A DNA stretch of 64,000 nucleotides from Halomonas sp. LBP4 (GTDB lineage: Bacteria; Pseudomonadota; Gammaproteobacteria; Pseudomonadales; Halomonadaceae). How positions within the stretch are numbered: the stretch's first letter is position 1; every line of letters starts with the position of its first letter. Location: the NCBI RefSeq assembly GCF_003202205.1, contig NZ_PDOG01000004.1, positions 214,641 through 278,640 on the forward strand. Direction: 5' to 3'. Below the pieces are notes generated by a model, which saw nothing but the letters and a program-made list of their open reading frames with translations, made no database searches and was not told the origin of the DNA. The position numbers and the translations under genes are program-made. This document shows positions 1 to 64,000 of the stretch, piece after piece.

Positions 1-450
1 GTCCTCCAGCTGGATCAGGGGCATGTCGCCCCGGACCGCCACCGCCGCCACCAGGTCGCTGCGGTGCCGCTCGCGCACCACCGGACGCTCGGCGCGGGCC
101 GGCAGGTCGGTGATGGCATCGACCTCGGTATCCAGGTCATTGATGAAGCGGATCGCGTCGCCGCCGGCCTCCATGGTCGCCGTGGCGCTGGCCAGGTTGT
201 CCTGGGCCACGCAGGCGAACTCGTCGAGGAAATCGATGCCCTTGATCGCATCGTGCAGCCGACGGCAGACGGCGTCCTCGACATCGGCGGCGCTGGCACC
301 GCGATAGACCACCTCGATGCTCGCCTCGACGGCGCGGAAGTCGGGAAAGGTCTCGCGCTTGAGCCCGGGGGCGACGAACAGGCCGGCGGCCAGCAGCAGG
401 AGCAGCAGCAGGTTGGCGGCGGTGGGATGGCCGGCGAACCAGCGGATCAT
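1..450 (-). CDS. RND efflux transporter, N-terminal part (runs off left edge)
   Basis: This is the beginning of an inner-membrane RND-family drug/metabolite exporter; only the first 150 residues lie in the window. The start MIRWFAGHPTAANLLL is the typical first transmembrane helix of this family. It is followed by a periplasmic porter segment with the family pattern FPDFRAVEASIEVVYRGASA and an EDAVCRRLHDAIKGID stretch. The ATG at 450 overlaps the stop of the adaptor gene by 4 bases (ATGA), so the two are translationally coupled. Together with the adaptor and the TetR gene upstream it forms an efflux operon; the outer-membrane partner is not visible. Substrate cannot be inferred. Confidence 0.9.
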   Translation of the reverse strand, partial: MIRWFAGHPTAANLLLLLLLAAGLFVAPGLKRETFPDFRAVEASIEVVYRGASAADVEDAVCRRLHDAIKGIDFLDEFACVAQDNLASATATMEAGGDAIRFINDLDTEVDAITDLPARAERPVVRERHRSDLVAAVAVRGDMPLIQLED

Positions 451-1814
451 GGCCGCTCTCCCGCGGCCAGCGCCCGCAGCCGTTGCGCCAGGGCATCATC
501 ATACCGCGGCGCCAGCGCCATGCCGGCGATCGCCGGCTGCAGGTCATCGACGATCACCCGTTCCCTCGGCGCGAGCCCCGCCGCGATCACCGTCAGGTCG
601 TGCTGCTCGAAGGCGACCTCGACCGGGCGACGCTCCAGCCGGTCGTCGCCGTTCGCCAGGTAGACCTCGCCGCGATGCACCGCCGCGGCCGGCACCACCA
701 GCCTGGGAGTGGCGTCGGCGGCCCACAGCGTCACCCGGGTGTACATGTCGCGCAGCAGCGGGGGTCGATCGGGTGGCCGGGCATCGCGATAGGGATGATC
801 GACCTGCACCACCACCCGGGCGGTACGGGTGGCGGGATCCAGGCCACTGGCCACCCGCACCACGCGCCCCGTCCAGGCCACGTCCCCGGTCCCGACCAGT
901 TCCACCTCGGCGCGAATCTCCGAGAAGTCCAGCCGCTCGCCGAGATCCAGGGCCCCCTCGGGCAGTTCCGGGAATGACACGACGCCCAGCAGCCGTCGCA
1001 TCTGGGCGAAGGGCACATGCGCCTCGACCTCGGCGGCCGCCAGGTTGTCGGCCTGGAACAGTCGCTGGCCGGCCCCCACGAACTGGTGCATCTCCACCTC
1101 GACCTCACCGAGGCGCAGGTCATAGGGCGCCACGAAGCGGGTGTCCTCGAGGTCGCGTCGGGCCTGGGCCAGGCGCGTGCTGGCCCGCTCCACCTGGGCC
1201 CGATGCGACTGGCCGCGTGCGGGGACCAGCGCCAGCTGGTTCTCCAGCGACGCCACGGCCTGGCGCTGGGCCAGGGTCGCGCGGCGCTGCTCGTCGAGCT
1301 GGGAGCGCGAGACGGCGTTGCGGGCCGCCAGCCGCTCGAGACGCGCCAGCTCCTGCTCGGTCAGGCCGAGCCGCTCCCGCTCGAGCGTCAGCAGGCGGCG
1401 GGTGTTCTCCTCCTCCGTCTCGAGCAGCGTCTGCTCGGCGGCCAGCGTGGCCAGCTCGGCCTCGGCCTCGGCGATGGCCAGCTCATAGCGGGAGGGGTCC
1501 AGCGCCACCAGCAGGGTGCCTTCGCGCAGCAGGGTACCGCTGTCGAGTCCCGGATGGCGCTCCACCACCCGGCCGGCCACGTTGGCCACCGCCTGCCAGG
1601 TCTCGGTGGGGCGGGCCACGCCGTGGCCGCGGGCCTCGAGGCGGAAGTCCAGGGGCCGGGCCTCGACAATCCTGACCGGGGTGGCGGAGGTCGTCGCCTC
1701 CTGACGCTCGGGGGCCTGGCGGTTGGCCACGAACAGCACGGCCAGGCCGATGCCCAGCGCCAGCCCGGCCAGCACCATGACGGCGCGGCCCAGGCGACGG
1801 AGTCGGGGGGTCAT
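447..1814 (-). CDS. RND efflux periplasmic adaptor (membrane fusion protein)
   Basis: A 455-residue periplasmic adaptor of the HlyD/AcrA class that would link the RND pump to an outer-membrane channel. An N-terminal membrane anchor lies at about residues 10-30 (VMVLAGLALGIGLAVLFVAN). It is followed by a lipoyl-like half (AGRVVERHPGLDSGTLLREG), a long alpha-helical hairpin rich in Glu, Arg and Leu (about residues 105-210), the second lipoyl half (FVAPYDLRLGEVEV) and beta-barrel/membrane-proximal domains (RTARVVVQV, VIVDDLQPAIAGM). The start is the ATG at 1814, which overlaps the tetR stop as ATGA; its stop overlaps the start of the pump gene the same way. Expression is probably controlled by the adjacent TetR protein. 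Confidence 0.92.
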   Translation of the reverse strand: MTPRLRRLGRAVMVLAGLALGIGLAVLFVANRQAPERQEATTSATPVRIVEARPLDFRLEARGHGVARPTETWQAVANVAGRVVERHPGLDSGTLLREGTLLVALDPSRYELAIAEAEAELATLAAEQTLLETEEENTRRLLTLERERLGLTEQELARLERLAARNAVSRSQLDEQRRATLAQRQAVASLENQLALVPARGQSHRAQVERASTRLAQARRDLEDTRFVAPYDLRLGEVEVEMHQFVGAGQRLFQADNLAAAEVEAHVPFAQMRRLLGVVSFPELPEGALDLGERLDFSEIRAEVELVGTGDVAWTGRVVRVASGLDPATRTARVVVQVDHPYRDARPPDRPPLLRDMYTRVTLWAADATPRLVVPAAAVHRGEVYLANGDDRLERRPVEVAFEQHDLTVIAAGLAPRERVIVDDLQPAIAGMALAPRYDDALAQRLRALAAGERP

Positions 1815-2428
1815 GTCCGCGCCTCCCCGTCGGCGGCGATGCCGTGGCGATAGATCGCGAAGACACGCGGCGCCTGGTCGAGGGTGCCCGTGACCTCGCC
1901 GGCCATCAGCGACTGGATCACCAGCCCCTGGATGGTGCCGATGAACTGCATCGTCGCGGCCTCGAGATCCAGCCCCTCGCGCAGCTCGCCCGTGGCGCGC
2001 GCCTGCTCGAGCAGGCCGGCGATCCGCTCGCGGTAGCGAAACAGCAGCGACCGCACCATGCGCCGTGCCGGCGTGGGGCGGGCATGCTGCAGCTGTCCCA
2101 GCAGCAGCCGCGGCACCCCGGGATGCTCGGCGATGAAGGCGACATGGGCCATGAACATGGCCTCCAGCGCCTCGAGGGGGGTGTCGGCACGGGCCGCCGC
2201 GGCGTCCACCCGCTGCATCACCCGCGTGCCGACCCAGTCCACCACCGCCTCCCAGATGGCGTCCTTGCTCGGGAAGTGGCGGAACAGCGCCCCCTGGGTG
2301 ACGCCCATCTGCCTGGCGATCTCGCCGGTGGTGAGCGTCGCCGGCTCGTCGCGGGCACACAGCGCGATGACCGTCTCCACGGTGCGCTCGCGGCGCGCCT
2401 CGGCGGTGAGGTGACGTTTCGCTGGCAT
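1811..2428 (-). CDS. TetR/AcrR-family transcriptional repressor
   Basis: A 205-residue TetR-type repressor, first gene of the efflux operon and probably its autoregulator. The N-terminal helix-turn-helix lies at about residues 30-55 (TLTTGEIARQMGVTQGALFRHF, then the typical PSKDAIWEAV). The C-terminal half is the ligand-binding and dimer domain, with LLRLLLGQLQ-like helices and a conserved GL-IQSLM segment. The ATG at 2428 lies 12 nt downstream of the AAGATAGTAAT palindrome described separately, the expected place for a repressor that blocks its own promoter. The inducing ligand is unknown. Confidence 0.92.
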   Translation of the reverse strand: MPAKRHLTAEARRERTVETVIALCARDEPATLTTGEIARQMGVTQGALFRHFPSKDAIWEAVVDWVGTRVMQRVDAAAARADTPLEALEAMFMAHVAFIAEHPGVPRLLLGQLQHARPTPARRMVRSLLFRYRERIAGLLEQARATGELREGLDLEAATMQFIGTIQGLVIQSLMAGEVTGTLDQAPRVFAIYRHGIAADGEART

Positions 2429-2442
2429 GCTCGTCTCGCCAA

Positions 2443-2466
2443 AAGATAGTAATTGATTACTATCTT
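2443..2466. promoter_or_regulatory. TetR operator: perfect 11+2+11 bp palindrome
   Basis: The left arm AAGATAGTAAT (2443-2453) and right arm ATTACTATCTT (2456-2466) are exact reverse complements around a 2-bp centre. The site ends 15 bp from the A of the tetR start codon. Length, symmetry, AT-richness in a GC-rich region and position all fit an operator for the adjacent TetR repressor. That the repressor binds it is inferred. Confidence 0.8.
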
Positions 2467-2645
2467 ATGCCAGGTCTCCCTCGCGCGCCAGCGGCCAAGA
2501 CCTGACGCGGTCGACCAGAAACACCAGCGCCATCCTCATCCGCTCATCCGGCTGCTGGTTGGCCAGGGCCCGTGTACTGGCCGAACAGCCGATCATGGAA
2601 GTCGTGAAGCCATTCGAGCAGATCTTTCACCTGTCGAAAGGCCAT
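2465..2645 (-). pseudogene. Frameshifted remnant of a small helical protein
   Basis: From the ATG at 2645 the minus strand reads MAFRQVKDLLEWLHDFHDRL and on to FGQYT, then hits a stop after a few unrelated residues. Shifting one frame at about 2570 continues as RALANQQPDERMRMALVFLV up to a stop at 2465-2467. The two halves together look like one amphipathic helical protein of about 60 residues, so a single-base indel probably broke it. I do not recognise the family. No strong ribosome binding site is evident. The remnant ends in the tetR operator. The case rests only on coding-like texture in two frames. Confidence 0.35.
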
Positions 2646-2681
2646 CTCGCACTTACTGCGGTGGGTATCGCATCACTGCGG

Positions 2682-2756
2682 TCAGCTGCCACGCACCAGC
2701 AGCATCGCCTTGATCTGGTCGATGGCACGCATGGGGTTGAGCTCCTTGGGGCAGCC
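2682..2756 (-). pseudogene. Relic of the C-terminus of succinate dehydrogenase iron-sulfur subunit (sdhB tail)
   Basis: The minus strand encodes GCPKELNPMRAIDQIKAMLL followed by VRGS and a stop. This matches the well-known end of SdhB proteins (CPKGLNPTRAIGHIKSMLL in E. coli, recalled). Upstream of the Gly-Cys the similarity stops abruptly and no other sdh gene is nearby. It is therefore a 24-codon relic, probably left by a rearrangement. It is not expected to be functional. Confidence 0.55.
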
Positions 2757-2946
2757 CCAGCTTCCAGTGGCTCTACCGGAAGATCGCCGATCACCACACC
2801 GGGTTGCGCCTGGGCCACGACGAACAGGCCGACTTCTGCCCGCTCTGCGATGCCAGGCCGGCCCACTCTTCTTGATTCAGCCATCAAATGAATCCACCGC
2901 ATCGGCTCCCCATGGGCACCGCCCATGGGGGGCTCGTTGCACGGGT
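2757..2946. other. Remainder of the gene-poor interval; possible short C-terminal relic on plus strand
   Basis: No complete gene is visible here. From about 2760 to 2877 the plus strand reads SFQWLYRKIADHHTGLRLGH, continues DEQADFCPLCDARPAHSS and stops. It contains a CPLC pair and has the texture of a protein C-terminus, but no start codon or ribosome binding site goes with it. It may be another relic adjoining the sdhB tail. The rest, up to the globin stop, shows nothing recognisable apart from a CCCATGGG-type repeat near 2910-2930. Confidence 0.3.
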
Positions 2947-3375
2947 CTAATCGGAGCGGACACCCCGGTCGTAATGGAACGTCATGAAGACGATGCCCGG
3001 CGTCATCACCAGCCGCCAAGCCAGCTCCACCTCGTCATCGAACTGCTCGTCGAAGGTTCGAACCGTGTCGATCAGGGTCTCTAGCCAGAGGTCATACAGC
3101 CCGGGACGTATGTCGAGGTGCGCGCGATCGTGGCTGATCGCCACCTCCTGCAGGTAGTAGTCGGCATGGCTCGACGCGTAGAACGCCAGAAGGTGATAGA
3201 AGGCCTTTTTCAGCATGGCTTGCTGGCGAGCCATGTCGGTATGGCGAAACTTCTCTGCGACCTCGGGGGAAGCCGCGAGAAAGCGCTCATAGAAGGCCAC
3301 GAAGAACGCCCGTCCCTCGACCTCTCGGCTCAGTACCCGCACGTAACTCGCGTCGAACAGGCGTTCAATGTCCAT
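2947..3375 (-). CDS. Single-domain bacterial globin
   Basis: A 142-residue haem protein of the globin fold without a reductase domain. The order of helices fits: LFDASYVRVLSR (A), FFVAFYERFLAASPEVAEKF (B-C), MLKKAFYHLLAFY (E), a proximal-His region with His82 or His86 (AISHDRAHLDIRPGLYDLWL) and a C-terminal LVMTPGIVFMTFHYD helix. A GTG at 3381 is possible, but ATG at 3375 is preferred because GGGGTGG precedes it. Two FNR-like boxes lie between it and the divergent ubiU, so low-oxygen control is plausible. Likely roles are NO detoxification or oxygen handling; the sequence does not decide. Confidence 0.75.
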   Translation of the reverse strand: MDIERLFDASYVRVLSREVEGRAFFVAFYERFLAASPEVAEKFRHTDMARQQAMLKKAFYHLLAFYASSHADYYLQEVAISHDRAHLDIRPGLYDLWLETLIDTVRTFDEQFDDEVELAWRLVMTPGIVFMTFHYDRGVRSD

Positions 3376-3464
3376 GACCACCCCGCATGGTGCGCGTGTC
3401 TATACCAAGACTAGGCCAGAGGCTCCCGCAAGGCCTCGTCGGGAGTCCTCCTCATGGCCCCGGC

Positions 3465-3478
3465 ATGACCTGGATCAC
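3465..3478. promoter_or_regulatory. FNR/ANR-type box (ATGAC-N4-ATCAC) between globin and ubiU
   Basis: ATGAC CTGG ATCAC is a degenerate member of the TTGAC-N4-GTCAA series found before the anaerobic genes of this window. It is centred 96 bp from the globin start and 102 bp from the ubiU start. It is the weakest site of the set and may serve the globin. Confidence 0.45.
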
Positions 3479-3502
3479 GCCAATCGTGAATGCCTCCTCA
3501 CC

Positions 3503-3516
3503 ATGACGCCAGTCAA
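3503..3516. promoter_or_regulatory. FNR/DNR-type box of the ubiUV promoter
   Basis: ATGAC GCCA GTCAA (TTGAC TGGC GTCAT on the other strand). A candidate -10 TAGCAT lies at 3539-3544, 32 bp centre to centre. That is the geometry of a class II FNR-activated promoter with the activator near -41.5. The ubiU ATG follows at 3574. Confidence 0.7.
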
Positions 3517-3573
3517 GGGCCAGGCAAGGATGGTCGACTAGCATGGTCGGGTTTTCATCGACAGGAGTCCGCC

Positions 3574-4569
3574 ATGGAGCTCGTCTGCCCCGCCGGCAAC
3601 CTGCCCGCCCTGAAGCGCGCCGTGGACGAAGGGGCCGATGCCGTCTACTTCGGCTTCCAGAACACCACCAACGCCCGCCAGTTCGCCGGGCTCAACTTCA
3701 CCGACAGGCGCGCCCGGGAAGGCATCGACTATGCCCACGCCCGCGACAAGCGGGTGTTCTGCGCCATCAACACCTATCCACAGCCCGACGGCTGGGAGCT
3801 GTGGACCCGCGCCGTGGACCAGGCCGTCGAGCTCGGCGTCGATGCCCTGATCCTGGCCGACATGGGCCTGCTCGACTACGCCGCCCGCCGCCATCCCTCC
3901 CTTCCCCGGCACCTGTCGGTGCAGGGCTCGGCCACCAGCCATGAGGCGTTGCGCTTCTACCACGAACAGTTCGGCATCCGGCGCGCCGTGCTGCCGCGGG
4001 TGCTGTCGATCACCCAGGTGCGCGACCTGGCCAGGCAGAGCCCGGTGGAGCTCGAGGTGTTCGCCTTCGGCAGCCTGTGCATCATGGCCGAGGGGCGCTG
4101 CTACCTGTCGTCCTATCTCACCGGCGAGTCGCCCAACACCCGCGGCGTCTGCTCGCCGGCGGCCCAGGTGCGCTGGGAGGAGACTCCCGAGGGGCTGGAG
4201 TCGCGCCTGGGCGGCGTGCTGATCGACCGCTACGCCGAGGGCGAACGGGCCGGCTACCCGACGCTGTGCAAGGGGCGCTTCGAAGTCGGCGGCGAGACCT
4301 ACCACGCCATCGAGGAGCCCACCAGCCTCAACACCCTGGCGCTGCTCCCGGAGCTCGCCGAGCTCGGCATCAGCGCGGTGAAGATCGAGGGCCGCCAGCG
4401 CAGCCCCGCCTATGTGTCGAAGGTCGCCGGCATCTGGCGCCAGGCGCTCGACCGCCTGGAGCGTAGCCCCGAACGCTTCCACCCCGACCCCGCCTGGATG
4501 GCCGGCCTCGGCGAGGTCTCCGAGGGCGCCACCACCACCCTGGGCGCCTACGAGCGCCGCTGGAAATAG
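3574..4569 (+). CDS. ubiU: Oxygen-independent ubiquinone hydroxylation protein UbiU (peptidase U32 family)
   Basis: A 331-residue protein of the U32 family that, with UbiV and UbiT, hydroxylates ubiquinone precursors when oxygen is absent. It opens with MELVCPAGNLPALKRAVDEG. Cysteines at 169, 176, 193 and 232 (LCIMAEGRC, RGVCSPA, TLCKGRF) match the four iron-sulfur ligands known for E. coli UbiU, and the length is the same. The ATG at 3574 is preceded by CAGGAG; the frame is open further upstream, but that part overlaps the promoter. It is followed 8 bp later by ubiV and controlled by the FNR-like box at 3503-3516. Confidence 0.95.
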   Translation: MELVCPAGNLPALKRAVDEGADAVYFGFQNTTNARQFAGLNFTDRRAREGIDYAHARDKRVFCAINTYPQPDGWELWTRAVDQAVELGVDALILADMGLLDYAARRHPSLPRHLSVQGSATSHEALRFYHEQFGIRRAVLPRVLSITQVRDLARQSPVELEVFAFGSLCIMAEGRCYLSSYLTGESPNTRGVCSPAAQVRWEETPEGLESRLGGVLIDRYAEGERAGYPTLCKGRFEVGGETYHAIEEPTSLNTLALLPELAELGISAVKIEGRQRSPAYVSKVAGIWRQALDRLERSPERFHPDPAWMAGLGEVSEGATTTLGAYERRWK

Positions 4570-4577
4570 GAGGCCCC

Positions 4578-5489
4578 ATGCCAACCCCCGACACCCTCAA
4601 GCTGTCGCTGGGCCCGGTGCTCTTCTACTGGACCCGCGAGCGCTACGCCGACTTCTACCGCGAGGCCGCCGACTGGCCGATCGAGATCGTCACCCTCGGC
4701 GAATCGGTCTGCTCGCGGCGCCGCGACATGAAGCTCGACGACTGGCTGGGCATCGGCCGCGAGCTGGCCCAGAGCGGCAAGAAGGTGGTGCTGGCGAGCC
4801 AGACCCTGATCGAGTCCGAGGCCGACCTGCGCGACCTGCGCCGGCTGTGCCACAACGGCGAATTCACCGTCGAGGCCAATGACCAGAGCGCGGTGCAGCG
4901 GCTCTCGGCGGCCGGCCTGCCCTTCGTCGCCGGGGCGGCGCTCAACCTCTACAACCCGGCGACCCTGGCCGTGCTGGCCCGCGCCGGCATGCAGTGCTGG
5001 CAGGCCCCGGTGGAGATGTCCCGCGCCGACCTGGCGCGGCTGCTCGACGACTGCCGCGACCAGGGCCTCGAGCAGCCCTGCGAGGTGTTCGCCTACGGCC
5101 ACCTGCCGCTGGCCTGGTCGTCGCGCTGCTTCACCGCGCGCCGCCACCAGAAGCCCAAGGACCGCTGCCGGTTCGTCTGCCAGCAGTACCCCGAGGGCCT
5201 GGCGCTGCGCTCCCAGGAATCCCGCGAGGTGTTTACCCTCAACGGCATCCAGACCCTCTCCGGCGCCTGCCAGGACCTGCGCCACGAGATCCCGGGCATG
5301 GCCGGGATGGGCGTCGGGGTCGCACGGCTGAGCCCACGCGCCGAGGGCATGGCCGAGGTGGTCACCGCCTTCGATGCAGCCCGGCGCGGTGCGCTTCCGC
5401 CCCCCGACCCGCTGGCCCTGGTCGACGCCGAGATCTGCGACGGCTACTGGCATGGCCGTCCCGGCATGGACTACACCCGCGCCGGCTGA
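4578..5489 (+). CDS. ubiV: Oxygen-independent ubiquinone hydroxylation protein UbiV
   Basis: A 303-residue U32-family partner of UbiU; the two form a heterodimer carrying [4Fe-4S] clusters. Family features are the start LKLSLGPVLFYWTRERYADF, Cys45 (GESVCSRRR) and the cluster Cys184/Cys197/Cys201 (SSRCFTARR, DRCRFVCQQYP), in the same order as the four ligands of E. coli UbiV. It sits 8 bp after ubiU with AGGAGG in the gap. Its last codons (EICDGYWHGRPGMD) recur at 8561-8620 in a deletion remnant before the second nrdG. Confidence 0.95.
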   Translation: MPTPDTLKLSLGPVLFYWTRERYADFYREAADWPIEIVTLGESVCSRRRDMKLDDWLGIGRELAQSGKKVVLASQTLIESEADLRDLRRLCHNGEFTVEANDQSAVQRLSAAGLPFVAGAALNLYNPATLAVLARAGMQCWQAPVEMSRADLARLLDDCRDQGLEQPCEVFAYGHLPLAWSSRCFTARRHQKPKDRCRFVCQQYPEGLALRSQESREVFTLNGIQTLSGACQDLRHEIPGMAGMGVGVARLSPRAEGMAEVVTAFDAARRGALPPPDPLALVDAEICDGYWHGRPGMDYTRAG

Positions 5490-5588
5490 TCCCGGCCAAC
5501 GGCACGGCCAGCCTCTTACGGGCTCTACCTCGGGTGGAGCCCATTTCGTTGGTGACGCAACCCACCCACATCCTTACCCGCCCTTTTT

Positions 5589-5602
5589 CTGACCTGGGTC
5601 AT
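5589..5602. promoter_or_regulatory. FNR/DNR-type box upstream of nrdD
   Basis: CTGAC CTGG GTCAT. An AT-rich candidate -10 (TATATA around 5643-5648) lies about 50 bp from its centre, which would put the activator near -60, as in class I activation. It lies 95 bp before the nrdD GTG. Confidence 0.65.
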
Positions 5603-5689
5603 CTCCCGCCATCTCGTCAGTCCCCAACCTGTAAAACACAATATATAGTGTCTTATAGTTCAAAATATGGCATATATAGGGAGATCGCA

Positions 5690-7429
5690 GTGCCCCCCTC
5701 TACTAACGGTCAAACTGAAAAGCACCGCCTCGCTGTCGCCGCCACGGTCGACGAGTACCTCGAGCGCACCGACTGGCGCGTCCACGCCAACGCCAACCAG
5801 GGCTACTCCCTGGGCGGGCTGATCCTCAACGTCTCGGGCAAGCTGATCGCCAACTACTGGCTCGACGAGGTCTACCCCGCCGCGGTGGGCGAGGCACATC
5901 GCCGGGGCGACCTGCATATCCACGACCTCGACATGCTGTGCGGCTACTGCGCCGGCTGGTCGCTGCGCACCCTGCTGATCGAGGGCTTCAACGGCGTGCC
6001 CGGCCGCGCCGAGAGTGACCCGCCCCGACACTTCACCAGCGCCCTGGGCCAGATGGTCAACTTCCTCGGTACCCTGCAGAACGAGTGGGCCGGCGCCCAG
6101 GCCTTCAGCTCCTTCGATACCTACCTGGCGCCCTATGTGCGCAAGGAGGCACTGGACTACCCGGCGGTGAAACAGGCCATCCAGGAGTTCATCTACAACC
6201 TCAACGTGCCCTCGCGCTGGGGCAGCCAGACGCCCTTCACCAACCTGACCTTCGACTGGGTCTGCCCGGAGGATCTGCGCCGGCAGGTGCCGGTCATCGG
6301 CGGCGAGGAGCAGCCCTTCGCCTACGGCGAGCTAAAGGCCGAGATGGACCTGATCAACCGCGCCTACCTGGAGGTGATGGAGGCCGGCGATCGCCAGGGG
6401 CGAGTCTTCACCTTCCCGATCCCCACCTACAACATCACCCGCGACTTCGACTGGGAGAGCGACAATGCCGAGCGACTCTTCGCGCTGACCGCCAAGTACG
6501 GCCTGCCCTACTTCCAGAACTTCCTCAACTCCGACCTGGAGCCGCACATGGTGCGCTCCATGTGCTGCCGCCTGCAGCTCGACCTCGGCGAGCTGCTCAA
6601 GCGCGGCAACGGCCTGTTCGGCAGCGCCGAGCAGACCGGCTCGCTGGGGGTGGTGACGATCAACTGCGCGCGGCTGGGCCATCGCTTCGCCGGCGACCGC
6701 ACGGGGCTGCTCGACGAGCTCGACCGGCTGCTGGCGCTGGGCCGCGACAGCCTGGAACTCAAGCGGGAACGCATCCAGGCGTGGATGGACGGCGGCCTCT
6801 ACCCCTTCACCCGGCGCTACCTCGGCACCCTGCGCAACCACTTCTCGACCCTCGGCGTGAACGGCCTCAACGAGATGGTCCGCAACTTCAGCGACGACAC
6901 CCATGACATCGCCGACCCGGAAGGGCAGCAACTGGCCCTGGAGGTGCTCGACCACGTACGCGGGCGGATGCAGGAGTACCAGGAGCAGACCGGGCACCTC
7001 TACAATCTGGAGGCCACCCCGGCCGAGGGCACCACCTACCGCTTCGCCCGGGAGGACCGCGCTCGTTACCCCGGCATCCTCCAGGCCGGCACGCCGGAGG
7101 CGCCCTACTACACCAACTCCAGCCAGTTGCCGGTGGGTCACACCGACGACCCCTTCGAGGCGCTGATCCACCAGGACCCACTGCAGACCCGCTACACCGG
7201 CGGCACCGTGCTGCATCTCTACATGCGCGAGAAGCTGTCCAGCGCTGCGGCCTGCCGGACCCTGGTGCGCACCGCCCTGTCCCGTTTCCGCCTGCCCTAC
7301 CTGACCGTGACACCGACCTTCTCGATCTGTCCGGTACACGGCTACCTGGCCGGCGAACACGAATTCTGCCCCAGGTGCGACGACGCCCTGCTGGCAGAGC
7401 AGGCCTCGACGGCCGATGCCACGGCCTGA
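5690..7429 (+). CDS. nrdD: Anaerobic (class III) ribonucleoside-triphosphate reductase, catalytic chain lacking its glycyl-radical end
   Basis: A 579-residue NrdD-like reductase that makes deoxynucleotides without oxygen. No ATP-cone is present; the protein begins almost directly with the catalytic barrel (YSLGGLILNVSGKLIANYW). Active-site motifs include HIHDLDMLCGYC (Cys84, Cys87), NLNVPSRWGSQTPFTNLTFD, a MCCRLQLDL pair and LHLYMREKL. It ends with the usual zinc motif (ICPVHGYLAGEHEFCPRCD) and then stops, so the RVxGY glycyl-radical segment is missing from this chain. That segment is a separate small gene 42 bp downstream, in the same frame. The start is GTG at 5690, six bases after AGGGAG; upstream in-frame sequence is promoter and ubiV overlap. 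Confidence 0.88.
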   Translation: MPPSTNGQTEKHRLAVAATVDEYLERTDWRVHANANQGYSLGGLILNVSGKLIANYWLDEVYPAAVGEAHRRGDLHIHDLDMLCGYCAGWSLRTLLIEGFNGVPGRAESDPPRHFTSALGQMVNFLGTLQNEWAGAQAFSSFDTYLAPYVRKEALDYPAVKQAIQEFIYNLNVPSRWGSQTPFTNLTFDWVCPEDLRRQVPVIGGEEQPFAYGELKAEMDLINRAYLEVMEAGDRQGRVFTFPIPTYNITRDFDWESDNAERLFALTAKYGLPYFQNFLNSDLEPHMVRSMCCRLQLDLGELLKRGNGLFGSAEQTGSLGVVTINCARLGHRFAGDRTGLLDELDRLLALGRDSLELKRERIQAWMDGGLYPFTRRYLGTLRNHFSTLGVNGLNEMVRNFSDDTHDIADPEGQQLALEVLDHVRGRMQEYQEQTGHLYNLEATPAEGTTYRFAREDRARYPGILQAGTPEAPYYTNSSQLPVGHTDDPFEALIHQDPLQTRYTGGTVLHLYMREKLSSAAACRTLVRTALSRFRLPYLTVTPTFSICPVHGYLAGEHEFCPRCDDALLAEQASTADATA

Positions 7430-7471
7430 GGCGCCATTCCCCCCCACCCCCGAAGCACGAAGGAGCATCAC

Positions 7472-7636
7472 ATGAGCCAAGCACACCACGACACCCTGCC
7501 CACCGAGCGTCGCCAGCGCTGCGAGGTCTGGACCCGGGTGATGGGCTACCACCGCCCGGTCAGCCAGTTCAACCTCGGCAAGCGCGCCGAGCATCGCGAG
7601 CGCCGCCACTTCACCGAGCAGGCCTCGAGCCACTGA
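7472..7636 (+). CDS. Stand-alone glycyl-radical subunit of the class III ribonucleotide reductase
   Basis: A 54-residue protein consisting of little more than a glycyl-radical domain: RCEVWTRVMGYHRPVSQFNL followed by GKRAEHRERRHF. RVMGY is the radical loop and Gly25 the predicted radical site. In ordinary NrdD proteins this segment is fused directly after the zinc motif. Here it has its own strong ribosome binding site (AAGGAG, six bases before ATG), so it is a genuine separate gene. It sits in the same reading frame as nrdD, separated by one TGA, which suggests a split of an ancestral single gene. GrcA/YfiD is the known analogy for pyruvate formate-lyase. The downstream NrdG-type enzyme would activate it. 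Confidence 0.85.
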   Translation: MSQAHHDTLPTERRQRCEVWTRVMGYHRPVSQFNLGKRAEHRERRHFTEQASSH

Positions 7637-7644
7637 CCCGCAAC

Positions 7645-7668
7645 GCCGGGCATCCACGGATGCCCGGC
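7645..7668. other. Perfect 11-bp GC-rich hairpin after the glycyl-radical gene
   Basis: Arms GCCGGGCATCC (7645-7655) and GGATGCCCGGC (7658-7668) are exact reverse complements with a 2-nt centre. It lies in the 46-bp gap between the glycyl-radical gene and nrdG. No T-run follows, so an mRNA-stabilising or attenuating element is more likely than a full terminator. A closely similar hairpin follows nosZ. Confidence 0.65.
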
Positions 7669-7682
7669 CCGGACACCTCGCC

Positions 7683-8399
7683 ATGCCCAGCTCCCGCCTC
7701 CACCTGCCCGTGGCCGGCCTGACGCCCATGACCACCCTCGACTACCCGGGCCACCTGGCCTGCGTGGTCTTCCTGCAGGGCTGCCCGCTGCGCTGCGGCT
7801 ATTGCCACAACCCTCAGATGCTCGCCCCGCGACGCGGCGATCCGCAGGAGTGGCAGGCGGTCCGCGACTTCCTGGCGCGTCGCCGCAGCCTGCTCGAGGC
7901 CGTGGTGTTCAGCGGCGGCGAGCCGACCCAGCACCCCGACCTGCCCGCGGCCATCGCCCAGGCCAGCGCCATGGGCTTCAAGGTCGGGCTCCACACCGCC
8001 GGGGTCTACCCCCATCGCCTGGCCGAGCTGCTGCCCTGGCTCGACTGGGTGGGGCTGGACGTCAAGGGCGACGCCGAGGCCTTCGACCGGATCTGCGGCC
8101 GCCCCGGCCTCCAGGCGGCACACGGGCGCAGCCTGGCCCTGCTGCTGGCGAACGGGGTGGACCTGGAGTGCCGCACCACCGTGCACTGGCGCGATTTCGA
8201 CCTGGCGGCGGTGAAGCGGCTGGCACTGAGCCTGGCCGAGTGCGGCGTGACCCGCTATGCGCTGCAGATCGCCCGCCCCGGGCAGAGCCTCGACGGCGCC
8301 TACGCCGCACCGGTCCCGGGCGCCCCGGGCATGGCGGCCCTGGACGCGCTCGTCGAGAGCCTGCGGCCCGCCTTCGAGAGCCTGATCCTGCGCCGCTGA
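7683..8399 (+). CDS. nrdG: Anaerobic ribonucleotide reductase activating radical SAM protein (NrdG-type)
   Basis: A 238-residue radical S-adenosylmethionine enzyme that would install the glycyl radical. The cluster motif is Cys34-x3-Cys38-x2-Cys41 (GCPLRCGYCHNPQM) with the classical HNP following. The SAM-binding FSGGEPTQHPDLP follows, and the GLDVKGDAEAFDRI strand is also typical. N-terminal sequence TTLDYPGHLACVVFLQGC is that of the NrdG2-like family (recalled as TIGR02495). It is the third gene of the nrdD operon, 46 bp after the glycyl-radical gene. Confidence 0.9.
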   Translation: MPSSRLHLPVAGLTPMTTLDYPGHLACVVFLQGCPLRCGYCHNPQMLAPRRGDPQEWQAVRDFLARRRSLLEAVVFSGGEPTQHPDLPAAIAQASAMGFKVGLHTAGVYPHRLAELLPWLDWVGLDVKGDAEAFDRICGRPGLQAAHGRSLALLLANGVDLECRTTVHWRDFDLAAVKRLALSLAECGVTRYALQIARPGQSLDGAYAAPVPGAPGMAALDALVESLRPAFESLILRR

Positions 8400-8430
8400 G
8401 CCACCGCCGGCCGCCCGAACCCGCCTCGCC

Positions 8431-8444
8431 ATGACCCGCGTCAA
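8431..8444. promoter_or_regulatory. FNR/DNR-type box in the duplicated ubiU promoter
   Basis: ATGAC CCGC GTCAA, followed by TAGCAT at 8466-8471 (31 bp centre to centre). Positions 8456-8550 repeat 3528-3623 (the ubiU promoter, ribosome binding site and first codons) almost base for base. The activator box survived in both copies, although its central four bases differ. Confidence 0.7.
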
Positions 8445-8500
8445 GGCCGCCGGCGAATGGTCGACTAGCATGGTGGGGTTTTCATCGAGAGGAGTCCGCC

Positions 8501-8632
8501 ATGGAGCTCGTCTGCCCCGCCGGCAACCTGCCCGCCCTGAAGCACGCCGTGGACCAGGCCGCCGAGATCTGCGACGGCTACTGGCACGGCCGCCCGGGCA
8601 TGGACCACAGCCGAGCGGGGAACGTCATATGA
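8501..8632 (+). pseudogene. ubiU::ubiV internal-deletion remnant, 43 codons, still open
   Basis: The reading frame begins as ubiU (MELVCPAGNLPALKHAVDQA) and passes in frame into the end of ubiV (AEICDGYWHGRPGMDHSRAG), then NVI and stop. It therefore represents a second ubiUV copy that lost everything between codon 18 of ubiU and about the last 20 codons of ubiV. Promoter, ribosome binding site and start codon are intact. The TGA overlaps the ATG of the next gene as ATGA, so the remnant may now act only as a translated leader for that gene. No iron-sulfur ligands other than Cys5 remain, so no UbiU/UbiV activity is expected. Confidence 0.8.
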
Positions 8633-9375
8633 GCGCCCGGATCATCCCCCTCGCCCCCGAGTCGCCCCCGGCGATCCGCCTGCCGGTAGCAGGTTTCACC
8701 GCCCTGGACACCCGAGCCTTTCCGGGCCGGCGTGCCGCCGTGGTCTATCTGCAGGGCTGCCCGCTACAGTGCGGCTACTGCGAAACCGGCGAGATGTCCA
8801 CCCCGCGCCGCGGCGAGCCCGGCGAGTGGGAGGGCCTCCAGGCCCTGCTGGCCGCCGGCAGCGGTCAGATCGATGCGGTGGTGTTCAGCGGCGGCGAGCC
8901 GACCCTGCACGCCGACCTGCCGGCCGCCGCCGAGGCCTGTCGGGCGCTGGGCCTGGCGGTGGGGCTGCACACCGCCGGCCCCTATCCCGAGCGGCTCGAG
9001 GCCCTGCTGCCACAACTCGATTGGGTGGCGCTGGACACCAAGGGGCGCGGTGCCGACTTCGACCGCATCGCCGGCCGCGAGCGGATCTGGCAACGCCACG
9101 CCCGGAGCCTCTCGCTGCTGCTGGAGGGCGATACCCCCTTCGAGTGCCGCACCACGGTGCACTGGCGCGACTTCAGCCTCGAGGCCCTGGAGCGACTGGC
9201 CTATACCCTGGCCGACTGCGGCGTGCGCCACTACGCCATCCAGCTGGCCCGCCTCGAGCGCTGCCGTGATCCCGACTACTGCCGGCCGGTGGCCGATGCC
9301 CCCTCCCGGGAGACCCTGGAGACCCTGGTCCGGCGGCTGCGGCCCCACTTCGCGCATATCGAGCTGCGCGGCTAG
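8629..9375 (+). CDS. Second NrdG-like radical SAM activase paralogue
   Basis: A 248-residue paralogue of the NrdG protein encoded just upstream (shared VVFSGGEPT, GLHTAG, ECRTTVHWRDF). The cluster cysteines Cys44, Cys48 and Cys51 are kept (GCPLQCGYCETGEM), but the family's HNP after the third cysteine is replaced by ETG. The region before the cluster is also altered (LDTRAFPGRRAAVVYLQGC). It may activate another glycyl-radical protein or the same NrdD with different properties. The ATG overlaps the stop of the ubiU::ubiV remnant, so it is probably expressed from the duplicated FNR-type promoter by translational coupling. Confidence 0.8.
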   Translation: MSARIIPLAPESPPAIRLPVAGFTALDTRAFPGRRAAVVYLQGCPLQCGYCETGEMSTPRRGEPGEWEGLQALLAAGSGQIDAVVFSGGEPTLHADLPAAAEACRALGLAVGLHTAGPYPERLEALLPQLDWVALDTKGRGADFDRIAGRERIWQRHARSLSLLLEGDTPFECRTTVHWRDFSLEALERLAYTLADCGVRHYAIQLARLERCRDPDYCRPVADAPSRETLETLVRRLRPHFAHIELRG

Positions 9376-9465
9376 CCAGCGGCAAGGGGGCCACGCCGGC
9401 GGGGCGCCGGGACCGCACCTATGCTATTGGGTCCATCGAGAGGAAAAGGCGTCGGAGATACCGTC

Positions 9466-10221
9466 ATGTCCCATTCCAGCGAAGGACAGGCCCCGTCTTA
9501 CCGGCTGTTCTACTCACCGGACAGCGCCAACCTGGTGATCCGCATGGTGCTGGAGGAGGTGGGCGCCCGCTACCGCGACGTGCGCATCGACCGCGCCAGG
9601 GGTGGCCTCGACGATCCGGCCTTTCGTGCCCTGAATCCCCAGGGGCTGCTACCGGTCCTGGTGGACGAGACCAGCGGGGTCCCCCTGTTCGAGACCGGGG
9701 CCATCCTGCTGCACCTGTGCGAGCGGCATGCCAGCCTTGCGATCACGGATCCGGCGCAACGAGGGGCCTTCCTGGCCTGGCTGTTCTTCCTCTCCAACAC
9801 CCTGCACGCCGACCTGCGGCTGCGCTTCTACACCTGGCGCTATGCCGAAGGCAAGGCGGAGATCCCGCACCTTAGAGATATGCTGAGTCGCCGCATTCAG
9901 CAGCATCTGCAACTGCTCGAGGCCGTGGCCGCCCATGGCCAGGGAGCGGGGTTGCTACCGAGCGGCCCCAGCGTGCTCGACCCCTACCTGGCCTGCCTGA
10001 TTCGCTGGATGCAGCTCTACCCCCTCGACGCCCCCCTCGGTGGCATCGCCCGGGACGAGTACCCCCATCTCGTCCAGCTGTTGAGGCGGCTGGAAGGCCG
10101 ACCGGCCATCCGCCGCGCGGCGACAGCCGAGGGCATCGAGGGACGCCTGTTTCTCACCCCCGACTATCCTCGCGGTGACCCGTGCCGACTCGTAGGTCAC
10201 GCCCCGAACCAAATCGACTGA
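9466..10221 (+). CDS. Glutathione S-transferase family protein
   Basis: A 251-residue cytosolic protein with an N-terminal thioredoxin-like GST domain (YRLFYSPDSANLVIRMVLEE, ALNPQGLLPVLVDE, LFETGAILLHLCER) and an all-helical C-terminal domain with the N-capping-type SVLDPYLACLIRWM. The usual catalytic Ser/Tyr position is occupied by the YSPDSAN loop. The ATG at 9466 with GGAG eight bases upstream is preferred to the ATG at 9421. It stands alone between the nrd genes and ends 20 bp from the convergent nrdJb. The substrate is unknown. Confidence 0.85.
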   Translation: MSHSSEGQAPSYRLFYSPDSANLVIRMVLEEVGARYRDVRIDRARGGLDDPAFRALNPQGLLPVLVDETSGVPLFETGAILLHLCERHASLAITDPAQRGAFLAWLFFLSNTLHADLRLRFYTWRYAEGKAEIPHLRDMLSRRIQQHLQLLEAVAAHGQGAGLLPSGPSVLDPYLACLIRWMQLYPLDAPLGGIARDEYPHLVQLLRRLEGRPAIRRAATAEGIEGRLFLTPDYPRGDPCRLVGHAPNQID

Positions 10222-10241
10222 GCCACGCGCTGGCCGAGGCC

Positions 10242-10985
10242 TTAGCCGCACTTCGACCAGCCGCAGCCGGCGTAGCAGGTGGGGCAGCCGTCCATCATGA
10301 TCAGCTCGCCGTTGCACTCGGGGCAGTACCCGACCACGGTGGGCTTGCCGCTCTTGTCGTGGGCCTCGCGCTCGGCGTGGGCGATCTCCTCGGGGGTCGG
10401 CGGCTGCCAGGCATGGCCGCTGGCCAGCCGCTGGGCGTAGCGGCTGGCCAGGTCCTCCACCGGCACCTGGTTGCCGTCGATGTCGAGGAAGCCGCGGCGG
10501 TAGAGGATCTGCTGGATCGACCAGGCGATGGCCGCGACCTCGGAGTCGTGGAACATCGGCTTGCCCCAGCGGTTCATGCCGCAGCGCACCAGGCCCTTGT
10601 CCCAGGCCACCTTGCGCAGGTCGGCCACCGCCTGGGTGACGTAGCCGCCGCGGGCGGCCAGCGACAGGCTGCGCATGGTGGCGGTGATCCACTGGTGCTC
10701 GCTGGAGAGCTGGCCGGAGGGGAAGAAGAACTCCACCGGGCGCTCGATCACCACCCGCTTGCCGCCCAGCACGCCCTCCACCGGCATGAAGGAGACCAGC
10801 AGGTAGACCTTCTTGCGGCCCTCGGCGCCGACATAGGAGATCTTCTCCGACACGGCCTCCAGGGTGCCCTCGGGACGCGACGGGATGCGCACCGTGAGCG
10901 GGTTCTCGTCGGCGAGCGGCGGCGCTTCCTCGACCGCCTTCTTGACGCTGTAGGAGACGATCTTCGAGGTGATTTCGACGGCCAT
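10242..10985 (-). CDS. nrdJb: Class II ribonucleotide reductase, small C-terminal subunit (NrdJb, TSCPD domain)
   Basis: A 247-residue partner of NrdJa in a split adenosylcobalamin-dependent reductase. It carries a TSCPD-like core (SLSLAARGGYVTQAVADLRK, VAWDKGLVRCGMNRWGK) and ends with a cysteine-rich tail (YCPECNGELIMMDGCPTCY, CGWSKCG). In one-chain class II enzymes such a tail re-reduces the active-site cysteines. The start ATG at 10985 follows GGAGGAG at seven bases. It lies 75 bp after nrdJa and would be co-transcribed with it and ubiT. Confidence 0.9.
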   Translation of the reverse strand: MAVEITSKIVSYSVKKAVEEAPPLADENPLTVRIPSRPEGTLEAVSEKISYVGAEGRKKVYLLVSFMPVEGVLGGKRVVIERPVEFFFPSGQLSSEHQWITATMRSLSLAARGGYVTQAVADLRKVAWDKGLVRCGMNRWGKPMFHDSEVAAIAWSIQQILYRRGFLDIDGNQVPVEDLASRYAQRLASGHAWQPPTPEEIAHAEREAHDKSGKPTVVGYCPECNGELIMMDGCPTCYAGCGWSKCG

Positions 10986-11060
10986 CAGCGGGCTCCTCCG
11001 GAAAGTTGTTGGGTGGCGCAATGCTTCCATCGCTCGGGGCTGATCCGGCATAAGCCTGGC

Positions 11061-13172
11061 TTACCACTTGCCATAGGTGCCCTCTTTCAAGGCGTCATAG
11101 AGGTTCGCCGCGTTGTGCTCCTCGCCGTCGTAGATCACCTTCTCGTCGCCCTTGAGCTCCAGGGTCTCGCCGTTCTCCAGCTCGAAGACGTAGGTGGTGT
11201 TCTTGAGGTCCTCCTCGCGCACCAGCACGCCCTGGAAGGCCTCGGGGTTGAAGCGGAAGGTGGTGCAGCCCTTGAGCTGGCTGTCGTAAGCGTCGAGGTA
11301 GAGGCCCTTGAAGTCGTCGAAGGCAAAGTCGGTGGGCACGTTCACCGTCTTGGAGATCGCCGAATCGACCCAGGCCTGGGCCGCCGCCTGCACCGCCACG
11401 TGCTGCTTCGGGGACACCGCATCGGCGGTGATGAAGTAGTCGGGCAGATCGCTCTCCACCGCGTCGGCGGCGATGAAGTGGCGGTAGGCGGCCAACTCGA
11501 AGGAGCACACTTCCACTTGCTCCTTGGTCTTCTTGCCCGCCTGGATGACGTTGCGGAAGTAACGGTGCGAGAACGATGGCTCGATGCCGTTGGAGGCGTT
11601 GTTGCCCAGGGACAGCGAGATGGTGCCGGTCGGTGCGATGGACGAATGGTGGGTGAAGCGTGCGCCGTGCTCGGAGAGTGCGGCGACCAGTTCCGGCTCC
11701 ACCTCGGCGATCTTCTGCATGTAGCGGCTGTAGCGGGCATGCAGCAGGCGGCCCGGCACCTTGTCGCCCACCTCGTAACCGTCCTTGGCCAGCTCGGGGC
11801 GTTCGCGCAGCATCTTCGGGGTGATCTCGAAGTCATCGGCCAGTATCGGCGCCATGCCCTTCTCGCGGGAGAGCTCGAGGGCCTGTTTCCAGCCCTCCAC
11901 CGCCATCACCTTGCTCACCTCCTCGGTGAAGGCCAGCGACTCCGGCGAGCCGTAGGGAATCTTGAGCATGGTCAGGGTCGAACCCAGCCCCAGAAAGCCC
12001 ATGCCGTGGCGCCGCTTGGCCTCGATCTCGCGACGCTGGCCGGCGAGCGGCAGGCTGCTGATCTCCACCACGTTGTCGAGCATGCGGGTGAAGATCGCCA
12101 CCACCTTGCGGTAGCGCTCCCAGTCGAAGCGCGGCGTCTTGCCGAAGGGCTCGATGACGAAGCGGGTCAGGTTCACCGACCCCAGCAGGCAGGCGCCCTC
12201 GGGCGGCAATGGCTGTTCGCCACAGGGGTTGGTCGCGCGGATCTCCTCGCAGAACCAGTTGTTGTTCATGCGGTTGACCTGGTCGATCAGGATGAAGCCC
12301 GGCTCGGCGAAGTCGTAGGTCGAGCGCATGATGGTGTTCCACAGCTCTCGGGCCTTGATCACCTCGACGATGCGGCAGGCCACGCGCCCCTCGTCGTCGA
12401 GGGTGTAGCCCTCCTCGATCACCGGCCAGTCGCGATAGATGAGCTCGTCGGGGCCCACGTCCTCCTTCTCGCCGGGGTGCAGCGGGAAGGCCAGCGGCCA
12501 GTCGGCGTCGCTCCTGACCGCCTCCATGAACTCGTCGGTGATCAGCAGGCTCAGGTTGAACTGGCGCAGCCGGCCGGCCTCGCGCTTGGCCTCGATGAAC
12601 TGGCGGACGTCGGGATGGCCCACGTCGAAGGTGGCCATCTGGGCGCCGCGGCGCCCGCCGGCGGAGGCCACCGTGAAGCACATCTTGTCGTAGATATCCA
12701 TGAACGCCAGCGGGCCGTTGGTGCCGGCCCCGGCGCCGAACACGAAGGCGCCCCTGTGGCGCAGGGTGGAAAAGTCATAGCCGATTCCCGCTCCGCTTTT
12801 TAACGTCATGCCGGCATCCACCACCGCGGAGAGGATGTCGTGCATGGAGTCGCGGATGGTGCGCGACACCGTGCAATTGATCAGGCTCACCGCCGGCTTG
12901 TAGTCGTCGGCGCCGGCGTTGGACATGATCCGCCCGGCCGGAATGGCGCCGTTCTCCAGCGCCCAGCGGAACTTCGGCAGCCACTCGTCGGCCTGGTCGC
13001 CCTCCACCGCGGCCAGGGCGCGGGCCACCCGCTCCCAGGTGGCCGCCACGTCCTTGTCCACCGGGCGCCCGTGGCGATCCTTGAGCCGGTACTTGGAATC
13101 CCAGATATCACGGGAGGGAACCTGCATCGGTACCTCGTTGGATGTCTTGACGGCCTTGGCGGAAGTGCTCAT
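11061..13172 (-). CDS. nrdJa: Class II (cobalamin-dependent) ribonucleotide reductase, catalytic subunit (NrdJa)
   Basis: A 703-residue catalytic chain that reduces ribonucleotides using adenosylcobalamin, independent of oxygen. Motifs include SLINCTVS, KSGAGIGYDFSTLRHRGAFV, the active-site NPCGEQPLPPEGACLLGSVN, the RHGMGFLGLG loop and SIAPTGTISLSLGNNASNGI. It has no N-terminal ATP-cone. The split into NrdJa/NrdJb is as in Pseudomonas aeruginosa. It starts at ATG 13172, 33 bp after ubiT, so the ubiT promoter with its FNR-type box probably drives it. No cobalamin riboswitch was seen in front. Confidence 0.94.
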   Translation of the reverse strand: MSTSAKAVKTSNEVPMQVPSRDIWDSKYRLKDRHGRPVDKDVAATWERVARALAAVEGDQADEWLPKFRWALENGAIPAGRIMSNAGADDYKPAVSLINCTVSRTIRDSMHDILSAVVDAGMTLKSGAGIGYDFSTLRHRGAFVFGAGAGTNGPLAFMDIYDKMCFTVASAGGRRGAQMATFDVGHPDVRQFIEAKREAGRLRQFNLSLLITDEFMEAVRSDADWPLAFPLHPGEKEDVGPDELIYRDWPVIEEGYTLDDEGRVACRIVEVIKARELWNTIMRSTYDFAEPGFILIDQVNRMNNNWFCEEIRATNPCGEQPLPPEGACLLGSVNLTRFVIEPFGKTPRFDWERYRKVVAIFTRMLDNVVEISSLPLAGQRREIEAKRRHGMGFLGLGSTLTMLKIPYGSPESLAFTEEVSKVMAVEGWKQALELSREKGMAPILADDFEITPKMLRERPELAKDGYEVGDKVPGRLLHARYSRYMQKIAEVEPELVAALSEHGARFTHHSSIAPTGTISLSLGNNASNGIEPSFSHRYFRNVIQAGKKTKEQVEVCSFELAAYRHFIAADAVESDLPDYFITADAVSPKQHVAVQAAAQAWVDSAISKTVNVPTDFAFDDFKGLYLDAYDSQLKGCTTFRFNPEAFQGVLVREEDLKNTTYVFELENGETLELKGDEKVIYDGEEHNAANLYDALKEGTYGKW

Positions 13173-13205
13173 TCAGGGTCTCCAGAGAAGTCTAGGATAA
13201 CGGGG

Positions 13206-13691
13206 TCAGTGATCGCGATGCGCCAACCGCTCGAGTCGCAGCAGCCATTCGCCCAGGCGACCCTGGGCCAGGCCCTCCTCGCGGCCGTCGAGCAGGTTCT
13301 TGACCGTCAGGCCCAGCTCGGTGTCGCCCTCGATCAGCAGGCGACGCTGGAAGAACAGGGCATCGGGGTCCTCGCGACGGGTGGCCAGGCAGAGGAACTC
13401 GCGCCAGCCGCCGTGGATGGTCGCCTCGCCGGCCCCGCGGCAGAGCACCAGGCGGCCCGCCTCGAGCCCCAGGGTCAGCACCACCCCCAGGTCGTCGACG
13501 GCCAGGCTGACCCGGCGCCCCTCGAGGGCATCGAACTCGCCTTCCGCCAGCGGCTCGGCGAAGGTGCGATTGAGCAACGGCTCCACCAGGCAACGCTTGA
13601 CGGCGATGGGCACCCTCGGGTCGAGGGCACGGATCAGGCGGCTCGGGGCGGGTGGGCGCGGCAGTGACAGGGACGGGAAAGGCAGGGACAT
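13206..13691 (-). CDS. ubiT: Ubiquinone anaerobic biosynthesis accessory factor UbiT (SCP2 domain)
   Basis: A 161-residue SCP2-type lipid-binding protein that presents ubiquinone intermediates to UbiU-UbiV. Diagnostic stretches are ATIHGGWREFLCLATRREDP, FFQRRLLIEGDTELGLTVKN and LLDG. It is separated from ubiUV by about 8 kb and lies on the opposite strand, but shares the same type of control box (13768-13781). It heads an operon with nrdJa and nrdJb. The start ATG at 13691 follows AGGAGAGTTAGC. This completes the oxygen-independent UbiUVT set in the window. Confidence 0.9.
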   Translation of the reverse strand: MSLPFPSLSLPRPPAPSRLIRALDPRVPIAVKRCLVEPLLNRTFAEPLAEGEFDALEGRRVSLAVDDLGVVLTLGLEAGRLVLCRGAGEATIHGGWREFLCLATRREDPDALFFQRRLLIEGDTELGLTVKNLLDGREEGLAQGRLGEWLLRLERLAHRDH

Positions 13692-13739
13692 GCTAACTCT
13701 CCTGGTGACGTCGATGCGGCCGGGGCCGCCGAACCGCTC

Positions 13740-13781
13740 ATCCTAGGCGTCATGAAAGACGTTCGTACTGACATGCATCAA
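13740..13781 (-). promoter_or_regulatory. FNR/ANR-type promoter of ubiT-nrdJab
   Basis: On the minus strand TTGAT GCAT GTCAG (13781-13768) is followed by TAGGAT (13745-13740), 32 bp centre to centre, as in a class II FNR-dependent promoter. The ubiT start follows 48 bp later. Confidence 0.65.
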
Positions 13782-13898
13782 GCCCTGGCCGGTGCGACCA
13801 CTCGCACGGCCCGATACCATATATAGATCATTCGACCGCAGAAAGCACAAGATGTCGTTGAGCTTGACCATCAACGCTGCGACGGCCTACCGCTGTCG

Positions 13899-14018
13899 TC
13901 AGCGCTTGATGCCCGGCCGGCGGGCCAGCTTGTGCAGGTTGCTCGGGTCCATGGCGAGCCGCCGCGCGGCCGCCGCCCAGTTGCCCCGGCAGGCGGCCAG
14001 GGCAGCGTGAATCGCCTG
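13899..14018 (-). pseudogene. Relic of a NorR-type sigma-54 activator: C-terminal Fis helix-turn-helix only
   Basis: Immediately after the hemN stop the minus strand reads QAIHAALAACRGNWAAAARR, then LAMDPSNLHKLARRPGIKR and a stop. This is the terminal Fis-type DNA-binding helix-turn-helix of NorR-like regulators (GNWA-AAR-L-D--NLHRLAKRLG). Nothing of the AAA+ or GAF domains is present and no start codon of its own is evident. It is a tail relic of about 39 codons. Confidence 0.65.
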
Positions 14019-14019
14019 A

Positions 14020-15405
14020 TCAGACCGTGCGGGAATAGCGCCCCGCGCTGCGTGCCAGATAGGCATCGAAGGCCATGGCGGCATTGCGCATCATCAGTCG
14101 CCCGGCGGGCAGCACCTCGATCTCGCCCTCGCGGATCGCCAGCAGGCCGTCGGCGGCCATCTCCTCGAGTTCGGCGAGGGCGTCGGCGAAGTAGTCGCGG
14201 AAGACGATGCCGTGGGCGGCCTCGATCGTGGCGAAGTCGATGCGGCCGTGGCACATCAGGGCGTTGATCACGTCGCGACGCAGGCGGTCGTCGTCGTTGA
14301 GGCGATAGCCGCGCATCACCGGCAGCCGGCCCTCCGCCAGGCGGTGCTGGTACTGGGCGGTCTCCTTGACGTTCTGGCTGTAGCTGTCACCGACCTTGCC
14401 GATGGAGGTGATGCCCAGGCCAATCAGGTCGCAGTCGGCGTGGGTCGAGTAGCCCTGGAAGTTGCGCTGCAGGGTGCCGTTCTCGCGCGCCAGGGAGAGC
14501 TCGTCCTCGGGCAGGGCGAAGTGGTCCATGCCGATATAGACATAGCCGGCCGCGGACAGCCGGCGGATGGTCAGCTCCAGCAATTCCAGCTTGCGCTCCG
14601 GGGGCGGCATGTCCTCGGGGCGGATCAGCCGCTGGGCCTTGAACAGCTCGGGCAGGTGGGCATAGCTGTAGGCGGCGATGCGGTCGGGCCGCAGGGCGAT
14701 GATCTTGTCCAGGGTGACGTCAAAGCTCGCCACCGTCTGCAGCGGCAGGCCATAGATCAGGTCGACGCTGACCGACTGGAAGCCGGCCTCGCGGGCCGCC
14801 TGCACCAGGGCCACCACCTGCTCCTCGCTCTGGATGCGATTGACGGCCTGCTGGACGTCAGCATCGAAGTCCTGCACGCCGAAGCTCAGGCGGTTGAAGC
14901 CCAGGGCACGCAGCTCATGGATCTGCTCGGGGGTGACGGTGCGCGGATCCACCTCCAGGGAGAACTCGCGCGCTTCCGGTGGCGCGAAGTGGAAGGCCGC
15001 GTCCAGTGCCTCCATCAGCTCGCCCAGCTGGGCGTTGCTCAGGTAGGTGGGGGTGCCGCCGCCCAGGTGCAGCTGGGTCATGCGCCGCGAGGCGTCGAAC
15101 AGCGCGGCCTGGACCCGGATCTCCTGCTTGAGCCACTCGAGGTACTCGGCGGCCCGCTCGGTGTTGTGGGTGATGATCTTGTTGCAGGCGCAGTAGTAGC
15201 ACAGGCTCTTGCAGAACGGGATGTGCACGTAGACCGACAGCGGCTTGGGCGACTCGGCCCGGTTGCTGCGCTCCGCCGCCGCGCGGTAGTCATCCTCGGC
15301 GAAGGCCGCATGGAACTGGGGCGCCGTGGGGTAGGAGGTGTAGCGCGGCCCCGGGCGGTCGTACTTCTCCACCAGGGGGCGGTTGAACGGGAGATCCTGT
15401 GGCAT
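14020..15405 (-). CDS. hemN: Oxygen-independent coproporphyrinogen III dehydrogenase
   Basis: A 461-residue radical SAM enzyme of haem biosynthesis that decarboxylates coproporphyrinogen III without oxygen. Cluster motif Cys65-x3-Cys69-x2-Cys72-x-Cys74 (HIPFCKSLCYYCACNK), then LHLGGGTPTYL, SFGVQDFDADVQQAVNR and IGMDHFALPEDEL. The ATG at 15405 (MPQDLPFNRPLVEKYDRPGP) fits the family N-terminus; the longer frame upstream does not. An FNR-type box precedes it at 15528-15541. It supports haem supply for cytochromes and the nos pathway. Confidence 0.96.
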   Translation of the reverse strand: MPQDLPFNRPLVEKYDRPGPRYTSYPTAPQFHAAFAEDDYRAAAERSNRAESPKPLSVYVHIPFCKSLCYYCACNKIITHNTERAAEYLEWLKQEIRVQAALFDASRRMTQLHLGGGTPTYLSNAQLGELMEALDAAFHFAPPEAREFSLEVDPRTVTPEQIHELRALGFNRLSFGVQDFDADVQQAVNRIQSEEQVVALVQAAREAGFQSVSVDLIYGLPLQTVASFDVTLDKIIALRPDRIAAYSYAHLPELFKAQRLIRPEDMPPPERKLELLELTIRRLSAAGYVYIGMDHFALPEDELSLARENGTLQRNFQGYSTHADCDLIGLGITSIGKVGDSYSQNVKETAQYQHRLAEGRLPVMRGYRLNDDDRLRRDVINALMCHGRIDFATIEAAHGIVFRDYFADALAELEEMAADGLLAIREGEIEVLPAGRLMMRNAAMAFDAYLARSAGRYSRTV

Positions 15406-15527
15406 GTCGTGAAGCGGCCTCTTGAAGCCTGTATTCAAGCAAGAACGGGGGCAGGGCCCGCGGGCCCCGCCGAATGAGGGAAGTATGCCATCCGCCATCC
15501 GCGGCGTCGGTACCCTTCAAGAGGTAG

Positions 15528-15541
15528 CTGACCCAGGTCAA
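15528..15541. promoter_or_regulatory. FNR/DNR-type box upstream of hemN
   Basis: TTGAC CTGG GTCAG on the minus strand, the same core as before nrdD. A candidate -10 (CATACT, 15488-15483) lies about 49 bp from its centre, similar to the nrdD promoter and compatible with class I activation. Confidence 0.65.
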
Positions 15542-15569
15542 AGGAGGGAGGGCATGAGGAGATCAAGCG

Positions 15570-15604
15570 TTGACAACCTCCCTTAACATTCATGTAAATT
15601 ACAT
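15570..15604 (+). promoter_or_regulatory. Promoter with overlapping ATGTAA-A-TTACAT palindrome, upstream of nsrR
   Basis: TTGACA (15570-15575), 17-bp spacer, TGTAAA (15593-15598). The -10 lies inside the palindrome ATGTAAATTACAT (15592-15604), which is symmetrical around one base. NsrR sites are AT-rich palindromes with ATG-ATTT-type halves, so NsrR autoregulation is plausible but not proven. Confidence 0.5.
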
Positions 15605-15607
15605 TTT

Positions 15608-15781
15608 ATGATATCGCCCGAAGGGCACCATACGGCCGACCAGGGTGGTTTCACGACTCGCCTGGAGCGGGCTGGCCCTGACGGCCGCGACCTGCTTCTG
15701 CTGTGGAGTGGGCGCCTCGTGCTGATGCGACCCGATGCCGCACCCCTGCCCGCCATGGGCACTCGGGAACTGGTAAACTGA
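15608..15781 (+). CDS. Small open reading frame, 57 residues, upstream of nsrR
   Basis: ATG at 15608 opens a 57-residue frame with coding-like composition (ERAGPDGRDLLLLWSGRLVL then MRPDAAPLPAMGTRELVN). It begins only a few bases after the predicted start of transcription, so it would be leaderless, and no ribosome binding site is visible. The LLLLWSGRLVLMR segment resembles the N-terminal domain style of NudC-type NADH pyrophosphatases, which would make it a truncated relic; this is speculative. It ends 58 bp before nsrR. Confidence 0.3.
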   Translation: MISPEGHHTADQGGFTTRLERAGPDGRDLLLLWSGRLVLMRPDAAPLPAMGTRELVN

Positions 15782-15839
15782 ACAGACGTTGACCCATCGT
15801 TATCGACCGCTACCCAGCCACGAGGCGCCGGATCCTGCC

Positions 15840-16283
15840 ATGCACCTGACTCGCTTTACCGACTACTCGCTGCGCGTGCTGATCTTCCTGGCCGTCAAGG
15901 GCGAGGAACGCTCCACGATCCAGGAGATCGCCGAGCGCTTCGAGGTCTCTCACAATCACCTGATGAAGGTGGTGCAGGAGCTCAGCCACAAGGGCTACAT
16001 CACGGCCATTCGCGGCAAGAACGGTGGCCTGCTGCTCAAGAAGGCACCGGAAACGATCACCCTCGGCGCCCTGGTCCGCGATACCGAGCACGACCTGCAG
16101 CTGGTGGAGTGCTTCGGCGACCATAACGAGTGCCTGATCACTCCGGCGTGTCGCCTCAAGCCGATCCTGGCCGAGGCCCTGAAGGCCTTTCTCGACGTGC
16201 TCGACCAGTACACCCTGGCCGACATGCTGGGGCCACAGCGTCCCGAGCTCGCCCAGTTGCTGCGTATCGAACCGGCGTCGTGA
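15840..16283 (+). CDS. nsrR: Nitric oxide-sensing Rrf2-family repressor NsrR
   Basis: A 147-residue Rrf2-type repressor that senses NO through an iron-sulfur cluster. The N-terminal winged helix is typical (MHLTRFTDYSLRVLIFLAV, IAERFEVSHNHLMKVVQELS, GKNGGLLL). Cluster cysteines are Cys91, Cys98 and Cys104 (VECFGDHNECLITPACRLK). The ATG at 15840 gives the family N-terminus; the frame upstream (from 15789) is not conserved-looking. It lies among denitrification and anaerobic genes, which suits NO-responsive control, and may bind the palindrome at 15592-15604. Confidence 0.92.
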   Translation: MHLTRFTDYSLRVLIFLAVKGEERSTIQEIAERFEVSHNHLMKVVQELSHKGYITAIRGKNGGLLLKKAPETITLGALVRDTEHDLQLVECFGDHNECLITPACRLKPILAEALKAFLDVLDQYTLADMLGPQRPELAQLLRIEPAS

Positions 16284-16313
16284 ACATGGCTGGTGCGCTG
16301 AGGCGGGCTTATG

Positions 16314-16327
16314 CTGACACAGGTCAG
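16314..16327. promoter_or_regulatory. FNR/DNR-type box upstream of the cytochrome c gene
   Basis: CTGAC ACAG GTCAG, centred 100 bp before the start codon of the cytochrome. No clear -10 follows at the expected distance. Confidence 0.55.
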
Positions 16328-16420
16328 TACCCCACCATCGGCCCACTGGCACCATGGGACCCTTCGGCCCGGAACCCCGGGTCTCTTCAAGCCGGCAAGA
16401 ACGCGTCATGGAGATTGGTT

Positions 16421-16732
16421 ATGAAAAGACTGGCCGCCGCCACCCTCACCGGCATTGCCGCCCTGGCATTCTCGGCCTTCGCCCAGGCGGAGCCCGACGG
16501 CGAGGCGATCTACAACCAGGCCTGCATGGCCTGCCACATGACCGGCGCCGCCGGCGCGCCCATCAAGGACGACGAGGAGGCCTGGGCGCCTCGCCTGGAG
16601 AAGGGCATGGAGACCCTCTACGACCACGCCATCAACGGCTTCCAGGCCATGCCGCCCAAGGGTGGGCAGATGAACCTGAGTGACGAGGAGGTCAAGGCGG
16701 CGGTCGACTTCATGCTCGAGCCGGTCCTCTGA
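16421..16732 (+). CDS. Periplasmic c5-type cytochrome
   Basis: A 103-residue secreted monohaem cytochrome c. A Sec signal peptide (MKRLAAATLTGIAALAFSAF, cleavage after AQA at about residue 23) is followed by the haem site CMACH (Cys35-His39) and a C-terminal MPPKGGQ with the likely axial methionine. The length and the single haem near the N-terminus match the cytochrome c5 family. The ATG at 16421 is chosen because it opens the signal peptide. With an FNR-type box upstream and nosRZ downstream it is a candidate electron donor in anaerobic respiration. Confidence 0.9.
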   Translation: MKRLAAATLTGIAALAFSAFAQAEPDGEAIYNQACMACHMTGAAGAPIKDDEEAWAPRLEKGMETLYDHAINGFQAMPPKGGQMNLSDEEVKAAVDFMLEPVL

Positions 16733-17065
16733 CACCGAGCCACCCAGCAGGCCCGGCAGGACCAACCGCCGATGTGACGAGGCGTCATGCGGCATTCGCG
16801 GCATGGCGCCCCGTCGTTCTTCTCTCTTGAAGCCCCCTACCCTCACACCCTCCCCCCGCGTCTTCGATTTCGACGCTCCTACCTCATTGGGGTTACTCCC
16901 ACAGGCTTGATCCACGTCCCCGGCGACATGACCCATGTCAATTCGAGCCCATGGGCCAGCTGGCATGATAGAGCCAATTGCAAAAGATTCATTTCATGTG
17001 CCTGTTGACGAAACGCTGCCCTCCCGCAGGCACCACGCCACAGGTACGGAAACAAGGACCGCCCC
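16733..17065. other. Intergenic region before nosR, containing its promoter
   Basis: No gene can be supported in these 333 bases. The first two thirds show no recognisable feature. The last part holds the FNR-type box at 16928-16941 with its -10, and an AAGGA ribosome binding site for nosR. Confidence 0.6.
16928..16941. promoter_or_regulatory. FNR/DNR-type box of the nos promoter
   Basis: ATGAC CCAT GTCAA. A candidate -10 (ATGATA, 16965-16970) lies 33 bp centre to centre, class II geometry. It precedes nosR by about 130 bp and would make the nosRZDFYL operon respond to low oxygen or NO through an FNR/DNR-type activator. Confidence 0.7.
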
Positions 17066-19210
17066 ATGTCCACCCGGCGCACCCTCACCTCCCTGGCCCT
17101 CACCTGGCTGCTCGGCCTGCTGCTGCTCGTCGCCATGCCGACCGCACAGGCCATCGAGCTCGAGCAGGTGAGGCCGGGCTTCCCCGAGGCGACCCGCCTG
17201 GTCGGTGCCGAGGGCGAGCTCCCGACGTCGGCCGTTCATGCCGATGACCGCCTGCTCGGCTATGTCTTCGAGACGGTGGACATCGCGCCGATCCCCGCCT
17301 ACTCCGGCAAGCCCGTGAACCTGCTGGTGGGCATCGATCTCGAGGGCAGGATCCGCCTGGCCAGCATCCTCGGCCACGAGGAGCCGATCATGCTGGTCGG
17401 CATCCCCGAACACCGGCTGGCAGGCTTCGCGGATGCCCATGTGCCCCATCATGTGAATGACCGCCTCAAGATCGGCGACAACCTCGACGCCATCTCCGGT
17501 GCCACCGTCACGGTCATCGTGGTCAACGAGACCATCATGCGTACCGCTCGCCGGGTGGCCGCCGAACAGGGACTGATCGCCGATCCCTCGGCCACGCCGC
17601 CGGCCCGGGTCCTGCCCGAGGTCTTCGAGCCCGCCGACTGGGAGACCCTCACCGGCGACGGCACCATTCGCCGACGGCACCTGACCCATGGCGAGATCGA
17701 CGAGGCCTTCGTCGGCACGCCCGCCGAGGACTACCTGCGCACGCCCGAACCGGCCGACAAGACCTTCATCGAGCTGTTCTACACCTACCTGAACCCGCCG
17801 ACGGCCGGCCGCAACCTGCTCGGCGACACCGCCTACGAGCAGCTCATGGCCGGGCTCGACGAGGACGAGCACGCCATCGCCGTCATGGCTCGCGGCGACT
17901 ACTCCTTCAAGGGCTCGGGCTATGTGCGCGGCGGCATCTTCGACCGCCTCGAGCTGTCCCAGGGCAACACCACCGTCAGCTTCCACGACAGCGACCACAG
18001 CCGCCTGGGCAGCCTGGGTATCGAGGGAGCGCCGTCGTTCGACGAGCGCGACATCTTCATCGTTCGCAACGATGCCGCCTTCGATCCCGGCCGGCCCTGG
18101 CAGCTGGAACTGCTGGTGCGCCGTGCCTCGGGCCCGCTGGACACCGAGTTCACCCGCTTCAGCGCCGACTACAGCGTACCGGAGGCCTACATCACACGCC
18201 CGGAACCGCCGGTGGAGGAGCCGCTATGGGTCCAGGTGTGGCGCGACAAGGCCTTCCAGATCGCCGTGCTGGCCGCCGGCCTGCTGGTGCTGACGGTGAT
18301 CATGCTGTTCCAGGACGTGCTGGCGCGTCATCCGAAGATCCTGCGTCCGCTTCGGCTGGGCTTTCTGGTCTACACCCTGGGGTTCATCGGCTGGTATTCG
18401 CTGGCCCAGCTGTCGGTGGTCAATATCCTGACCTTCACCAACTCGTTGATCAGCGGCTTCAGCTGGGAGTCGTTCCTGATCGACCCGCTGCTGTTCATCC
18501 TCTGGTCGTTCGTCGCGGTGACCCTGCTGCTGTGGGGGCGCGGGGTGTTCTGCGGCTGGCTGTGCCCGTTCGGCGCCCTGCAGGACCTGGTCAACCAGGT
18601 CGCGCGCAAGCTCGGCGTGCAGCAGCTCGAGGTGCCCTTCGGCCTCCACGAACGGCTGTGGGCGATCAAGTACATCATCCTGCTGGCGCTGTTCGCCGTC
18701 TCGCTGCACTCGTTGGGCACCGCCGAGCGCTATGCCGAGGTGGAGCCCTTCAAGACCGCCATCACCCTGCGCTTCCAGCGCGACTGGGGCTTCTTGCTTT
18801 ATGCCGTGGCGCTGGTGGCGATCTCGGCGGTCAACCACAAGGCCTACTGCCGCTATGTCTGCCCACTGGGGGCCGGCCTGGCCATCCCCGCCCGCCTGCG
18901 CCTGTTCGACTGGCTCAAGCGTCACCGCGGCAGCTGCGGCACGCCCTGCCAGATCTGCGCCAACGAGTGCGAAGTGGGCGCCATCCACCCCGACGGCCGC
19001 ATCAATGCCAACGAGTGCCACTACTGTCTCGACTGCCAGGTGACCTATCACGACGACCGGCGGTGCCCGCCCATGATCAAGCGCCGCAAGCGCTTCGAGA
19101 AGGCGGCCCGGGTGTCCTCGGGAGGCACGGCCGTCGCGACCTTCCCGGCCACTGCTGCCCGTGGCAGCAAGGCCAGCCTGCAACGCATTCCCACTCACAA
19201 CGAGGAATGA
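17066..19210 (+). CDS. nosR: Nitrous oxide reductase regulatory/maturation flavoprotein NosR
   Basis: A 714-residue membrane protein needed for nosZ expression and N2O reduction. In order: signal peptide (to about residue 29), periplasmic FMN-binding domain with the flavinylation motif SGATVT, about five transmembrane helices from residue 400, two CxxxCP motifs (CGWLCPFGALQDL, CRYVCPLGAG), and a C-terminal ferredoxin-like part with CGTPCQICANEC and CHYCLDC. This is the full NosR architecture, not a truncated form. It starts at ATG 17066 after AAGGA and is followed three bases later by nosZ. Confidence 0.96.
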   Translation: MSTRRTLTSLALTWLLGLLLLVAMPTAQAIELEQVRPGFPEATRLVGAEGELPTSAVHADDRLLGYVFETVDIAPIPAYSGKPVNLLVGIDLEGRIRLASILGHEEPIMLVGIPEHRLAGFADAHVPHHVNDRLKIGDNLDAISGATVTVIVVNETIMRTARRVAAEQGLIADPSATPPARVLPEVFEPADWETLTGDGTIRRRHLTHGEIDEAFVGTPAEDYLRTPEPADKTFIELFYTYLNPPTAGRNLLGDTAYEQLMAGLDEDEHAIAVMARGDYSFKGSGYVRGGIFDRLELSQGNTTVSFHDSDHSRLGSLGIEGAPSFDERDIFIVRNDAAFDPGRPWQLELLVRRASGPLDTEFTRFSADYSVPEAYITRPEPPVEEPLWVQVWRDKAFQIAVLAAGLLVLTVIMLFQDVLARHPKILRPLRLGFLVYTLGFIGWYSLAQLSVVNILTFTNSLISGFSWESFLIDPLLFILWSFVAVTLLLWGRGVFCGWLCPFGALQDLVNQVARKLGVQQLEVPFGLHERLWAIKYIILLALFAVSLHSLGTAERYAEVEPFKTAITLRFQRDWGFLLYAVALVAISAVNHKAYCRYVCPLGAGLAIPARLRLFDWLKRHRGSCGTPCQICANECEVGAIHPDGRINANECHYCLDCQVTYHDDRRCPPMIKRRKRFEKAARVSSGGTAVATFPATAARGSKASLQRIPTHNEE

Positions 19211-19213
19211 ACC

Positions 19214-21091
19214 ATGAGTGACAAGAAGGACACGATCCAGAACCTCGGCCGCCGCCACTTCCTGCGCAACAGCGCCGTGACGGGAGTCGCCGGTGCCGGG
19301 CTGGCCGGCGGCTTCGGCGCGGGTGCCCTGATCGGCAGTCGGCCGGCCCGGGCCGCCGCCACCGGCGACGCCGCCATAGCCCCCGGCGAGCTCGACGAGT
19401 ACTACGGTTTCTGGAGTGGCGGCCACTCCGGCGAGGTGCGCGTGCTGGGCGTACCCTCGATGCGCGAACTGATGCGCATCCCGGTCTTCAATACCGACAG
19501 CGCCACCGGCTACGGCATCAGCAACGAGTCGAAGCGCGTCCTGGGCGACTCGTCGCGCTTCCTCAACGGCGACTCCCACCACCCGCACATCTCGATGACC
19601 GACGGCCGCTACGATGGCAAGTACCTGTTCATCAACGACAAGGCCAATACCCGAGTGGCGCGCATCCGTCTCGACATCATGAAGACGGACAGGATCACCA
19701 CCATTCCCAACGTCCAGGCCATCCACGGGCTGCGCCTGCAGAAGGTTCCCCACACCAAGTACGTGTTCTGCAACGCCGAACTGCCGATCCCGCAGATCAA
19801 CGACGGCCGCGACCTGGAGAACCCCGACAACTACTGGACCATGTTCAATGCCGTGGATGCCGAGAGCATGGAGGTGGCCTGGCAGGTGATCGTCGACGGC
19901 AACCTGGACAACACCGATGCCGACTACACCGGTCGCTTCGTCGCCGCCACCTGTTACAACTCGGAAAAGGGCATGACGCTCGCCGACACCATGCGCGCCG
20001 AGCGTGACTGGGTGGTGGTGTTCGATGTCGAGGCGATCGAGGCCGCCGTGGCCGCCGGCGAGTACGAGGCCCTGGGCGACGCCCCGGTGCCGGTGCTCGA
20101 CGGGCGCAAGGGCTCGGCGCTGACCCGCTACATCCCGGTACCCAAGAACCCCCACGGCCTGAATACCTCGCCGGACGGCAAGTACTTCATCGCCAACGGC
20201 AAGCTCTCGCCGACCTGTACGGTGATCGCCATCGACCGGCTGCCCGAGCTGTTCGACGACGCCATCGAGCCGCGCGACGCCGTGGTCGCCGAGCCGGAAC
20301 TGGGCCTCGGGCCGCTGCATACCACCTTCGACGGCCGCGGCAACGCCTATACGACCCTGTTCATCGACAGCCAGGTGGCCAAGTGGAACATCGAGGACGC
20401 CATCCGCGCCTACAACGGCGAGGAGGTCAACTACCTGCGCCAGAAGCTCGACGTCCACTATCAGCCCGGCCACAACCACGCCAGCCTCACCGAATCGCGG
20501 GATGCCGACGGCAAGTGGCTGGTGGTGCTCTCCAAGTTCTCCAAGGACCGCTTCCTGCCGGTGGGCCCGCTGCACCCGGAGAACGACCAATTGATCGACA
20601 TCTCCGGCGAGGAGATGCGCCTGGTGCATGACGGCCCCACCTACGCCGAACCCCACGACTGCATCCTGGTGCGCGCCGACCAGCTCTCGCCGAGCCGGAT
20701 ATGGAGCCGTGACGACCCCTACTTCGCCGAGACCGTGGCCATGGCCGAGGCCGACGGCATCACCCTGGAGCGCGACAGCAAGGTCATCCGTGACGGCAAT
20801 CGGGTCCGCGTCTACATGACCTCGGTGGCACCGAACTTCGGGCTCACCGAGTTCAAGGTCAAGCAGGGCGACGAGGTCACCGTGGTGATCACCAACCTCG
20901 ACCAGGTCGAGGACCTGACCCACGGCTTCTGCATGGTCAACCATGGCGCCCAGATGGAGATCGCCCCCCAGCAGACCGCCAGCGTCACCTTCATCGCCGA
21001 CAAGCCCGGGGTGCACTGGTACTACTGCAACTGGTTCTGCCACGCCATGCACATGGAGATGACCGGCCGCATGCTGGTCGAGAAGGCCTGA
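19214..21091 (+). CDS. nosZ: Nitrous-oxide reductase NosZ (clade I, Tat-exported)
   Basis: A 625-residue periplasmic copper enzyme that reduces N2O to N2. A twin-arginine signal ([10 protein letters not shown], Arg13-Arg14) places it in clade I. The CuZ-site DSHHPH lies at residues 120-125. Further histidines follow ([29 protein letters not shown]). The CuA cupredoxin at the C-terminus has Cys605, Trp607, Cys609, His613 and Met616 ([14 protein letters not shown]). All ligands appear present. It lies 3 bp after nosR in one operon. Confidence 0.97.
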
Positions 21092-21103
21092 CGGCCCACC
21101 GGG

Positions 21104-21121
21104 GCCGGGCGGATGCCCGGC
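21104..21121. other. GC-rich hairpin between nosZ and nosD
   Basis: GCCGGGC (21104-21110), loop GGAT, GCCCGGC (21115-21121). No T-run follows. It may protect the nosZ transcript or reduce read-through into the maturation genes. It shares the GCCGGGC/GCCCGGC arms and the GGAT motif with the hairpin at 7645-7668. Confidence 0.5.
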
Positions 21122-21141
21122 TCCGTCACCCGGAGACACCC

Positions 21142-22455
21142 ATGACCCGACGACCGATTCTCGGCGTCCTGACCTTGATTCTTGCCGCCTGGCTGCTGTG
21201 GCCGCCGGGGGCACTGCTGGCCGCCGACTGGACGGCCAGCCCGGGCGAATCATTGCAGCCGCTGGTCGAACGGGCCGGCGATGGCGATCGCCTGATACTG
21301 CCCGCGGGCCGCTATCCCGGCCCGCTGACGATCGACCGCTCCCTGTCCGTCGTGGCCGAAAGCGGCGCCGTGATCGATGGCGGCGCCCAGGGGCATGCCG
21401 TGACCCTGGCCGCCCCCGACATCCTGATGGAAGGCCTGCGAATCGAGAACTGGGGCGATGACCTCACCGCCATGGACGCCGGCATCTTCGTCGACCGCAG
21501 CGCCACCGGCAGCGTGATCCGCGACAACGACCTGCAGGGCCCCGGTTTCGGCATCCGGCTGGACGCCGTGCGCGGGGTGCGGGTCCTCGACAACCGCATT
21601 CGCGGCGACGCCGGCCGGCGCTCGCAGGATCGCGGCAACGGCATCCACCTCTTCAACGTCGAGGAGGTCCTGGTGGCCGGCAACGACATCCGCCGGACCC
21701 GCGACGGCATCTATATCGACACCAGTCGCCACAGCATCCTGCGCGGCAACCGCCTGGAGGAGCTGCGCTACGGCGTGCACTACATGTACGCCTTCGACAA
21801 TCGCCTGGAGGGCAACGTCACCCGCAACACCCGTACCGGCTACGCCCTGATGCAGTCCAAGCGGCTCACGGTCCTCGACAACCGTTCGGTGAACGACGAG
21901 AACTACGGCATCCTGATGAACAACATCACCGACTCACGGTTGCGCGGCAACCGCGTCGAGGGGATCCGGCAACCGCTGGATGCCGCGGGCCAGGGCTTGG
22001 TCAGCGGCGGTGAAGGCAAGGCGATCTTCATCTACAACTCGCAGTTCAACCACTTCGAGGCCAACCGCTTCACCAACAGCGATATCGGCATCCATCTCAC
22101 CGCCGGCTCCGAGGACAACGTGCTGGTGGGCAACGCCTTCGTCGCCAACCGCCAGCAGGTGATGTACGTGGCCACCCGCCCCCAGGAGTGGTCGGCGGAC
22201 GGCCGCGGCAACTACTGGAGCGACTACCTGGGCTGGGACCTGGCCGGTGACGGCATCGGTGACACCGCCTTCGAACCCAACGATGCCGTGGACCGGCTGC
22301 TGTGGCGCTACCCTGCCGCCCGGCTGCTGATGAGCAGTCCCGCCGTGGTGGCACTGCGCTGGGTACAGCGCCAGTTTCCCATCTTCCGCGCCCAGGGCGT
22401 GCGCGACAGCGCCCCCCTGATGCGCGCCCCCGACCTTGGAGGCCTCCGCCCATGA
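21142..22455 (+). CDS. nosD: Nitrous oxide reductase maturation protein NosD (periplasmic copper-binding family)
   Basis: A 437-residue exported right-handed beta-helix protein of CuZ maturation. A signal peptide (about residues 1-27, ending ALLAA) is followed by many short repeats of the type LDNRIRGDAG, VAGNDIRRTRDGIYID, LRGNRLEELRYGVHYM, and a conserved GRGNYWSDYLGWDLAGDGIG block. It works with the NosFY ABC transporter. The stop overlaps the nosF start (ATGA). Confidence 0.95.
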   Translation: MTRRPILGVLTLILAAWLLWPPGALLAADWTASPGESLQPLVERAGDGDRLILPAGRYPGPLTIDRSLSVVAESGAVIDGGAQGHAVTLAAPDILMEGLRIENWGDDLTAMDAGIFVDRSATGSVIRDNDLQGPGFGIRLDAVRGVRVLDNRIRGDAGRRSQDRGNGIHLFNVEEVLVAGNDIRRTRDGIYIDTSRHSILRGNRLEELRYGVHYMYAFDNRLEGNVTRNTRTGYALMQSKRLTVLDNRSVNDENYGILMNNITDSRLRGNRVEGIRQPLDAAGQGLVSGGEGKAIFIYNSQFNHFEANRFTNSDIGIHLTAGSEDNVLVGNAFVANRQQVMYVATRPQEWSADGRGNYWSDYLGWDLAGDGIGDTAFEPNDAVDRLLWRYPAARLLMSSPAVVALRWVQRQFPIFRAQGVRDSAPLMRAPDLGGLRP

Positions 22456-23387
22456 ACCCGGTGATCGACTGCCGCGGCCTGACCCTGCGCCACGGTCCCC
22501 TCACCCGCCTCGACGGCCTGGACCTCCAGGTGCAGGAGGGTGAGGTGCTGGCCCTGCTCGGCCACAACGGGGCCGGCAAGACCACCACCATGAAGCTGTT
22601 CCTGGGGCTGCTCTCGCCCAGTGCCGGCACCCTCTCGGTGCTCGGCGGCGCCCCCGACGGCCCCCACGCCGAGACCCTGCGCCGCCGGCTGGGCTACCTG
22701 CCCGAGAACGTCAGCTTCTACGAGCAGCTGACCGGCCGCGAGGTGCTGACCTATTTCGCCCGGCTCAAGCGGGTCGGCCGGCGCCAGGTCGACGCCCTGC
22801 TCGCGCGGGTCGGCCTCGGCGAGGCCGCGCGCCGCCGGGTCAGGACCTACTCCAAGGGCATGCGCCAGCGCCTCGGCCTGGCCCAGGCGCTGCTCGGCGA
22901 GCCCCGGCTGCTGCTGCTCGACGAACCCACCACCGGGCTCGACCCCGCCGCCACCCGCGACTTCTACGAGACGGTGAGCGAGCTGCGCGAGGGCGGCTGC
23001 ACGGTGCTGCTGTCGTCCCACGTCCTGCCCGGCGTCGAACCCTACATCGACCGCGCCCTGATCCTCGGTGCCGGGCGCCGCCTGGCCCTGGGTAGCCTCG
23101 ACGAGCTGCGCCATGAGGCCGCGCTGCCGCTGACCATCCGCGCCCGGGGACGCTGGCCCGGGGTCGACTGGTCCCGGGGCTGGGACGACGCGGACGTCAC
23201 GCCGCGCCACCTCAACGGCCGGGCCCTGGAGCTCGGCGTGCACCCCGCTGCCAAGATGACGGCGCTGCGCCGCCTGAGCGCCACGCCGGGCGTCGAGGAT
23301 ATCGAGGTGCTGCCGCCGACCCTCGAGCATCTCTACGCCCACTTCTCCACGGGGGCCAGCCCCCAGGCATCGGGAGACGCCCCATGA
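22452..23387 (+). CDS. nosF: ABC transporter ATP-binding protein NosF
   Basis: A 311-residue ATPase of the NosDFY copper-site maturation system. It has Walker A GHNGAGKTTT, signature YSKGMRQRLGLAQ, Walker B LLLLDEPTTGLD and a switch histidine (LLSSHVLPGVE). The ATG at 22452 overlaps the nosD stop and the stop overlaps nosY, so translation is coupled across nosDFY. The frame is open far upstream, but that is inside nosD. Confidence 0.95.
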   Translation: MNPVIDCRGLTLRHGPLTRLDGLDLQVQEGEVLALLGHNGAGKTTTMKLFLGLLSPSAGTLSVLGGAPDGPHAETLRRRLGYLPENVSFYEQLTGREVLTYFARLKRVGRRQVDALLARVGLGEAARRRVRTYSKGMRQRLGLAQALLGEPRLLLLDEPTTGLDPAATRDFYETVSELREGGCTVLLSSHVLPGVEPYIDRALILGAGRRLALGSLDELRHEAALPLTIRARGRWPGVDWSRGWDDADVTPRHLNGRALELGVHPAAKMTALRRLSATPGVEDIEVLPPTLEHLYAHFSTGASPQASGDAP

Positions 23388-24208
23388 ACGCCACCCTGAT
23401 CGTCGCCCGCAAGGAGTTCCAGGACGGCCTGCGCAACCGCTGGGTGCTGGCCATCGCCCTGATCCTGGCCGCCCTGGCGGTGGGCATCGCCTGGTTCGGC
23501 GCCGCCGCCAGCGGCGGCCTGGGCTTCACCTCGCTGGCCACCACCCTGGTCAGCCTGTCGACCCTGGCGGTGTTCCTGATCCCGCTGATCGCCCTGCTGC
23601 TGGCCTTTGATGCCGTGGTCGGCGAACAGGAGGCCGGCACCCTGCTGCTGCTGCTCACCTACCCGCTGAGTCGCACAGCGCTGCTTCTCGGCAAGTTCCT
23701 CGGCCACGGCCTGATCCTCGGCGCAGCCACGGCGCTGGGCTTCGGCATTGCCGGGGGGGTGATCGCCGTCGGCGCCGAGGGCGTCGATCTCCGCGAGCTC
23801 GCCGCCAGCCTGGGCCGGCTGATTCTCAGCAGCGTGCTGCTGGGCTGGGTGTTCCTCGCCTTCGCCTACCTGATCAGCGTCTGGGTCGGCGAGAAGGCGC
23901 GAGCCGCCGGCCTGGCGCTGGGCGTGTGGTTCCTGTTCGTACTGGTCTTCGACCTGGGGCTGCTGGCGCTGCTGGTCAGCGTGGACAGCGGCGCCGACTG
24001 GCTGCCCTGGCTGCTGCTGCTCAACCCCACCGACGGCTTCCGGCTGATCAACATGGTCGGCTTCGATGCCGCCCAGGCCCACACCGGCGTCACCGCCATC
24101 GCCCAGGGCGGCGCCTTCCAGGTCGGCTGGCTGCTGCTGGTGCTGGTCGGCTGGATCGCCGCCCCCCTGGGGCTGGCCATCCTGCGCTTCCGTCACCACA
24201 CGGCCTGA
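23384..24208 (+). CDS. nosY: ABC transporter permease NosY
   Basis: A 274-residue integral membrane subunit with six hydrophobic helices. It opens MNATLIVARKEFQDGLRNRW, typical of NosY/ABC-2 permeases, and carries the conserved VVGEQEAGTLLLLLTYPLSR and LLLLNPTDGFRLINM. It pairs with NosF. The start ATG overlaps the nosF stop as ATGA. Confidence 0.94.
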   Translation: MNATLIVARKEFQDGLRNRWVLAIALILAALAVGIAWFGAAASGGLGFTSLATTLVSLSTLAVFLIPLIALLLAFDAVVGEQEAGTLLLLLTYPLSRTALLLGKFLGHGLILGAATALGFGIAGGVIAVGAEGVDLRELAASLGRLILSSVLLGWVFLAFAYLISVWVGEKARAAGLALGVWFLFVLVFDLGLLALLVSVDSGADWLPWLLLLNPTDGFRLINMVGFDAAQAHTGVTAIAQGGAFQVGWLLLVLVGWIAAPLGLAILRFRHHTA

Positions 24209-24240
24209 ACCCCGGCCTCGTTTCTTACAGGAGTCTGCCC

Positions 24241-24780
24241 ATGATACGTCCCTTCCCCGCCGCGCCGCTGCTGGTCCTGTCACTGCTGCTGGCCGGCTGC
24301 GGCAGCGAGCCCGACGGCGCCGCCCTGGCGTCGGCCCAGCCCATCGGCGACGGCGACAGCTGCCATGTCTGCGGCATGCTGATCGAGGAGTTCCCCGGGC
24401 CCAAGGGGCAGGCCTACCTCGACCGCGACACGGCGCCGCGCAAGTTCTGCTCCACCACCGAGCTGTTCGCCTTCCTGCTGCAGCCGGAGAACGAGACCCG
24501 CCTCTCCCACGCCTATGTGCATGACGTGGCTGCCGCGCCCTGGGCCACGCCGGACGACGAGGCCTTCATCCCGGCCAGCGAGGCCTGGTACGTGGTCGAG
24601 CACGAACGCCGCGGCAGCATGGGGCACACCCTGGCCTCGTTCCGCAAGCGCCGGCATGCCGAGGCCTTCCGCGACACCCACGGCGGCCGGGTGCTGGCCT
24701 TCGAGGAGATCGACCTGGCACTGCTCGCCGACCTCGGCAGCCGCGCAATGCCGGGCACGTCGGGACACGGGCGCCATTGA
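24241..24780 (+). CDS. nosL: Copper-binding lipoprotein NosL
   Basis: A 179-residue periplasmic lipoprotein proposed to deliver copper for NosZ assembly. The lipobox is LLLAGC with Cys20 as lipidation site. The family motif SCHVCGMLIEEFPGPKGQAY supplies thiol and methionine ligands. The ATG at 24241, after ACAGGAG, gives a proper signal sequence; the longer frame from 23926 is a shadow of nosY. It is the last gene of nosRZDFYL. Confidence 0.93.
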   Translation: MIRPFPAAPLLVLSLLLAGCGSEPDGAALASAQPIGDGDSCHVCGMLIEEFPGPKGQAYLDRDTAPRKFCSTTELFAFLLQPENETRLSHAYVHDVAAAPWATPDDEAFIPASEAWYVVEHERRGSMGHTLASFRKRRHAEAFRDTHGGRVLAFEEIDLALLADLGSRAMPGTSGHGRH

Positions 24781-24863
24781 GCCCATCCTCACGCCGAAAC
24801 GCCCACCGGGACAGCCCCAGCGGGCTCTGCTAGCATCCGGGGTTCGTCTCCACGCCACCCAGG

Positions 24864-25457
24864 ATGCTGCTGCCGATGTCATCGCCGGTCACCCGCCTCG
24901 CTCGCCTGCTGCCCGCCCTGCTGCTCGCGCTGGGCCTGGCCGCCCCGGTCCAGGCCACCACCTTCAACACCGGCAACGTCGAGGCCCATGGTGCCTGGCA
25001 CTCGTTGACCCTGACGCTGGGCGAGGAGCGCCACTTCCGCGCCATGGAAGGGCAGAGCTACAGCGATTCCCTGCTCAGCGTCAACGTGACGCCGGGGGTC
25101 TGCGACCTTCCCTGGCTGGAGCTGCGGGTCGAACTCGACGAGCACCAGGCCGAGGACCGCACGGTCAACCGGGTACCCGCCGACCTGCGGGTCGACCACG
25201 AGACCATCCACAGCGGCCGGGCCGAGTTCGTCATCGAGCGCGGCGACAGCGGCTTCTACGTACACTTCTTCCTGGAGGAGCAGCCGCTGCTGCTCGAGGA
25301 GATGCGCAGCGGCGAGACCCTGCACCTGCGCCTGATGCGAGCCGAGGACGACCCCTGGTTCATGACCTTCGACCTCGACGGTGCCGACGCGGCGATTGAC
25401 CGGATGTTGCGCCGCTGCGAGGCTGCCTCCCCCAACGCGAAGGGACTCGACGGCTAG
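24864..25457 (+). CDS. Secreted hypothetical protein
   Basis: A 197-residue protein I do not recognise. A Sec signal peptide covers about residues 1-31 (LLPALLLALGLAAPVQA, cleavage near QATT). The mature part is beta-rich and acidic, with two conserved-looking cysteines (GVCDLPWLEL and RRCEAASP) that could form a disulfide. It may start at 24864 or 24876; neither has a strong ribosome binding site. It lies 83 bp after nosL and could be read through from the nos operon or use its own promoter. It ends 40 bp from the convergent GGDEF-EAL gene. Confidence 0.7.
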   Translation: MLLPMSSPVTRLARLLPALLLALGLAAPVQATTFNTGNVEAHGAWHSLTLTLGEERHFRAMEGQSYSDSLLSVNVTPGVCDLPWLELRVELDEHQAEDRTVNRVPADLRVDHETIHSGRAEFVIERGDSGFYVHFFLEEQPLLLEEMRSGETLHLRLMRAEDDPWFMTFDLDGADAAIDRMLRRCEAASPNAKGLDG

Positions 25458-25497
25458 CCCTGCCCGCCGTGACGGCGCCGGCTCCCCCAAGCATGGA

Positions 25498-27318
25498 CTA
25501 GGGCCGAGGGGCCTCAAGGCCAGCCACCGGCCGAGGGTGCGCCGTCAACGACAGCTCCTCGACGGAGACCGGACGGCCGAACAGGTAGCCCTGGAAGGCC
25601 CGGCAGCCCTGCGCGGCCAGCCAGTGCCGGTGGGCCTCGCTCTCCACCCCCTCGGCGATCACCTCGAGTTCCAGGCTGCGGGCCAGGGTGATGATGGTGG
25701 TGACGATGGTGGCATCGGTGGGGTCATCGAGCAGGTCGCGCACGAAGGACTGGTCGATCTTCAGCTGGTCCAGCGGCAGCCGCTTGAGGTAGGCCAGCGA
25801 CGAGTAGCCGGTGCCGAAGTCATCCAGGGCGAAGCCGATGCCCAGCGACTTGAGTCGCTGCATCTTGTACCGGGTGTCCTCGCTGTCTTCCAGGAAGAGG
25901 GTCTCGGTCAGCTCCAGCTTGAGTCGCTCGGGCCGCGCCCCGGTGGCGGCGAGGATCCGCTCGAGCCGGTCGACGAAGTCCGGCGCCCGGAACTGGTCGC
26001 GGCTGACGTTCACCGCCATGGTCAGGTGCTCGGTGGCCGGCGTCGCGGCCCACTTGGCGAGCTGCCGGCAGGCGGTCTCCAGCACCCAGAACCCCATCGG
26101 CACGATCAGGCCGTTCTCCTCGGCGACGGGAATGAACACCCCCGGCGACACCAGGCCCCGCTCGGGGTGCTCCCAGCGCAGCAGCGCCTCGACGCCGGTG
26201 ATCTGCCCCTCGCCATCGACCTGGACCTGATAGAAGAGCCGCAGCAGGCCATCGGCGAGGGCCTGTCGCAGGTCGGCCTCGAGGCTGGCCCGCTCCATCA
26301 CCCTGGCCTGCATGGCCGGGTCGAAGAAGCACAGGGCGTGTCGCCCCGCCGCCTTGGCCTGGTACATGGCCAGATCGGCCTGCTGGAGGATATCGTTCAC
26401 CGTGGCATGGCCGTCGGTGAACAAGGTGATGCCGATGCTGCCGCTCACCTGGCAGCGCATCTCGCCCAGCATGCAGGGCGCCACCAGGCTCGCCAGCAGC
26501 TTCTCGCCCACCCGCTCGGCCACCATGGCGGCCTCGTCGGCCTCCAGGCCCAGGTCGTGCAGCATCACCACGAACTCGTCGCCGCCCAGGCGGGCGATGG
26601 TGTCGGTCTCGCGGGTGATGGCGGTGAGTCGCTCGGCGATGATCAGCAGCAGCTCGTCGCCGCGATGATGCCCCAGGCTGTCGTTGATGGTCTTGAAGTT
26701 GTCCAGGTCGATGAACATCACCGCCCCGTACTCGCCGCTGCGCCGGCTATCCTTCAATGCCGACTCCAGCCGATCGACCAGCAACCGTCGATTGGGCAGG
26801 CTGGTCAGGGGATCATAGAAGGCCAGCTGATGGATCTCCTCCTCGGCGGCCTTGCGCTCGGTGATGTCGCTCAGGGTGGCCACGTAGTTGGTGACCCGCC
26901 CCTGCTCGTCCTTCACCGCGCTGATGGTCAGCCACTGGGGATGGATCTCGCCGTTGCGACGACGATTCCAGACCTCACCCTGCCAGCTCCCCTTGTCGCC
27001 GATGGCATGCCACATGCGCTGGTAGAAGAGGTCATCATGGCGTCCGGAGTTGAGGATACGCGGGCTGTGGCCGACGATCTCCTCGGCGGCGTAGCCGGTG
27101 ATCTGTCGGAAGGTCGCGTTGATCTGCAGGATCCGCCCCTCGGCATCGGTGATGAACATGCCCAGGTGGGTCTCGAAGGCCATGGCGGCAATGCGCAACT
27201 GGGCCTCCTGGCCCTGGCGGCGGGCCAGCTCCCGCTGCCGTTTGGCAATGGCCTGCCAGCGGGACCAGCGTCGCCGCCTAGCGCCCTGCCTCGATACCCC
27301 GCCATCCCGTGTCGTCAT
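25498..27318 (-). CDS. PAS-GGDEF-EAL cyclic di-GMP signalling protein
   Basis: A 606-residue cytosolic protein. A PAS domain at about residues 50-155 (MFITDAEGRILQINATFRQI, ISAVKDEQGRVTNYVATLSD) is followed by a diguanylate cyclase domain with intact RLGGDEF and by a phosphodiesterase domain with VEALLRW, NVSRDQF, DDFGTGYSSL and KIDQSFV. Both catalytic signatures look intact, so it may make or degrade c-di-GMP. The ATG at 27318 with GGGGG upstream is preferred to a GTG at 27354. A possible weak sigma-28 promoter lies upstream (27389-27416), which would tie it to motility. Confidence 0.9.
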   Translation of the reverse strand: MTTRDGGVSRQGARRRRWSRWQAIAKRQRELARRQGQEAQLRIAAMAFETHLGMFITDAEGRILQINATFRQITGYAAEEIVGHSPRILNSGRHDDLFYQRMWHAIGDKGSWQGEVWNRRRNGEIHPQWLTISAVKDEQGRVTNYVATLSDITERKAAEEEIHQLAFYDPLTSLPNRRLLVDRLESALKDSRRSGEYGAVMFIDLDNFKTINDSLGHHRGDELLLIIAERLTAITRETDTIARLGGDEFVVMLHDLGLEADEAAMVAERVGEKLLASLVAPCMLGEMRCQVSGSIGITLFTDGHATVNDILQQADLAMYQAKAAGRHALCFFDPAMQARVMERASLEADLRQALADGLLRLFYQVQVDGEGQITGVEALLRWEHPERGLVSPGVFIPVAEENGLIVPMGFWVLETACRQLAKWAATPATEHLTMAVNVSRDQFRAPDFVDRLERILAATGARPERLKLELTETLFLEDSEDTRYKMQRLKSLGIGFALDDFGTGYSSLAYLKRLPLDQLKIDQSFVRDLLDDPTDATIVTTIITLARSLELEVIAEGVESEAHRHWLAAQGCRAFQGYLFGRPVSVEELSLTAHPRPVAGLEAPRP

Positions 27319-27703
27319 TGCCGCACATGCCCCCGATTCGTGCTCGCCCTGCACGACGGGGCCCGGTGGCCCTCTGGTGCATCACGGCGTATCGGCCCGC
27401 CGGGCCGGAAACTCGAGCCTCCCTTCCTCGCGGATATCCCTCCATGGCAGGCCCCCATTATGCCAGCATGAGCGCCCATCACGAACGAGATTTCCTCCCC
27501 CGGGTACGACACACCGGCCAGGGTAGCGGTCAGACCCTTGCCGGTGCGGTGCTTCCCGGGTCCTGGAGCCTGATCATGGCGGGTCTCGCTTCGACTTGCA
27601 GTTATCATGGGAAGAGAGAAACACTGAGCGAAACCGAACCCCATATGGATAATATGAGATGTTGTTGATATAACGAACTCAATCCAAGTGTTGTGACGAT
27701 AGC
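27319..27703. other. Intergenic region between divergent genes
   Basis: No gene is supported in these 385 bases. The left part is GC-rich and contains the possible sigma-28 promoter of the GGDEF-EAL gene. The right part (about 27590-27700) becomes AT-rich, with ATATGGATAATATGAGATG-type sequence likely to hold the promoter of the phosphatase gene at 27704. Confidence 0.5.
27389..27416 (-). promoter_or_regulatory. Possible weak sigma-28 promoter
   Basis: Minus strand: TCGAGTTT (27416-27409), 12-bp spacer, GCCGATAC (27396-27389). The -10 is good, but the -35 and the spacing (11 is usual) are imperfect. Confidence 0.3.
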
Positions 27704-28309
27704 ATGCCAACCGATTTCCTCAACGCTCGCGGGGCCTGGCGCAACCGCTACCTGCTGATGCGCCACGGCCATAGTCGGGCCAACGAGCAGGGCCTGATCA
27801 TCAGCGACCCACGCCACGGCCTGGCCGACTACGGTCTCTCTGCCGAGGGCGAGGCGCAGCTCGCCCGGCTCGTCGACGACTGGGCCTGGCCCGCCCCCAC
27901 CCTCGTCCTCCACTCGGACTTCCTGCGCACCACCCAGACCGCTGGCCGGGTGGCCGAGCATTTCGGCCTCTCGCCCAGCCCCGAGCCGCGCCTGCGCGAG
28001 CGCCACTTCGGCGAGTTCGAGTCCCGTTCCGCCGACCGCTACCTTGAGGTCTGGGCGCTGGACGAGCGGGACCCGGCCCACCGGACCCATGGCGTCGAGC
28101 CGGTGGCCACGGTGGCCGCGCGGATGCAGGCGGTGATCGAGGAGCTGGAGCGTACCGTCACCGGCATGACGATCCTGCTGGTGAGCCACGGCGATCCGTT
28201 GCAGATCCTGCTCACCGCCCTGGAGGGACGACCGTTGAACCGGCACCGGGACCGCCCGCCGTTGCTGCCGGCGAGCATCACCCCGCTGGGCGACGCCCCC
28301 GTGGCATAA
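27704..28309 (+). CDS. Histidine phosphatase family protein
   Basis: A 201-residue member of the phosphoglycerate mutase-like branch. The catalytic histidine motif is LLMRHGHSRANEQG near residue 20, with the second histidine in LLVSHGDPLQ and the acidic residue in RERHFGEFES. The substrate cannot be inferred. No clear ribosome binding site precedes the ATG at 27704, but the next in-frame ATG would cut into the catalytic strand. It is followed 37 bp later by a small membrane protein gene. Confidence 0.85.
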   Translation: MPTDFLNARGAWRNRYLLMRHGHSRANEQGLIISDPRHGLADYGLSAEGEAQLARLVDDWAWPAPTLVLHSDFLRTTQTAGRVAEHFGLSPSPEPRLRERHFGEFESRSADRYLEVWALDERDPAHRTHGVEPVATVAARMQAVIEELERTVTGMTILLVSHGDPLQILLTALEGRPLNRHRDRPPLLPASITPLGDAPVA

Positions 28310-28346
28310 TGGGCACCCAGCTTCCATCGGCGCCGGGAGAGCGATC

Positions 28347-28712
28347 GTGACGGTACTGCTGTTTCGGCTGAACAACGTGCCCGACGAGGAGGCCGAGGAG
28401 GTACGCCGGCTGCTCGACGAACACGGCTTCGATACCTACGAGACCCGCGCCGGCTTCTGGGGACTGGGGGTCGCGGCGATCTGGCTGCGCGACGAAGCCC
28501 AGCGGGAGGCGGCCCGCGAGGTGATCGACCGCTACCAGCAGGCGCTGGGGGAACGGATGCGGCGCGAGCACCACGAGCTCGACGCCCGCGGCCAGGCCCC
28601 CACCCTGTGGCGCCGCCTGCTGCACCACCCCTTCCGGGTGCTGCTGCTCACCGCCGCGGCCCTGGGCATCCTGGCCCTTTCCCTGCTTCCCTTCCTGGGG
28701 CTGATCGACTGA
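28347..28712 (+). CDS. Small membrane-anchored protein (resembles DUF6164)
   Basis: A 121-residue protein. The N-terminal soluble part (LLFRLNNVPDEEAEEVRRLL, FDTYETRAGFWGLGVAAIWL) resembles the ferredoxin-fold family that I recall as DUF6164. The C-terminal hydrophobic helix (FRVLLLTAAALGILALSLLP) would anchor it in the inner membrane. It starts at GTG 28347 with GGGAG upstream. The function is unknown. Confidence 0.75.
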   Translation: MTVLLFRLNNVPDEEAEEVRRLLDEHGFDTYETRAGFWGLGVAAIWLRDEAQREAAREVIDRYQQALGERMRREHHELDARGQAPTLWRRLLHHPFRVLLLTAAALGILALSLLPFLGLID

Positions 28713-28768
28713 CCCGCCCTGTCCCCAGCCCGGGCAGAGCGGCTCATGCTCTCTCCTCGTCTCTGTCA

Positions 28769-29473
28769 TCAGCCCTGCTTGAGTAGCAGCTCCACCCGTC
28801 GGTTGGCGGCCCGCCCCTCGGCACTGGCGTTGCTTTCGAGCGGCCGGGTGTCGGCATAGCCGATGGCCCGCAGCCGCGCCGGCGGCACCCCCTGTTCGGC
28901 AAGGTAACGCAATACGGCGATGGCCCGCCCGGTGGAGAGCTCCCAGTTCGAGGGGAAGCGTGCCGTGGTGATGGGAATAGCGTCGGTATGCCCCTCCACC
29001 GAGACCTGGCCATCGAAGTCGGCCAGGGTGGCGACCAGGCCCCGCAGGATCTCGCGGCCGCCGGTGGTGAGTTCCGCCTGGCCACTGGAGAACAGCAGGT
29101 TGTCGTCGATGCGCAGGGTGACGCCCCGATTCCCCTCGGCGACGCTGACCCCCTCGATCTCGAGGCCACGGAAACGCGGCTTGAGGCCCTCGTGGCGCGG
29201 CTTGAGCCCCGATGCCGTCGACCCCGACATCGCCCCCGGGCCGCCGGCCAGCGCGAGGGCGGCCGACTCGGCCCGCGGCGACACCTGTCGCCTCGCCTCG
29301 CCGCCGTGCTCGCTGCCGGTGACCCTCAGGCCGTTGCCGGCCAGCGACAGCAGCAGCACGAACAGCGTGATCAGCAGGGTGAGCACGTCGAGGTAGCTCA
29401 CCAGCCAGCCTTCGCCATCGTCGCCGCCCGACGCCTCCGGCAGCAGCGACTCCCGGGCGTGCCGGTCAAGCAT
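28769..29473 (-). CDS. Second MotB-like stator protein (OmpA domain)
   Basis: A 234-residue stator subunit, distinct from the motB at 52 kb. One transmembrane helix carries the proton/sodium-binding aspartate Asp29 (GWLVSYLDVLTLLITLFVLL). A linker follows, then a peptidoglycan-binding OmpA domain with VEGHTDAIPI, SNWELSTGRAIAVLRYL and NRRVELLL. The ATG at 29473 overlaps the stop of the motA-like gene by 8 bases. It lacks the N-terminal cytosolic tail of the other MotB. It could drive swimming under other ionic or viscosity conditions. Confidence 0.88.
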   Translation of the reverse strand: MLDRHARESLLPEASGGDDGEGWLVSYLDVLTLLITLFVLLLSLAGNGLRVTGSEHGGEARRQVSPRAESAALALAGGPGAMSGSTASGLKPRHEGLKPRFRGLEIEGVSVAEGNRGVTLRIDDNLLFSSGQAELTTGGREILRGLVATLADFDGQVSVEGHTDAIPITTARFPSNWELSTGRAIAVLRYLAEQGVPPARLRAIGYADTRPLESNASAEGRAANRRVELLLKQG

Positions 29474-30281
29474 GTTGGCCGGCCTCGCCGCCGCCCGGCC
29501 GCGGCCTGCCGGGCTCGCGGATCTCGTCATGGTAGTTGGCCACGAAGGAGTTGAGGGTTTCCTCGATGAAGGAGGGCAGGCGGCGCTTGGTGATCAGCGA
29601 GATCCCCTCCAGCACCATGTTCATGGCGATCAGCCGCTCCTCGGTGCGTCGCTCGAGCTTCACCGCGATGGGCTTGAACACCAGGTTGGCGAGCAGGATG
29701 CCGTAGAAGGTGGTCAGCAGGGCCACCGCCATGCGCGGGCCGATCACGTGCAGGTCCCCGGCCTCCATCACCTCGAGCATGTTGACCAGCCCCACCAGGG
29801 TACCGATCATGCCGAACGCCGGGGCATAGGTGGCCATGGTGCGGAAGATCTGTGCCTCGGCCTGCTCCCGGGCCTTGAGCCGGGCGATGCGCCAGCGCAG
29901 CAGGTCGAAGATCTCCTGCTCCCGGGTATTGGCGATCACCAGTTGGATACCGGTACGCAGGAAGGGGTTGCGGGTGTGCTCCAGGGCCTCCTCCACGGCA
30001 CGCACGTCGCCCTTGAACCACAGCCGCGACATGTCCACCAGCTCCTTGATGTCGTCGCGGGTATAGGTATTCTCGCGGCGGAACACCAGCCCCACCAGGC
30101 GGACCACCCGCACCACCTCCTTGAGCGGATAGCTGATGAAGGTGGCGGCCATGGTGCCGGCCAGCACGATGGCCAGGCCGGGGAGGTTGAGGAAGCTCTG
30201 GGGCGACTCGGCGGTGAAGAGCAGGACGCTGGCCAGCAGCACGCAGCTGACGAAGATACCGATGAGCGTCGACGGGTTCAT
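29466..30281 (-). CDS. Second MotA-like stator protein
   Basis: A 271-residue membrane protein of the MotA/PomA family with four hydrophobic helices (STLIGIFVSCVLLASVLLF; GLAIVLAGTMAATFISYP; FGMIGTLVGLVNML; MAVALLTTFYGILLANLVF). The cytosolic loop contains charged residues suited to rotor contact. The start ATG at 30281 follows AAGGAG. It is translationally coupled to the MotB-like gene and transcribed from a sigma-28 promoter (30319-30345), so it belongs to the flagellar regulon. The sequence reads more like PomA than the MotA at 53 kb; sodium use is possible but not shown. Confidence 0.88.
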   Translation of the reverse strand: MNPSTLIGIFVSCVLLASVLLFTAESPQSFLNLPGLAIVLAGTMAATFISYPLKEVVRVVRLVGLVFRRENTYTRDDIKELVDMSRLWFKGDVRAVEEALEHTRNPFLRTGIQLVIANTREQEIFDLLRWRIARLKAREQAEAQIFRTMATYAPAFGMIGTLVGLVNMLEVMEAGDLHVIGPRMAVALLTTFYGILLANLVFKPIAVKLERRTEERLIAMNMVLEGISLITKRRLPSFIEETLNSFVANYHDEIREPGRPRPGGGEAGQHA

Positions 30282-30318
30282 GCGCGGCTCCTTGCCGGTA
30301 AGGGGAGGCTTGATAGGG

Positions 30319-30345
30319 ATATCGGCCGCCACGGGCCGGGCTTTA
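30319..30345 (-). promoter_or_regulatory. Sigma-28 promoter of the second stator operon
   Basis: Minus strand: TAAAGCCC (30345-30338), 11-bp spacer, GCCGATAT (30326-30319). It is close to the TAAAGTTT-N11-GCCGATAA consensus. It lies about 40 bp before the motA-like start. Confidence 0.75.
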
Positions 30346-30475
30346 GTCGGGGCGCCCGACCGCGGACAAGCGACGGGGCGCAATGATACTCTTTGTTACA
30401 TCGCCTGCCGGTCACCGGGCCAGCCCCACCACGATCACGACACACGGCAGGCATCATGTCGCAGGGAGCCATACC

Positions 30476-31675
30476 ATGTCAGGACAGAGGGAAGCCGACG
30501 CCTTCGCCATCGCGCTGCAGCCCATCCACGACGCCGATTACCGCCATGTCGCCGACCGCCTGCTCTACCGCCATCACGGCGAGGGCCTCGACGACCCGGT
30601 CGCCGCCACCGCCCGGGCCCTGGCCACCGCCATCTACGAGCTGGATGAGGGCAAGCGGCTCGGCCCCCGGGAGCTGATCATCGACCTGCCCGCCGAGTGG
30701 CTGGAGCGCGCCGACCTGCTGCCCTCGCCGGCCCGGCAGGTGATCATCGGCCTGCCGCGCGCCCTGTTCCTGACGCCCGCGCTGGTGGGCACCCTCGAGC
30801 AGCTACGCGAGCGCGGCTATCGGCTGCTGATGCCCGCCTCCAGCCTGCAGGGCGACGGTCGGGCGTTCGCCCCGCTGGTCGACCTGATCCGCCTGCGTCG
30901 CCCCGACGAGCTCGACGGCGACCAGTTGCGTGCCCATCGCCAGCGCGGCGCCCGGCTGCTGGCCGAGGAGATCCGCGATCCCGAGCGGCTCGAGCACTTC
31001 CGCGCCCTCGACTGCCACTACTTCGACGGCCGCTACCTGGCCGAGCCGGCCTTCTACGCCGCCCGGCCCCGCGGCCGTCACGGCAACCGCGCGGCCCAGC
31101 TGCGCCTGGTCAACGAGCTCTACCGCGAGGATGCCGACCTGCACCGCCTCTTCGAACTGCTGATCCAGATGCCCCACCTCCATGTGGCGATCCTGCGCCG
31201 GGCCAACTCCAGCCAGTTCGGCCAGGGCGCACGGCAGAGCGATCTCAAGCGGGCCATGCAGGTCATCGGCCTCAACGAGCTGCGCCGGCTGGTGATGACG
31301 CTGTCGCTGGCCAGCGATCTGCCATCGTCGAAGCTCAAGGTGCGCATGGCACTGATCCGCGCCTTCATGTGCCGCAACCTGGCCACGCCCTTCAGCAACA
31401 TCGATCCCGAGAACGCCTTCGCCACCGGGCTCTTCTCGATGATGGGCCCGCTGCTCGACGAGGCCCAGGACGCCCTGCTCGCGGAGCTGCCGCTGCCCGC
31501 CGCCGTCGCCCGGGCCCTGACCGACCGCGAGGGCCACCTCGGCGCCCTGCTGACCCTCTGCGAGGAGCACGAGCACCAGGTCGCCGACGGCGGCGCCACG
31601 GCCAGCACCGACCGGCTGCAGCAGTGCTACCTGGATGCCCTCGACCAGACCGATGCGCTGATGAGCCGCCTCTGA
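30476..31675 (+). CDS. EAL-like/HDOD signalling protein (YuxH-type)
   Basis: A 399-residue protein. The first half resembles a degenerate EAL domain of the YuxH type (FAIALQPIHDADYRHVADRL then LLYRHH) without an EAL catalytic motif. The second half is an HDOD domain (LFELLIQMPHLHVAILRRAN, MQVIGLNELRRLVMTLSLAS). Such proteins are regulatory rather than catalytic. The ATG at 30476 follows AGGGAG. It is convergent with fliA, from which it is separated by a hairpin. Confidence 0.8.
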   Translation: MSGQREADAFAIALQPIHDADYRHVADRLLYRHHGEGLDDPVAATARALATAIYELDEGKRLGPRELIIDLPAEWLERADLLPSPARQVIIGLPRALFLTPALVGTLEQLRERGYRLLMPASSLQGDGRAFAPLVDLIRLRRPDELDGDQLRAHRQRGARLLAEEIRDPERLEHFRALDCHYFDGRYLAEPAFYAARPRGRHGNRAAQLRLVNELYREDADLHRLFELLIQMPHLHVAILRRANSSQFGQGARQSDLKRAMQVIGLNELRRLVMTLSLASDLPSSKLKVRMALIRAFMCRNLATPFSNIDPENAFATGLFSMMGPLLDEAQDALLAELPLPAAVARALTDREGHLGALLTLCEEHEHQVADGGATASTDRLQQCYLDALDQTDALMSRL

Positions 31676-31696
31676 AGAGCTCGTTTGAGCTCGTTT

Positions 31697-31734
31697 GGGG
31701 TCAGACCCCAAAGGGAATTTAAGGGTCTGACCCC
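31697..31734. terminator. Inverted repeat between convergent genes (probable bidirectional terminator)
   Basis: GGGGTCAGACCC (31697-31708) and GGGTCTGACCCC (31723-31734) are exact reverse complements separated by 14 AT-rich bases. Each arm is itself nearly palindromic (GGGTC-GACCC). The repeat lies between the ends of the EAL-HDOD gene and fliA. Confidence 0.6.
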
Positions 31735-31744
31735 ATAGGGCCCC

Positions 31745-32443
31745 TCAATCGTCGCGCAGCCGCGCCCGCAGCCGGCTCACCGCCTGGCCGTGGAGCTGGC
31801 AGACCCGCGACTCGGTCACCCCCAGCACGGCGCCGATCTCCTTGAGGTTGAGCTCCTCCTGGTAGTAGAGCGCCATCAGCAGCTTCTCCCGCTCGGGCAG
31901 CGCCTCGATCGCCTCGACCAGGCGTCGCCGCTGCTCGCCGTCGACCAGGGCGGTGAAGGGCGACGCCAGCGGGTCGGGGCCGCGCGGTTCCGCCCCCTCC
32001 GCCACCAGCGCCTCGAAGGGCAGCAGCTGGCCGTTGTTGGTATCGCTGAGCAGCTGGCGGTAGTCGGCCAGGTCCATCTCCAGCTCGGCGGCGATCTCGT
32101 GCTCCTCGGCCGGCCGCCCCAGGCGCTGCTCGAGGCGCCGCACCGCCTCGTCCACCGCCCGGGCGTTGCGCCGCACGCTGCGCGGCAGCCAGTCGCGACT
32201 GCGCAGCTCGTCGAGCATGGCACCCCGGATGCGCTGGCTGGCGAAGGTCGCGAAGCTTGCCCCCTGGCTGGCGTCGAAGCGCCCCATGGCCTCCAGCAGG
32301 CCCATGGTGCCGGCCTGGATCAGGTCATCCAGCTCGATGCTCGCCGGCAGCCTGACCTGCAGCGCCAGCGCCTGACGCCGCACCTGCGGCAGGTACTGCG
32401 TCAGCAGCTCGTGCTGGTCGATCTTGCCCTTTGCGGTATACAT
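31745..32443 (-). CDS. fliA: Flagellar sigma factor 28 (FliA)
   Basis: A 232-residue RNA polymerase sigma factor for late flagellar and chemotaxis promoters. Region 2 is clear (ASIELDDLIQAGTMGLLEAM, FATFASQRIRGAMLDELRSR, DWLPRSVRR), then region 3 and region 4 with the terminal helix-turn-helix (LNLKEIGAVLGVTESRVCQL). Five promoters in this window match its recognition sequence well. It is the last gene of the flhBAF cluster, 57 bp after flhE. Confidence 0.96.
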   Translation of the reverse strand: MYTAKGKIDQHELLTQYLPQVRRQALALQVRLPASIELDDLIQAGTMGLLEAMGRFDASQGASFATFASQRIRGAMLDELRSRDWLPRSVRRNARAVDEAVRRLEQRLGRPAEEHEIAAELEMDLADYRQLLSDTNNGQLLPFEALVAEGAEPRGPDPLASPFTALVDGEQRRRLVEAIEALPEREKLLMALYYQEELNLKEIGAVLGVTESRVCQLHGQAVSRLRARLRDD

Positions 32444-32500
32444 CCCCTTCGACTGCCCCCGTCAGGACCTTCCCTCAGCGATAGTTCTTAACGATGGTGC

Positions 32501-32926
32501 TCAGCGATAGTTGACGATCACCTGCAGCCCCTGCACCGCCACCGCCTGTCGCTGGACCGGCGCCAGGGCGAAGCGGAAGTGCAGCGGCGCGTCTGCCGGC
32601 AGCCCGGCCAGGGCACGGCTGCGGCCCTGCGCCGCCCCCAGCGCCATGCACCCCTCGGCGTGACAGAGCCTGGCCTGCACCGATGCGCCGGGCGGCAGCC
32701 GGAACCGCCAGCCGACGCTGTCGATCGTCCCGCCCGACACCGCCGCCGGCGGTGGCAGCGTCGCCGACGCCACCTCGCGTTCGACCAGCGCCACCCGCAC
32801 CCCCGGCGCCGTGGCCACCCAGCTACCGGCGGCGAGCGCCGGCCCGACGGTCAGCGCCATGACCAGTGCCAATGCCGGACCGAGCGCCACCCCCAGGCTG
32901 GCCAGTTTCCCCCCCGCGCCGCTCAT
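32501..32926 (-). CDS. flhE: Flagellar protein FlhE
   Basis: A 141-residue exported protein. Its signal peptide is at about residues 8-33 (LASLGVALGPALALVMALTV, then GPALAAG), followed by GSWVATAPGVRVALVERE and a C-terminal region with two cysteines (ARLCHAEGCMAL). Its order after the flhBA export genes, size and SW---PG-RV motif match FlhE, a periplasmic protein linked to proton leakage control of the flagellar exporter. The ATG at 32926 overlaps the preceding stop (ATGA). Confidence 0.75.
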   Translation of the reverse strand: MSGAGGKLASLGVALGPALALVMALTVGPALAAGSWVATAPGVRVALVEREVASATLPPPAAVSGGTIDSVGWRFRLPPGASVQARLCHAEGCMALGAAQGRSRALAGLPADAPLHFRFALAPVQRQAVAVQGLQVIVNYR

Positions 32927-33471
32927 GCCAGCACCACCAACTCGATGCCCAGATAGGCCGCGGCGGCCTGCTGCAGGTTGTCGAGCAGCCCATGGCGCGA
33001 GATGCCGGGCGGATGCACCGCCAGCAGACGCCGCGGACCGGGGCGCTCGGCGAGCCGAATCAGCACCCGCCAGGCACGGCGGAAGGCTTCGGCGTCGCCC
33101 TCCACCCACAGCGCCCAGCGCGGTTGCTGGGCGGCCAGCAGCGCCAGGTGGGGGCTCGTGACCCCGACGGGCACCACCTGCCAGGCCGCCGGGTCCCCCA
33201 CCCAGCGACGCCCCTGGGCGGCCCAGTAGTCGATCAGGGCGCCGACCCGCCTGGCCTGCCGCGGGGAGCCGTCGGGCAAGCCCACCACCATCAGGGTGAC
33301 CGGCGACGAAGCCCGCGTGACGGCCGGCGAGGGCGGCCGAGCGATCGGTGCTGACGGCCCGGCCACCGCCAGCTCGCACAACATCTCGGCCACGTGCCGC
33401 GGGCAGCCCGCCTCGTTCGGTGGCGCGCTGGACGCCCACTGCCGCAAGCCGTCGGCCTGATCGGCACTCAT
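32923..33471 (-). CDS. Hypothetical protein in the flhF-flhE interval
   Basis: A 182-residue protein I cannot assign. It follows flhF with an ATGA overlap and precedes flhE the same way, so it is made with the flagellar export/placement proteins. The middle reads like an alpha/beta fold (VTLMVVGLPDGSPRQARRVG, WVGDPAAWQVVPVGV, RWALWVEGDAEAFRRAW, RRLLAVHPPGIS). In other bacteria this place holds FlhG, but no P-loop (KGGxGK) is present. It could be a highly diverged FlhG-like or FlhF-modulating protein. Confidence 0.7.
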   Translation of the reverse strand: MSADQADGLRQWASSAPPNEAGCPRHVAEMLCELAVAGPSAPIARPPSPAVTRASSPVTLMVVGLPDGSPRQARRVGALIDYWAAQGRRWVGDPAAWQVVPVGVTSPHLALLAAQQPRWALWVEGDAEAFRRAWRVLIRLAERPGPRRLLAVHPPGISRHGLLDNLQQAAAAYLGIELVVLA

Positions 33472-35636
33472 CCGTCGAGCCCCTCCAGCCCCGCCGCCCC
33501 CAGCTGGCGAATGGCGTCACGCGCCACGCCGAGATAGAGCAGCGCCTCGAGCAGCGTCTCGGCGCTGCGTCGGCGACGGCCACCGAGCAGGCCCAGCAGC
33601 TCGGCGCGCAGGTCCATGGCCCACTCCGCCTCGCTGCGCTCCAGCTGGCCGGCCACCGCGGCCAGGCCGGCGGCGATCGACAGCCGCAGCGCCGGCATCA
33701 GCGCCGGGTAGGCGTCCTCGAGCCGCCGGTGGGCCCGACGGGTCAGCCGCGGCAGCGCCTCGGCGTCAAGCTGGCCGAGCAGCCACTCCACCGCCTCGTC
33801 GCCCAGCCACTCCGGCGCCAGCCAGCAGCGACGCCCCAACCGACGGCCGCTCTCGCGCTCCTCCAGGTCGGCGAACCAGGCCCGCAGTGGCGCCGTCGTG
33901 GTCTCATCGCTCAGCGAGAGCCGCGCCAGCCGAATCCTGGTCTCGCGTCCCTTCAGCCGGCGAATCGGCTCGGCCAGGGGGGCGGCCAGGTCGGCGAGAG
34001 TGCCGAGGGCGTGACGCTCGCCCGCGTGGGCCACCCGCTGGGTGGCCCGGGCCTGGGCGACCCAGACACCGTCACGGGCCGCCAGCCACGCTCGGGCCTC
34101 GTCGTCGGGCGGTGTCGGCAACAGGTGGACGGCAGCCCCATGGGTTCGCTCGGCCCAGTCGAGCCGTGCCGCCTGGCCGGCCGGCTGGCGATGCTGGGGC
34201 AGCGGCAGGGCCGACCAGCCGCCTGCGGCGTCGAGCGGCAGATCGGGCGGCGACCAGTCGCCGCCGCGCACCCGGGCACGCGGCGTCCAGAGCATGCCGT
34301 GGGCACGCACATCTGCGGCCTCGAGCAGGGCATCGAGCCGCTCGCCCTGCAGGCTCGTCGGCAGCGCCGAGAGCGCCCAGGCCGCCTCGAGAGCGGCGAA
34401 GCCGGTGATGTGCCGGCGCAGGCCGGCGAGCACCGTCGCCAGCCGTCGCCCCTGGCCGAGCAGCTCCCGGGCACCGCCCGCGGAGGCCGGTTCCGGCGCC
34501 GGGGCGGCACGGCGGGCCGCCAGCGCCTGGCCCACCAGGTCGGCGGCGTCGGCGACCGCCAGGTCCTCCGGCACTCGCTGGCCATGGGCCACGAACAACA
34601 GCCGCAGGCCATGACGCATCAGGGCGTCGAGCAGCGGCCCCGTGCGCCCCGCCTCGTCCTGCTTGCTGATCACGCAGTCGTCCAGGGAGGCGCCGGCGGC
34701 GCGGGCCGCCTGGCGGTAGTTGGTGATCACCTCCTCCAGGGTCTCCGGCTGGCTGGCGGCGTTGAGCAGCAGCACCAGGCGGACCGCCACCGGTCCGCCC
34801 TGCAGCCGTGCCACCTGCTCGATGATGCGCCGGTCGCGCTGGCTCATGCCCACGGTATCGATGATCACGAAGCGCTTGTCGGCCAGCCGCGCCAGCAGCT
34901 CGTCCAGCGGCTGCTCGGCGTCCAGGGCATGCATGGGAATGTCGAGCAGCCCGGCGTAGATGCGCAGCTGCTCATGGGCGCCGATGCGGAAGCTGTCGGT
35001 GGTGACCAGCGCCACCTGGTCGGGACCGTGGCGCATCACGTAGCGGGCCGCCAGCTTGGCGGTGGTGGTGGTCTTGCCGACCCCGGTCGGTCCCACCAGG
35101 GCCAGGATACCCCCCTGATCGAGCAGCGACGCCTCGTCGTCGAGCACCGCCAGGCGCGCACTCAGCTGGCGGCCCAGCCAGGCCAGCAGGCGCTTCTCGC
35201 CGGCGTCCTGCAGCTCCTGCGGCAGGCCGGCGAGCAGTTCCTCGATGATGGCCCGGCCGAAGCCGGCCTCGGCCAGCCATTGCGCCAATTGCTCGCGACG
35301 GCCCGCTTCGGGGGCCTGCTCGGCCCGGGACCGGGCCAGCAGGGCGCGCATGTCCTGCATCTCCCTGAGCAGCTGCGCGCTCGTGGCCTGGAAGGCCTCG
35401 GCGCCGCTCGCCGGCGGCGAGACCGGTCGCCGCGGAGCGGCCTCGGACAACGGGGCGGGCCGGGAATCGGCGGCGCTACCGGCCATGGCCTCGGCGACCT
35501 GGTCGGCCAGGGCGAGGATCTCCACCCCGGTCTCGGTGCGGCGGTTGGCCAGGATCAGGGCATCATCGCCCAGGGCGGCACGCACCTGGCGCATCGCCTC
35601 GCGGCTGCTGGCCCCAGTGAATCGCATCACGCTCAT
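33468..35636 (-). CDS. flhF: Flagellar biosynthesis GTPase FlhF with unusually long C-terminal extension
   Basis: A 722-residue SRP-type GTPase that helps place flagella. The N-terminal B domain begins MSVMRFTGASSREAMRQVRA. The N/G domain has the P-loop GPTGVGKTTTTAKLA at residues 182-196, then VTTDSFRIGAHEQLRIYAG, VIIDTVGMSQRDRR and SKQDEAGRTGPLLDAL. In typical FlhF the G1-G5 core ends the protein near residue 390-430; here about 335 further residues follow, Ala/Arg/Leu-rich, with no motif known to me. The fourth motif SKQD (rather than TKLD) is also unusual. It lies 22 bp after flhA. Confidence 0.88.
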   Translation of the reverse strand: MSVMRFTGASSREAMRQVRAALGDDALILANRRTETGVEILALADQVAEAMAGSAADSRPAPLSEAAPRRPVSPPASGAEAFQATSAQLLREMQDMRALLARSRAEQAPEAGRREQLAQWLAEAGFGRAIIEELLAGLPQELQDAGEKRLLAWLGRQLSARLAVLDDEASLLDQGGILALVGPTGVGKTTTTAKLAARYVMRHGPDQVALVTTDSFRIGAHEQLRIYAGLLDIPMHALDAEQPLDELLARLADKRFVIIDTVGMSQRDRRIIEQVARLQGGPVAVRLVLLLNAASQPETLEEVITNYRQAARAAGASLDDCVISKQDEAGRTGPLLDALMRHGLRLLFVAHGQRVPEDLAVADAADLVGQALAARRAAPAPEPASAGGARELLGQGRRLATVLAGLRRHITGFAALEAAWALSALPTSLQGERLDALLEAADVRAHGMLWTPRARVRGGDWSPPDLPLDAAGGWSALPLPQHRQPAGQAARLDWAERTHGAAVHLLPTPPDDEARAWLAARDGVWVAQARATQRVAHAGERHALGTLADLAAPLAEPIRRLKGRETRIRLARLSLSDETTTAPLRAWFADLEERESGRRLGRRCWLAPEWLGDEAVEWLLGQLDAEALPRLTRRAHRRLEDAYPALMPALRLSIAAGLAAVAGQLERSEAEWAMDLRAELLGLLGGRRRRSAETLLEALLYLGVARDAIRQLGAAGLEGLDG

Positions 35637-35658
35637 CTACTCAGTCTCCTTCCACCTG

Positions 35659-37740
35659 TCAGCGCCCCCCCACCAGCTGGGTGACCCGCAGGGTCCGGTC
35701 GTCGGGAATCTCGGCCTGGGACATCACCACCAGGTGGCGCAGCCGTCGGCGCAGGAAGCGCGCCAGCACCGGGCGCAGGGCGTGCTGCACCACCAGTACC
35801 GGTGGTTCGCCGCTCGCCTCCTGCCGCTCGAGGGCCTGTTCGGCCTGGGTCATCAGGGTCTCGGCCAGGCCCGGCTCCAGCGCGCCGCTGCCGTTCATGG
35901 CCTGCATCAGCACCTGCTCGAGCTGCGCCTCCAGGCCGATCACCCTGAGCTCGCCGTCACCGGGGAACCACTGCTGGACGATGCTGCGGCCCAGGGCGAT
36001 CCGCACCAGGGCGGTCAGCTCGCCGGCGTCCTGCTGCTGGCCGGCATGCTCGGCCAGGGTGTCGAGGATGGAGCGCAGGTCGCGGATCGAGACGTCCTCG
36101 TCGAGCAGGTTCTGCAGGATGCGCTGGAACACGGTGAGCGAGATCGCCTTGGGCACCACCTCCTCCACCAGGCTCTTCTGCTCCTCGCCGAGCTTGTCGA
36201 GCAGCTTCTGCACCTCCGCACGCCCCAGCATCTCGGCGGCGTGCTGGTGCAGCAGGTGATTGAGATGGGTGGCCACCACGGTGCTGGCATCCACCACCGT
36301 GTAGCCGTAGACCTGGGCGTGCTCGCGCTGGCCGCTGTCGATCCATACCGCCGGCAGGCCGAAGGCCGGGTCCCGGGTCGGGGTGCCCGAGAGCTCGCCC
36401 GATACCTGGCCCGGGTCGATCGCCAGCCACTTGCCGGGATAGGCCTCGGCGCGGCCGATCTCGGCACCCTTGAGGGTGATCACATAGGTGTTGGGCCCGA
36501 GTTCCAGGTTGTCGCGGATATGCACCACCGGCGGCAGGAAGCCCACCTCCTGGGCGAACTTCTTGCGCACGCTCTTGATGCGGCCGAGCAGCTCGCCCTC
36601 CTGACGCTGGTCGACCAGCGGGATCAACCGGTGTCCCACCTCGAGGCCCAGGGTATCGACCAGTTGGACGTCGTCCCAGCTCGCCTCGGGCGCCTCCGGC
36701 GCCGGCAGCGGTTCGGCGGCGAGCTCCTCCTGGACCTGGCGCTGCTCCTTCTGGCGGATCAGCCACCAGGCCAGGCCGCCGAGCAGCACGGTGAAGATCA
36801 GGAACACGACATTGGGCATGCCCGGCACCAGCCCCAGCAGCCCCATGACCGCCGCCGCCAGTATCATCACCTGGGGGTTGACGAACAGCTGGCTGATCAT
36901 CTGCTGGCCGACGTCCTGGTCGGTGTTGACCCGGGAGACGGTGACGCCGGCGGCGGTGGAGATCACCAGCGCCGGGATCTGCGCCACCAGGCCGTCGCCG
37001 ATGGTCATCAGGGTGTAGGTGCGCGCGGCGCTGCCGAAGTCCATGCCGTGCTGCAGCATGCCGATCAGCAGCCCGCCGATGATGTTGACCACCATGATCA
37101 CCAGGCCGGCCATGGCGTCGCCGCGCACGAACTTGCTGGCACCGTCCATGGAGCCGTAGAAGTCGGCCTCCTGGGCCACCTCGCCACGGCGCTGCCGGGC
37201 GTCGTCCTCGCCGATCAGCCCGGCATTGAGGTCGGCGTCGATGGCCATCTGCTTGCCGGGCATGGCGTCGAGCATGAAGCGCGCGCCCACCTCGGCGATG
37301 CGCCCGGCGCCCTTGGTGATGACCATGAAGTTGATGACGATCAGGATCAGGAACACCACCAGGCCCACGGCGAAGTTGCCGCCGACCAGGAACTGGCCGA
37401 ACGCCTCGATCACCTTGCCGGCGGCAGCGCCGCCCTGGTGGCCCTCCATCAGGATGACCCGGGTGGAGGCCACGTTGAGCGACAGCCGCAGCAGGGTGGT
37501 GAACAGCAGCACCGCCGGGAAAGCGGCGAAATCCAGCGGCTTCTGGGTGAACATGCTGACCAGCAGCACCATCACCGCCAGGGCGATGTTGAAGGTGAAG
37601 AACAGATCCAGCGCGAAGGGCGGCAGCGGCAGGATCAGCATCGACATGACCAGCAGGATCAGCAGCGGCCCGGCCAGCAGCTTCATGCGCACGTCGCCCA
37701 TCCAGTCGCGGCGTCCCAGATAGTCTCCCCAGGCCTTCAT
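35659..37740 (-). CDS. flhA: Flagellar export apparatus protein FlhA
   Basis: A 693-residue core protein of the flagellar type III exporter. About eight transmembrane helices are in the N-terminal half, with the family stretch LFTTLLRLSLNVASTRVIL, the FHIPEP-region equivalent (KGAGRIAEVGARFMLDAMPG, KQMAIDADLN) and SRVNTDQDVGQQ. The large cytosolic C-terminal domain includes IRDNLELGPNTYVITLKG and VVDASTVVATHLNHLLHQHA. The ATG at 37740 overlaps the flhB stop (ATGA). Confidence 0.97.
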   Translation of the reverse strand: MKAWGDYLGRRDWMGDVRMKLLAGPLLILLVMSMLILPLPPFALDLFFTFNIALAVMVLLVSMFTQKPLDFAAFPAVLLFTTLLRLSLNVASTRVILMEGHQGGAAAGKVIEAFGQFLVGGNFAVGLVVFLILIVINFMVITKGAGRIAEVGARFMLDAMPGKQMAIDADLNAGLIGEDDARQRRGEVAQEADFYGSMDGASKFVRGDAMAGLVIMVVNIIGGLLIGMLQHGMDFGSAARTYTLMTIGDGLVAQIPALVISTAAGVTVSRVNTDQDVGQQMISQLFVNPQVMILAAAVMGLLGLVPGMPNVVFLIFTVLLGGLAWWLIRQKEQRQVQEELAAEPLPAPEAPEASWDDVQLVDTLGLEVGHRLIPLVDQRQEGELLGRIKSVRKKFAQEVGFLPPVVHIRDNLELGPNTYVITLKGAEIGRAEAYPGKWLAIDPGQVSGELSGTPTRDPAFGLPAVWIDSGQREHAQVYGYTVVDASTVVATHLNHLLHQHAAEMLGRAEVQKLLDKLGEEQKSLVEEVVPKAISLTVFQRILQNLLDEDVSIRDLRSILDTLAEHAGQQQDAGELTALVRIALGRSIVQQWFPGDGELRVIGLEAQLEQVLMQAMNGSGALEPGLAETLMTQAEQALERQEASGEPPVLVVQHALRPVLARFLRRRLRHLVVMSQAEIPDDRTLRVTQLVGGR

Positions 37741-38894
37741 GCGTCAGCCTCGCGGTGGCGGCCCGGCATCGCCAGGGAGTCCGGTACCGGCAGGTCCTCG
37801 GGTGTCGGTGGCACCTCGCCCCCCTCCTGTGACACCCGCCGCAGCCGGAAGGCCCAGGCCAGGACCTCCGCCACGGCGGTATAGAGTGCTTCGGGGACCT
37901 CGGCGTCGAGGTCCACGTGGTGGTAGAGCGCGCGGGCCAGCGGCGGCGCCTCGAGCCGCGGCACCGTGTGTTCCTCGCCCAGTTCGCGGATCCGCGCGGC
38001 CACCTGGTCGGCACCCTTGGCGACTACCCGGGGCGCCGCCATGCCGGTCTCCTCGTACTTCAGCGCCACGGCGTAGTGGGTGGGGTTGGTGATGATCACG
38101 TCCGCCTCGGGCACCTGGCTCATCATCCGTCCCCGGGCCATGGCCTGCTGCTGCTGGCGGATCCGCGCCTTCACATGGGGGTCACCCTCCGACTCCTTGT
38201 GCTCGCGCTTGACCTCCTCCTTGCTCATGCGCAGTTTCTTGGCATGGCTCCAGAGCTGGTAGGGCACGTCGATCAGGATCACCACCAGCAGGGTCAACAC
38301 CATCAGCCCGGAGGCCAGGGCCGCCAGCTCCATGGCACTGGCCAGGGCCTGCTGGATCGGCTGGTCCATCAGGCTCATGAAGGTACCGCGGTTGAGCCAC
38401 AGGAAGGCCCCCGCCACGCTGCCCACCAGCAGCGACTTGGCGATCGCCTTGGCCAGCTCCACCAGCGCCTGGACGCCGAAGATGCGCTTGAGCCCCTTCA
38501 GCGGGTTGAGCTTCGACAGTTGCGGCTTCAATGACTTGGCCGAGACCAGCCAGCCGCCGAGCAGCGCCGGGGCCGCCAGCGTCACCACGGTGAGCAGCAG
38601 GAACAGCGGCAGCATCGCCAGCAGCGTCCGTTCCCCGAGGTCCAGGGCGTGGCTGAGCATCGGCGTGGTTTCCAGCGCATGGCGCCGCTCGAACAGGAAG
38701 GCCTGCTCCATCACCAGGCCCAGCTGGTCGTAGAGCATCGCGCCCATGGCCCACAGCCCGCCCACGCCGCCGAGCAGCAGCATGAAGGTGGTCAACTCGC
38801 GGGAACGGGCGACCTGGCCATCCTCGCGCGCCTTCTCCAGGCGGCGTGGCGTGGCCTCTTCGGTCTTTTCCTGATCGCTGCTCTCGTCGGCCAT
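37737..38894 (-). CDS. flhB: Flagellar export apparatus switch protein FlhB
   Basis: A 385-residue inner-membrane exporter subunit. The N-terminus is EKTEEATPRRLEKAREDGQV. Four hydrophobic helices precede the cytosolic domain with the autocleavage motif NPTH (IITNPTHYAVALKYEE) and the linker KREHKESEGDPHVKARIRQQ. A Pro-rich tail follows. It is the first gene of flhB-flhA-flhF-orf-flhE-fliA. A second, stand-alone copy of the C-terminal domain is encoded at 55410-55697. Confidence 0.96.
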   Translation of the reverse strand: MADESSDQEKTEEATPRRLEKAREDGQVARSRELTTFMLLLGGVGGLWAMGAMLYDQLGLVMEQAFLFERRHALETTPMLSHALDLGERTLLAMLPLFLLLTVVTLAAPALLGGWLVSAKSLKPQLSKLNPLKGLKRIFGVQALVELAKAIAKSLLVGSVAGAFLWLNRGTFMSLMDQPIQQALASAMELAALASGLMVLTLLVVILIDVPYQLWSHAKKLRMSKEEVKREHKESEGDPHVKARIRQQQQAMARGRMMSQVPEADVIITNPTHYAVALKYEETGMAAPRVVAKGADQVAARIRELGEEHTVPRLEAPPLARALYHHVDLDAEVPEALYTAVAEVLAWAFRLRRVSQEGGEVPPTPEDLPVPDSLAMPGRHREADA

Positions 38895-39019
38895 GGCCAG
38901 TCATCGGGACACTCGTGTGGACCCTGGCCATTGTGGTGACTGGAGGGAAGGGGCGATACGTCGATAAGCGCCGATAATCGTGTCCTGTTCACGACTATCG
39001 ACGGCAGGGAAGGTGTCGG

Positions 39020-39709
39020 TCAGAAACCCAGTTGGTCGAGCAGGTCATCGACTTGGTCCTGGCTGCTCACCACGTCGGCGGCCTCCGGCTTGATCTGGGG
39101 GCCGTTGAGCAGGCCCTCCTCGCGCTTGCGGGCGTCGGACTGGCGCTGGCCGTCGGCGCGGCGCTGCATGTCGTTGCGCTTCTCGCCCTCGGGCACGCTG
39201 TCGATCAGCACCTGCACCAGCTGGGTCTCGATCTCGCGGATGACGTCCATCATCTTCTTGATCACCTGGCCGGTCAGGTCCTGGAAGTCCTGGGCCATCA
39301 TGATCTCGAGCAGCTCCTTGCTGGTGGCCTGGGCCTGCTCCGGCACCTCGGCCAGGTACGCGCGGGTCTCGGTGACCAGCTCACGGGCCTCGTCGAGCGC
39401 CTTGGGCTCGGCGAACCACTCGGCCCAGCGCCTGTCCAGCTGCTCGGCCCTCTCGCTGAGACGGTCCTGCAATGGCTGGGCGCGGTCGATGGCATTGAGC
39501 GCCCGCTCGGCGGCCTGCTCGGTCATGGCGCCCACGTAGTTGAGGCGGTCCCGGGCATCGGGAATCGCCTCGGCGGCCCGCTCGATCTCCTTGTCGAGCC
39601 CCAGCTCGCGCATACTCTCGCGCAGCATGCGGGTCAGGTGCCCGATGCGCTGCACCAGGTCGTCGCTGGCCGCCGCCTTGGCGATATCGGGCTGCTCGTT
39701 CGTGCTCAT
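39020..39709 (-). CDS. cheZ: Chemotaxis phosphatase CheZ
   Basis: A 229-residue CheY-P phosphatase. The active-site helix [20 protein letters not shown] carries the Asp/Gln pair of the family. The C-terminal CheY-binding helix is [13 protein letters not shown]. The ATG at 39709 follows AAGGAG; the longer frame overlaps the cheY end. It lies 37 bp after cheY, as in enteric bacteria. Confidence 0.95.
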
Positions 39710-39746
39710 GATTCGGTCTCCTTCGCCCCGGGTCGTCCCGGCGGCC

Positions 39747-40136
39747 TCACATGCCCAGTTTTTCGAAGATCTTGTTGAGCTTCTCTTCCAGGGTGGCGGC
39801 GGTGAAGGGCTTGACCACATAGCCGTTGGCACCGGCCTGGGCCGCGGCGATGATGTTCTCCTTCTTGGCCTCGGCGGTCACCATCAGCACCGGCAGGTGC
39901 TTGAGGCCGTCATCGGCGCGGATCTGCTTGAGCATCTCCAGGCCGTCGAGGTTGGGCATGTTCCAGTCGGAAACCACGAACTCGAAGCCGCCGGCCCTGA
40001 GCTTGGCCAGGGCGTCCTGACCGTCCTCGGCTTCCTCCACGTTGGTGAAGCCGAGCTCCTTGAGCAGGCTGCGCACGATGCGGCGCATGGTCGGAAAGTC
40101 ATCCACCACCAGGATGCTCATGTTCTTGTCTGCCAT
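39747..40136 (-). CDS. cheY: Chemotaxis response regulator CheY
   Basis: A 129-residue single-domain receiver that carries the signal to the flagellar switch. The acidic pocket Asp12-Asp13, phosphorylation site Asp57 ([10 protein letters not shown]), Thr87 (VLMVTAEA) and Lys109 (GYVVKPF) have the same numbering as E. coli CheY. It lies between an MCP gene and cheZ. Confidence 0.97.
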
Positions 40137-40212
40137 CGGGATTCCTCTATCGATTCACGGCATTCGGGATGACCGGCGGCCGGGCCACCGGTCAGGTTCG
40201 GTAGATATCGCG

Positions 40213-41916
40213 TCAGAACTCTTCCCACTCGTCCTCGGTGACCGCCTCGCGGCGTGCCGGACGAGGGGCCGGCGCCTGCCGGCCGGCGGGCGGCTGGCTG
40301 GCCTGCGGCAGCGCGGCGGGGGAGCGGTCGGCCTGCGGCAGCGAGGGCTGGCTCGCCATCCCGGCCAGGCGGAACACCGCCACGGCCTGCTCCAGGCGGC
40401 TCGCCTGCTCCTCCAGCGAGGCCGCGGCGGCCGAGGCCTGTTGCACCAGGGCGGCGTTCTGCTGGGTCACCTGGTCCATCTGTCCCACCGCCTGGCTGAC
40501 CTGCTCGATGCCGTCGCTCTGCTCCTGGGAGGCGGCGGAGATCTCATCCATGATGTCGGTGACCCGCCGTACCGCGGTGACCACCTCGTCCATGGTCGTG
40601 CCGGCCTGCTCGACCAGCGTCGAGCCCTCCTGCACCTGGGCCACCGAGCCCTCGATCAGCGCCTTGATCTCCTTGGCGGCATCGGCGCTGCGACTGGCCA
40701 GGTTGCGCACCTCGCCGGCCACCACCGCGAAGCCGCGGCCCTGCTCGCCGGCCCGGGCCGCCTCGACGGAAGCGTTGAGCGCCAGGATATTGGTCTGGAA
40801 GGCGATCGAGTCGATCACCCCGGTGATGTCGGCGATCTTCTGCGAGCTGGTGGAAATGCCATGCATGGTCTTGACCACGCGCTCGACCACCTCGCCGCCA
40901 CGCTCGGCGGTCGAGGAGGCGTCCAGCGCCAGGCCGCTGGCCTGGCGGGCGTTGTCGGCGTTCTGCTTCACGGTGGCGGTGAGCTGCTCCATGCTCGCCG
41001 CGGTCTCCTCGAGCGAGGCCGCCTGCTGCTCGGTGCGCGAGGACAGGTCGACGTTGCCGCCGGCGATCTCTCGGCTGCCGACATGGATCGAACCGCTGCT
41101 GCCGCGTACGTCGCTGACGATCCGCGTCAGGCTCTGCTGCATGTCGCGCATCGCGGCGAACAGCTTGCCGATCTCATTGCGGCCGAGCACCTGGATCTCC
41201 CGGGAGAGGTCCGCCTGGGCGATGGCCTCGAGGCTCTCCACCGCCGCATCCAGCGGGCGGATGACGATACTACGCAGCCCCAGGTAGATCAGCACCACCA
41301 GCAGGCCGATCAGCGCCAGCACCCCCAGCCCGATCCATTCGAAGCGTTGGGCCTGGTCGTGGAAGTCGGCCACCATGGCCTCGGAACTCGCGAACCCGTA
41401 CCTGACGAAGGCCGTCATGCTGTCCGCCAGTGCCGCCGAGGGCGCCTCGAGCTCCTCTCGCAGCAGGTTGAAGACCGGGGGGTCGAGCTGCTCGAGGCTG
41501 TCGAGCTGCTGGCGGACCAGGGCGAGCACGGCATGGAAGTCGTCGCCGAGGGGCTCGGCCAGGGCCTGGCCCTGCTCGGACTTGGGCACGCTCGCGAAGT
41601 GCTCGAAGCGCCGCTCGGCACGCTCGAGTCGATCCGCCGCCGCGGCGATCTGCGCGTTGGCCTCGTCCATGCTACCGATCATGATCAGGTTGGCGGCAGC
41701 CTCGAGACTGAACCGGGCCTGGCTGAGCAGGGCCTCGGCGCGGTTGACCTCGTTGAGCTGCTCGGTGCTGACCCGGTTGAGGGTGGTCAGCGTGCGGTCG
41801 CCGTGGCGCTCCGCCATGAAGCCCAGCGCGGCGATCACCGCGATGAACGCCACGAAGCAGGCCAGGACGGCGACCGTCGCCGCATGGATGCTGATATTGC
41901 GCAGTAATCGTGTCAT
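40213..41916 (-). CDS. Methyl-accepting chemotaxis protein, four-helix-bundle sensor, with CheR-binding pentapeptide
   Basis: A 567-residue transmembrane receptor. Transmembrane helix 1 at about residues 12-33 is followed by a helical periplasmic sensor of about 155 residues (four-helix-bundle type), transmembrane helix 2 ([20 protein letters not shown]), a HAMP domain and the signalling hairpin with tip sequence [20 protein letters not shown]. It ends EDEWEEF, a W-x-x-F tether for CheR/CheB. The gene lies between cheB and cheY and probably shares the cheB sigma-28 transcript. The ligand is unknown. Confidence 0.93.
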
Positions 41917-42027
41917 GCCGGCGCTTCCTTCATTATCGAAATCATGAGTGTCATCGGTTCCGCTCGGCTCCCTGCCCCCTCGGATCGTCCCTGTGCCTGC
42001 TGCGGCCCCGCTACTCGCTCGGCGGCC

Positions 42028-43089
42028 TCACACACGCTGGGCACGGCCGGAGGCCGCCACCAGCGCCATCAGCCGCGGCGCGACGTCGTCGAGCGCCACC
42101 ACCTCGCCGGCCCCGCCCAGGGCGATGGCCTCACGCGGCATGCCGAACACCACGCAGCTGGCCTCGTCCTGGGCGAGGGTCGGGGCACCGGCCTGGTGCA
42201 TCTCGACCAGGCCCGCGGCGCCGTCCTTGCCCATGCCGGTGAGCAGCACGCCGATGGCGTTGCGCCCGGCCTGGGTCGCCGCCGAGTGGAAGAGCACGTC
42301 CACCGAGGGGCGGTGCCGGTTGACCGGTGGCCCGTCGTCCAGCCGCGCCACGTAGTTGGCGCCGCTGCGCGCCAGCTTCAGGTGGGCATCCCCCGGGGCG
42401 ATGTAGGCGTGGCCCGGCAGGACCCGTTCGCCGTCCTCGGCCTCCTTGACGCTGATCTGGCACAGCCGGTCGAGCCGCTCGGCGAAGGAGCGGGTGAAGC
42501 CCCCCGGCATGTGCTGGGTGATCAGGATCGCCGGGCTGTTGGCCGGCAGCGGCTCCAGCACCCGACGGATCGCCTCGGTGCCGCCGGTGGAGGCGCCGAT
42601 GATGACCAGCTTCTCGCTGGACACCAGCGGCGCCTCGAGGCGCACCGGCGGCGGGGCGTCGCGGCGGGTCGCCTGGCGCGGCCGCGAGCGTGAGGCGGCG
42701 CGGATCTTCTCGGCGATCTCCTCGGCGTACTCGAGCATGCCACTGCGGATGCCCAGCGAGGGCTTGGCGACGAAGTCCAGCGCGCCCAGCTCCAGGGCCC
42801 GCAGGGTCACCTCGGAGCCGGCCTGGGTCAGCGAGGAGACCATCAGCACCGGCATCGGGCGCAGCCGCATCAGGCGCTCGAGGAAATCGAGCCCGTCCAT
42901 GCGCGGCATCTCCACGTCCAGGGTCAGCACATCGGGGTTGTGCCGCTTGATCAGGTCCCGGGCGGCAATGGGGTCCGGCGCCACCGCCACCACTTCCATG
43001 TCCGGCTGGCTGTTGATGATCTCGCTGAGCAGGTCACGAATCAGCGCCGAGTCGTCGACGCACAGCACCCTTATCCTGGCTGCACTCAA
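42028..43089 (-). CDS. cheB: Protein-glutamate methylesterase CheB
   Basis: A 353-residue receptor demethylase/deamidase. The N-terminal receiver ([40 protein letters not shown]) is joined by a linker to the esterase domain with the catalytic Ser ([13 protein letters not shown]), His ([18 protein letters not shown]) and Asp ([13 protein letters not shown]). I prefer the TTG at 43089: AGGAGG lies six bases upstream and the N-terminus then fits the family. An in-frame ATG at 43104 has no usable ribosome binding site. A sigma-28 promoter lies just upstream. Confidence 0.93.
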
Positions 43090-43160
43090 GGCAGGCCTCC
43101 TCATCCCTTCGGCGCGACGGCGCTGGATGGCACCGCCTCGAGTTCTGGCTTCATGTTCTT

Positions 43161-43187
43161 CTATCGGCGCCAGGCCCCCGAACTTTA
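43161..43187 (-). promoter_or_regulatory. Sigma-28 promoter of cheB (and downstream MCP-cheYZ)
   Basis: Minus strand: TAAAGTTC (43187-43180), 11-bp spacer, GCCGATAG (43168-43161). It is one of the best matches in the window and lies in the cheR-cheB gap, so it can start a transcript separate from motAB-cheAW. Confidence 0.85.
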
Positions 43188-43211
43188 GGCGGCCCGTGCC
43201 AGGCTTTCCCT

Positions 43212-44093
43212 TCAGGCCAGCGTGTAGACCGTCTGCCCCCGCAGCCGGAACGCCTGGCTGATATAGGAGAAGTTCTCGGAATGGCCGGCGAACAGCAGGC
43301 CGTCGGGCTTGAGCAGCGGGGCGAAACGCTCGAGGATCCGCGCCTGGGTCTCCTTGTCGAAGTAGATCATCACGTTGCGACAGAAGATGGCGTCGAAGGG
43401 CCCCTTGAGGGCCCAGCCGGGGGCCAGCAGGTTGAGCGACTCGAACGCCACCATGGCCCGGATGTCGGGCCGCACCCTGGCCAGTCCCGCCTGGCGCCCC
43501 GTGCCCTTCTGGAAGAAGCGCTTGACCCTCGCCTCCTCCAGCTTGTGCACCTGCTCCAGGGGATAGGTCCCGGCCCGCGCCCGGGCCAGGGCGTCGCTGT
43601 CGATGTCGGTACCGATCACCGTGGCCTCCCGGGGTCGGGGGCCCAGGGTCTCGGCCAGGGTCATGGCGATGGAGTAGGGCTCCTCACCGGTGGAGGCCGC
43701 CGCGCTCCAGATCCGCACCGGCCCCGGCCGGCCGCGCAGGTGCTCGGCCAGCAGCGGGAAGTGGTGCGCCTCGCGGAAGAAGGCCGTGAGGTTGGTGGTC
43801 AGGGCATTGGTGAAGGCCTCCCACTCGCGGGCCTCGGGCTGGCGCTCGAGCCGCGCCAGGTAGTCGCCAAAGCGGGTCAGGCCGTGATGGCGCAGGCGCT
43901 TGGCGAGCCGGCTATAGACCATCTCGCGCTTGTGCTCGGCCAGCACGATGCCGGCACGCCGGTAGATCAGCTCGCGAATCCGCGCGAAGTCGGCATCGGT
44001 CAGCTCCAGGTCCCGCTCCAGGCCCCCGGAGGACGACCAGCCGCCGGCGGTGAAAGCCGGTGGTTCCCGTGGTTCGATCAAAACTCCTCCCAC
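43212..44093 (-). CDS. cheR: Chemotaxis protein methyltransferase CheR
   Basis: A SAM-dependent methyltransferase of about 290 residues that methylates receptor glutamates. The N-terminal helical domain ([20 protein letters not shown]) is followed by the SAM site ([35 protein letters not shown]) and [21 protein letters not shown] 44093 is the outermost start. A TTG at 44081, which overlaps the MCP stop as TTGA and follows GGGAGGAG, is an equally good candidate. Two of the four adjacent MCPs carry the WEEF tail to which CheR can bind. Confidence 0.94.
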
Positions 44094-46261
44094 TCCTCAA
44101 CGTCGGCGGCCTGGTGACGCACCGGCTGCCGCGACTCGGCCTGGCCGGATGCGGGCAGGGCCGGCCGGCCGGTGCCATCGGCGCCCTTGTCGGCGGCCCG
44201 GGCGTGCTGCGCCTCGAGGCTCGGCGCCCGCTCCATGCCGGCGCCGCGCAGGCGGAAGGCCGACACGGCGATCGACAGCAGCTGCGCCTGGCGCTCCAGC
44301 TCGGCCGCGGCCCGGGCGCTGGCCTGGACCCGTGCGGCGTTCTGCTGGGTGACCTGGTCCATCTCGGTGATGGCCTGGTTGATCTGGCCGATGCCGCCGC
44401 TCTGCTCCTCGGAGGCCGCGGTGATCTCGCCCATGATGTCGTTGACCCGGGTGGTCGCCGACACCACCTCGGCGATGGCTCCCTCCGCCCGCGTCACCAC
44501 CTCGGCGCCGGTACCGATCTCCCGGGAGGAGTCGTCGATCAGCGTGCGGATCTCCTTGGCGGCGTCGGCACTGCGCCCGGCCAGGTTGCGGACCTCGCCG
44601 GCCACCACGGCGAAGCCGCGGCCCTGCTCGCCGGCCCGGGCCGCCTCGACGGAGGCGTTGAGTGCCAGGATGTTGGTCTGGAAGGCGATGGAGTCGATGA
44701 CGTCGATGATCTCGGTCATCCTGCGCGAGCTCTCGGTGATGCGTCCCATGGTCGCCACCACCTCCTGCATCAGCTCGCCGGTCTCGCGGACCCGGCCGGC
44801 GTTCTCGGTGGCCAGGCCGCTGGCCTGGCGGGCGTTGTCGGTGTTCTGCTCCACGGTGGTGGTCATCTCCTCCATGCTCGAGGCGGTCTGCTGCAGCGAC
44901 GCCGCCTGCTGCTCGGTGCGCGAGGAGAGGTCGTCGTTGCCGACGGCGATGTCGCGGGCCGCCGGGGTCACCACCTGGATGCCGCCATGGACGTCGCCGA
45001 CGATGCTGCCGAGGCTCTTGCGCATGATGTCCAGGGCCCCCAGCAGCCGGCCGACCTCGTCGCGACGGCGCGCCGGCACCCGGGCCGCCAGGTTGCCGGC
45101 GGCGATCTGAAGGGTGAAGGCCATGGCGTCGCGCAGCGGCCGGGCCACCGCCCGCAGCGTCATGACGCCCAGCACGACCAGCAGCAGCAGGCCGGCGGCC
45201 AGCCCCCCGGCCTGGGCCAGCAGCATCTGCCGCTGGCCGGCCTCGGCGGCGGCGGCCATCGCCTCGGCGGCCTGACGCTTGCGCTCGATGAGTTCGTTGG
45301 CCGTCGCCACCAGCTCCCCCGACGACTCCAGCAGCGGCGCCAGCTGTTTGTTGAGCGCCATCAGCGCATCGAAGGACTCGCCGGTGAGCGAGGCGGCCAT
45401 CGGCAGCAGTCCGTCCTGCATGAAGGCATCCAGTGCCTCGCCGAAGGCACGGGTCTCGGGCGCCTGGTTGACTTCGCGGGCCATGAAGTCGGCCCAGATC
45501 GCCTCGAGCCGCTCGACGGTCTGCTGCAGATCGGCGGCGCGCTCCTCGCGCGCGCTCATCACCGACCTGCGGTCCTGGCGCGACAGGCTCTGCGGCGCCT
45601 CGGCCACCAGTTGACCGATCTGCTGCAGACGCACCACGTCCTCGAGGCCGTCGCGATTGAGCTCCGCCAGCCGCTCGCCGGACACCTGGAGGCTGAACAG
45701 CCCCATGCCGCCGCTGGCCAGCAGCAGCAGCGCCGCCACCCCGACCATCAGGGAGATCCGCGCGCGCATGGTGGAAAAATTGAGACGCGCCAGGGCCCCG
45801 CGCAGCCCGCGACGGCGCAGTTGGCCGCGCTCCAGGCGCAGGTGCTTGCCCTTGCCGGCGCGGATCCGGGCATAGGCATCCTCGGCCCGCTCGATCGCCT
45901 CGCGGCTGGCCTTGACCCGCACCGAGGCGTAGCCGACCACCTCGCCCTCCTCGACGATGGGGGTGACGTTGGCGTCGACCCAGTAGTGGTCGCCGTTCTT
46001 GCGCCGGTTCTTGACCAGCCCGCGCCAGCTCTCGCCGGCGGCGAGGGTCTCCCAGAGGTTGGCGAAGGCCTCCGGCGGCATATCCGGGTGGCGCACCAGG
46101 TTGTGGGGCGCCCCGATCAGTTCGTCGTGGCTGAAGCCGCTGACCTCGGCGAAGGCCGGGTTGGCGTAGGTGATCCGCCCCTTGAGGTCGGTACGGGAGA
46201 TCAGGAAGTGATCGTCCTCGAGCTGGTACTCCTGCCGGGTGACAGGTTGATTATCGCGCAT
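44078..46261 (-). CDS. PAS-containing methyl-accepting chemotaxis protein (Aer-like)
   Basis: A 727-residue receptor. The N-terminal cytosolic PAS domain (about residues 15-115) has the Aer-type pattern [40 protein letters not shown] and [19 protein letters not shown], which in Aer binds FAD and senses redox/oxygen. A transmembrane helix, a helical region, a second transmembrane helix ([15 protein letters not shown]), HAMP and the conserved signalling tip follow. The tail EEWEEF can bind CheR. The ATG at 46261 has GGGG eight bases upstream and is preferred to 46267. It overlaps the preceding MCP stop. Given the surrounding anaerobic genes, energy taxis is a plausible role. Confidence 0.92.
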
Positions 46262-47624
46262 CGTCATTTCCCCTGGTGGCGGCTGTCGGCGCCGCTCTTG
46301 TCGATGGGTTGTCGTTAGGATGGTCGTGGCCGAGGCGGCCGGCGGGTTCCTGGCGTGCCCCGTCCCTCCGCGACGGCATCAGGGACGGCATCCAGCGGGC
46401 CAGGTCGCCGGTATCGTCGCTACCGCCCCCGGCCAGGCGGAAGCCGGCCACGGCCCCCTTGAGTCGCTCCGCCTCGGCCTCCACCTGGTGGGCCGCGGCG
46501 GCGGCCTGTTGCACCAGCGCGGCGTTCTGCTGGGTCACCTGGTCCATCTGCGCCACGGCCAGGTTGACCTGGTCGATACCGTGGCTCTGTTCCTGGGAGG
46601 CGGAGGCGATCTCGTCCATGATGTCGCTCACCTTCTGCACCGCGGCGACGATCTCGCCCATGGTCTGGCCGGCCCTGTCGGCTCGCGCGGTGCCGGTCTC
46701 GACCCGGGCCACCGAGGCCTCGATCAGGCCGCGGATCTCGCGGGCGGCATCGGCCGAACGCCCGGCCAGATTGCGCACCTCGCCGGCCACCACGGCGAAG
46801 CCGCGCCCCTGCTCGCCGGCCCGGGCGGCCTCGACGGAAGCGTTGAGCGCCAGGATATTGGTCTGGAAGGCGATGGAATCGATCACCTTGATGATCTCGG
46901 TGATCTGCTGCGAGCTCTGGCGGATCTCGTGCATGGTGGTGACCACCTCGCCCACCACCTCACCGCCCGCCCCGGCGGTACGCGAGGCCTCCACGGCCAG
47001 CTGGTTGGCATGATGGGCATTGTCGGCGTTCTGCTTCACCGTGGAGGAGAGCTCCTCCATGCTCGAGGCGGTCTCCTCCAGGGAGGCGGCCTGCTGTTCG
47101 GTCCGCGCCGAGAGGTCGCTGTTGCCGTGGGCGATGCGCTGCGAGCCGCGGTAGATGGCGTCGCTGCTTCCGCGCACCGTTCCCACGGTCCGCGACAGGC
47201 TCTGCTGCATCTTTTCCACCGCAGCGTAGAGCCGGCCGATCTCATTGTCGCCGAGATGCTCGATCGGCACCGCGAGGTCGCCGCCGGCCATGGTGTCGAA
47301 GTGTGCCACCACCCGCGAGAGCGGCCGGATCACGTTGACGGTGACGCCCCAGACCACGGTCAATGTGGTCAGTACCGCGAGCAGCAGCACGGCGACGATG
47401 GCCAGGCGCAGGGCGTCCGCCGCCGCGGCGAAGGCCTGCTGCTGCAGCGCGCCGGCCTCGCCGGCATGGGGGGCCATCTCGGCGACCGCCTGACGTCCCT
47501 GCTCGAGCACGTAGAGGCCCAACCCGCTGAGCGCCAGGATCAGGACGAAGAAGGTTCCCAGCACCAGGAACCAGCTCAGCCGCACCGTCATGTTATCGAG
47601 AACCCGCTTCACCCATCGCTTCAC
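46251..47624 (-). CDS. Methyl-accepting chemotaxis protein with a very short periplasmic segment
   Basis: A 457-residue receptor with two transmembrane helices ([20 protein letters not shown] and [19 protein letters not shown]) separated by only about 40 residues, too few for a normal sensor domain. HAMP ([20 protein letters not shown]) and the signalling tip ([20 protein letters not shown]) are intact. The C-terminus lacks the W-x-x-F pentapeptide. It starts at GTG 47624 after GGGGTGG. It may sense membrane state or act through other receptors. Confidence 0.88.
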
Positions 47625-47689
47625 GCTGCCACCCCGTCTGTGAAATTCCCTGCTTCTGCCACGGTCGAGCCTTGGCACCCTTCGGATTC

Positions 47690-47726
47690 GGGGAGGGCCC
47701 GGCTCTCGCGGCCGGTTCCCCTCCCC
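47690..47726. other. Long GC-rich hairpin between two MCP genes
   Basis: GGGGAGGG (47690-47697) pairs with CCCTCCCC (47719-47726), and inside it CCGGC pairs with GCCGG. The hairpin lies in the 133-bp gap after the CACHE-type MCP gene. No T-run is seen; it may attenuate the motAB-cheAW-mcp transcript. Confidence 0.4.
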
Positions 47727-47757
47727 CGACGCCAGGGGGCGTCATGACATGGCCGGG

Positions 47758-49404
47758 TCAGGCCTCGACCGGCGCCTGGCTCTCCTGCACTTCCCGAGAC
47801 GCCCCGGGCGCCGCCAGGGCGGGGTGCCGGGCCTCGCCCGAGCCTGCTGCCGCCCGCTGGCCGGCAGCGACACGGAAGCGCTCGACATGTGCACGCAGGC
47901 GCTGGCCCTGGTCGGCCAGGCGCTGCGAGGCGACGGTGTGCTCTTCGACCAGGCCGGCGTTCTGCTGGGTCATGCGATCCATCTGGGAGACCGCCTCGTT
48001 GACCTGCTCGATGCCGTGGCTCTGCTCCCGGGAGGCGGCGGAGATCTCGTCGACCAGGGTGCTCAACTGGGTGATCTCCCGGGCGATACCGGCGATGATC
48101 CCGCCGGTCTCCTCCACCTGGCGGGTGCCCTCGACGACCTGGTTGTCCGAGGTCCCGATCAAGCCCTTGATCTCCTGGGCGGCCTCGGCGCTGCGACTGG
48201 CCAGCTTGCGCACCTCCTCGGCGACCACGGCGAAACCGCGGCCATGCTCGCCGGCCCTGGCGGCCTCGACGGAGGCGTTGAGCGCCAGGATGTTGGTCTG
48301 GAAGGCAATGGCGTCGATGGTCTCGACGATGGTGGTCATCTGGCCGGCGCTCTCGTTGATCGCCGACATGGAGTCGATCACGCTGGTCATGGCCTGGCGG
48401 CCCCGCTCGGCGCTCTGCGCCGCGCTGCCGGCCAGTTCACGGGCCTGCTCGCCGTGTTCGGCGTTCTGCTTCACGGTGGCGGTCAGCTGCTCCATGCTCG
48501 AGGCGGTCTCGGCGAGCGACGCCGCCTGCTGCTCGGTGCGGGTGGCCAGCTCGTCGTTGCCCGCGGCGAGTTCCGCCACGGCGTGGTTGAGCTCGTCGGC
48601 GCTGTGGTGGATCTCGCCGATGGTCGAGGCCAGCGAAGCGCGCATGCGGTCGATGTCGTAGAGCAGGCTCTGCCGGTCGCCCGCACTCAGGCGCACGTCA
48701 CGGGTCAGATCGCCATCGGCGATATGGCTGACCACCTCGGCGGCATAGCGCGGGTCGCCGCCCAGACGGCGGGAGATATCGCGGATCGCGAGCCCCATCA
48801 GTCCCGTCAGCGGCAGGCCCACCGCCAGCAGTGCGAGCAGGTTGCCGACCAGCGAGGAGAGGAAGGCGGCGTCGATGTCATCGATGTAGACCCCGGTGCC
48901 CACCACCCAGCCCCAGGGCGCGTAGAAGGCATGGGAGGAGGACTTCTCCGCCAGGCCGCCCTGCGCCTCGTGGGCCCAGAGATAGTCGACGAAGCCATCG
49001 TCGTGCCGCACGGACTCGAGGAACTCCCGGAACAGGTAGCGCCCCTCGTCGTTCTGGAAGTCGCCGACGGAGGTGCCTACCGGCAGGCGCGGATGGGCCA
49101 GCAGCTCGTAGTCCTCGTTGAAGACATAGAGGTAGCCGCGGCCTTGGTCATAGGTCATGTCGCGGACCATGGCCGCCGCCAGGGTCCTGGCCTCGGCCTC
49201 GTCGAGCTCGCCACTCTCGACCCGCTCGGCCTGGCCGGCGATGGCGTTCATCGCCATGTCGATGGTGTCGCCGAGCGCCGCCTTGCGCTCGCTGAGCATG
49301 GTTTGCCGGTTCTCCCAGGCGCCCCAGCCGACCAGCAGCAGCATGGCCAGCCAGATGATGCCCAGCAGTCCCCACAGTCTTTTCGTTGTCGACGGTCCCT
49401 TCAT
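47758..49404 (-). CDS. Methyl-accepting chemotaxis protein with single Cache (sCache) sensor
   Basis: A 548-residue receptor. Transmembrane helix 1 ([19 protein letters not shown]) is followed by a periplasmic sCache_2-like domain ([40 protein letters not shown]), transmembrane helix 2, HAMP ([16 protein letters not shown]) and the signalling tip ([20 protein letters not shown]). No C-terminal pentapeptide is present. The ATG at 49404 is preferred because GAGGA lies upstream; the ATG at 49425 has none. sCache domains usually bind small organic acids; the ligand here is unknown. Confidence 0.9.
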
Positions 49405-49523
49405 GGCGTCCTCGGTCGTACTCATCTGGTGTTGTGGTGGTATCGGTGCGTCCCGCCTCGCACCGGCACTCATGGCTGGACATCGGCCCGTGCCGCCGGT
49501 GCTTGAGGCCGGTGGGGGCCGGC

Positions 49524-50018
49524 TCACTCGCCGGCGTGCTCGACCAGCGCCATCTCCTCGCTGGTCAGCAGCTTGTCGATGTCCACCAGCACCAGCATGC
49601 GGTCCTCCAGGCTGCCCAGGCCGCTGAGGAAGTCCGACGACAGGGTCACCCCGAACTCCGGGGCCGGCTTGATCTGGTCCGGCGACAGGGTCATGACGTC
49701 GGAAACGCCGTCGACCACGATGCCCACGATCCGATCCTGGACGTTGACCACGATCACCACGGTCTGGCCACCGTACTCGACCTTGTCGAGGTGGAACTTG
49801 ATGCGCAGGTCGACGATCGGCACGATCACGCCGCGCAGGTTGGTGACGCCCTTGATGAAGTCCGGGGCATTGGCGATCCGCGTGACGTTCTCGTAGCCGC
49901 GGATCTCCTGCACCTTGAGGATATCGACGGCGTACTCCTCCTCGCCCAGCGAGAACACCAGGAACTCACGGTGGTGGGCGTCGGCCGCGGTCAGGGCCGC
50001 ATCGGTCATCTGGTTCAT
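49524..50018 (-). CDS. cheW: Chemotaxis coupling protein CheW
   Basis: A 164-residue adaptor joining receptors and CheA. The SH3-like fold is typical ([60 protein letters not shown]). The ATG at 50018 overlaps the cheA stop (ATGA). The 120-bp gap after it precedes the CACHE-type MCP. Confidence 0.96.
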
Positions 50019-52105
50019 GATGATGTCTCCAGCGCGTTGTCGGATAAGGCTTCGAGAGAGTGGGCGGCACGCCCGGGACGACGCGCCTCCTTCTTGGTCC
50101 GGCTGAGGCGGTGCAGGCCGGTGATGTCGAGGATCAGGGCCACGCTGCCGTCCCCCAGGATGGTCGCCGCCGATACCCCCGGCACCTTGCGATAGTTGGT
50201 CTCCAGGTTCTTCACCACCACCTGCTGCTGGCCGACCAGGTCGTCCACCAGCAAGGCGTAGCGGCGTCCCTCGCCCTGCACGATCACCGCAATGGTCTCG
50301 GTCAACTCGGTCCTCGCGCCGGGCACGTCCAGGGCCTCGTGGACCGCCACCACCGGCAGGTACTCGTCGCGCACCTTGAGCACCACGTCGTCGCCGGCCA
50401 TGGCGTAGAGGTCCTCCCTGGCCGGCTGCAGCGACTCGAGCACCGCCGACAGCGGCAGGATGAACACCTCGTTGCCCACCTTGATCGACATGCCGTCGAG
50501 GATCGCCAGGGTCAGCGGCAGCACGATACGGATCGTCGTCCCCTCACCGGGCGTCGACATGATCTGCACATGCCCGCCCATGCCCTGGATGTTGCGCTTG
50601 ACCACGTCCATGCCGACGCCGCGACCGGAGACGTCGGTGACCTCCCTGGCGGTGGAGAAGCCGGGGGCGAAGATCAGCTGCCACACCTCGTCGTCGCTCA
50701 TGGTGTCCGCGACGTTCAGGCCGTTCTCGCGGGCCTTGGCCAGCAGCCTGTCGCGGTTGAGGCCCGCTCCGTCGTCGATCACCTCGATGAGGATGTTGCC
50801 GCCCTGGTGCCGGGCCGAGAGCGTGAGCCTGCCGGTGCGCGGCTTGCCCGCGGCCTCGCGCACCTCCGGCGGCTCGATGCCGTGGTCGAGGCTGTTGCGC
50901 ACCAGGTGGGTGAGGGGGTCGATGATGCGCTCGGTGAGGCTCTTGTCGAGCTCGGTGGACTCGCCCTCGGTGATCAGCTCGATCTCCTTGCCGAGCTTGC
51001 TCGAGGTCTCGCGCACGACACGGGGAAAGCGACTGAAGACGAAGTCCATGGGGATCATGCGGATCGACATCACCGCTTCCTGCAGGTCCCGGGCGTTGCG
51101 CTGCAGCAGGTTCATGCCGTTGACCAGCGAGCCGTTGGTCACGCCGTCGAGTTCGCCGACGGTCTGGTCGAGCATCGACTGGGTGATGATCAGCTCGCCC
51201 ACCAGGTTGATGATCTGGTCCACCTTGTCCACCGAGACACGGATCGAGGTCGACTCGCCGGCGCCCTTGGCCTTCGACTTGGCCGCCGGCTTCTGTGTCG
51301 GTGCCGACCGGGTCACGGCGGTGGCTGCCGGTCCGCCGGACGCCGGCTCGGCAGCCACCGGGGCAGCCGGCGCCTGCGGCGCCGCGGCGGTCGTCGAGGA
51401 CTCACCGCCGGCCGCGCGCACCTCGACCTGCTCCGGCTCGACGATGAAGCACATCACCGCCTCGATGTCATCGGCGCTGGCCGTGGTCTCGAGCGTCACC
51501 TCGTAGCGGGCCGCGTCGCCGGACTGGTCGCGCACCTCGCCGAGCTGGCCGAGCTCCTCGACCAGCAACTGGCGGTTCGCGTCGTTTACCCCCAGCAGGG
51601 CCACGATCAGGTGGCCGGAGGCGGTGGCAGCCCCCGCTTCCGGCTCGACCACGGGCGTCGGCTCGGGCGCCTTGGCCGCCGTCGGTGCAGGCGCCCCGCC
51701 GCCGTCGAGATCCTGGCCGATCTCCTCCAGCGCCAGCTGCTGCAGGGTCCGGCAGATGCGCTCGAAGGCCTCCTGGTCCGGCTCGTTGCCGTTGCGATAG
51801 GCATCCAGCTGGTCGTGAAGCATGTCCTTGGTTTCCAGAAAGGTGTCGACGATGTCACGCCGCAGGGCGAGCTCCCCGCGGCGGGTATGGTCGAGCAGGT
51901 TCTCGAACAGGTGGGTCGTCTTCTGCAGCACGTCGAAGCCGAAGGTGCCGGCGCCACCCTTGATCGAGTGCGCGGCGCGGAAGATCGCATTGAGCTGTTC
52001 GGCGTCCGGCTCCTCGACATCCAGTTCCAGGAGGTAGCGCTCCATGTCGGCGAGCAGCTCTTCGGCTTCCTCGAAGAAGGTGTCGTAGAAATCGGTGATA
52101 TCCAT
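50015..52105 (-). CDS. cheA: Chemotaxis histidine kinase CheA
   Basis: A 696-residue kinase. P1 domain with the phosphorylated His46 ([20 protein letters not shown]); P2 around residues 165-230; a Pro/Ala-rich linker; P3 dimerisation; P4 ATP-binding with [27 protein letters not shown] and [15 protein letters not shown]5 CheW-like regulatory domain at the C-terminus ([20 protein letters not shown]). All kinase boxes look intact. It lies 33 bp after motB in the motAB-cheAW operon. Confidence 0.97.
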
Positions 52106-52138
52106 CCGCGTTTTCCACCCTGGAGTTGTTGACGGGGC

Positions 52139-53098
52139 TCAGCGCCCCTGTTCGCCATCGAGGGCCTGGCGCAGGCTGTCGGTGAATCGCTCCACCGGCG
52201 CCGGGTCGATGGGACTGGTGTCTCGCCGCCTCAGCAGCGACGGCATGCCGGGGCCGTCCAGCAGGCTGGGCGAGCGGATCCGCTCGCTCACCTGCGGGAA
52301 GAGCACCAGCAGTTCGATGCGTCGGTTGATCGGGTCGACCGGGGCGGTATCCGGCATCGGCACCCGGTCGGCGAAGCCCGACACCCGCAGCAGCTTGTCC
52401 GGTTCCAGCCCGCCCGCCACCAGCTCGCGGCGCGAGGCGTTGGCCCGACCGCTGGCGAGCTCCCAGTTGCCGTAGCCCCGGTAGCCGTTGAGATAGGCCA
52501 GGCTGTCGGTATGGCCGCTGAGGCTCAGGTCATTGGGCAGCTCGTTGAGCAGCGGGGCGATGGTGCGCAGCAGGTCGCGCATGTAGGGCGCCACCCGGTC
52601 GCTGCCGAGATCGAACATCGGCCGCTGGTCGGTATCCAGCAGCTGGATCCTCAGCCCCTCCTGGGTCAGGTCGAAGCGCAGCTGCGGCCTCAGCTGGCGC
52701 AGCTCGGGATCGGCCTCGATCACCGTCTCGATGCGCCGCTGCAGGTCCATGAAGAAGCGCCGCTGCTCGTCGCTGGGGCGGGTCTGGGTGCGCATGTCGA
52801 TGCGCGCCCGCTCGCCGTCGGTGTGGGCCGGATCCGGCCCGCCCCCGGGAATCGGCCGGGTGCTGCCGGTGATCCGCTCCCCGCCGGTGATGGCACCGAC
52901 CAGCGGAGTACTGAAATAGTCGGCGACTCCCTCGCGCTGCTCCGGCGACGCCGCGGCGAGGATCCACATCACCAGGAACAGCGCCATCAGCGCCGTCATG
53001 AAGTCGGCCAGGGCGATCTTCCAGCTGCCGCCATGGTGGTGGTTGACCACCTTCTTGCGGCGGATGATGATCGGCCGCCGCTCCCCCGCCGTACTCAT
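52139..53098 (-). CDS. motB: Flagellar stator protein MotB
   Basis: A 319-residue stator subunit. The N-terminal basic tail is followed by one transmembrane helix with the proton-carrying Asp32 (WKIALADFMTALMALFLVMW). The OmpA-like peptidoglycan-binding domain shows LSLSGHTDSLAYLNGYRGYG, NWELASGRANASRRELVAGG and NRRIELLVLFPQ. The ATG at 53098 overlaps the motA stop (ATGA). It is the enteric-type MotB, unlike the shorter one at 28.8 kb. Confidence 0.96.
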   Translation of the reverse strand: MSTAGERRPIIIRRKKVVNHHHGGSWKIALADFMTALMALFLVMWILAAASPEQREGVADYFSTPLVGAITGGERITGSTRPIPGGGPDPAHTDGERARIDMRTQTRPSDEQRRFFMDLQRRIETVIEADPELRQLRPQLRFDLTQEGLRIQLLDTDQRPMFDLGSDRVAPYMRDLLRTIAPLLNELPNDLSLSGHTDSLAYLNGYRGYGNWELASGRANASRRELVAGGLEPDKLLRVSGFADRVPMPDTAPVDPINRRIELLVLFPQVSERIRSPSLLDGPGMPSLLRRRDTSPIDPAPVERFTDSLRQALDGEQGR

Positions 53099-53967
53099 GC
53101 GCTACCCGCACCCGACCTGGCGTTGCGTACGTACTCCTCGAGCTCGCTGAAGCCGGGGCGTTCGGCGGTGTGCAGGGCCTTGCGGCCAAACTCCACCGCC
53201 AACTGCGGGGCATAGCCGTGCAGGCTGGCCAGCAGGGTGACCCGAATGCACTGCAGCATCTTCTCCGCCTCCTTGGCCTGGCGTTCGATACGGCTGGCCA
53301 CCGGACTGATGAAGCCGTAGCCCAGCAGGATTCCCAGGAAGGTGCCGACCAGGGCGTGGGCAATCATCACGCCCATCTCGTCGGGAGCGGCATCGGCGGT
53401 GCTCAGGGCCCGTACCACCCCCATGACCGCCGCTACGATGCCGAAGGCGGGCATGGCGTCGCCGACCTTGGCAATGGCATCGGCAGGCACATGCGCCTCC
53501 TGCTCGAAGGCCTCGATCTCATGCAGCATCAGTTCGTCGATCTCCATGGGGTCCATGCTGCCGCTGACCATCAGGCGCAGGTAGTCGGTGAGGAAGTTCA
53601 TGATCATGGGGTCGGCGAGCACCTGGGGGTGCTCGTTGAACAGCGTGCTCTCCGCGGGGTTGTCGATGTCCCGCTCGATCCCCAGCATGCCCTCGCGGCG
53701 GATCTTGGAGAGCAGCTTGAACTGCAGCGCCATCAGCTCCATGTAGAGCGCCTTGTTGTACTTCTTGGAGCGCCGCAGTCGCGGGAAGATGCGGAAAGTG
53801 GCCTTGATCGCCTTGCCGTTGTTGGAGGCGATGAAGGCGCCGATGCCGGCCCCGCCGATCATCAGGAACTCGGTGGGCTGGTAGAGCGGGCCCAGGCTAC
53901 CGCCGGCCAGCACGAAGCCACCGAACACGCAGAGGATGACGACGATATATCCAAGGGGTATCAGCAC
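53095..53967 (-). CDS. motA: Flagellar stator protein MotA
   Basis: A 290-residue proton-channel subunit with four transmembrane helices (IPLGYIVVILCVFGGFVLAG; EFLMIGGAGIGAFIASNNGK; FGIVAAVMGVVRAL; IAHALVGTFLGILLGYGFIS). The cytosolic loop LLSKIRREGMLGIERDIDNP contains the rotor-contact arginine/glutamate region. It is the first gene of motAB-cheAW-mcps-cheR, preceded by a sigma-28 promoter at 54074-54100. Confidence 0.96.
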   Translation of the reverse strand: MLIPLGYIVVILCVFGGFVLAGGSLGPLYQPTEFLMIGGAGIGAFIASNNGKAIKATFRIFPRLRRSKKYNKALYMELMALQFKLLSKIRREGMLGIERDIDNPAESTLFNEHPQVLADPMIMNFLTDYLRLMVSGSMDPMEIDELMLHEIEAFEQEAHVPADAIAKVGDAMPAFGIVAAVMGVVRALSTADAAPDEMGVMIAHALVGTFLGILLGYGFISPVASRIERQAKEAEKMLQCIRVTLLASLHGYAPQLAVEFGRKALHTAERPGFSELEEYVRNARSGAGSA

Positions 53968-54073
53968 TGCCGGTATCCTTTTCTCACAACGTTTTTCGCC
54001 CCACGGCTGGCGTTACACCATCGACGTCCCCGCGGCTCGACGCACGCGCTCGGCAGCGGGAGCGTCATCTCCG

Positions 54074-54100
54074 TTATCGGCAGCACCGAGAGGGACTTGA
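54074..54100 (-). promoter_or_regulatory. Sigma-28 promoter of motAB-cheAW
   Basis: Minus strand: TCAAGTCC (54100-54093), 11-bp spacer, GCCGATAA (54081-54074), the exact consensus -10. It lies 107 bp before the motA start. Confidence 0.85.
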
Positions 54101-54183
54101 GGAAGAGGGCGGAAAAAATCGGCAGGGGCCGCCCCTGAACGACAGACGCCCCACGAAGGGGCGTCCGGTGGAATCGGCAGAGA

Positions 54184-54762
54184 TCAGGCCTGGTGGCGAA
54201 CGCCAGGTTCCCGGGCACTGTCGGCGGCCACGGCCGAGGCCTGCTGCCGCTTGCGGGTCTTGCCGGCCCGGGAGGGGGGCTGGCAGATGCCGCACACATA
54301 GTCGTGCGCGGGGCTGTGGGCGTGGGCGACGAAGTGACCGCCACAGCGGGCGCACTCCGAGAGCTGCAGCAGGTCGCTCTCGAAGAAGCGCACCAGGGTC
54401 CAGGCCCGGGTCAGCCCCAGCACTGCCTCGACGCCGTCGATCTGCACCTGTTCCCGGTAGAGCCGGAAGGCCCGCACGAAGGCCTCCATGCGCTCGCAGC
54501 CATGATCTTCCCGCAACCGCGAGTAGATGTTGTAGAACAGCGAGGAGTGGATATTGGGCAACCAGGTGATGAACCAGTCGGTGGAGAACGGCAGCATGCC
54601 CTTGGGCGGCGACATGCCGCGGACTTCCTTGTAGAGCTTGATCAGCCGGGCACGGCTGATGTCGGTTTCGGTTTCCAGCACCTGCAGCCGGGCCCCGAGC
54701 TCGATCAGCTCGATGGCCAGCTGCACCTGCTCCATTTCGGCGACCAGACTCTTCTGTGACAT
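54184..54762 (-). CDS. flhC: Flagellar master regulator subunit FlhC
   Basis: A 192-residue subunit of the FlhD4C2 activator of early flagellar operons. Zinc ligands Cys137, Cys140, Cys157 and Cys160 (SECARCGGHF, DYVCGICQPP) match E. coli FlhC exactly in position. Other family blocks are QLAIELIELGARLQVLETET and GMLPFSTDWFITWLPNIHSS. It starts at ATG 54762, 3 bp after the flhD stop. The presence of FlhDC implies enteric-type, probably peritrichous, flagellar control. Confidence 0.97.
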   Translation of the reverse strand: MSQKSLVAEMEQVQLAIELIELGARLQVLETETDISRARLIKLYKEVRGMSPPKGMLPFSTDWFITWLPNIHSSLFYNIYSRLREDHGCERMEAFVRAFRLYREQVQIDGVEAVLGLTRAWTLVRFFESDLLQLSECARCGGHFVAHAHSPAHDYVCGICQPPSRAGKTRKRQQASAVAADSAREPGVRHQA

Positions 54763-54765
54763 GGG

Positions 54766-55083
54766 TCAGGCTCCCACGGCCAGCTCTTCCTGACGGCAGG
54801 CCATCAGCAGGGACGCGTGGAAGTGGGAGAGACCCTGTTCGCGCTGATTGTGGGTCACCTGGCGTAGCCGCTCGGCGCTGTCATGGCCGAAGTGACACAG
54901 CAACTGGTTGGTCCGCGCCAGCTTCGCCAGCTGTCGGGCATTGAGCGACAGCAGTAGCTCCGCCATCTTGTCATCGATCTTGAGGCGGAACATCGCCGAG
55001 GTACGGTCGCCGTGCAGCATGCGCTGCGCGAGCAGAAGGTAGGCGAGGTTGAGTTCCTCGATCTCGTCCAGAATATCGTTCAT
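54766..55083 (-). CDS. flhD: Flagellar master regulator subunit FlhD
   Basis: A 105-residue partner of FlhC. Family features: ILDEIEELNLAYLLLAQRML, MAELLLSLNARQLAKLARTN and QLLCHFG. The start ATG at 55083 follows TTAGGGAGCC. The 326-bp AT-rich region upstream is the likely site where environmental regulators act on motility. Confidence 0.96.
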   Translation of the reverse strand: MNDILDEIEELNLAYLLLAQRMLHGDRTSAMFRLKIDDKMAELLLSLNARQLAKLARTNQLLCHFGHDSAERLRQVTHNQREQGLSHFHASLLMACRQEELAVGA

Positions 55084-55409
55084 GGCTCCCTAATTCCCTG
55101 CGCCAAGGTGGGCCCGCGTGCAGAGGGTGACACCCAAGGTTATTGTTTTTTTCCGCCCGGCCATGCTCTTCCGGCTTGGTCATCGTCGCGGACGTCAGTT
55201 CGCTGACAAATTGTGAACATTTATTGCCGGCTTGCAATCGTCCGAAATGCTACAGTCAGGAAACGAAAAAATCCGAGCCGGGACTGGTCAGAAAAAACAT
55301 GAGAAAAATCATGCTACTGGCGTAGCGGAATCGAGTTAGCGTCTATCTTGCAACAAAGTAAAGTTTGATTTTTTACAAAAAAATATCATTTTTTTACAAA
55401 AGCAAACTG
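55084..55409. other. AT-rich regulatory region upstream of flhDC
   Basis: No gene is supported. Composition drops sharply from the GC-rich surroundings, with A/T runs at about 55265-55330 and 55365-55405. The flhDC promoter must lie here; TTGCAA followed by TTCACAAT-like sequence on the minus strand is one weak candidate. The palindrome GTCAG-TTCG-CTGAC (55194-55207) is present. The right end receives transcription from the flhB-like gene and its poly-T stretches could serve as its terminator. Confidence 0.55.
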
Positions 55410-55697
55410 CTATCCAGCCCCTTTCCCCGCTTCATCGGCGATCTCGCGCACCCAGACCAGCAACTCGGCGATGACCCGGTAGAGATTCGGCGGAATCCGC
55501 TCGTCGAGATCCAGGCGCATCAACAGCGCCACCAGCTCCGGTGCGTCATGCACATGGATGCCCTGGCGCCGCGCCTCGGCCATGATGCGCTCGGCGAGCT
55601 CGCCATAGCCCTTGGCCACCACCCGCGGAGCATCGTCATCGTCACGGTAGGCCAGCGCCACGGCACGCTTGCGTCGCTCCTGCGGCTTGTCGCTCAT
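55410..55697 (-). CDS. Stand-alone FlhB C-terminal domain protein
   Basis: A 95-residue protein equal to the cytosolic switch domain of FlhB without the membrane part (KRAVALAYRDDDDAPRVVAK, GYGELAERIMAEARRQGIHV, PPNLYRVIAELLVWV). The NPTH cleavage motif is absent. Such FlhB2/YlqH-type proteins occur with hook-length genes. The ATG at 55697 overlaps the fliK stop (ATGA), so it is coupled to fliK and probably works in export specificity switching. Confidence 0.88.
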   Translation of the reverse strand: MSDKPQERRKRAVALAYRDDDDAPRVVAKGYGELAERIMAEARRQGIHVHDAPELVALLMRLDLDERIPPNLYRVIAELLVWVREIADEAGKGAG

Positions 55698-56914
55698 GGC
55701 GCCCCCCCTGGGCCGGCCGGCCTGACGCACACCCTGACATCCTCCAGGCCGCAGGCCTCGAGGCGAGGCGTCAGCCGAGCGATGCCCTGTTCGAGTTCAC
55801 GCAGCACGCCGGCCTCGTGGGCCCTGAGAGCGAGATCCAGCCGTTCGCCACGCAGCCAGAGGTCGACGCCCACCTCTCCCAGGCCGGCCACCTGCAGCGT
55901 CATGGCGGAACGCCAACCCTGCGATTCGTGCTCCTGCCGGCTGGCTTCGTCGTCCGGCGCCTCCTCGCCCTCCCGTTCCCCCGGGGGCAGGTGTACCACC
56001 AGCGCCATGAAGATGCCCGTCCAGATGTCGCCTTCCCAGCGCAGCACCGGCATGGCCAGCATCTCCAACTGATGGCGCACGATACCCTGCAGGCTCTCGT
56101 GCAACGGTTCCCGCGCCACGCGAACCGGCCGGCTTGTCGCCTCGTCCGACAACGGCTGCCCCGCGTCCGGCGCGCTGGGTTCGCGCCCGGCGACACCCGT
56201 GGCGGCCGTCGCAGTGAAGGTCGTTCCGGCCGGTGGCGGCGACGGAGGCGTCGCCACTCCGGCCGCCACCGGCCCGGCGCCGCGCTCGATGCCGGCCGGT
56301 GCTTCGCCTCCCCGCGTCCGGCCCGTCTCGGGCAGCGGCATATTCGCCTGCAGGGGAGCCAGCCTCTCGCGGGCGGCGGCAGGCGAGGCGGGGGAGAAGC
56401 GCTGGGTGCGCCACATCTGGGGTTCGCGCTGCAGTTGCCCGCGGGGCAGCTCGCCGCGGAACCAGCGTGCCAGATGGGATTCGTAGAACAGGCCGCTGTC
56501 ACGCACGCTGCCCTGCAGGCGCTCCGCCAGCCGGGACGGCCGGGCTTCCCCGTCGGTGACCAACGGGAGGGGGGGGCGCACCACCGAGGGGGGAGCGGGA
56601 AAGCGAATCAGCAGATCGGCGATGGAGCGCGCCGAGGGACTGAAGTGGGTCTGGGTCGAAGGCGGCGTCGCCTCGCCGGCGGGCCGGGGCCCGGCAGGCG
56701 CGCCCTCCCCCGGCCGTGCCGTACGGGCGACTTCCGACAGGGGAGAGGAAGAGGCGCGGGCATCGAGCCGGGAATCGCTGTGCAGTGCCCGGGGAGCCTC
56801 GGAGGGGGCGACCGGCTTGACCGGCTCGTTGAGCGCCTTGGGCGGCGGGGTGTCGACCCGCTTGCCGAGCACCTGGTGCAACAGGGTGTCGATGAGAAGG
56901 TTGATCCCACTCAC
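55694..56914 (-). CDS. fliK: FliK-like flagellar hook-length control protein
   Basis: A 406-residue protein with a long Pro/Ala/Arg-rich, poorly ordered N-terminal two thirds and a compact C-terminal domain (LRWEGDIWTGIFMALVVHLP, SAMTLQVAGLGEVGVDLWLR, LRAHEAGVLRELEQGIARL) of the FliK C-terminal type, which interacts with FlhB. The start is GTG 56914, overlapping the fliT stop (GTGA). The N-terminal part shows little conservation to go on, so the name rests on the C-terminal domain and the neighbours. Confidence 0.78.
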   Translation of the reverse strand: MSGINLLIDTLLHQVLGKRVDTPPPKALNEPVKPVAPSEAPRALHSDSRLDARASSSPLSEVARTARPGEGAPAGPRPAGEATPPSTQTHFSPSARSIADLLIRFPAPPSVVRPPLPLVTDGEARPSRLAERLQGSVRDSGLFYESHLARWFRGELPRGQLQREPQMWRTQRFSPASPAAARERLAPLQANMPLPETGRTRGGEAPAGIERGAGPVAAGVATPPSPPPAGTTFTATAATGVAGREPSAPDAGQPLSDEATSRPVRVAREPLHESLQGIVRHQLEMLAMPVLRWEGDIWTGIFMALVVHLPPGEREGEEAPDDEASRQEHESQGWRSAMTLQVAGLGEVGVDLWLRGERLDLALRAHEAGVLRELEQGIARLTPRLEACGLEDVRVCVRPAGPGGAP

Positions 56915-57309
56915 GACGGCTTCTTGGTGAAGCGCTGCTCGGCATCTATCGTCTGCGGCCCGTAGGTGCGCGACAGGGCCAGCTGCCGCCGCCCACTGCC
57001 GATCAGGCGATCGAGCTCGTCACGGCGCGCGACGAGGCGCTGACGGATCTCGAGATCCTGCTCGAGGATGCGCTCGAGCAGCTTGACCTTGCGCTCGCCC
57101 CCTTCGTCATCGAGGGGCAGCTCGGCATCCAGACGGCTGATGTGCTCGACCTGCACCACGTACTGCGTCTCCAGGTCGACAAGCGCCTCCCAGTCGGCAT
57201 CCCGGGCCGAATCGAGCATACGCGAGGAGCGGTCGAGCAACGCCTCGTAGGCGCCGAGCAGGACCTGCTGGGCATCGGGGCCCCCGGGGGGTCTCTGGTG
57301 ATGTCTCAT
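56911..57309 (-). CDS. fliT: Flagellar chaperone FliT
   Basis: A 132-residue helical protein (LGAYEALLDRSSRMLDSARD, WEALVDLETQYVVQVEHISR, KVKLLERILEQDLEIRQRLV) of FliT size and position directly after fliS. FliT binds the cap protein FliD and, in enteric bacteria, restrains FlhDC. In this window fliD itself is reduced to a tail. The start ATG at 57309 lies 2 bp after the fliS stop. Confidence 0.82.
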   Translation of the reverse strand: MRHHQRPPGGPDAQQVLLGAYEALLDRSSRMLDSARDADWEALVDLETQYVVQVEHISRLDAELPLDDEGGERKVKLLERILEQDLEIRQRLVARRDELDRLIGSGRRQLALSRTYGPQTIDAEQRFTKKPS

Positions 57310-57311
57310 CG

Positions 57312-57737
57312 TCAGCCCCCTGCTGCCTGGTCGCCGATCTCGCGCCAGGCGGATGCCACGTCGTCGAGCAACGCCTCGGCCTGGGTCAGGCTCTGCTCGT
57401 CGTTGTGCAGGTTGGCGGCCAGCAGCAGCCGTGAGATGTAGTCGTAGAGCGAGGCCAGCCGCTCGGCGATCTCGCCGCCCTGCTCGGCGTCGAGCGCCGC
57501 CATCAGGCCGTTGTTGACGATATCCAGGGCCTTGGAGATCGTCTTGCCCTTCTCCGCCGCATTGCCGGCCTGCATATGGAGGCGGGCGGCCCGGATCGAG
57601 GCCTGGGCCCCGTCGAAGAGCATCACGATCAACTGGTGGGGGCTGGCGGCCATGACCCCGCTCTCGACCCCGACCCGGGCATAGGCACCGGCTCCGCGGC
57701 CGTAGCCCGCCGCTCCACGCATGGCACTCATGGTCAT
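57312..57737 (-). CDS. fliS: Flagellin chaperone FliS
   Basis: A 141-residue export chaperone for flagellin. Family motifs: YARVGVESGVMAASPHQLIV then MLFDGA, KGKTISKALDIVNNGLMAAL and LYDYISRLLLAANLHND. It starts at ATG 57737 (a second ATG lies at 57731); AGGAG precedes it. It would be expressed from the sigma-28 promoter at 57986-58012, across the fliD remnant. Confidence 0.95.
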   Translation of the reverse strand: MTMSAMRGAAGYGRGAGAYARVGVESGVMAASPHQLIVMLFDGAQASIRAARLHMQAGNAAEKGKTISKALDIVNNGLMAALDAEQGGEIAERLASLYDYISRLLLAANLHNDEQSLTQAEALLDDVASAWREIGDQAAGG

Positions 57738-57796
57738 CTCACTCCTGTCGTATCCCTCGGGTCGGGCTCATGCGGGCGGCACCGACTGGGCCCCGA

Positions 57797-57898
57797 TCAC
57801 TTCTTGCGCCCGAGCTGGGCATTCATCATGTCGAACTGCTGGGTCAGGCAGGCGCTAGTCCGGTTCATGCTGGCGATCATCGCATCAGGCTGACCGCA
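57797..57898 (-). pseudogene. Relic of the C-terminus of the flagellar cap protein FliD
   Basis: The minus strand reads MIASMNRTSACLTQQFDMMN then AQLGRKK and stop, 59 bp before fliS. This is the classical end of FliD (M--T--YLTQQF--MNAQ). Upstream the frame closes at 57899-57901, so only about 33 codons remain. The gene order fliD-fliS-fliT and the sigma-28 promoter are preserved, which points to an internal deletion of fliD rather than insertion of a foreign gene. A functional cap protein must be encoded elsewhere if the cell is motile. Confidence 0.75.
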
Positions 57899-57985
57899 TT
57901 ACGCATCCTTTACGATCCAGCCAGTCTGCCAGACACTTCGCCGGATATTGCGACGAAAAGCCCCTGCCCGAAGGGTTATTTCCTT

Positions 57986-58012
57986 CTATCGGCGGGTGGC
58001 CGCAGGACTTTA
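57986..58012 (-). promoter_or_regulatory. Sigma-28 promoter of the (fliD)-fliST operon
   Basis: Minus strand: TAAAGTCC (58012-58005), 11-bp spacer, GCCGATAG (57993-57986). It presumably belonged to fliD and now transcribes the relic, fliS, fliT, fliK and the flhB-like gene. Confidence 0.85.
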
Positions 58013-58015
58013 GGC

Positions 58016-59698
58016 TCAGGTGGAAACCGGCACTTCGGCCACCGGAGGCCCCAGCCTCGCCAGCCGCTCGCCCTGCAGCACCTCGCCGAGCGATGCGCCC
58101 GGGGGCGCGGCCTCCCCGGCGAGCTGCACCCGGGCCGGCTGCCCGCGTTCGTCCAGGCCCTGCACCCAGCCCAGCTCGCCGCCCTCGAAACGCACCAGCG
58201 AGCCGATCGGCAGCAGGCCGAAGTGCCGGATGTAGCGTTTCACCCAACGCGGGTCGAAACGAGCGGGATGGCCGAGCAGATGACGATAGATATCGGCGAT
58301 GCCCCAGGCGGGGCGATCCGCCCGATTGCGGCGCATGGCCTCCACGACGTCCACCACCATGGCCAGGCGCGTCAGCTCGTGAAGCCGCTCGCCGGACAAC
58401 CCCCGGGGGTAGCCGCTGCCGTCGAGGCGTTCGTTGATGCGCTCCACCACGGCCTCCACCACGCCGCCGGCGAGCCACTGACAGTGCTCGAGACGCGGCC
58501 GCAGCAGCGCCACATGTGCGTGCAGCTGCGCTCGCTGGTCCCGATCGAGCCGGGGCGCCTCGAGCAGCGCCTTCGGCAGCAGCGCCTTGCCCAGATCGTG
58601 CACCATGGCACAGGCGACCATCGCCTTGCGCACATCACGGGGCATGGAGACGGTCGCGGCGAGGTCGAGCAGGTGCACCGCCACGGCGAGGCCATGGCGC
58701 ACCATCACGGTTTCATACAGCATGCAGCGGGGAGCGAACAGCAACCCCTCGCGATCCTCGTCATGCAGCGCCAGCAGCCGATCGGCATGGCGCGAGAGCT
58801 GCACCGAATCCAGCGCGCGGCCCTGCTGGAGCTCGAGGAGCTGGGCATCCAGATAGCCGGCCACCTTGGCGAGCCGCCTGGCCATGGGCGTGGCATGGGC
58901 CTGTACATTGCGCCGACCCACTGGCGGCGGGGCCGAAGGCTCGGCCTGGAACAGCGGCGACGGCAGCAGCGAGGCATCCGCCTCCTTGGACAGGCGGGTT
59001 GCCTCCCGCTCGATCTCGCGCACGAAGAACCACAGCTGGCGCTCCTGCGCCCCGCTGGGCGCGACGAACCGGAAACCGGCCCGCACCGCCTGGCGCTCGG
59101 TATCGGCCACGTGATGACGCGGGTTCGCCCGGATCACGAAGCGGGTGCCGTTGGGAAAACAGAGCTCGACCTCCAGCGGCAGGGCCGAGGCCAGCCGGCT
59201 CGCCGCCCCGAGGGGCAGCTCCAGCTGGCAGCCCTCCAGCGACAGGTCCTTGAGATCGCCCTGGATCGACGCCTCGGCCTCACCGCCGCGCAGGATGGCC
59301 CCCACCTCCATGCCCAGCCGCAGCCTGGCACGGAAGGACTCGCGGCGCTGCAGGACGTCCAGACTGAGCGGATAGGGGCACTGGCACTGCAGGCGCCCCT
59401 CCGTCTCGAAGCATTTGCCCATCACCAGCGGCGGGGTACGCAACATCTTGTCGCGCGCCTGGCCCAACAGGCGGAAGGGCTGGCCGCGTTTGAGCGCCCC
59501 GGCGACCTCGCGGATGGCGCTGATGTCGAGCAGCAGGTGGTCGCCCGGCTGCTGCGCCTCGACCAGCACCGGCAGGGGCTTGCCACCCGATGCGTCGAAC
59601 TGCAGGGAGGCGCCGCCCGGTTCGCTCAGCGCCTCGAGCAGCGCCTCGATCTCTGCCGGGCTCTCCACCCGGATATATCCTGCCTGCGGTCGTGTCAT
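58016..59698 (-). CDS. YcgR/PilZ-like protein fused to a degenerate HD-GYP domain
   Basis: A 560-residue protein. The N-terminal part resembles YcgR: a flagellar-brake-like domain (residues 1-100) and a PilZ c-di-GMP domain with the RRESFRARLRLGMEV motif and DLSLEGCQLEL. The C-terminal part (about 255-480) is HD-GYP-like: AMVHDLGKALLPKALLEAP and NERLDGSGYPRGLSG are present. The HH pair normally before the ERxDGxGYP box is replaced (VERINERLDGSGYP), so phosphodiesterase activity is doubtful. The ATG at 59698 follows AGAGG; one at 59719 has poorer spacing. A sigma-28 promoter lies upstream. It is a candidate c-di-GMP-dependent motility brake. Confidence 0.82.
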   Translation of the reverse strand: MTRPQAGYIRVESPAEIEALLEALSEPGGASLQFDASGGKPLPVLVEAQQPGDHLLLDISAIREVAGALKRGQPFRLLGQARDKMLRTPPLVMGKCFETEGRLQCQCPYPLSLDVLQRRESFRARLRLGMEVGAILRGGEAEASIQGDLKDLSLEGCQLELPLGAASRLASALPLEVELCFPNGTRFVIRANPRHHVADTERQAVRAGFRFVAPSGAQERQLWFFVREIEREATRLSKEADASLLPSPLFQAEPSAPPPVGRRNVQAHATPMARRLAKVAGYLDAQLLELQQGRALDSVQLSRHADRLLALHDEDREGLLFAPRCMLYETVMVRHGLAVAVHLLDLAATVSMPRDVRKAMVACAMVHDLGKALLPKALLEAPRLDRDQRAQLHAHVALLRPRLEHCQWLAGGVVEAVVERINERLDGSGYPRGLSGERLHELTRLAMVVDVVEAMRRNRADRPAWGIADIYRHLLGHPARFDPRWVKRYIRHFGLLPIGSLVRFEGGELGWVQGLDERGQPARVQLAGEAAPPGASLGEVLQGERLARLGPPVAEVPVST

Positions 59699-59762
59699 CC
59701 CAGCCTCTACCTGCCCCATGTGACGAGTCCAGCCTTGCCGAACTGAGATCGGCCTTCACGTA

Positions 59763-59789
59763 CCATCGGCCATTGCGGCAGGAACTTGA
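59763..59789 (-). promoter_or_regulatory. Probable sigma-28 promoter of the PilZ/HD-GYP-like gene
   Basis: Minus strand: TCAAGTTC (59789-59782), 11-bp spacer, GCCGATGG (59770-59763). The -35 and spacing are good; the last two bases of the -10 deviate. Confidence 0.6.
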
Positions 59790-59874
59790 GCTTGGATGAT
59801 GCACTTGCCAATAAGTTTGCTGGGCTCGATGTTGGGATTGAAGATCTGGCGCCTCGGCCAGGCCCGCGGTACAG

Positions 59875-60501
59875 CTACACCACCAGCTTCAATAGCTCGT
59901 CTACGAGCTGCCCTTTCAAGCAGTTGCTGGCATCGATGACAACGTCCGGATTCAACGGAGGCTCATAAGGGCTATTGATTCCGGTAAAGTCCTGGATCTT
60001 TCCCACCCGGGCCTTTTTGTAGAGCCCTTTCGGGTCGCGCTGCTCGCATACTTCAAGTGGCGTAGCGACATGCACTTCAACAAACTCACCTTCGGAAAAC
60101 AAGTCACGCGCGTTCTGGCGGTCTTCACGAAACGGCGATATGAAAGCCGTAATCACAATCAACCCGGCCTCGGTAAAAAGACGCGCCACTTCACCGATTC
60201 GGCGGATGTTCTCGGCGCGATCAGCCGCACTCATGCCGAGATCACGACACAAGCCGTGGCGAACGTTGTCGCCATCCAGGAGCATGGTGTGATAACCCAA
60301 GCGGTTCAATCGCACCTCTAGCTCATTCGCTAGGGTGGACTTCCCTGATCCAGAGAGCCCGGTGAACCACACGCACTTGCCTTTGTGTCCCTTGCCCCCC
60401 TCTCGCATTGCCTGGTTGACGCTGGCGGGATTCCAAACCACGTTCGCCTTGCATGCCGGGTGGCTCGGTCGAGAGGCGGGATCCTCCGCATCTCGGATCA
60501 T
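59875..60501 (-). CDS. cysC: Adenylylsulfate (APS) kinase
   Basis: A 208-residue enzyme phosphorylating APS to PAPS, the sulfate donor of sulfotransferases. P-loop GLSGSGKST at residues 48-56, then [35 protein letters not shown] and [20 protein letters not shown]. No ATP sulfurylase gene is nearby. The ATG at 60501 overlaps the preceding stop as ATGA. As last gene of an operon containing a sulfotransferase, its PAPS is probably used for sulfation rather than for assimilation. Confidence 0.95.
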
Positions 60502-60836
60502 CCCCGTGCCCACCGTGACATTGGCGAAGCGGTCATGGCGATGAAGCTGCCGGTGTCAGGGTGGCGCTTGGGCAGGTGCTCCACGTTCAGGCGAATGGTA
60601 AACAGCTCAAGCTCCAGGGCAGCGCGCTGCTCCTCGCGACGGGCACGCTCGCGAGGATCGCTGGCCGCCTCAATCACCGTATCGAAGGTATTATTGACCA
60701 ATGCCTCTATCGTATGAAGGCGCGGAAGAACCTCGTGGATCAGGGCATGGGCGGTAATATATAGATAATAGTTCCTATAACCTACCCACTCATCCACGAC
60801 CCTACAAATAGCACCCATTGATACCGAAGCCATCAT
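60498..60836 (-). CDS. Hypothetical protein between sulfotransferase and APS kinase
   Basis: A 112-residue helical protein that I do not recognise ([38 protein letters not shown]). A run of charged residues ([20 protein letters not shown]) suggests a coiled coil. It overlaps the sulfotransferase stop and the cysC start by ATGA at both ends, so it is made in the same coupled operon. It could be a partner of the sulfotransferase or a detached domain of it. Confidence 0.65.
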
Positions 60837-61654
60837 CGAAATACTTTTTTAACACCATCATCCAAAAACAATGAATCAAGGGCCTTTTCAACAAACACAG
60901 GGTCGAAAAATGCCACTCTATTCAAGACTTCGGCTTCCTCTTCAAGAAATGAAAGAGCTTCAGGATATCGCCCTTTCACTTTATTGGGATTATGATGCAC
61001 AGACGCAATTCCTTTATGATGCTCTTCAGCCACCTCTCTATCTGAAACGCTCAAACCAAAAAAGGCACCTACTTCCATCACATTGTCAAAATCATGGAAA
61101 TCATTGGCTGTCAGCCAGCGATATTTTCCACCTTCATTATCGTAAATACTCGCTGCTTGTATTTGCCTCGCATAAGAATCAAGCACCCCCCAGTAGCAAA
61201 GCTGGTAGTCCGTCAAGCTTTCTGGCTCGTGAACTGGGAGACTTCCAGGAACACGAGGATCCGCCGAAAAATGCCTTCCCCTTTGCGTTCGCATTGGTGT
61301 ACTCCCCCTCTCAAAAAGGCTGGATGCTGTTTTTCTGAAATCTCTATTCAAAAGTAGCAACCCAGGCATTATTCCCAGGCGGAGCAATGGGATCAAAAAG
61401 CCTTTACCAAAAACATTGCTCGTCTCTACATAATGACCTTCAGGATAACCATTGATATGATCAATCTTTTTTTCCAAGAAAGTAATGGCACGTTCGGGAT
61501 CCTCTTTGACCAGAGGGAACACAGTGGCATAATTTGGCTCTGGTTCATGAAGGGAACGTGTATCATCAAATATCCTGAAGACTTCCGTCAAGAATGTTGT
61601 ACCTGTTCTCCCATGAGTCACGGTAAAAATTAGATTCTTATTGGAAGAAGTCAT
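60833..61654 (-). CDS. Sulfotransferase family protein
   Basis: A 273-residue PAPS-dependent transferase candidate. The 5'-phosphosulfate loop is TVTHGRTGTTFLTEVF near residues 11-26, and the 3'-phosphate-binding strand/helix is LLLLNRDFRKTASSLFERGS. The region is visibly richer in A and T than the rest of the window, a sign of recent acquisition. It overlaps the acyltransferase stop (ATGA at 61651-61654). The acceptor is unknown; neighbours suggest a sugar attached to protein. Confidence 0.82.
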   Translation of the reverse strand: MTSSNKNLIFTVTHGRTGTTFLTEVFRIFDDTRSLHEPEPNYATVFPLVKEDPERAITFLEKKIDHINGYPEGHYVETSNVFGKGFLIPLLRLGIMPGLLLLNRDFRKTASSLFERGSTPMRTQRGRHFSADPRVPGSLPVHEPESLTDYQLCYWGVLDSYARQIQAASIYDNEGGKYRWLTANDFHDFDNVMEVGAFFGLSVSDREVAEEHHKGIASVHHNPNKVKGRYPEALSFLEEEAEVLNRVAFFDPVFVEKALDSLFLDDGVKKVFR

Positions 61655-62223
61655 AACGGCTCTCCCGTAATCTTTTTCACGGGCTTGGCAGGGCGGCCAG
61701 CAACGATAGTATTAGCGGGGACATCTCCCACAACAAGGCTACCCGCCGCAACAACAGCATTTTCCCCTATCACTGCCGGACCTAGTACGGTAGAGCCGGA
61801 CCCCACCCACACTCCTCTCTTGACATGGATATCGCGCCCAGTGTCGGGCACCGCTGCAAGTCGCTCTTTCCCTGTCTTTTGATAGTCATGCGTTCCAGTA
61901 AGAAGCATACAACGATGACCGAAGAAACACTCCTCTTCTACTGTTACGTGCCCGGAACGAGTATTTATCAGAAGGTCATTAACAGATATCGTTGCTCTAT
62001 CCAGATGCACCCGACTCTTATCCCCCCAAATACGAACCTGCCTGAGCTCATACTCAGCGATATAGGGCATCAAAAGCTTTGCCAAAACCGAGAGCTCTTG
62101 CTTCTTTGCCGTTCTCAACAAGCTCAAGAATTCGCTTTCCTGCCCCTCTGTAACTTTTTCCTCCTTCAGAGGAGGTGCTTTTTTAACCACCTTTTCTTTT
62201 TCCAAGTTGGCAACAGGTATCAT
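61651..62223 (-). CDS. Hexapeptide-repeat acyltransferase (LbH family)
   Basis: A 190-residue transferase with a charged N-terminal extension and a left-handed beta-helix of hexapeptide repeats (SVNDLLINTRSGHVTVEEEC, VWVGSGSTVLGPAVIGENAV, VAAGSLVVGDVPANTIVAGR). The catalytic-type His is in LLTGTHDYQKTG, as in maltose/galactoside O-acetyltransferases. The N-terminus (VVKKAPPLKEEKVTE) is Lys/Glu rich. It lies 22 bp after the glycosyltransferase gene and would acylate a sugar. Confidence 0.85.
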   Translation of the reverse strand: MIPVANLEKEKVVKKAPPLKEEKVTEGQESEFLSLLRTAKKQELSVLAKLLMPYIAEYELRQVRIWGDKSRVHLDRATISVNDLLINTRSGHVTVEEECFFGHRCMLLTGTHDYQKTGKERLAAVPDTGRDIHVKRGVWVGSGSTVLGPAVIGENAVVAAGSLVVGDVPANTIVAGRPAKPVKKITGEPL

Positions 62224-62245
62224 AGCCAGCCCTCAAAAATATTTA

Positions 62246-64000
62246 TTAGCAGCCATTCATCAGCCGATCAATATCTTGACTGATCGTATCGTCAAGTTCA
62301 CATGACAACCGATCTTCCCCTTGAGCATATTGATATCCTATTGGCTCACTCTCGAAACCGTTTACTCCTGCAATGCCTTCAGCTATCAGATATCGTTCTG
62401 CTCTTTCGGGTTCCACGCTCGCTATCACCGAATAGGTGAAATCCTTTACGCCATATACCGTATGCAGTAAAAATGCCAGCTTGACCCGCTGATCATCACT
62501 CAGCACGGCTATACGCTCATGGCTGGGTAGAAACAACGCATCGGCACTCTCCAACTCGGTAGCCTGATACTGTTGCAAATCATCACGTGTCGGAAGGTAA
62601 CTACGGTAGGCCAGATCGTTCAAGCGATAGAAACGAAAGCCATGCCGAGACATCCAGTGGCTAACTTCGGCAAGATTGGGCTGTCGTTCATGCGTCGGCT
62701 GAAAAGCGATACGTGCTTGGATCAGCAGGGTATCACGCAACGCTTGCGAGGCATGCTCCAGCACTTTCAGACCCTCATGATTGGCATCCAGAGCCAGTAA
62801 GTCGATGTTGGGAAGCCCCTCGATGCTATCGAGGGCGATCGTGGGAATCTGGTGCTGCTCGATATTGAGGTCGCCATCCAGTGGCGGAAGGGATGTGGGC
62901 TCAGCTCCCTCGGCGATATATAAGGTTGCAGGCTCGCCATCACCTAGACTGGTAGTGGGGAAGTACTGAATCTCGCCATACTGGGCCAGATGATCCACGG
63001 TCTCCAGTTTGCCCCCAGGGTCGAAGCTCAGCATCACGATACGCCCACTACCGAGCAACTCTCTTGCATCCGGGCGTGAGGCCAAAACGGCGCCATTGTC
63101 CACGGCGAGTACCGGGCTCTCCAGCTGCCAATCGAAACCATCACTGGGTAGCGCCAGGGCCAGCTTGACCGGTGCCTCCTCATCGGCGAACTGGGCCGCT
63201 CCGCTCTTGCTGAAGGTCAGTGCCTCAGGCACCTTGCCTTCGCAGTGGCGCTGCCAGATGGCGCGGAGCGCCGTGGTCAGGTGATTGGCGAAACGGGGAC
63301 CATCACAGATGGGGGAGTCCATCAGGATGGTACGCAGGGATGCCCGGATGACCGCCAGGCTGGGCAGGTCGCTGGCCAGTTCCTTGGCCCGTCTGCGGAA
63401 GTCTTCCCAGCTATCGGTCACCAATTCGGGAAGCCCGGCATTGACCAGGTGGGTGGCGCTATGGCGCCCAGCGAAGGTGGGGCCGACCCGGGTCACAACC
63501 GGTACCCCCATCATCAGGGCCTCGCAGGTGGTCAGCCCCCCGGAGTAGGGCCAGGTATCCAGGGCGATATCGATGCGCTGGTAGGTGGCCATGAATTCTC
63601 GATGCTGAGCAGGCCCTTCCAGAATCAGGCGATCGCTACTTATTCCGTGCTCGGCAAGAGTACCGAAAACCTTATTACGATAACGCTTGCTCTCGAATTG
63701 AACCCCTCTTAGCAACAGCTTGCTACCCGGGATCTCATGAAGGAGTACGGCCCACTCTGCCAACATCGGCGGCGATAGCTTGGCCGGGTTGTTCAAGCAA
63801 CCAAAAGTGATGTAACCGTTTCTCAGTGCCGGAAGAGAATTCCCTGGGGGGGCATCTTCGGGAACATGGTAACAGATATAGTCATCGGGAAGACGAATCA
63901 AGCTTTCCGTATAAAGCGAGTCGATGCCATCGGGGGCCTCGATACTATCGCCAAGCAGATAGTCGATGCAGCTTAACCCAGTAGTATTTATCAGGCTGCC
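62246..64000 (-). CDS. OGT/SPINDLY-like glycosyltransferase (GT41) with FkbM-like C-terminal domain, 5' part beyond right edge
   Basis: The window holds the last 584 residues of a longer protein; the frame is open to base 64000 with the GT41 sequence TTGLSCIDYLLGDSIEAPDG and SLYTESLIRLPDDYICYHVP. The catalytic half continues with GYITFGCLNNPAKLSPPMLA, DIALDTWPYSGGLTTCEALM and GVPVVTRVGPTFAGRHSATH, as in soluble protein O-GlcNAc transferases. After about residue 260 it continues with an FkbM-methyltransferase-like segment (DSIEGLPNIDLLALDANHEG, LKVLEHASQALRDTLLIQAR). It is the first visible gene of the acyltransferase-sulfotransferase-cysC operon. Likely targets are flagellin or other surface proteins. 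Confidence 0.85.
   Translation of the reverse strand, partial: GSLINTTGLSCIDYLLGDSIEAPDGIDSLYTESLIRLPDDYICYHVPEDAPPGNSLPALRNGYITFGCLNNPAKLSPPMLAEWAVLLHEIPGSKLLLRGVQFESKRYRNKVFGTLAEHGISSDRLILEGPAQHREFMATYQRIDIALDTWPYSGGLTTCEALMMGVPVVTRVGPTFAGRHSATHLVNAGLPELVTDSWEDFRRRAKELASDLPSLAVIRASLRTILMDSPICDGPRFANHLTTALRAIWQRHCEGKVPEALTFSKSGAAQFADEEAPVKLALALPSDGFDWQLESPVLAVDNGAVLASRPDARELLGSGRIVMLSFDPGGKLETVDHLAQYGEIQYFPTTSLGDGEPATLYIAEGAEPTSLPPLDGDLNIEQHQIPTIALDSIEGLPNIDLLALDANHEGLKVLEHASQALRDTLLIQARIAFQPTHERQPNLAEVSHWMSRHGFRFYRLNDLAYRSYLPTRDDLQQYQATELESADALFLPSHERIAVLSDDQRVKLAFLLHTVYGVKDFTYSVIASVEPERAERYLIAEGIAGVNGFESEPIGYQYAQGEDRLSCELDDTISQDIDRLMNGC

Follow-up and report, generated by a model that had tools for sequence, protein, structure and literature searches.

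The nrdD-nrdG locus of Halomonas sp. LBP4

The genome of Halomonas sp. LBP4 comprises 4.76 Mb in 60 contigs, and the stretch of 64,000 nucleotides that we analyzed is referred to here as the window. On its forward strand, nrdD extends from a GTG at 5690 to a TGA at 7427–7429 (coordinates 5690–7429) and codes for a 579-residue large chain of a class III ribonucleotide reductase, with a barrel and a zinc motif and without an ATP-cone. The product scores 429 bits against TIGR02487 (cut-off 326), which identifies the catalytic barrel of class III enzymes, and a profile search aligns it with positions 2 to 528 of the 562 in PF13597 at 564 bits. Both the finger-loop cysteine and the C-terminal zinc motif of class III NrdD are present. 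The finger-loop motif SMCCR is encoded at 6557–6571 (forward strand), and residues S290 to R294 are invariant in our alignment, as are C547, C560, and C563 of the zinc motif CPVHGYLAGEHEFCPRC encoded at 7328–7378 (forward strand). The chain ends 16 residues past C563, the last zinc cysteine, and neither its sequence nor the PF13597 alignment contains an RVxGY glycyl-radical loop within the 579 residues.

The piece missing from NrdD is encoded by a separate small gene at 7472–7636 on the same strand, starting with ATG at 7472 and ending with TGA at 7634–7636. Its 54-residue product, a putative stand-alone glycyl-radical subunit, matches positions 530 to 562 of PF13597 with 33.2 bits (cut-off 26.2), and the codon at 7544–7546 (forward strand) specifies Gly25, the predicted radical glycine of its RVMGY motif. 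The nrdD stop codon and the ATG of the small gene are separated by 42 bases, which include an AAGGAG ribosome-binding site at 7460–7465 (forward strand; 6-base spacing to the ATG) and form 14 open codons in the same frame as both genes. The original prediction had described an NrdD that ends just past its zinc motif without RVxGY, and a 54-residue glycyl-radical gene with its own AAGGAG site, in frame with nrdD and parted from it by a single TGA; all of this agrees with what we find. It had also described the small gene as encoding almost nothing but CEVWTRVMGYHRPV, and although that motif is there, an FNxGKxxExxxR tail beyond the RVMGY loop is conserved too.

Directly after the small gene lies nrdG (7683–8399, forward strand), which codes for a radical-SAM activase of the NrdG2 type (TIGR02495, 189.9 bits, cut-off 131.15), the activase of a class III reductase. 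Upstream of nrdD, at 5636–5651 on the forward strand, there is a perfect palindrome, ACACAATATATAGTGT, with no mismatches to what we take to be the NrdR-box consensus; one such match occurs in the window and none in 100 shuffles. At 75 named loci the best NrdR-like box 5' of nrdD most commonly has three mismatches (17 of 75), the shuffled mean being 6.3. A PF13597 search of the whole genome gives exactly two pieces, NrdD and the small protein, and nothing else; the complete NrdD whose presence elsewhere, together with inactivity of the split pair, had been named as grounds for rejecting the original prediction is thus absent by this profile. Among the named loci that we read, the nearest relative of the window's NrdD is that of Halomonas socia, at 89% identity.

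The region downstream has features of its own. A second NrdG-like gene at 8629–9375 shares 54% identity with the first across 232 residues and retains the CxxxCxxC motif; it matches the Halomonas socia locus (L221) in short pieces only. We considered it as an alternative activase for the small protein and set it aside on account of these short matches. The segment at 8421–8619 is a deletion remnant of a duplicated pair of genes, which we take to be ubiU and ubiV, with most of both genes gone and 88% matches to 3493–3638 and 5426–5485.

Distribution of the split in bacteria

The small gene is present in 38 of 90 genomes of the genus, including that of LBP4, and absent from 52, and at all 30 genus loci that we read (the window's among them) nrdD lies upstream with a stop codon between. 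Matches to the small gene occur in 28 of 293 genomes of the order and in 35 of 369 of the class, a few of them being fused NrdD. Thirty genomes in the class sample have an NrdD of at least 68% identity, a count that excludes G526 (fragments only) and NrdD proteins below 60%. The genes are split in 28 of these and fused in one (G599, loci L082 and L118); in the remaining one, G714, NrdD runs off the contig and no small gene was found. Among 53 loci scored, 49 were labelled split, of which L055, whose frames are broken, and L083, at the end of a contig, are doubtful; three are fused (L082 and the distant L056 and L057), and L045 has no adjoining NrdD. A sample of 378 genomes from the phylum includes 12 with an NrdD of at least 62% identity, four of them common to the class sample. 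All 12 NrdD chains end past the zinc motif; the small gene adjoins in 11 and is 9.4 kb away in one. The distant NrdD proteins that we read are fused, namely the E. coli type, with RRVCGY, and the 50% relatives at L122, L124, and L293.

A scan of named sequences with the loop pattern VWTRVMGY or IWTRVMGY recovered at least 581 stretches. The best 80 loci comprise 78 split ones, 77 of which have an NrdG match, and two orphans; among them are Pseudomonas fluorescens, P. veronii, Stutzerimonas stutzeri, Vogesella, Propionivibrio, Oxalobacter, and others. Conservation of the split in other genomes, one of the checks proposed with the original prediction, is seen both among the class genomes and among these best named loci. 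Matches were also found in 29 plasmid records. Nine were examined, of which one carries the loop gene alone and eight are split: those of Cupriavidus necator H16, C. metallidurans, two Paracoccus, Bradyrhizobium, Azospira, Sulfuricystis, and Thiothrix. The small gene in the plasmid records is annotated as nrdD, as an anaerobic reductase, as hypothetical, or not at all. In one cluster on plasmid pAZI09 of Azospira sp. I09 (L091), a class I alpha gene directly precedes nrdD, the small gene, and nrdG, and a class I beta gene directly follows them.

C. necator H16 connects the split genes with a phenotype. Its NrdD is 676 residues long without a radical loop, with a 66-residue small protein encoded between nrdD and nrdG, and the loop-less chain computes to 76.2 kDa; Siedow reportedly described an NrdD of 76.2 kDa in H16. 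NrdDG of H16 is reported to be essential for complete denitrification (PMC2864759) and, as its NrdD has no loop, this suggests that the split enzyme works in the cell, provided that the small gene supplies the loop.

In a tree of 81 NrdD sequences (69 split, 12 fused) built by a quick method, the split label requires three changes, which does not establish a single origin; L290 and L292 were labelled split for the missing loop in the NrdD frame, the small gene of L290 being 9.4 kb away. L118, which is fused, branches among split sequences with modest support (87), and long branches disturb the rest of the tree. From this position L118 looks as if it had been re-fused, and as a fused close relative it shows that the enzyme can do without the split. 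L292 (from G956, a 0.9 Mb genome) has a loop variant, RSMGF, just 3' of NrdD, with the glycine kept. Split operons near proteobacterial ones also occur in assemblies labelled Thermoflexus or Omnitrophota (L205, L208, and L245), reflecting either transfer or assembly contamination.

Loop genes without nrdD in viruses and elsewhere

Scanning viral contigs recovered 92 relatives of the small protein. There is no NrdD match near the loop gene in the best 80 of these 92 loci (L125–L204) within the available flanking DNA, which reaches at least 1.5 kb upstream in 63 and on both sides in 50, from records that may be fragments. In each of 36 larger viral contigs searched whole the sole PF13597 match is the loop end, and 35 of these score over the cut-off. 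All 80 viral proteins have the radical glycine, as they must because the loci were collected by that motif. The viral copies have a pN of 0.104 and a pS of 0.503 over 142 close pairs, which are not independent of each other, and five RVMGYHRP-type proteins that were tested all belong to phrog_4132, of unknown function. Neighboring genes include those for DNA polymerase A and a clamp loader (L128) or a clamp loader (L200), and Mu-like portal and head genes adjoin the loop gene in L136, L185, and the prophage-like L282. Ten of the 80 viral small proteins (L129, L136, L137, L141, L142, L152, L163, L166, L177, and L198) have an N-terminal cysteine-rich extension, which might take the place of NrdD's zinc knob.

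Among 50,697 phage records only that of ANMV-1, an archaeal virus, matches, indicating that few catalogued phages carry the gene. Its 144-residue protein AJP62049 (KP703175, L326), annotated as an anaerobic ribonucleoside triphosphate reductase, matches NrdD at its glycyl-radical end only, and there is no barrel in the 38 kb record. Like the window's protein it is a stand-alone glycyl-radical domain; unlike it, it is encoded by a virus, is of the RIVGYLRP type, and has an upstream cysteine pair, CHDC...CPKC. Used as a single query on the viral contigs it found no relative, and an alignment of related tails, of another NrdD type than the window's, found 234 relatives of this second sequence type. 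Of the best 80 (L327–L406), 58 are without a barrel and 16 have one, three are cut by contig ends, and three lack the search motif; all 33 second-type contigs searched whole contain the glycyl-radical domain only. Some second-type viral proteins have cysteine pairs upstream of the domain, as in ANMV-1. As a control we examined E. coli-type tails, and a barrel adjoins in 63 of 63 viral loci; contig fragmentation by itself thus does not make orphans.

Cellular genomes contain extra copies as well, with two orphans beside a split pair in G1114 and one in G645 (BMS3Bbin13). G294 has an orphan loop gene and its sole NrdD is of the fused E. coli type, showing that an orphan need not have a split partner available. 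No NrdD accompanies the loop gene anywhere on the 176 kb plasmid pAt1 of Allochromatium tepidum (L090).

We think it probable, with some reservation, that the stand-alone NrdD loops are exchangeable radical subunits of bacteria, plasmids, and viruses, and that the viral ones recharge or take over the host reductase, securing dNTPs.

A predicted radical subunit acting in trans

The window's enzyme resembles the one-chain NrdD of T4, E. coli, and T. maritima in its barrel, finger-loop cysteines, zinc motif, NrdG, and RVxGY-like loop, and differs in a break that falls between zinc motif and loop, the loop having a gene of its own. Because the loop is in the 54-residue product and not in the same chain as the barrel, this is a variant of the class III reductase. 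Division of a ribonucleotide reductase into two chains has a parallel in the class II NrdJa/NrdJb of P. aeruginosa (PMC4860495, PMC9669993), although NrdJ is a B12 enzyme.

We modelled the read-through product of the window, in which a W at the TGA and the 14 intervening codons join both chains. This is a device, as the linker is not expected to be translated and a joined chain cannot show binding of the free small chain. The model has a mean pLDDT of 85.2 and a pTM of 0.87, with 83–91 at residues 601–640, less than 50 at the joint, and 67 at the last eight residues. It aligns with solved NrdD structures from residue 6 to 642–645 (8p2s, Z 34.5), and the aligned ranges end with model residue 626 at T4 587 (1h78) and 632 at T. 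maritima 634 (4coj). If these ends are gap-free, Gly25 (model residue 619) corresponds to T4 580 in 1h78 and T. maritima 621 in 4coj, and by the same reckoning to 579 in 1h7a and to 699 in S. thermophilus 9d3x, compared with its Gly697. The radical glycines are reported as Gly621 in T. maritima (PMC4493059), Gly580 in T4 (from the title of a reference in PMC3019208), and Gly697 in S. thermophilus (PMC12662201). On a gap-free reading, the model puts the Gly25 loop at the known place of the radical glycine. No solved protein chain matches the small-protein profile at E values up to 0.1.

The locus very probably codes for a split class III ribonucleotide reductase, in which NrdD is joined non-covalently by a 54-residue radical chain charged at Gly25 by NrdG. 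NrdD would supply the barrel, effector sites, finger-loop cysteines, and zinc knob, and the small protein would bind the barrel where the C-terminal loop is missing. NrdG presumably acts on the NrdD-bound small chain, placing the radical onto Gly25, from which it would move to the finger-loop cysteine during catalysis; complex formation, the radical on Gly25, and catalysis are steps that we infer. A methionine in the finger loop has been linked with formate as reductant (PMC9669993), making formate the likely reductant for an enzyme with an SMCCR finger loop. Oxygen is reported to cut NrdD at the radical (PMC3019208, PMC12288474), so that damage at the radical glycine would cost the cell only the small chain, which could then be replaced, and viruses would exploit this by carrying the small chain alone. 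The original prediction of a catalytic chain with a separate radical-bearing chain is supported by sequence, conservation, and modelling.

Alternative explanations

GrcA/YfiD and the phage-encoded T4 Y06I are described as spare parts of pyruvate formate-lyase (PFL) (PMC8683613), and the small protein could likewise serve chiefly as a spare for repair instead of being a standing subunit. It too is a small stand-alone glycyl-radical domain proposed to act in trans on a barrel without its own loop, its size and content are those expected of a spare part, and orphan copies occur beside split pairs and alone in viruses. However, it derives from NrdD and not PFL, has 54 residues compared with about 14 kDa, and at E values up to 1 in Pfam it matches the NRDD family only and not that of the PFL C-terminus. 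More importantly, GrcA stands by for an enzyme that is intact, whereas neither in the window's genome nor in 165 split loci does NrdD have an in-frame loop of its own, and for the window's gene (as distinct from the viral copies) the PF13597 search gives no otherwise complete enzyme to repair. The small protein, as the only radical loop present, is needed from the start, and any activity requires it as a standing subunit; a role mainly in repair is therefore improbable. The likeness to GrcA proposed at the outset fits the orphan viral copies better than the window's protein. Standing-subunit and spare-part roles can go together, and the best reading is that the small protein is an obligate trans-acting radical subunit that viruses carry as a spare.

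A split that is only apparent, with TGA read-through or ribosome coupling yielding one long NrdD, would be consistent with the matching frames and the 14 open codons in the window, but is very unlikely given the arrangement at other loci. We compared 165 split loci, from which duplicates were excluded but which still include near-duplicates (L061 and L217 come from a single assembly), so not all are independent. The small gene occupies the three frames relative to nrdD in 43, 58, and 64 of these loci (chi-square p 0.12 against equal use), the gap between the nrdD stop and its ATG ranges from -38 to 415 bases (median 34), and nrdD ends in TGA in 126, TAA in 26, and TAG in 13. A Shine-Dalgarno-like 4-mer precedes 151 of the 165 small-gene starts, compared with 35% in shuffles, and in G1049 the small gene is unlinked, adjoining nrdG 9.4 kb from nrdD. 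These are signs in the sequence that the small gene is separately translated. With random frames, varied gaps, and an unlinked copy in relatives, the in-frame TGA at 7427–7429 (forward strand) is a coincidence, and the original suggestion of an old stop mutation that became fixed is not upheld, as the stops vary and the small gene can be kilobases away.

The small gene is under purifying selection. Pooled over 29 comparisons with the window's copy, its 34 core codons have a pN of 0.033 and a pS of 0.196 (pN/pS 0.17). We give very little credence to the idea that it is a decaying remnant beside an inactive NrdD, as it is conserved across many families, a perfect NrdR-box-like site stands upstream of nrdD, and genetic work on the split operon of H16 has been reported (PMC2864759), even though another decayed duplicate, the ubiU-ubiV remnant, lies nearby. 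Two further candidates were rejected, a sequencing error at the TGA by the recurrence of the split and programmed recoding by the frame statistics and the unlinked copy.

Implications

In textbook class III reductases the radical is held within the catalytic chain. Our literature search found no description of a split or truncated NrdD or of a separate radical subunit, and an earlier mention is possible in Siedow 1999 (H16) or Wei 2014 (N. bacilliformis). Many Pseudomonadota, including species of Pseudomonas, Stutzerimonas, Cupriavidus, and Paracoccus, appear instead to hold the radical in a separate chain of about 55 residues. This affects the cloning and assay of nrdDG, as NrdD and NrdG alone should fail, and it makes the split pair a minimal system for the installation and exchange of a glycyl radical. 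Spare parts have been suggested as possible for other glycyl-radical enzymes (PMC8683613), a suggestion for which the split NrdD offers a direct test. The orphan viral copies suggest an unnamed class of auxiliary genes for dNTP supply in anoxic habitats. If the stand-alone loops are exchangeable radical subunits as proposed above, they would be the first spare-part system of a glycyl-radical enzyme besides that of pyruvate formate-lyase.
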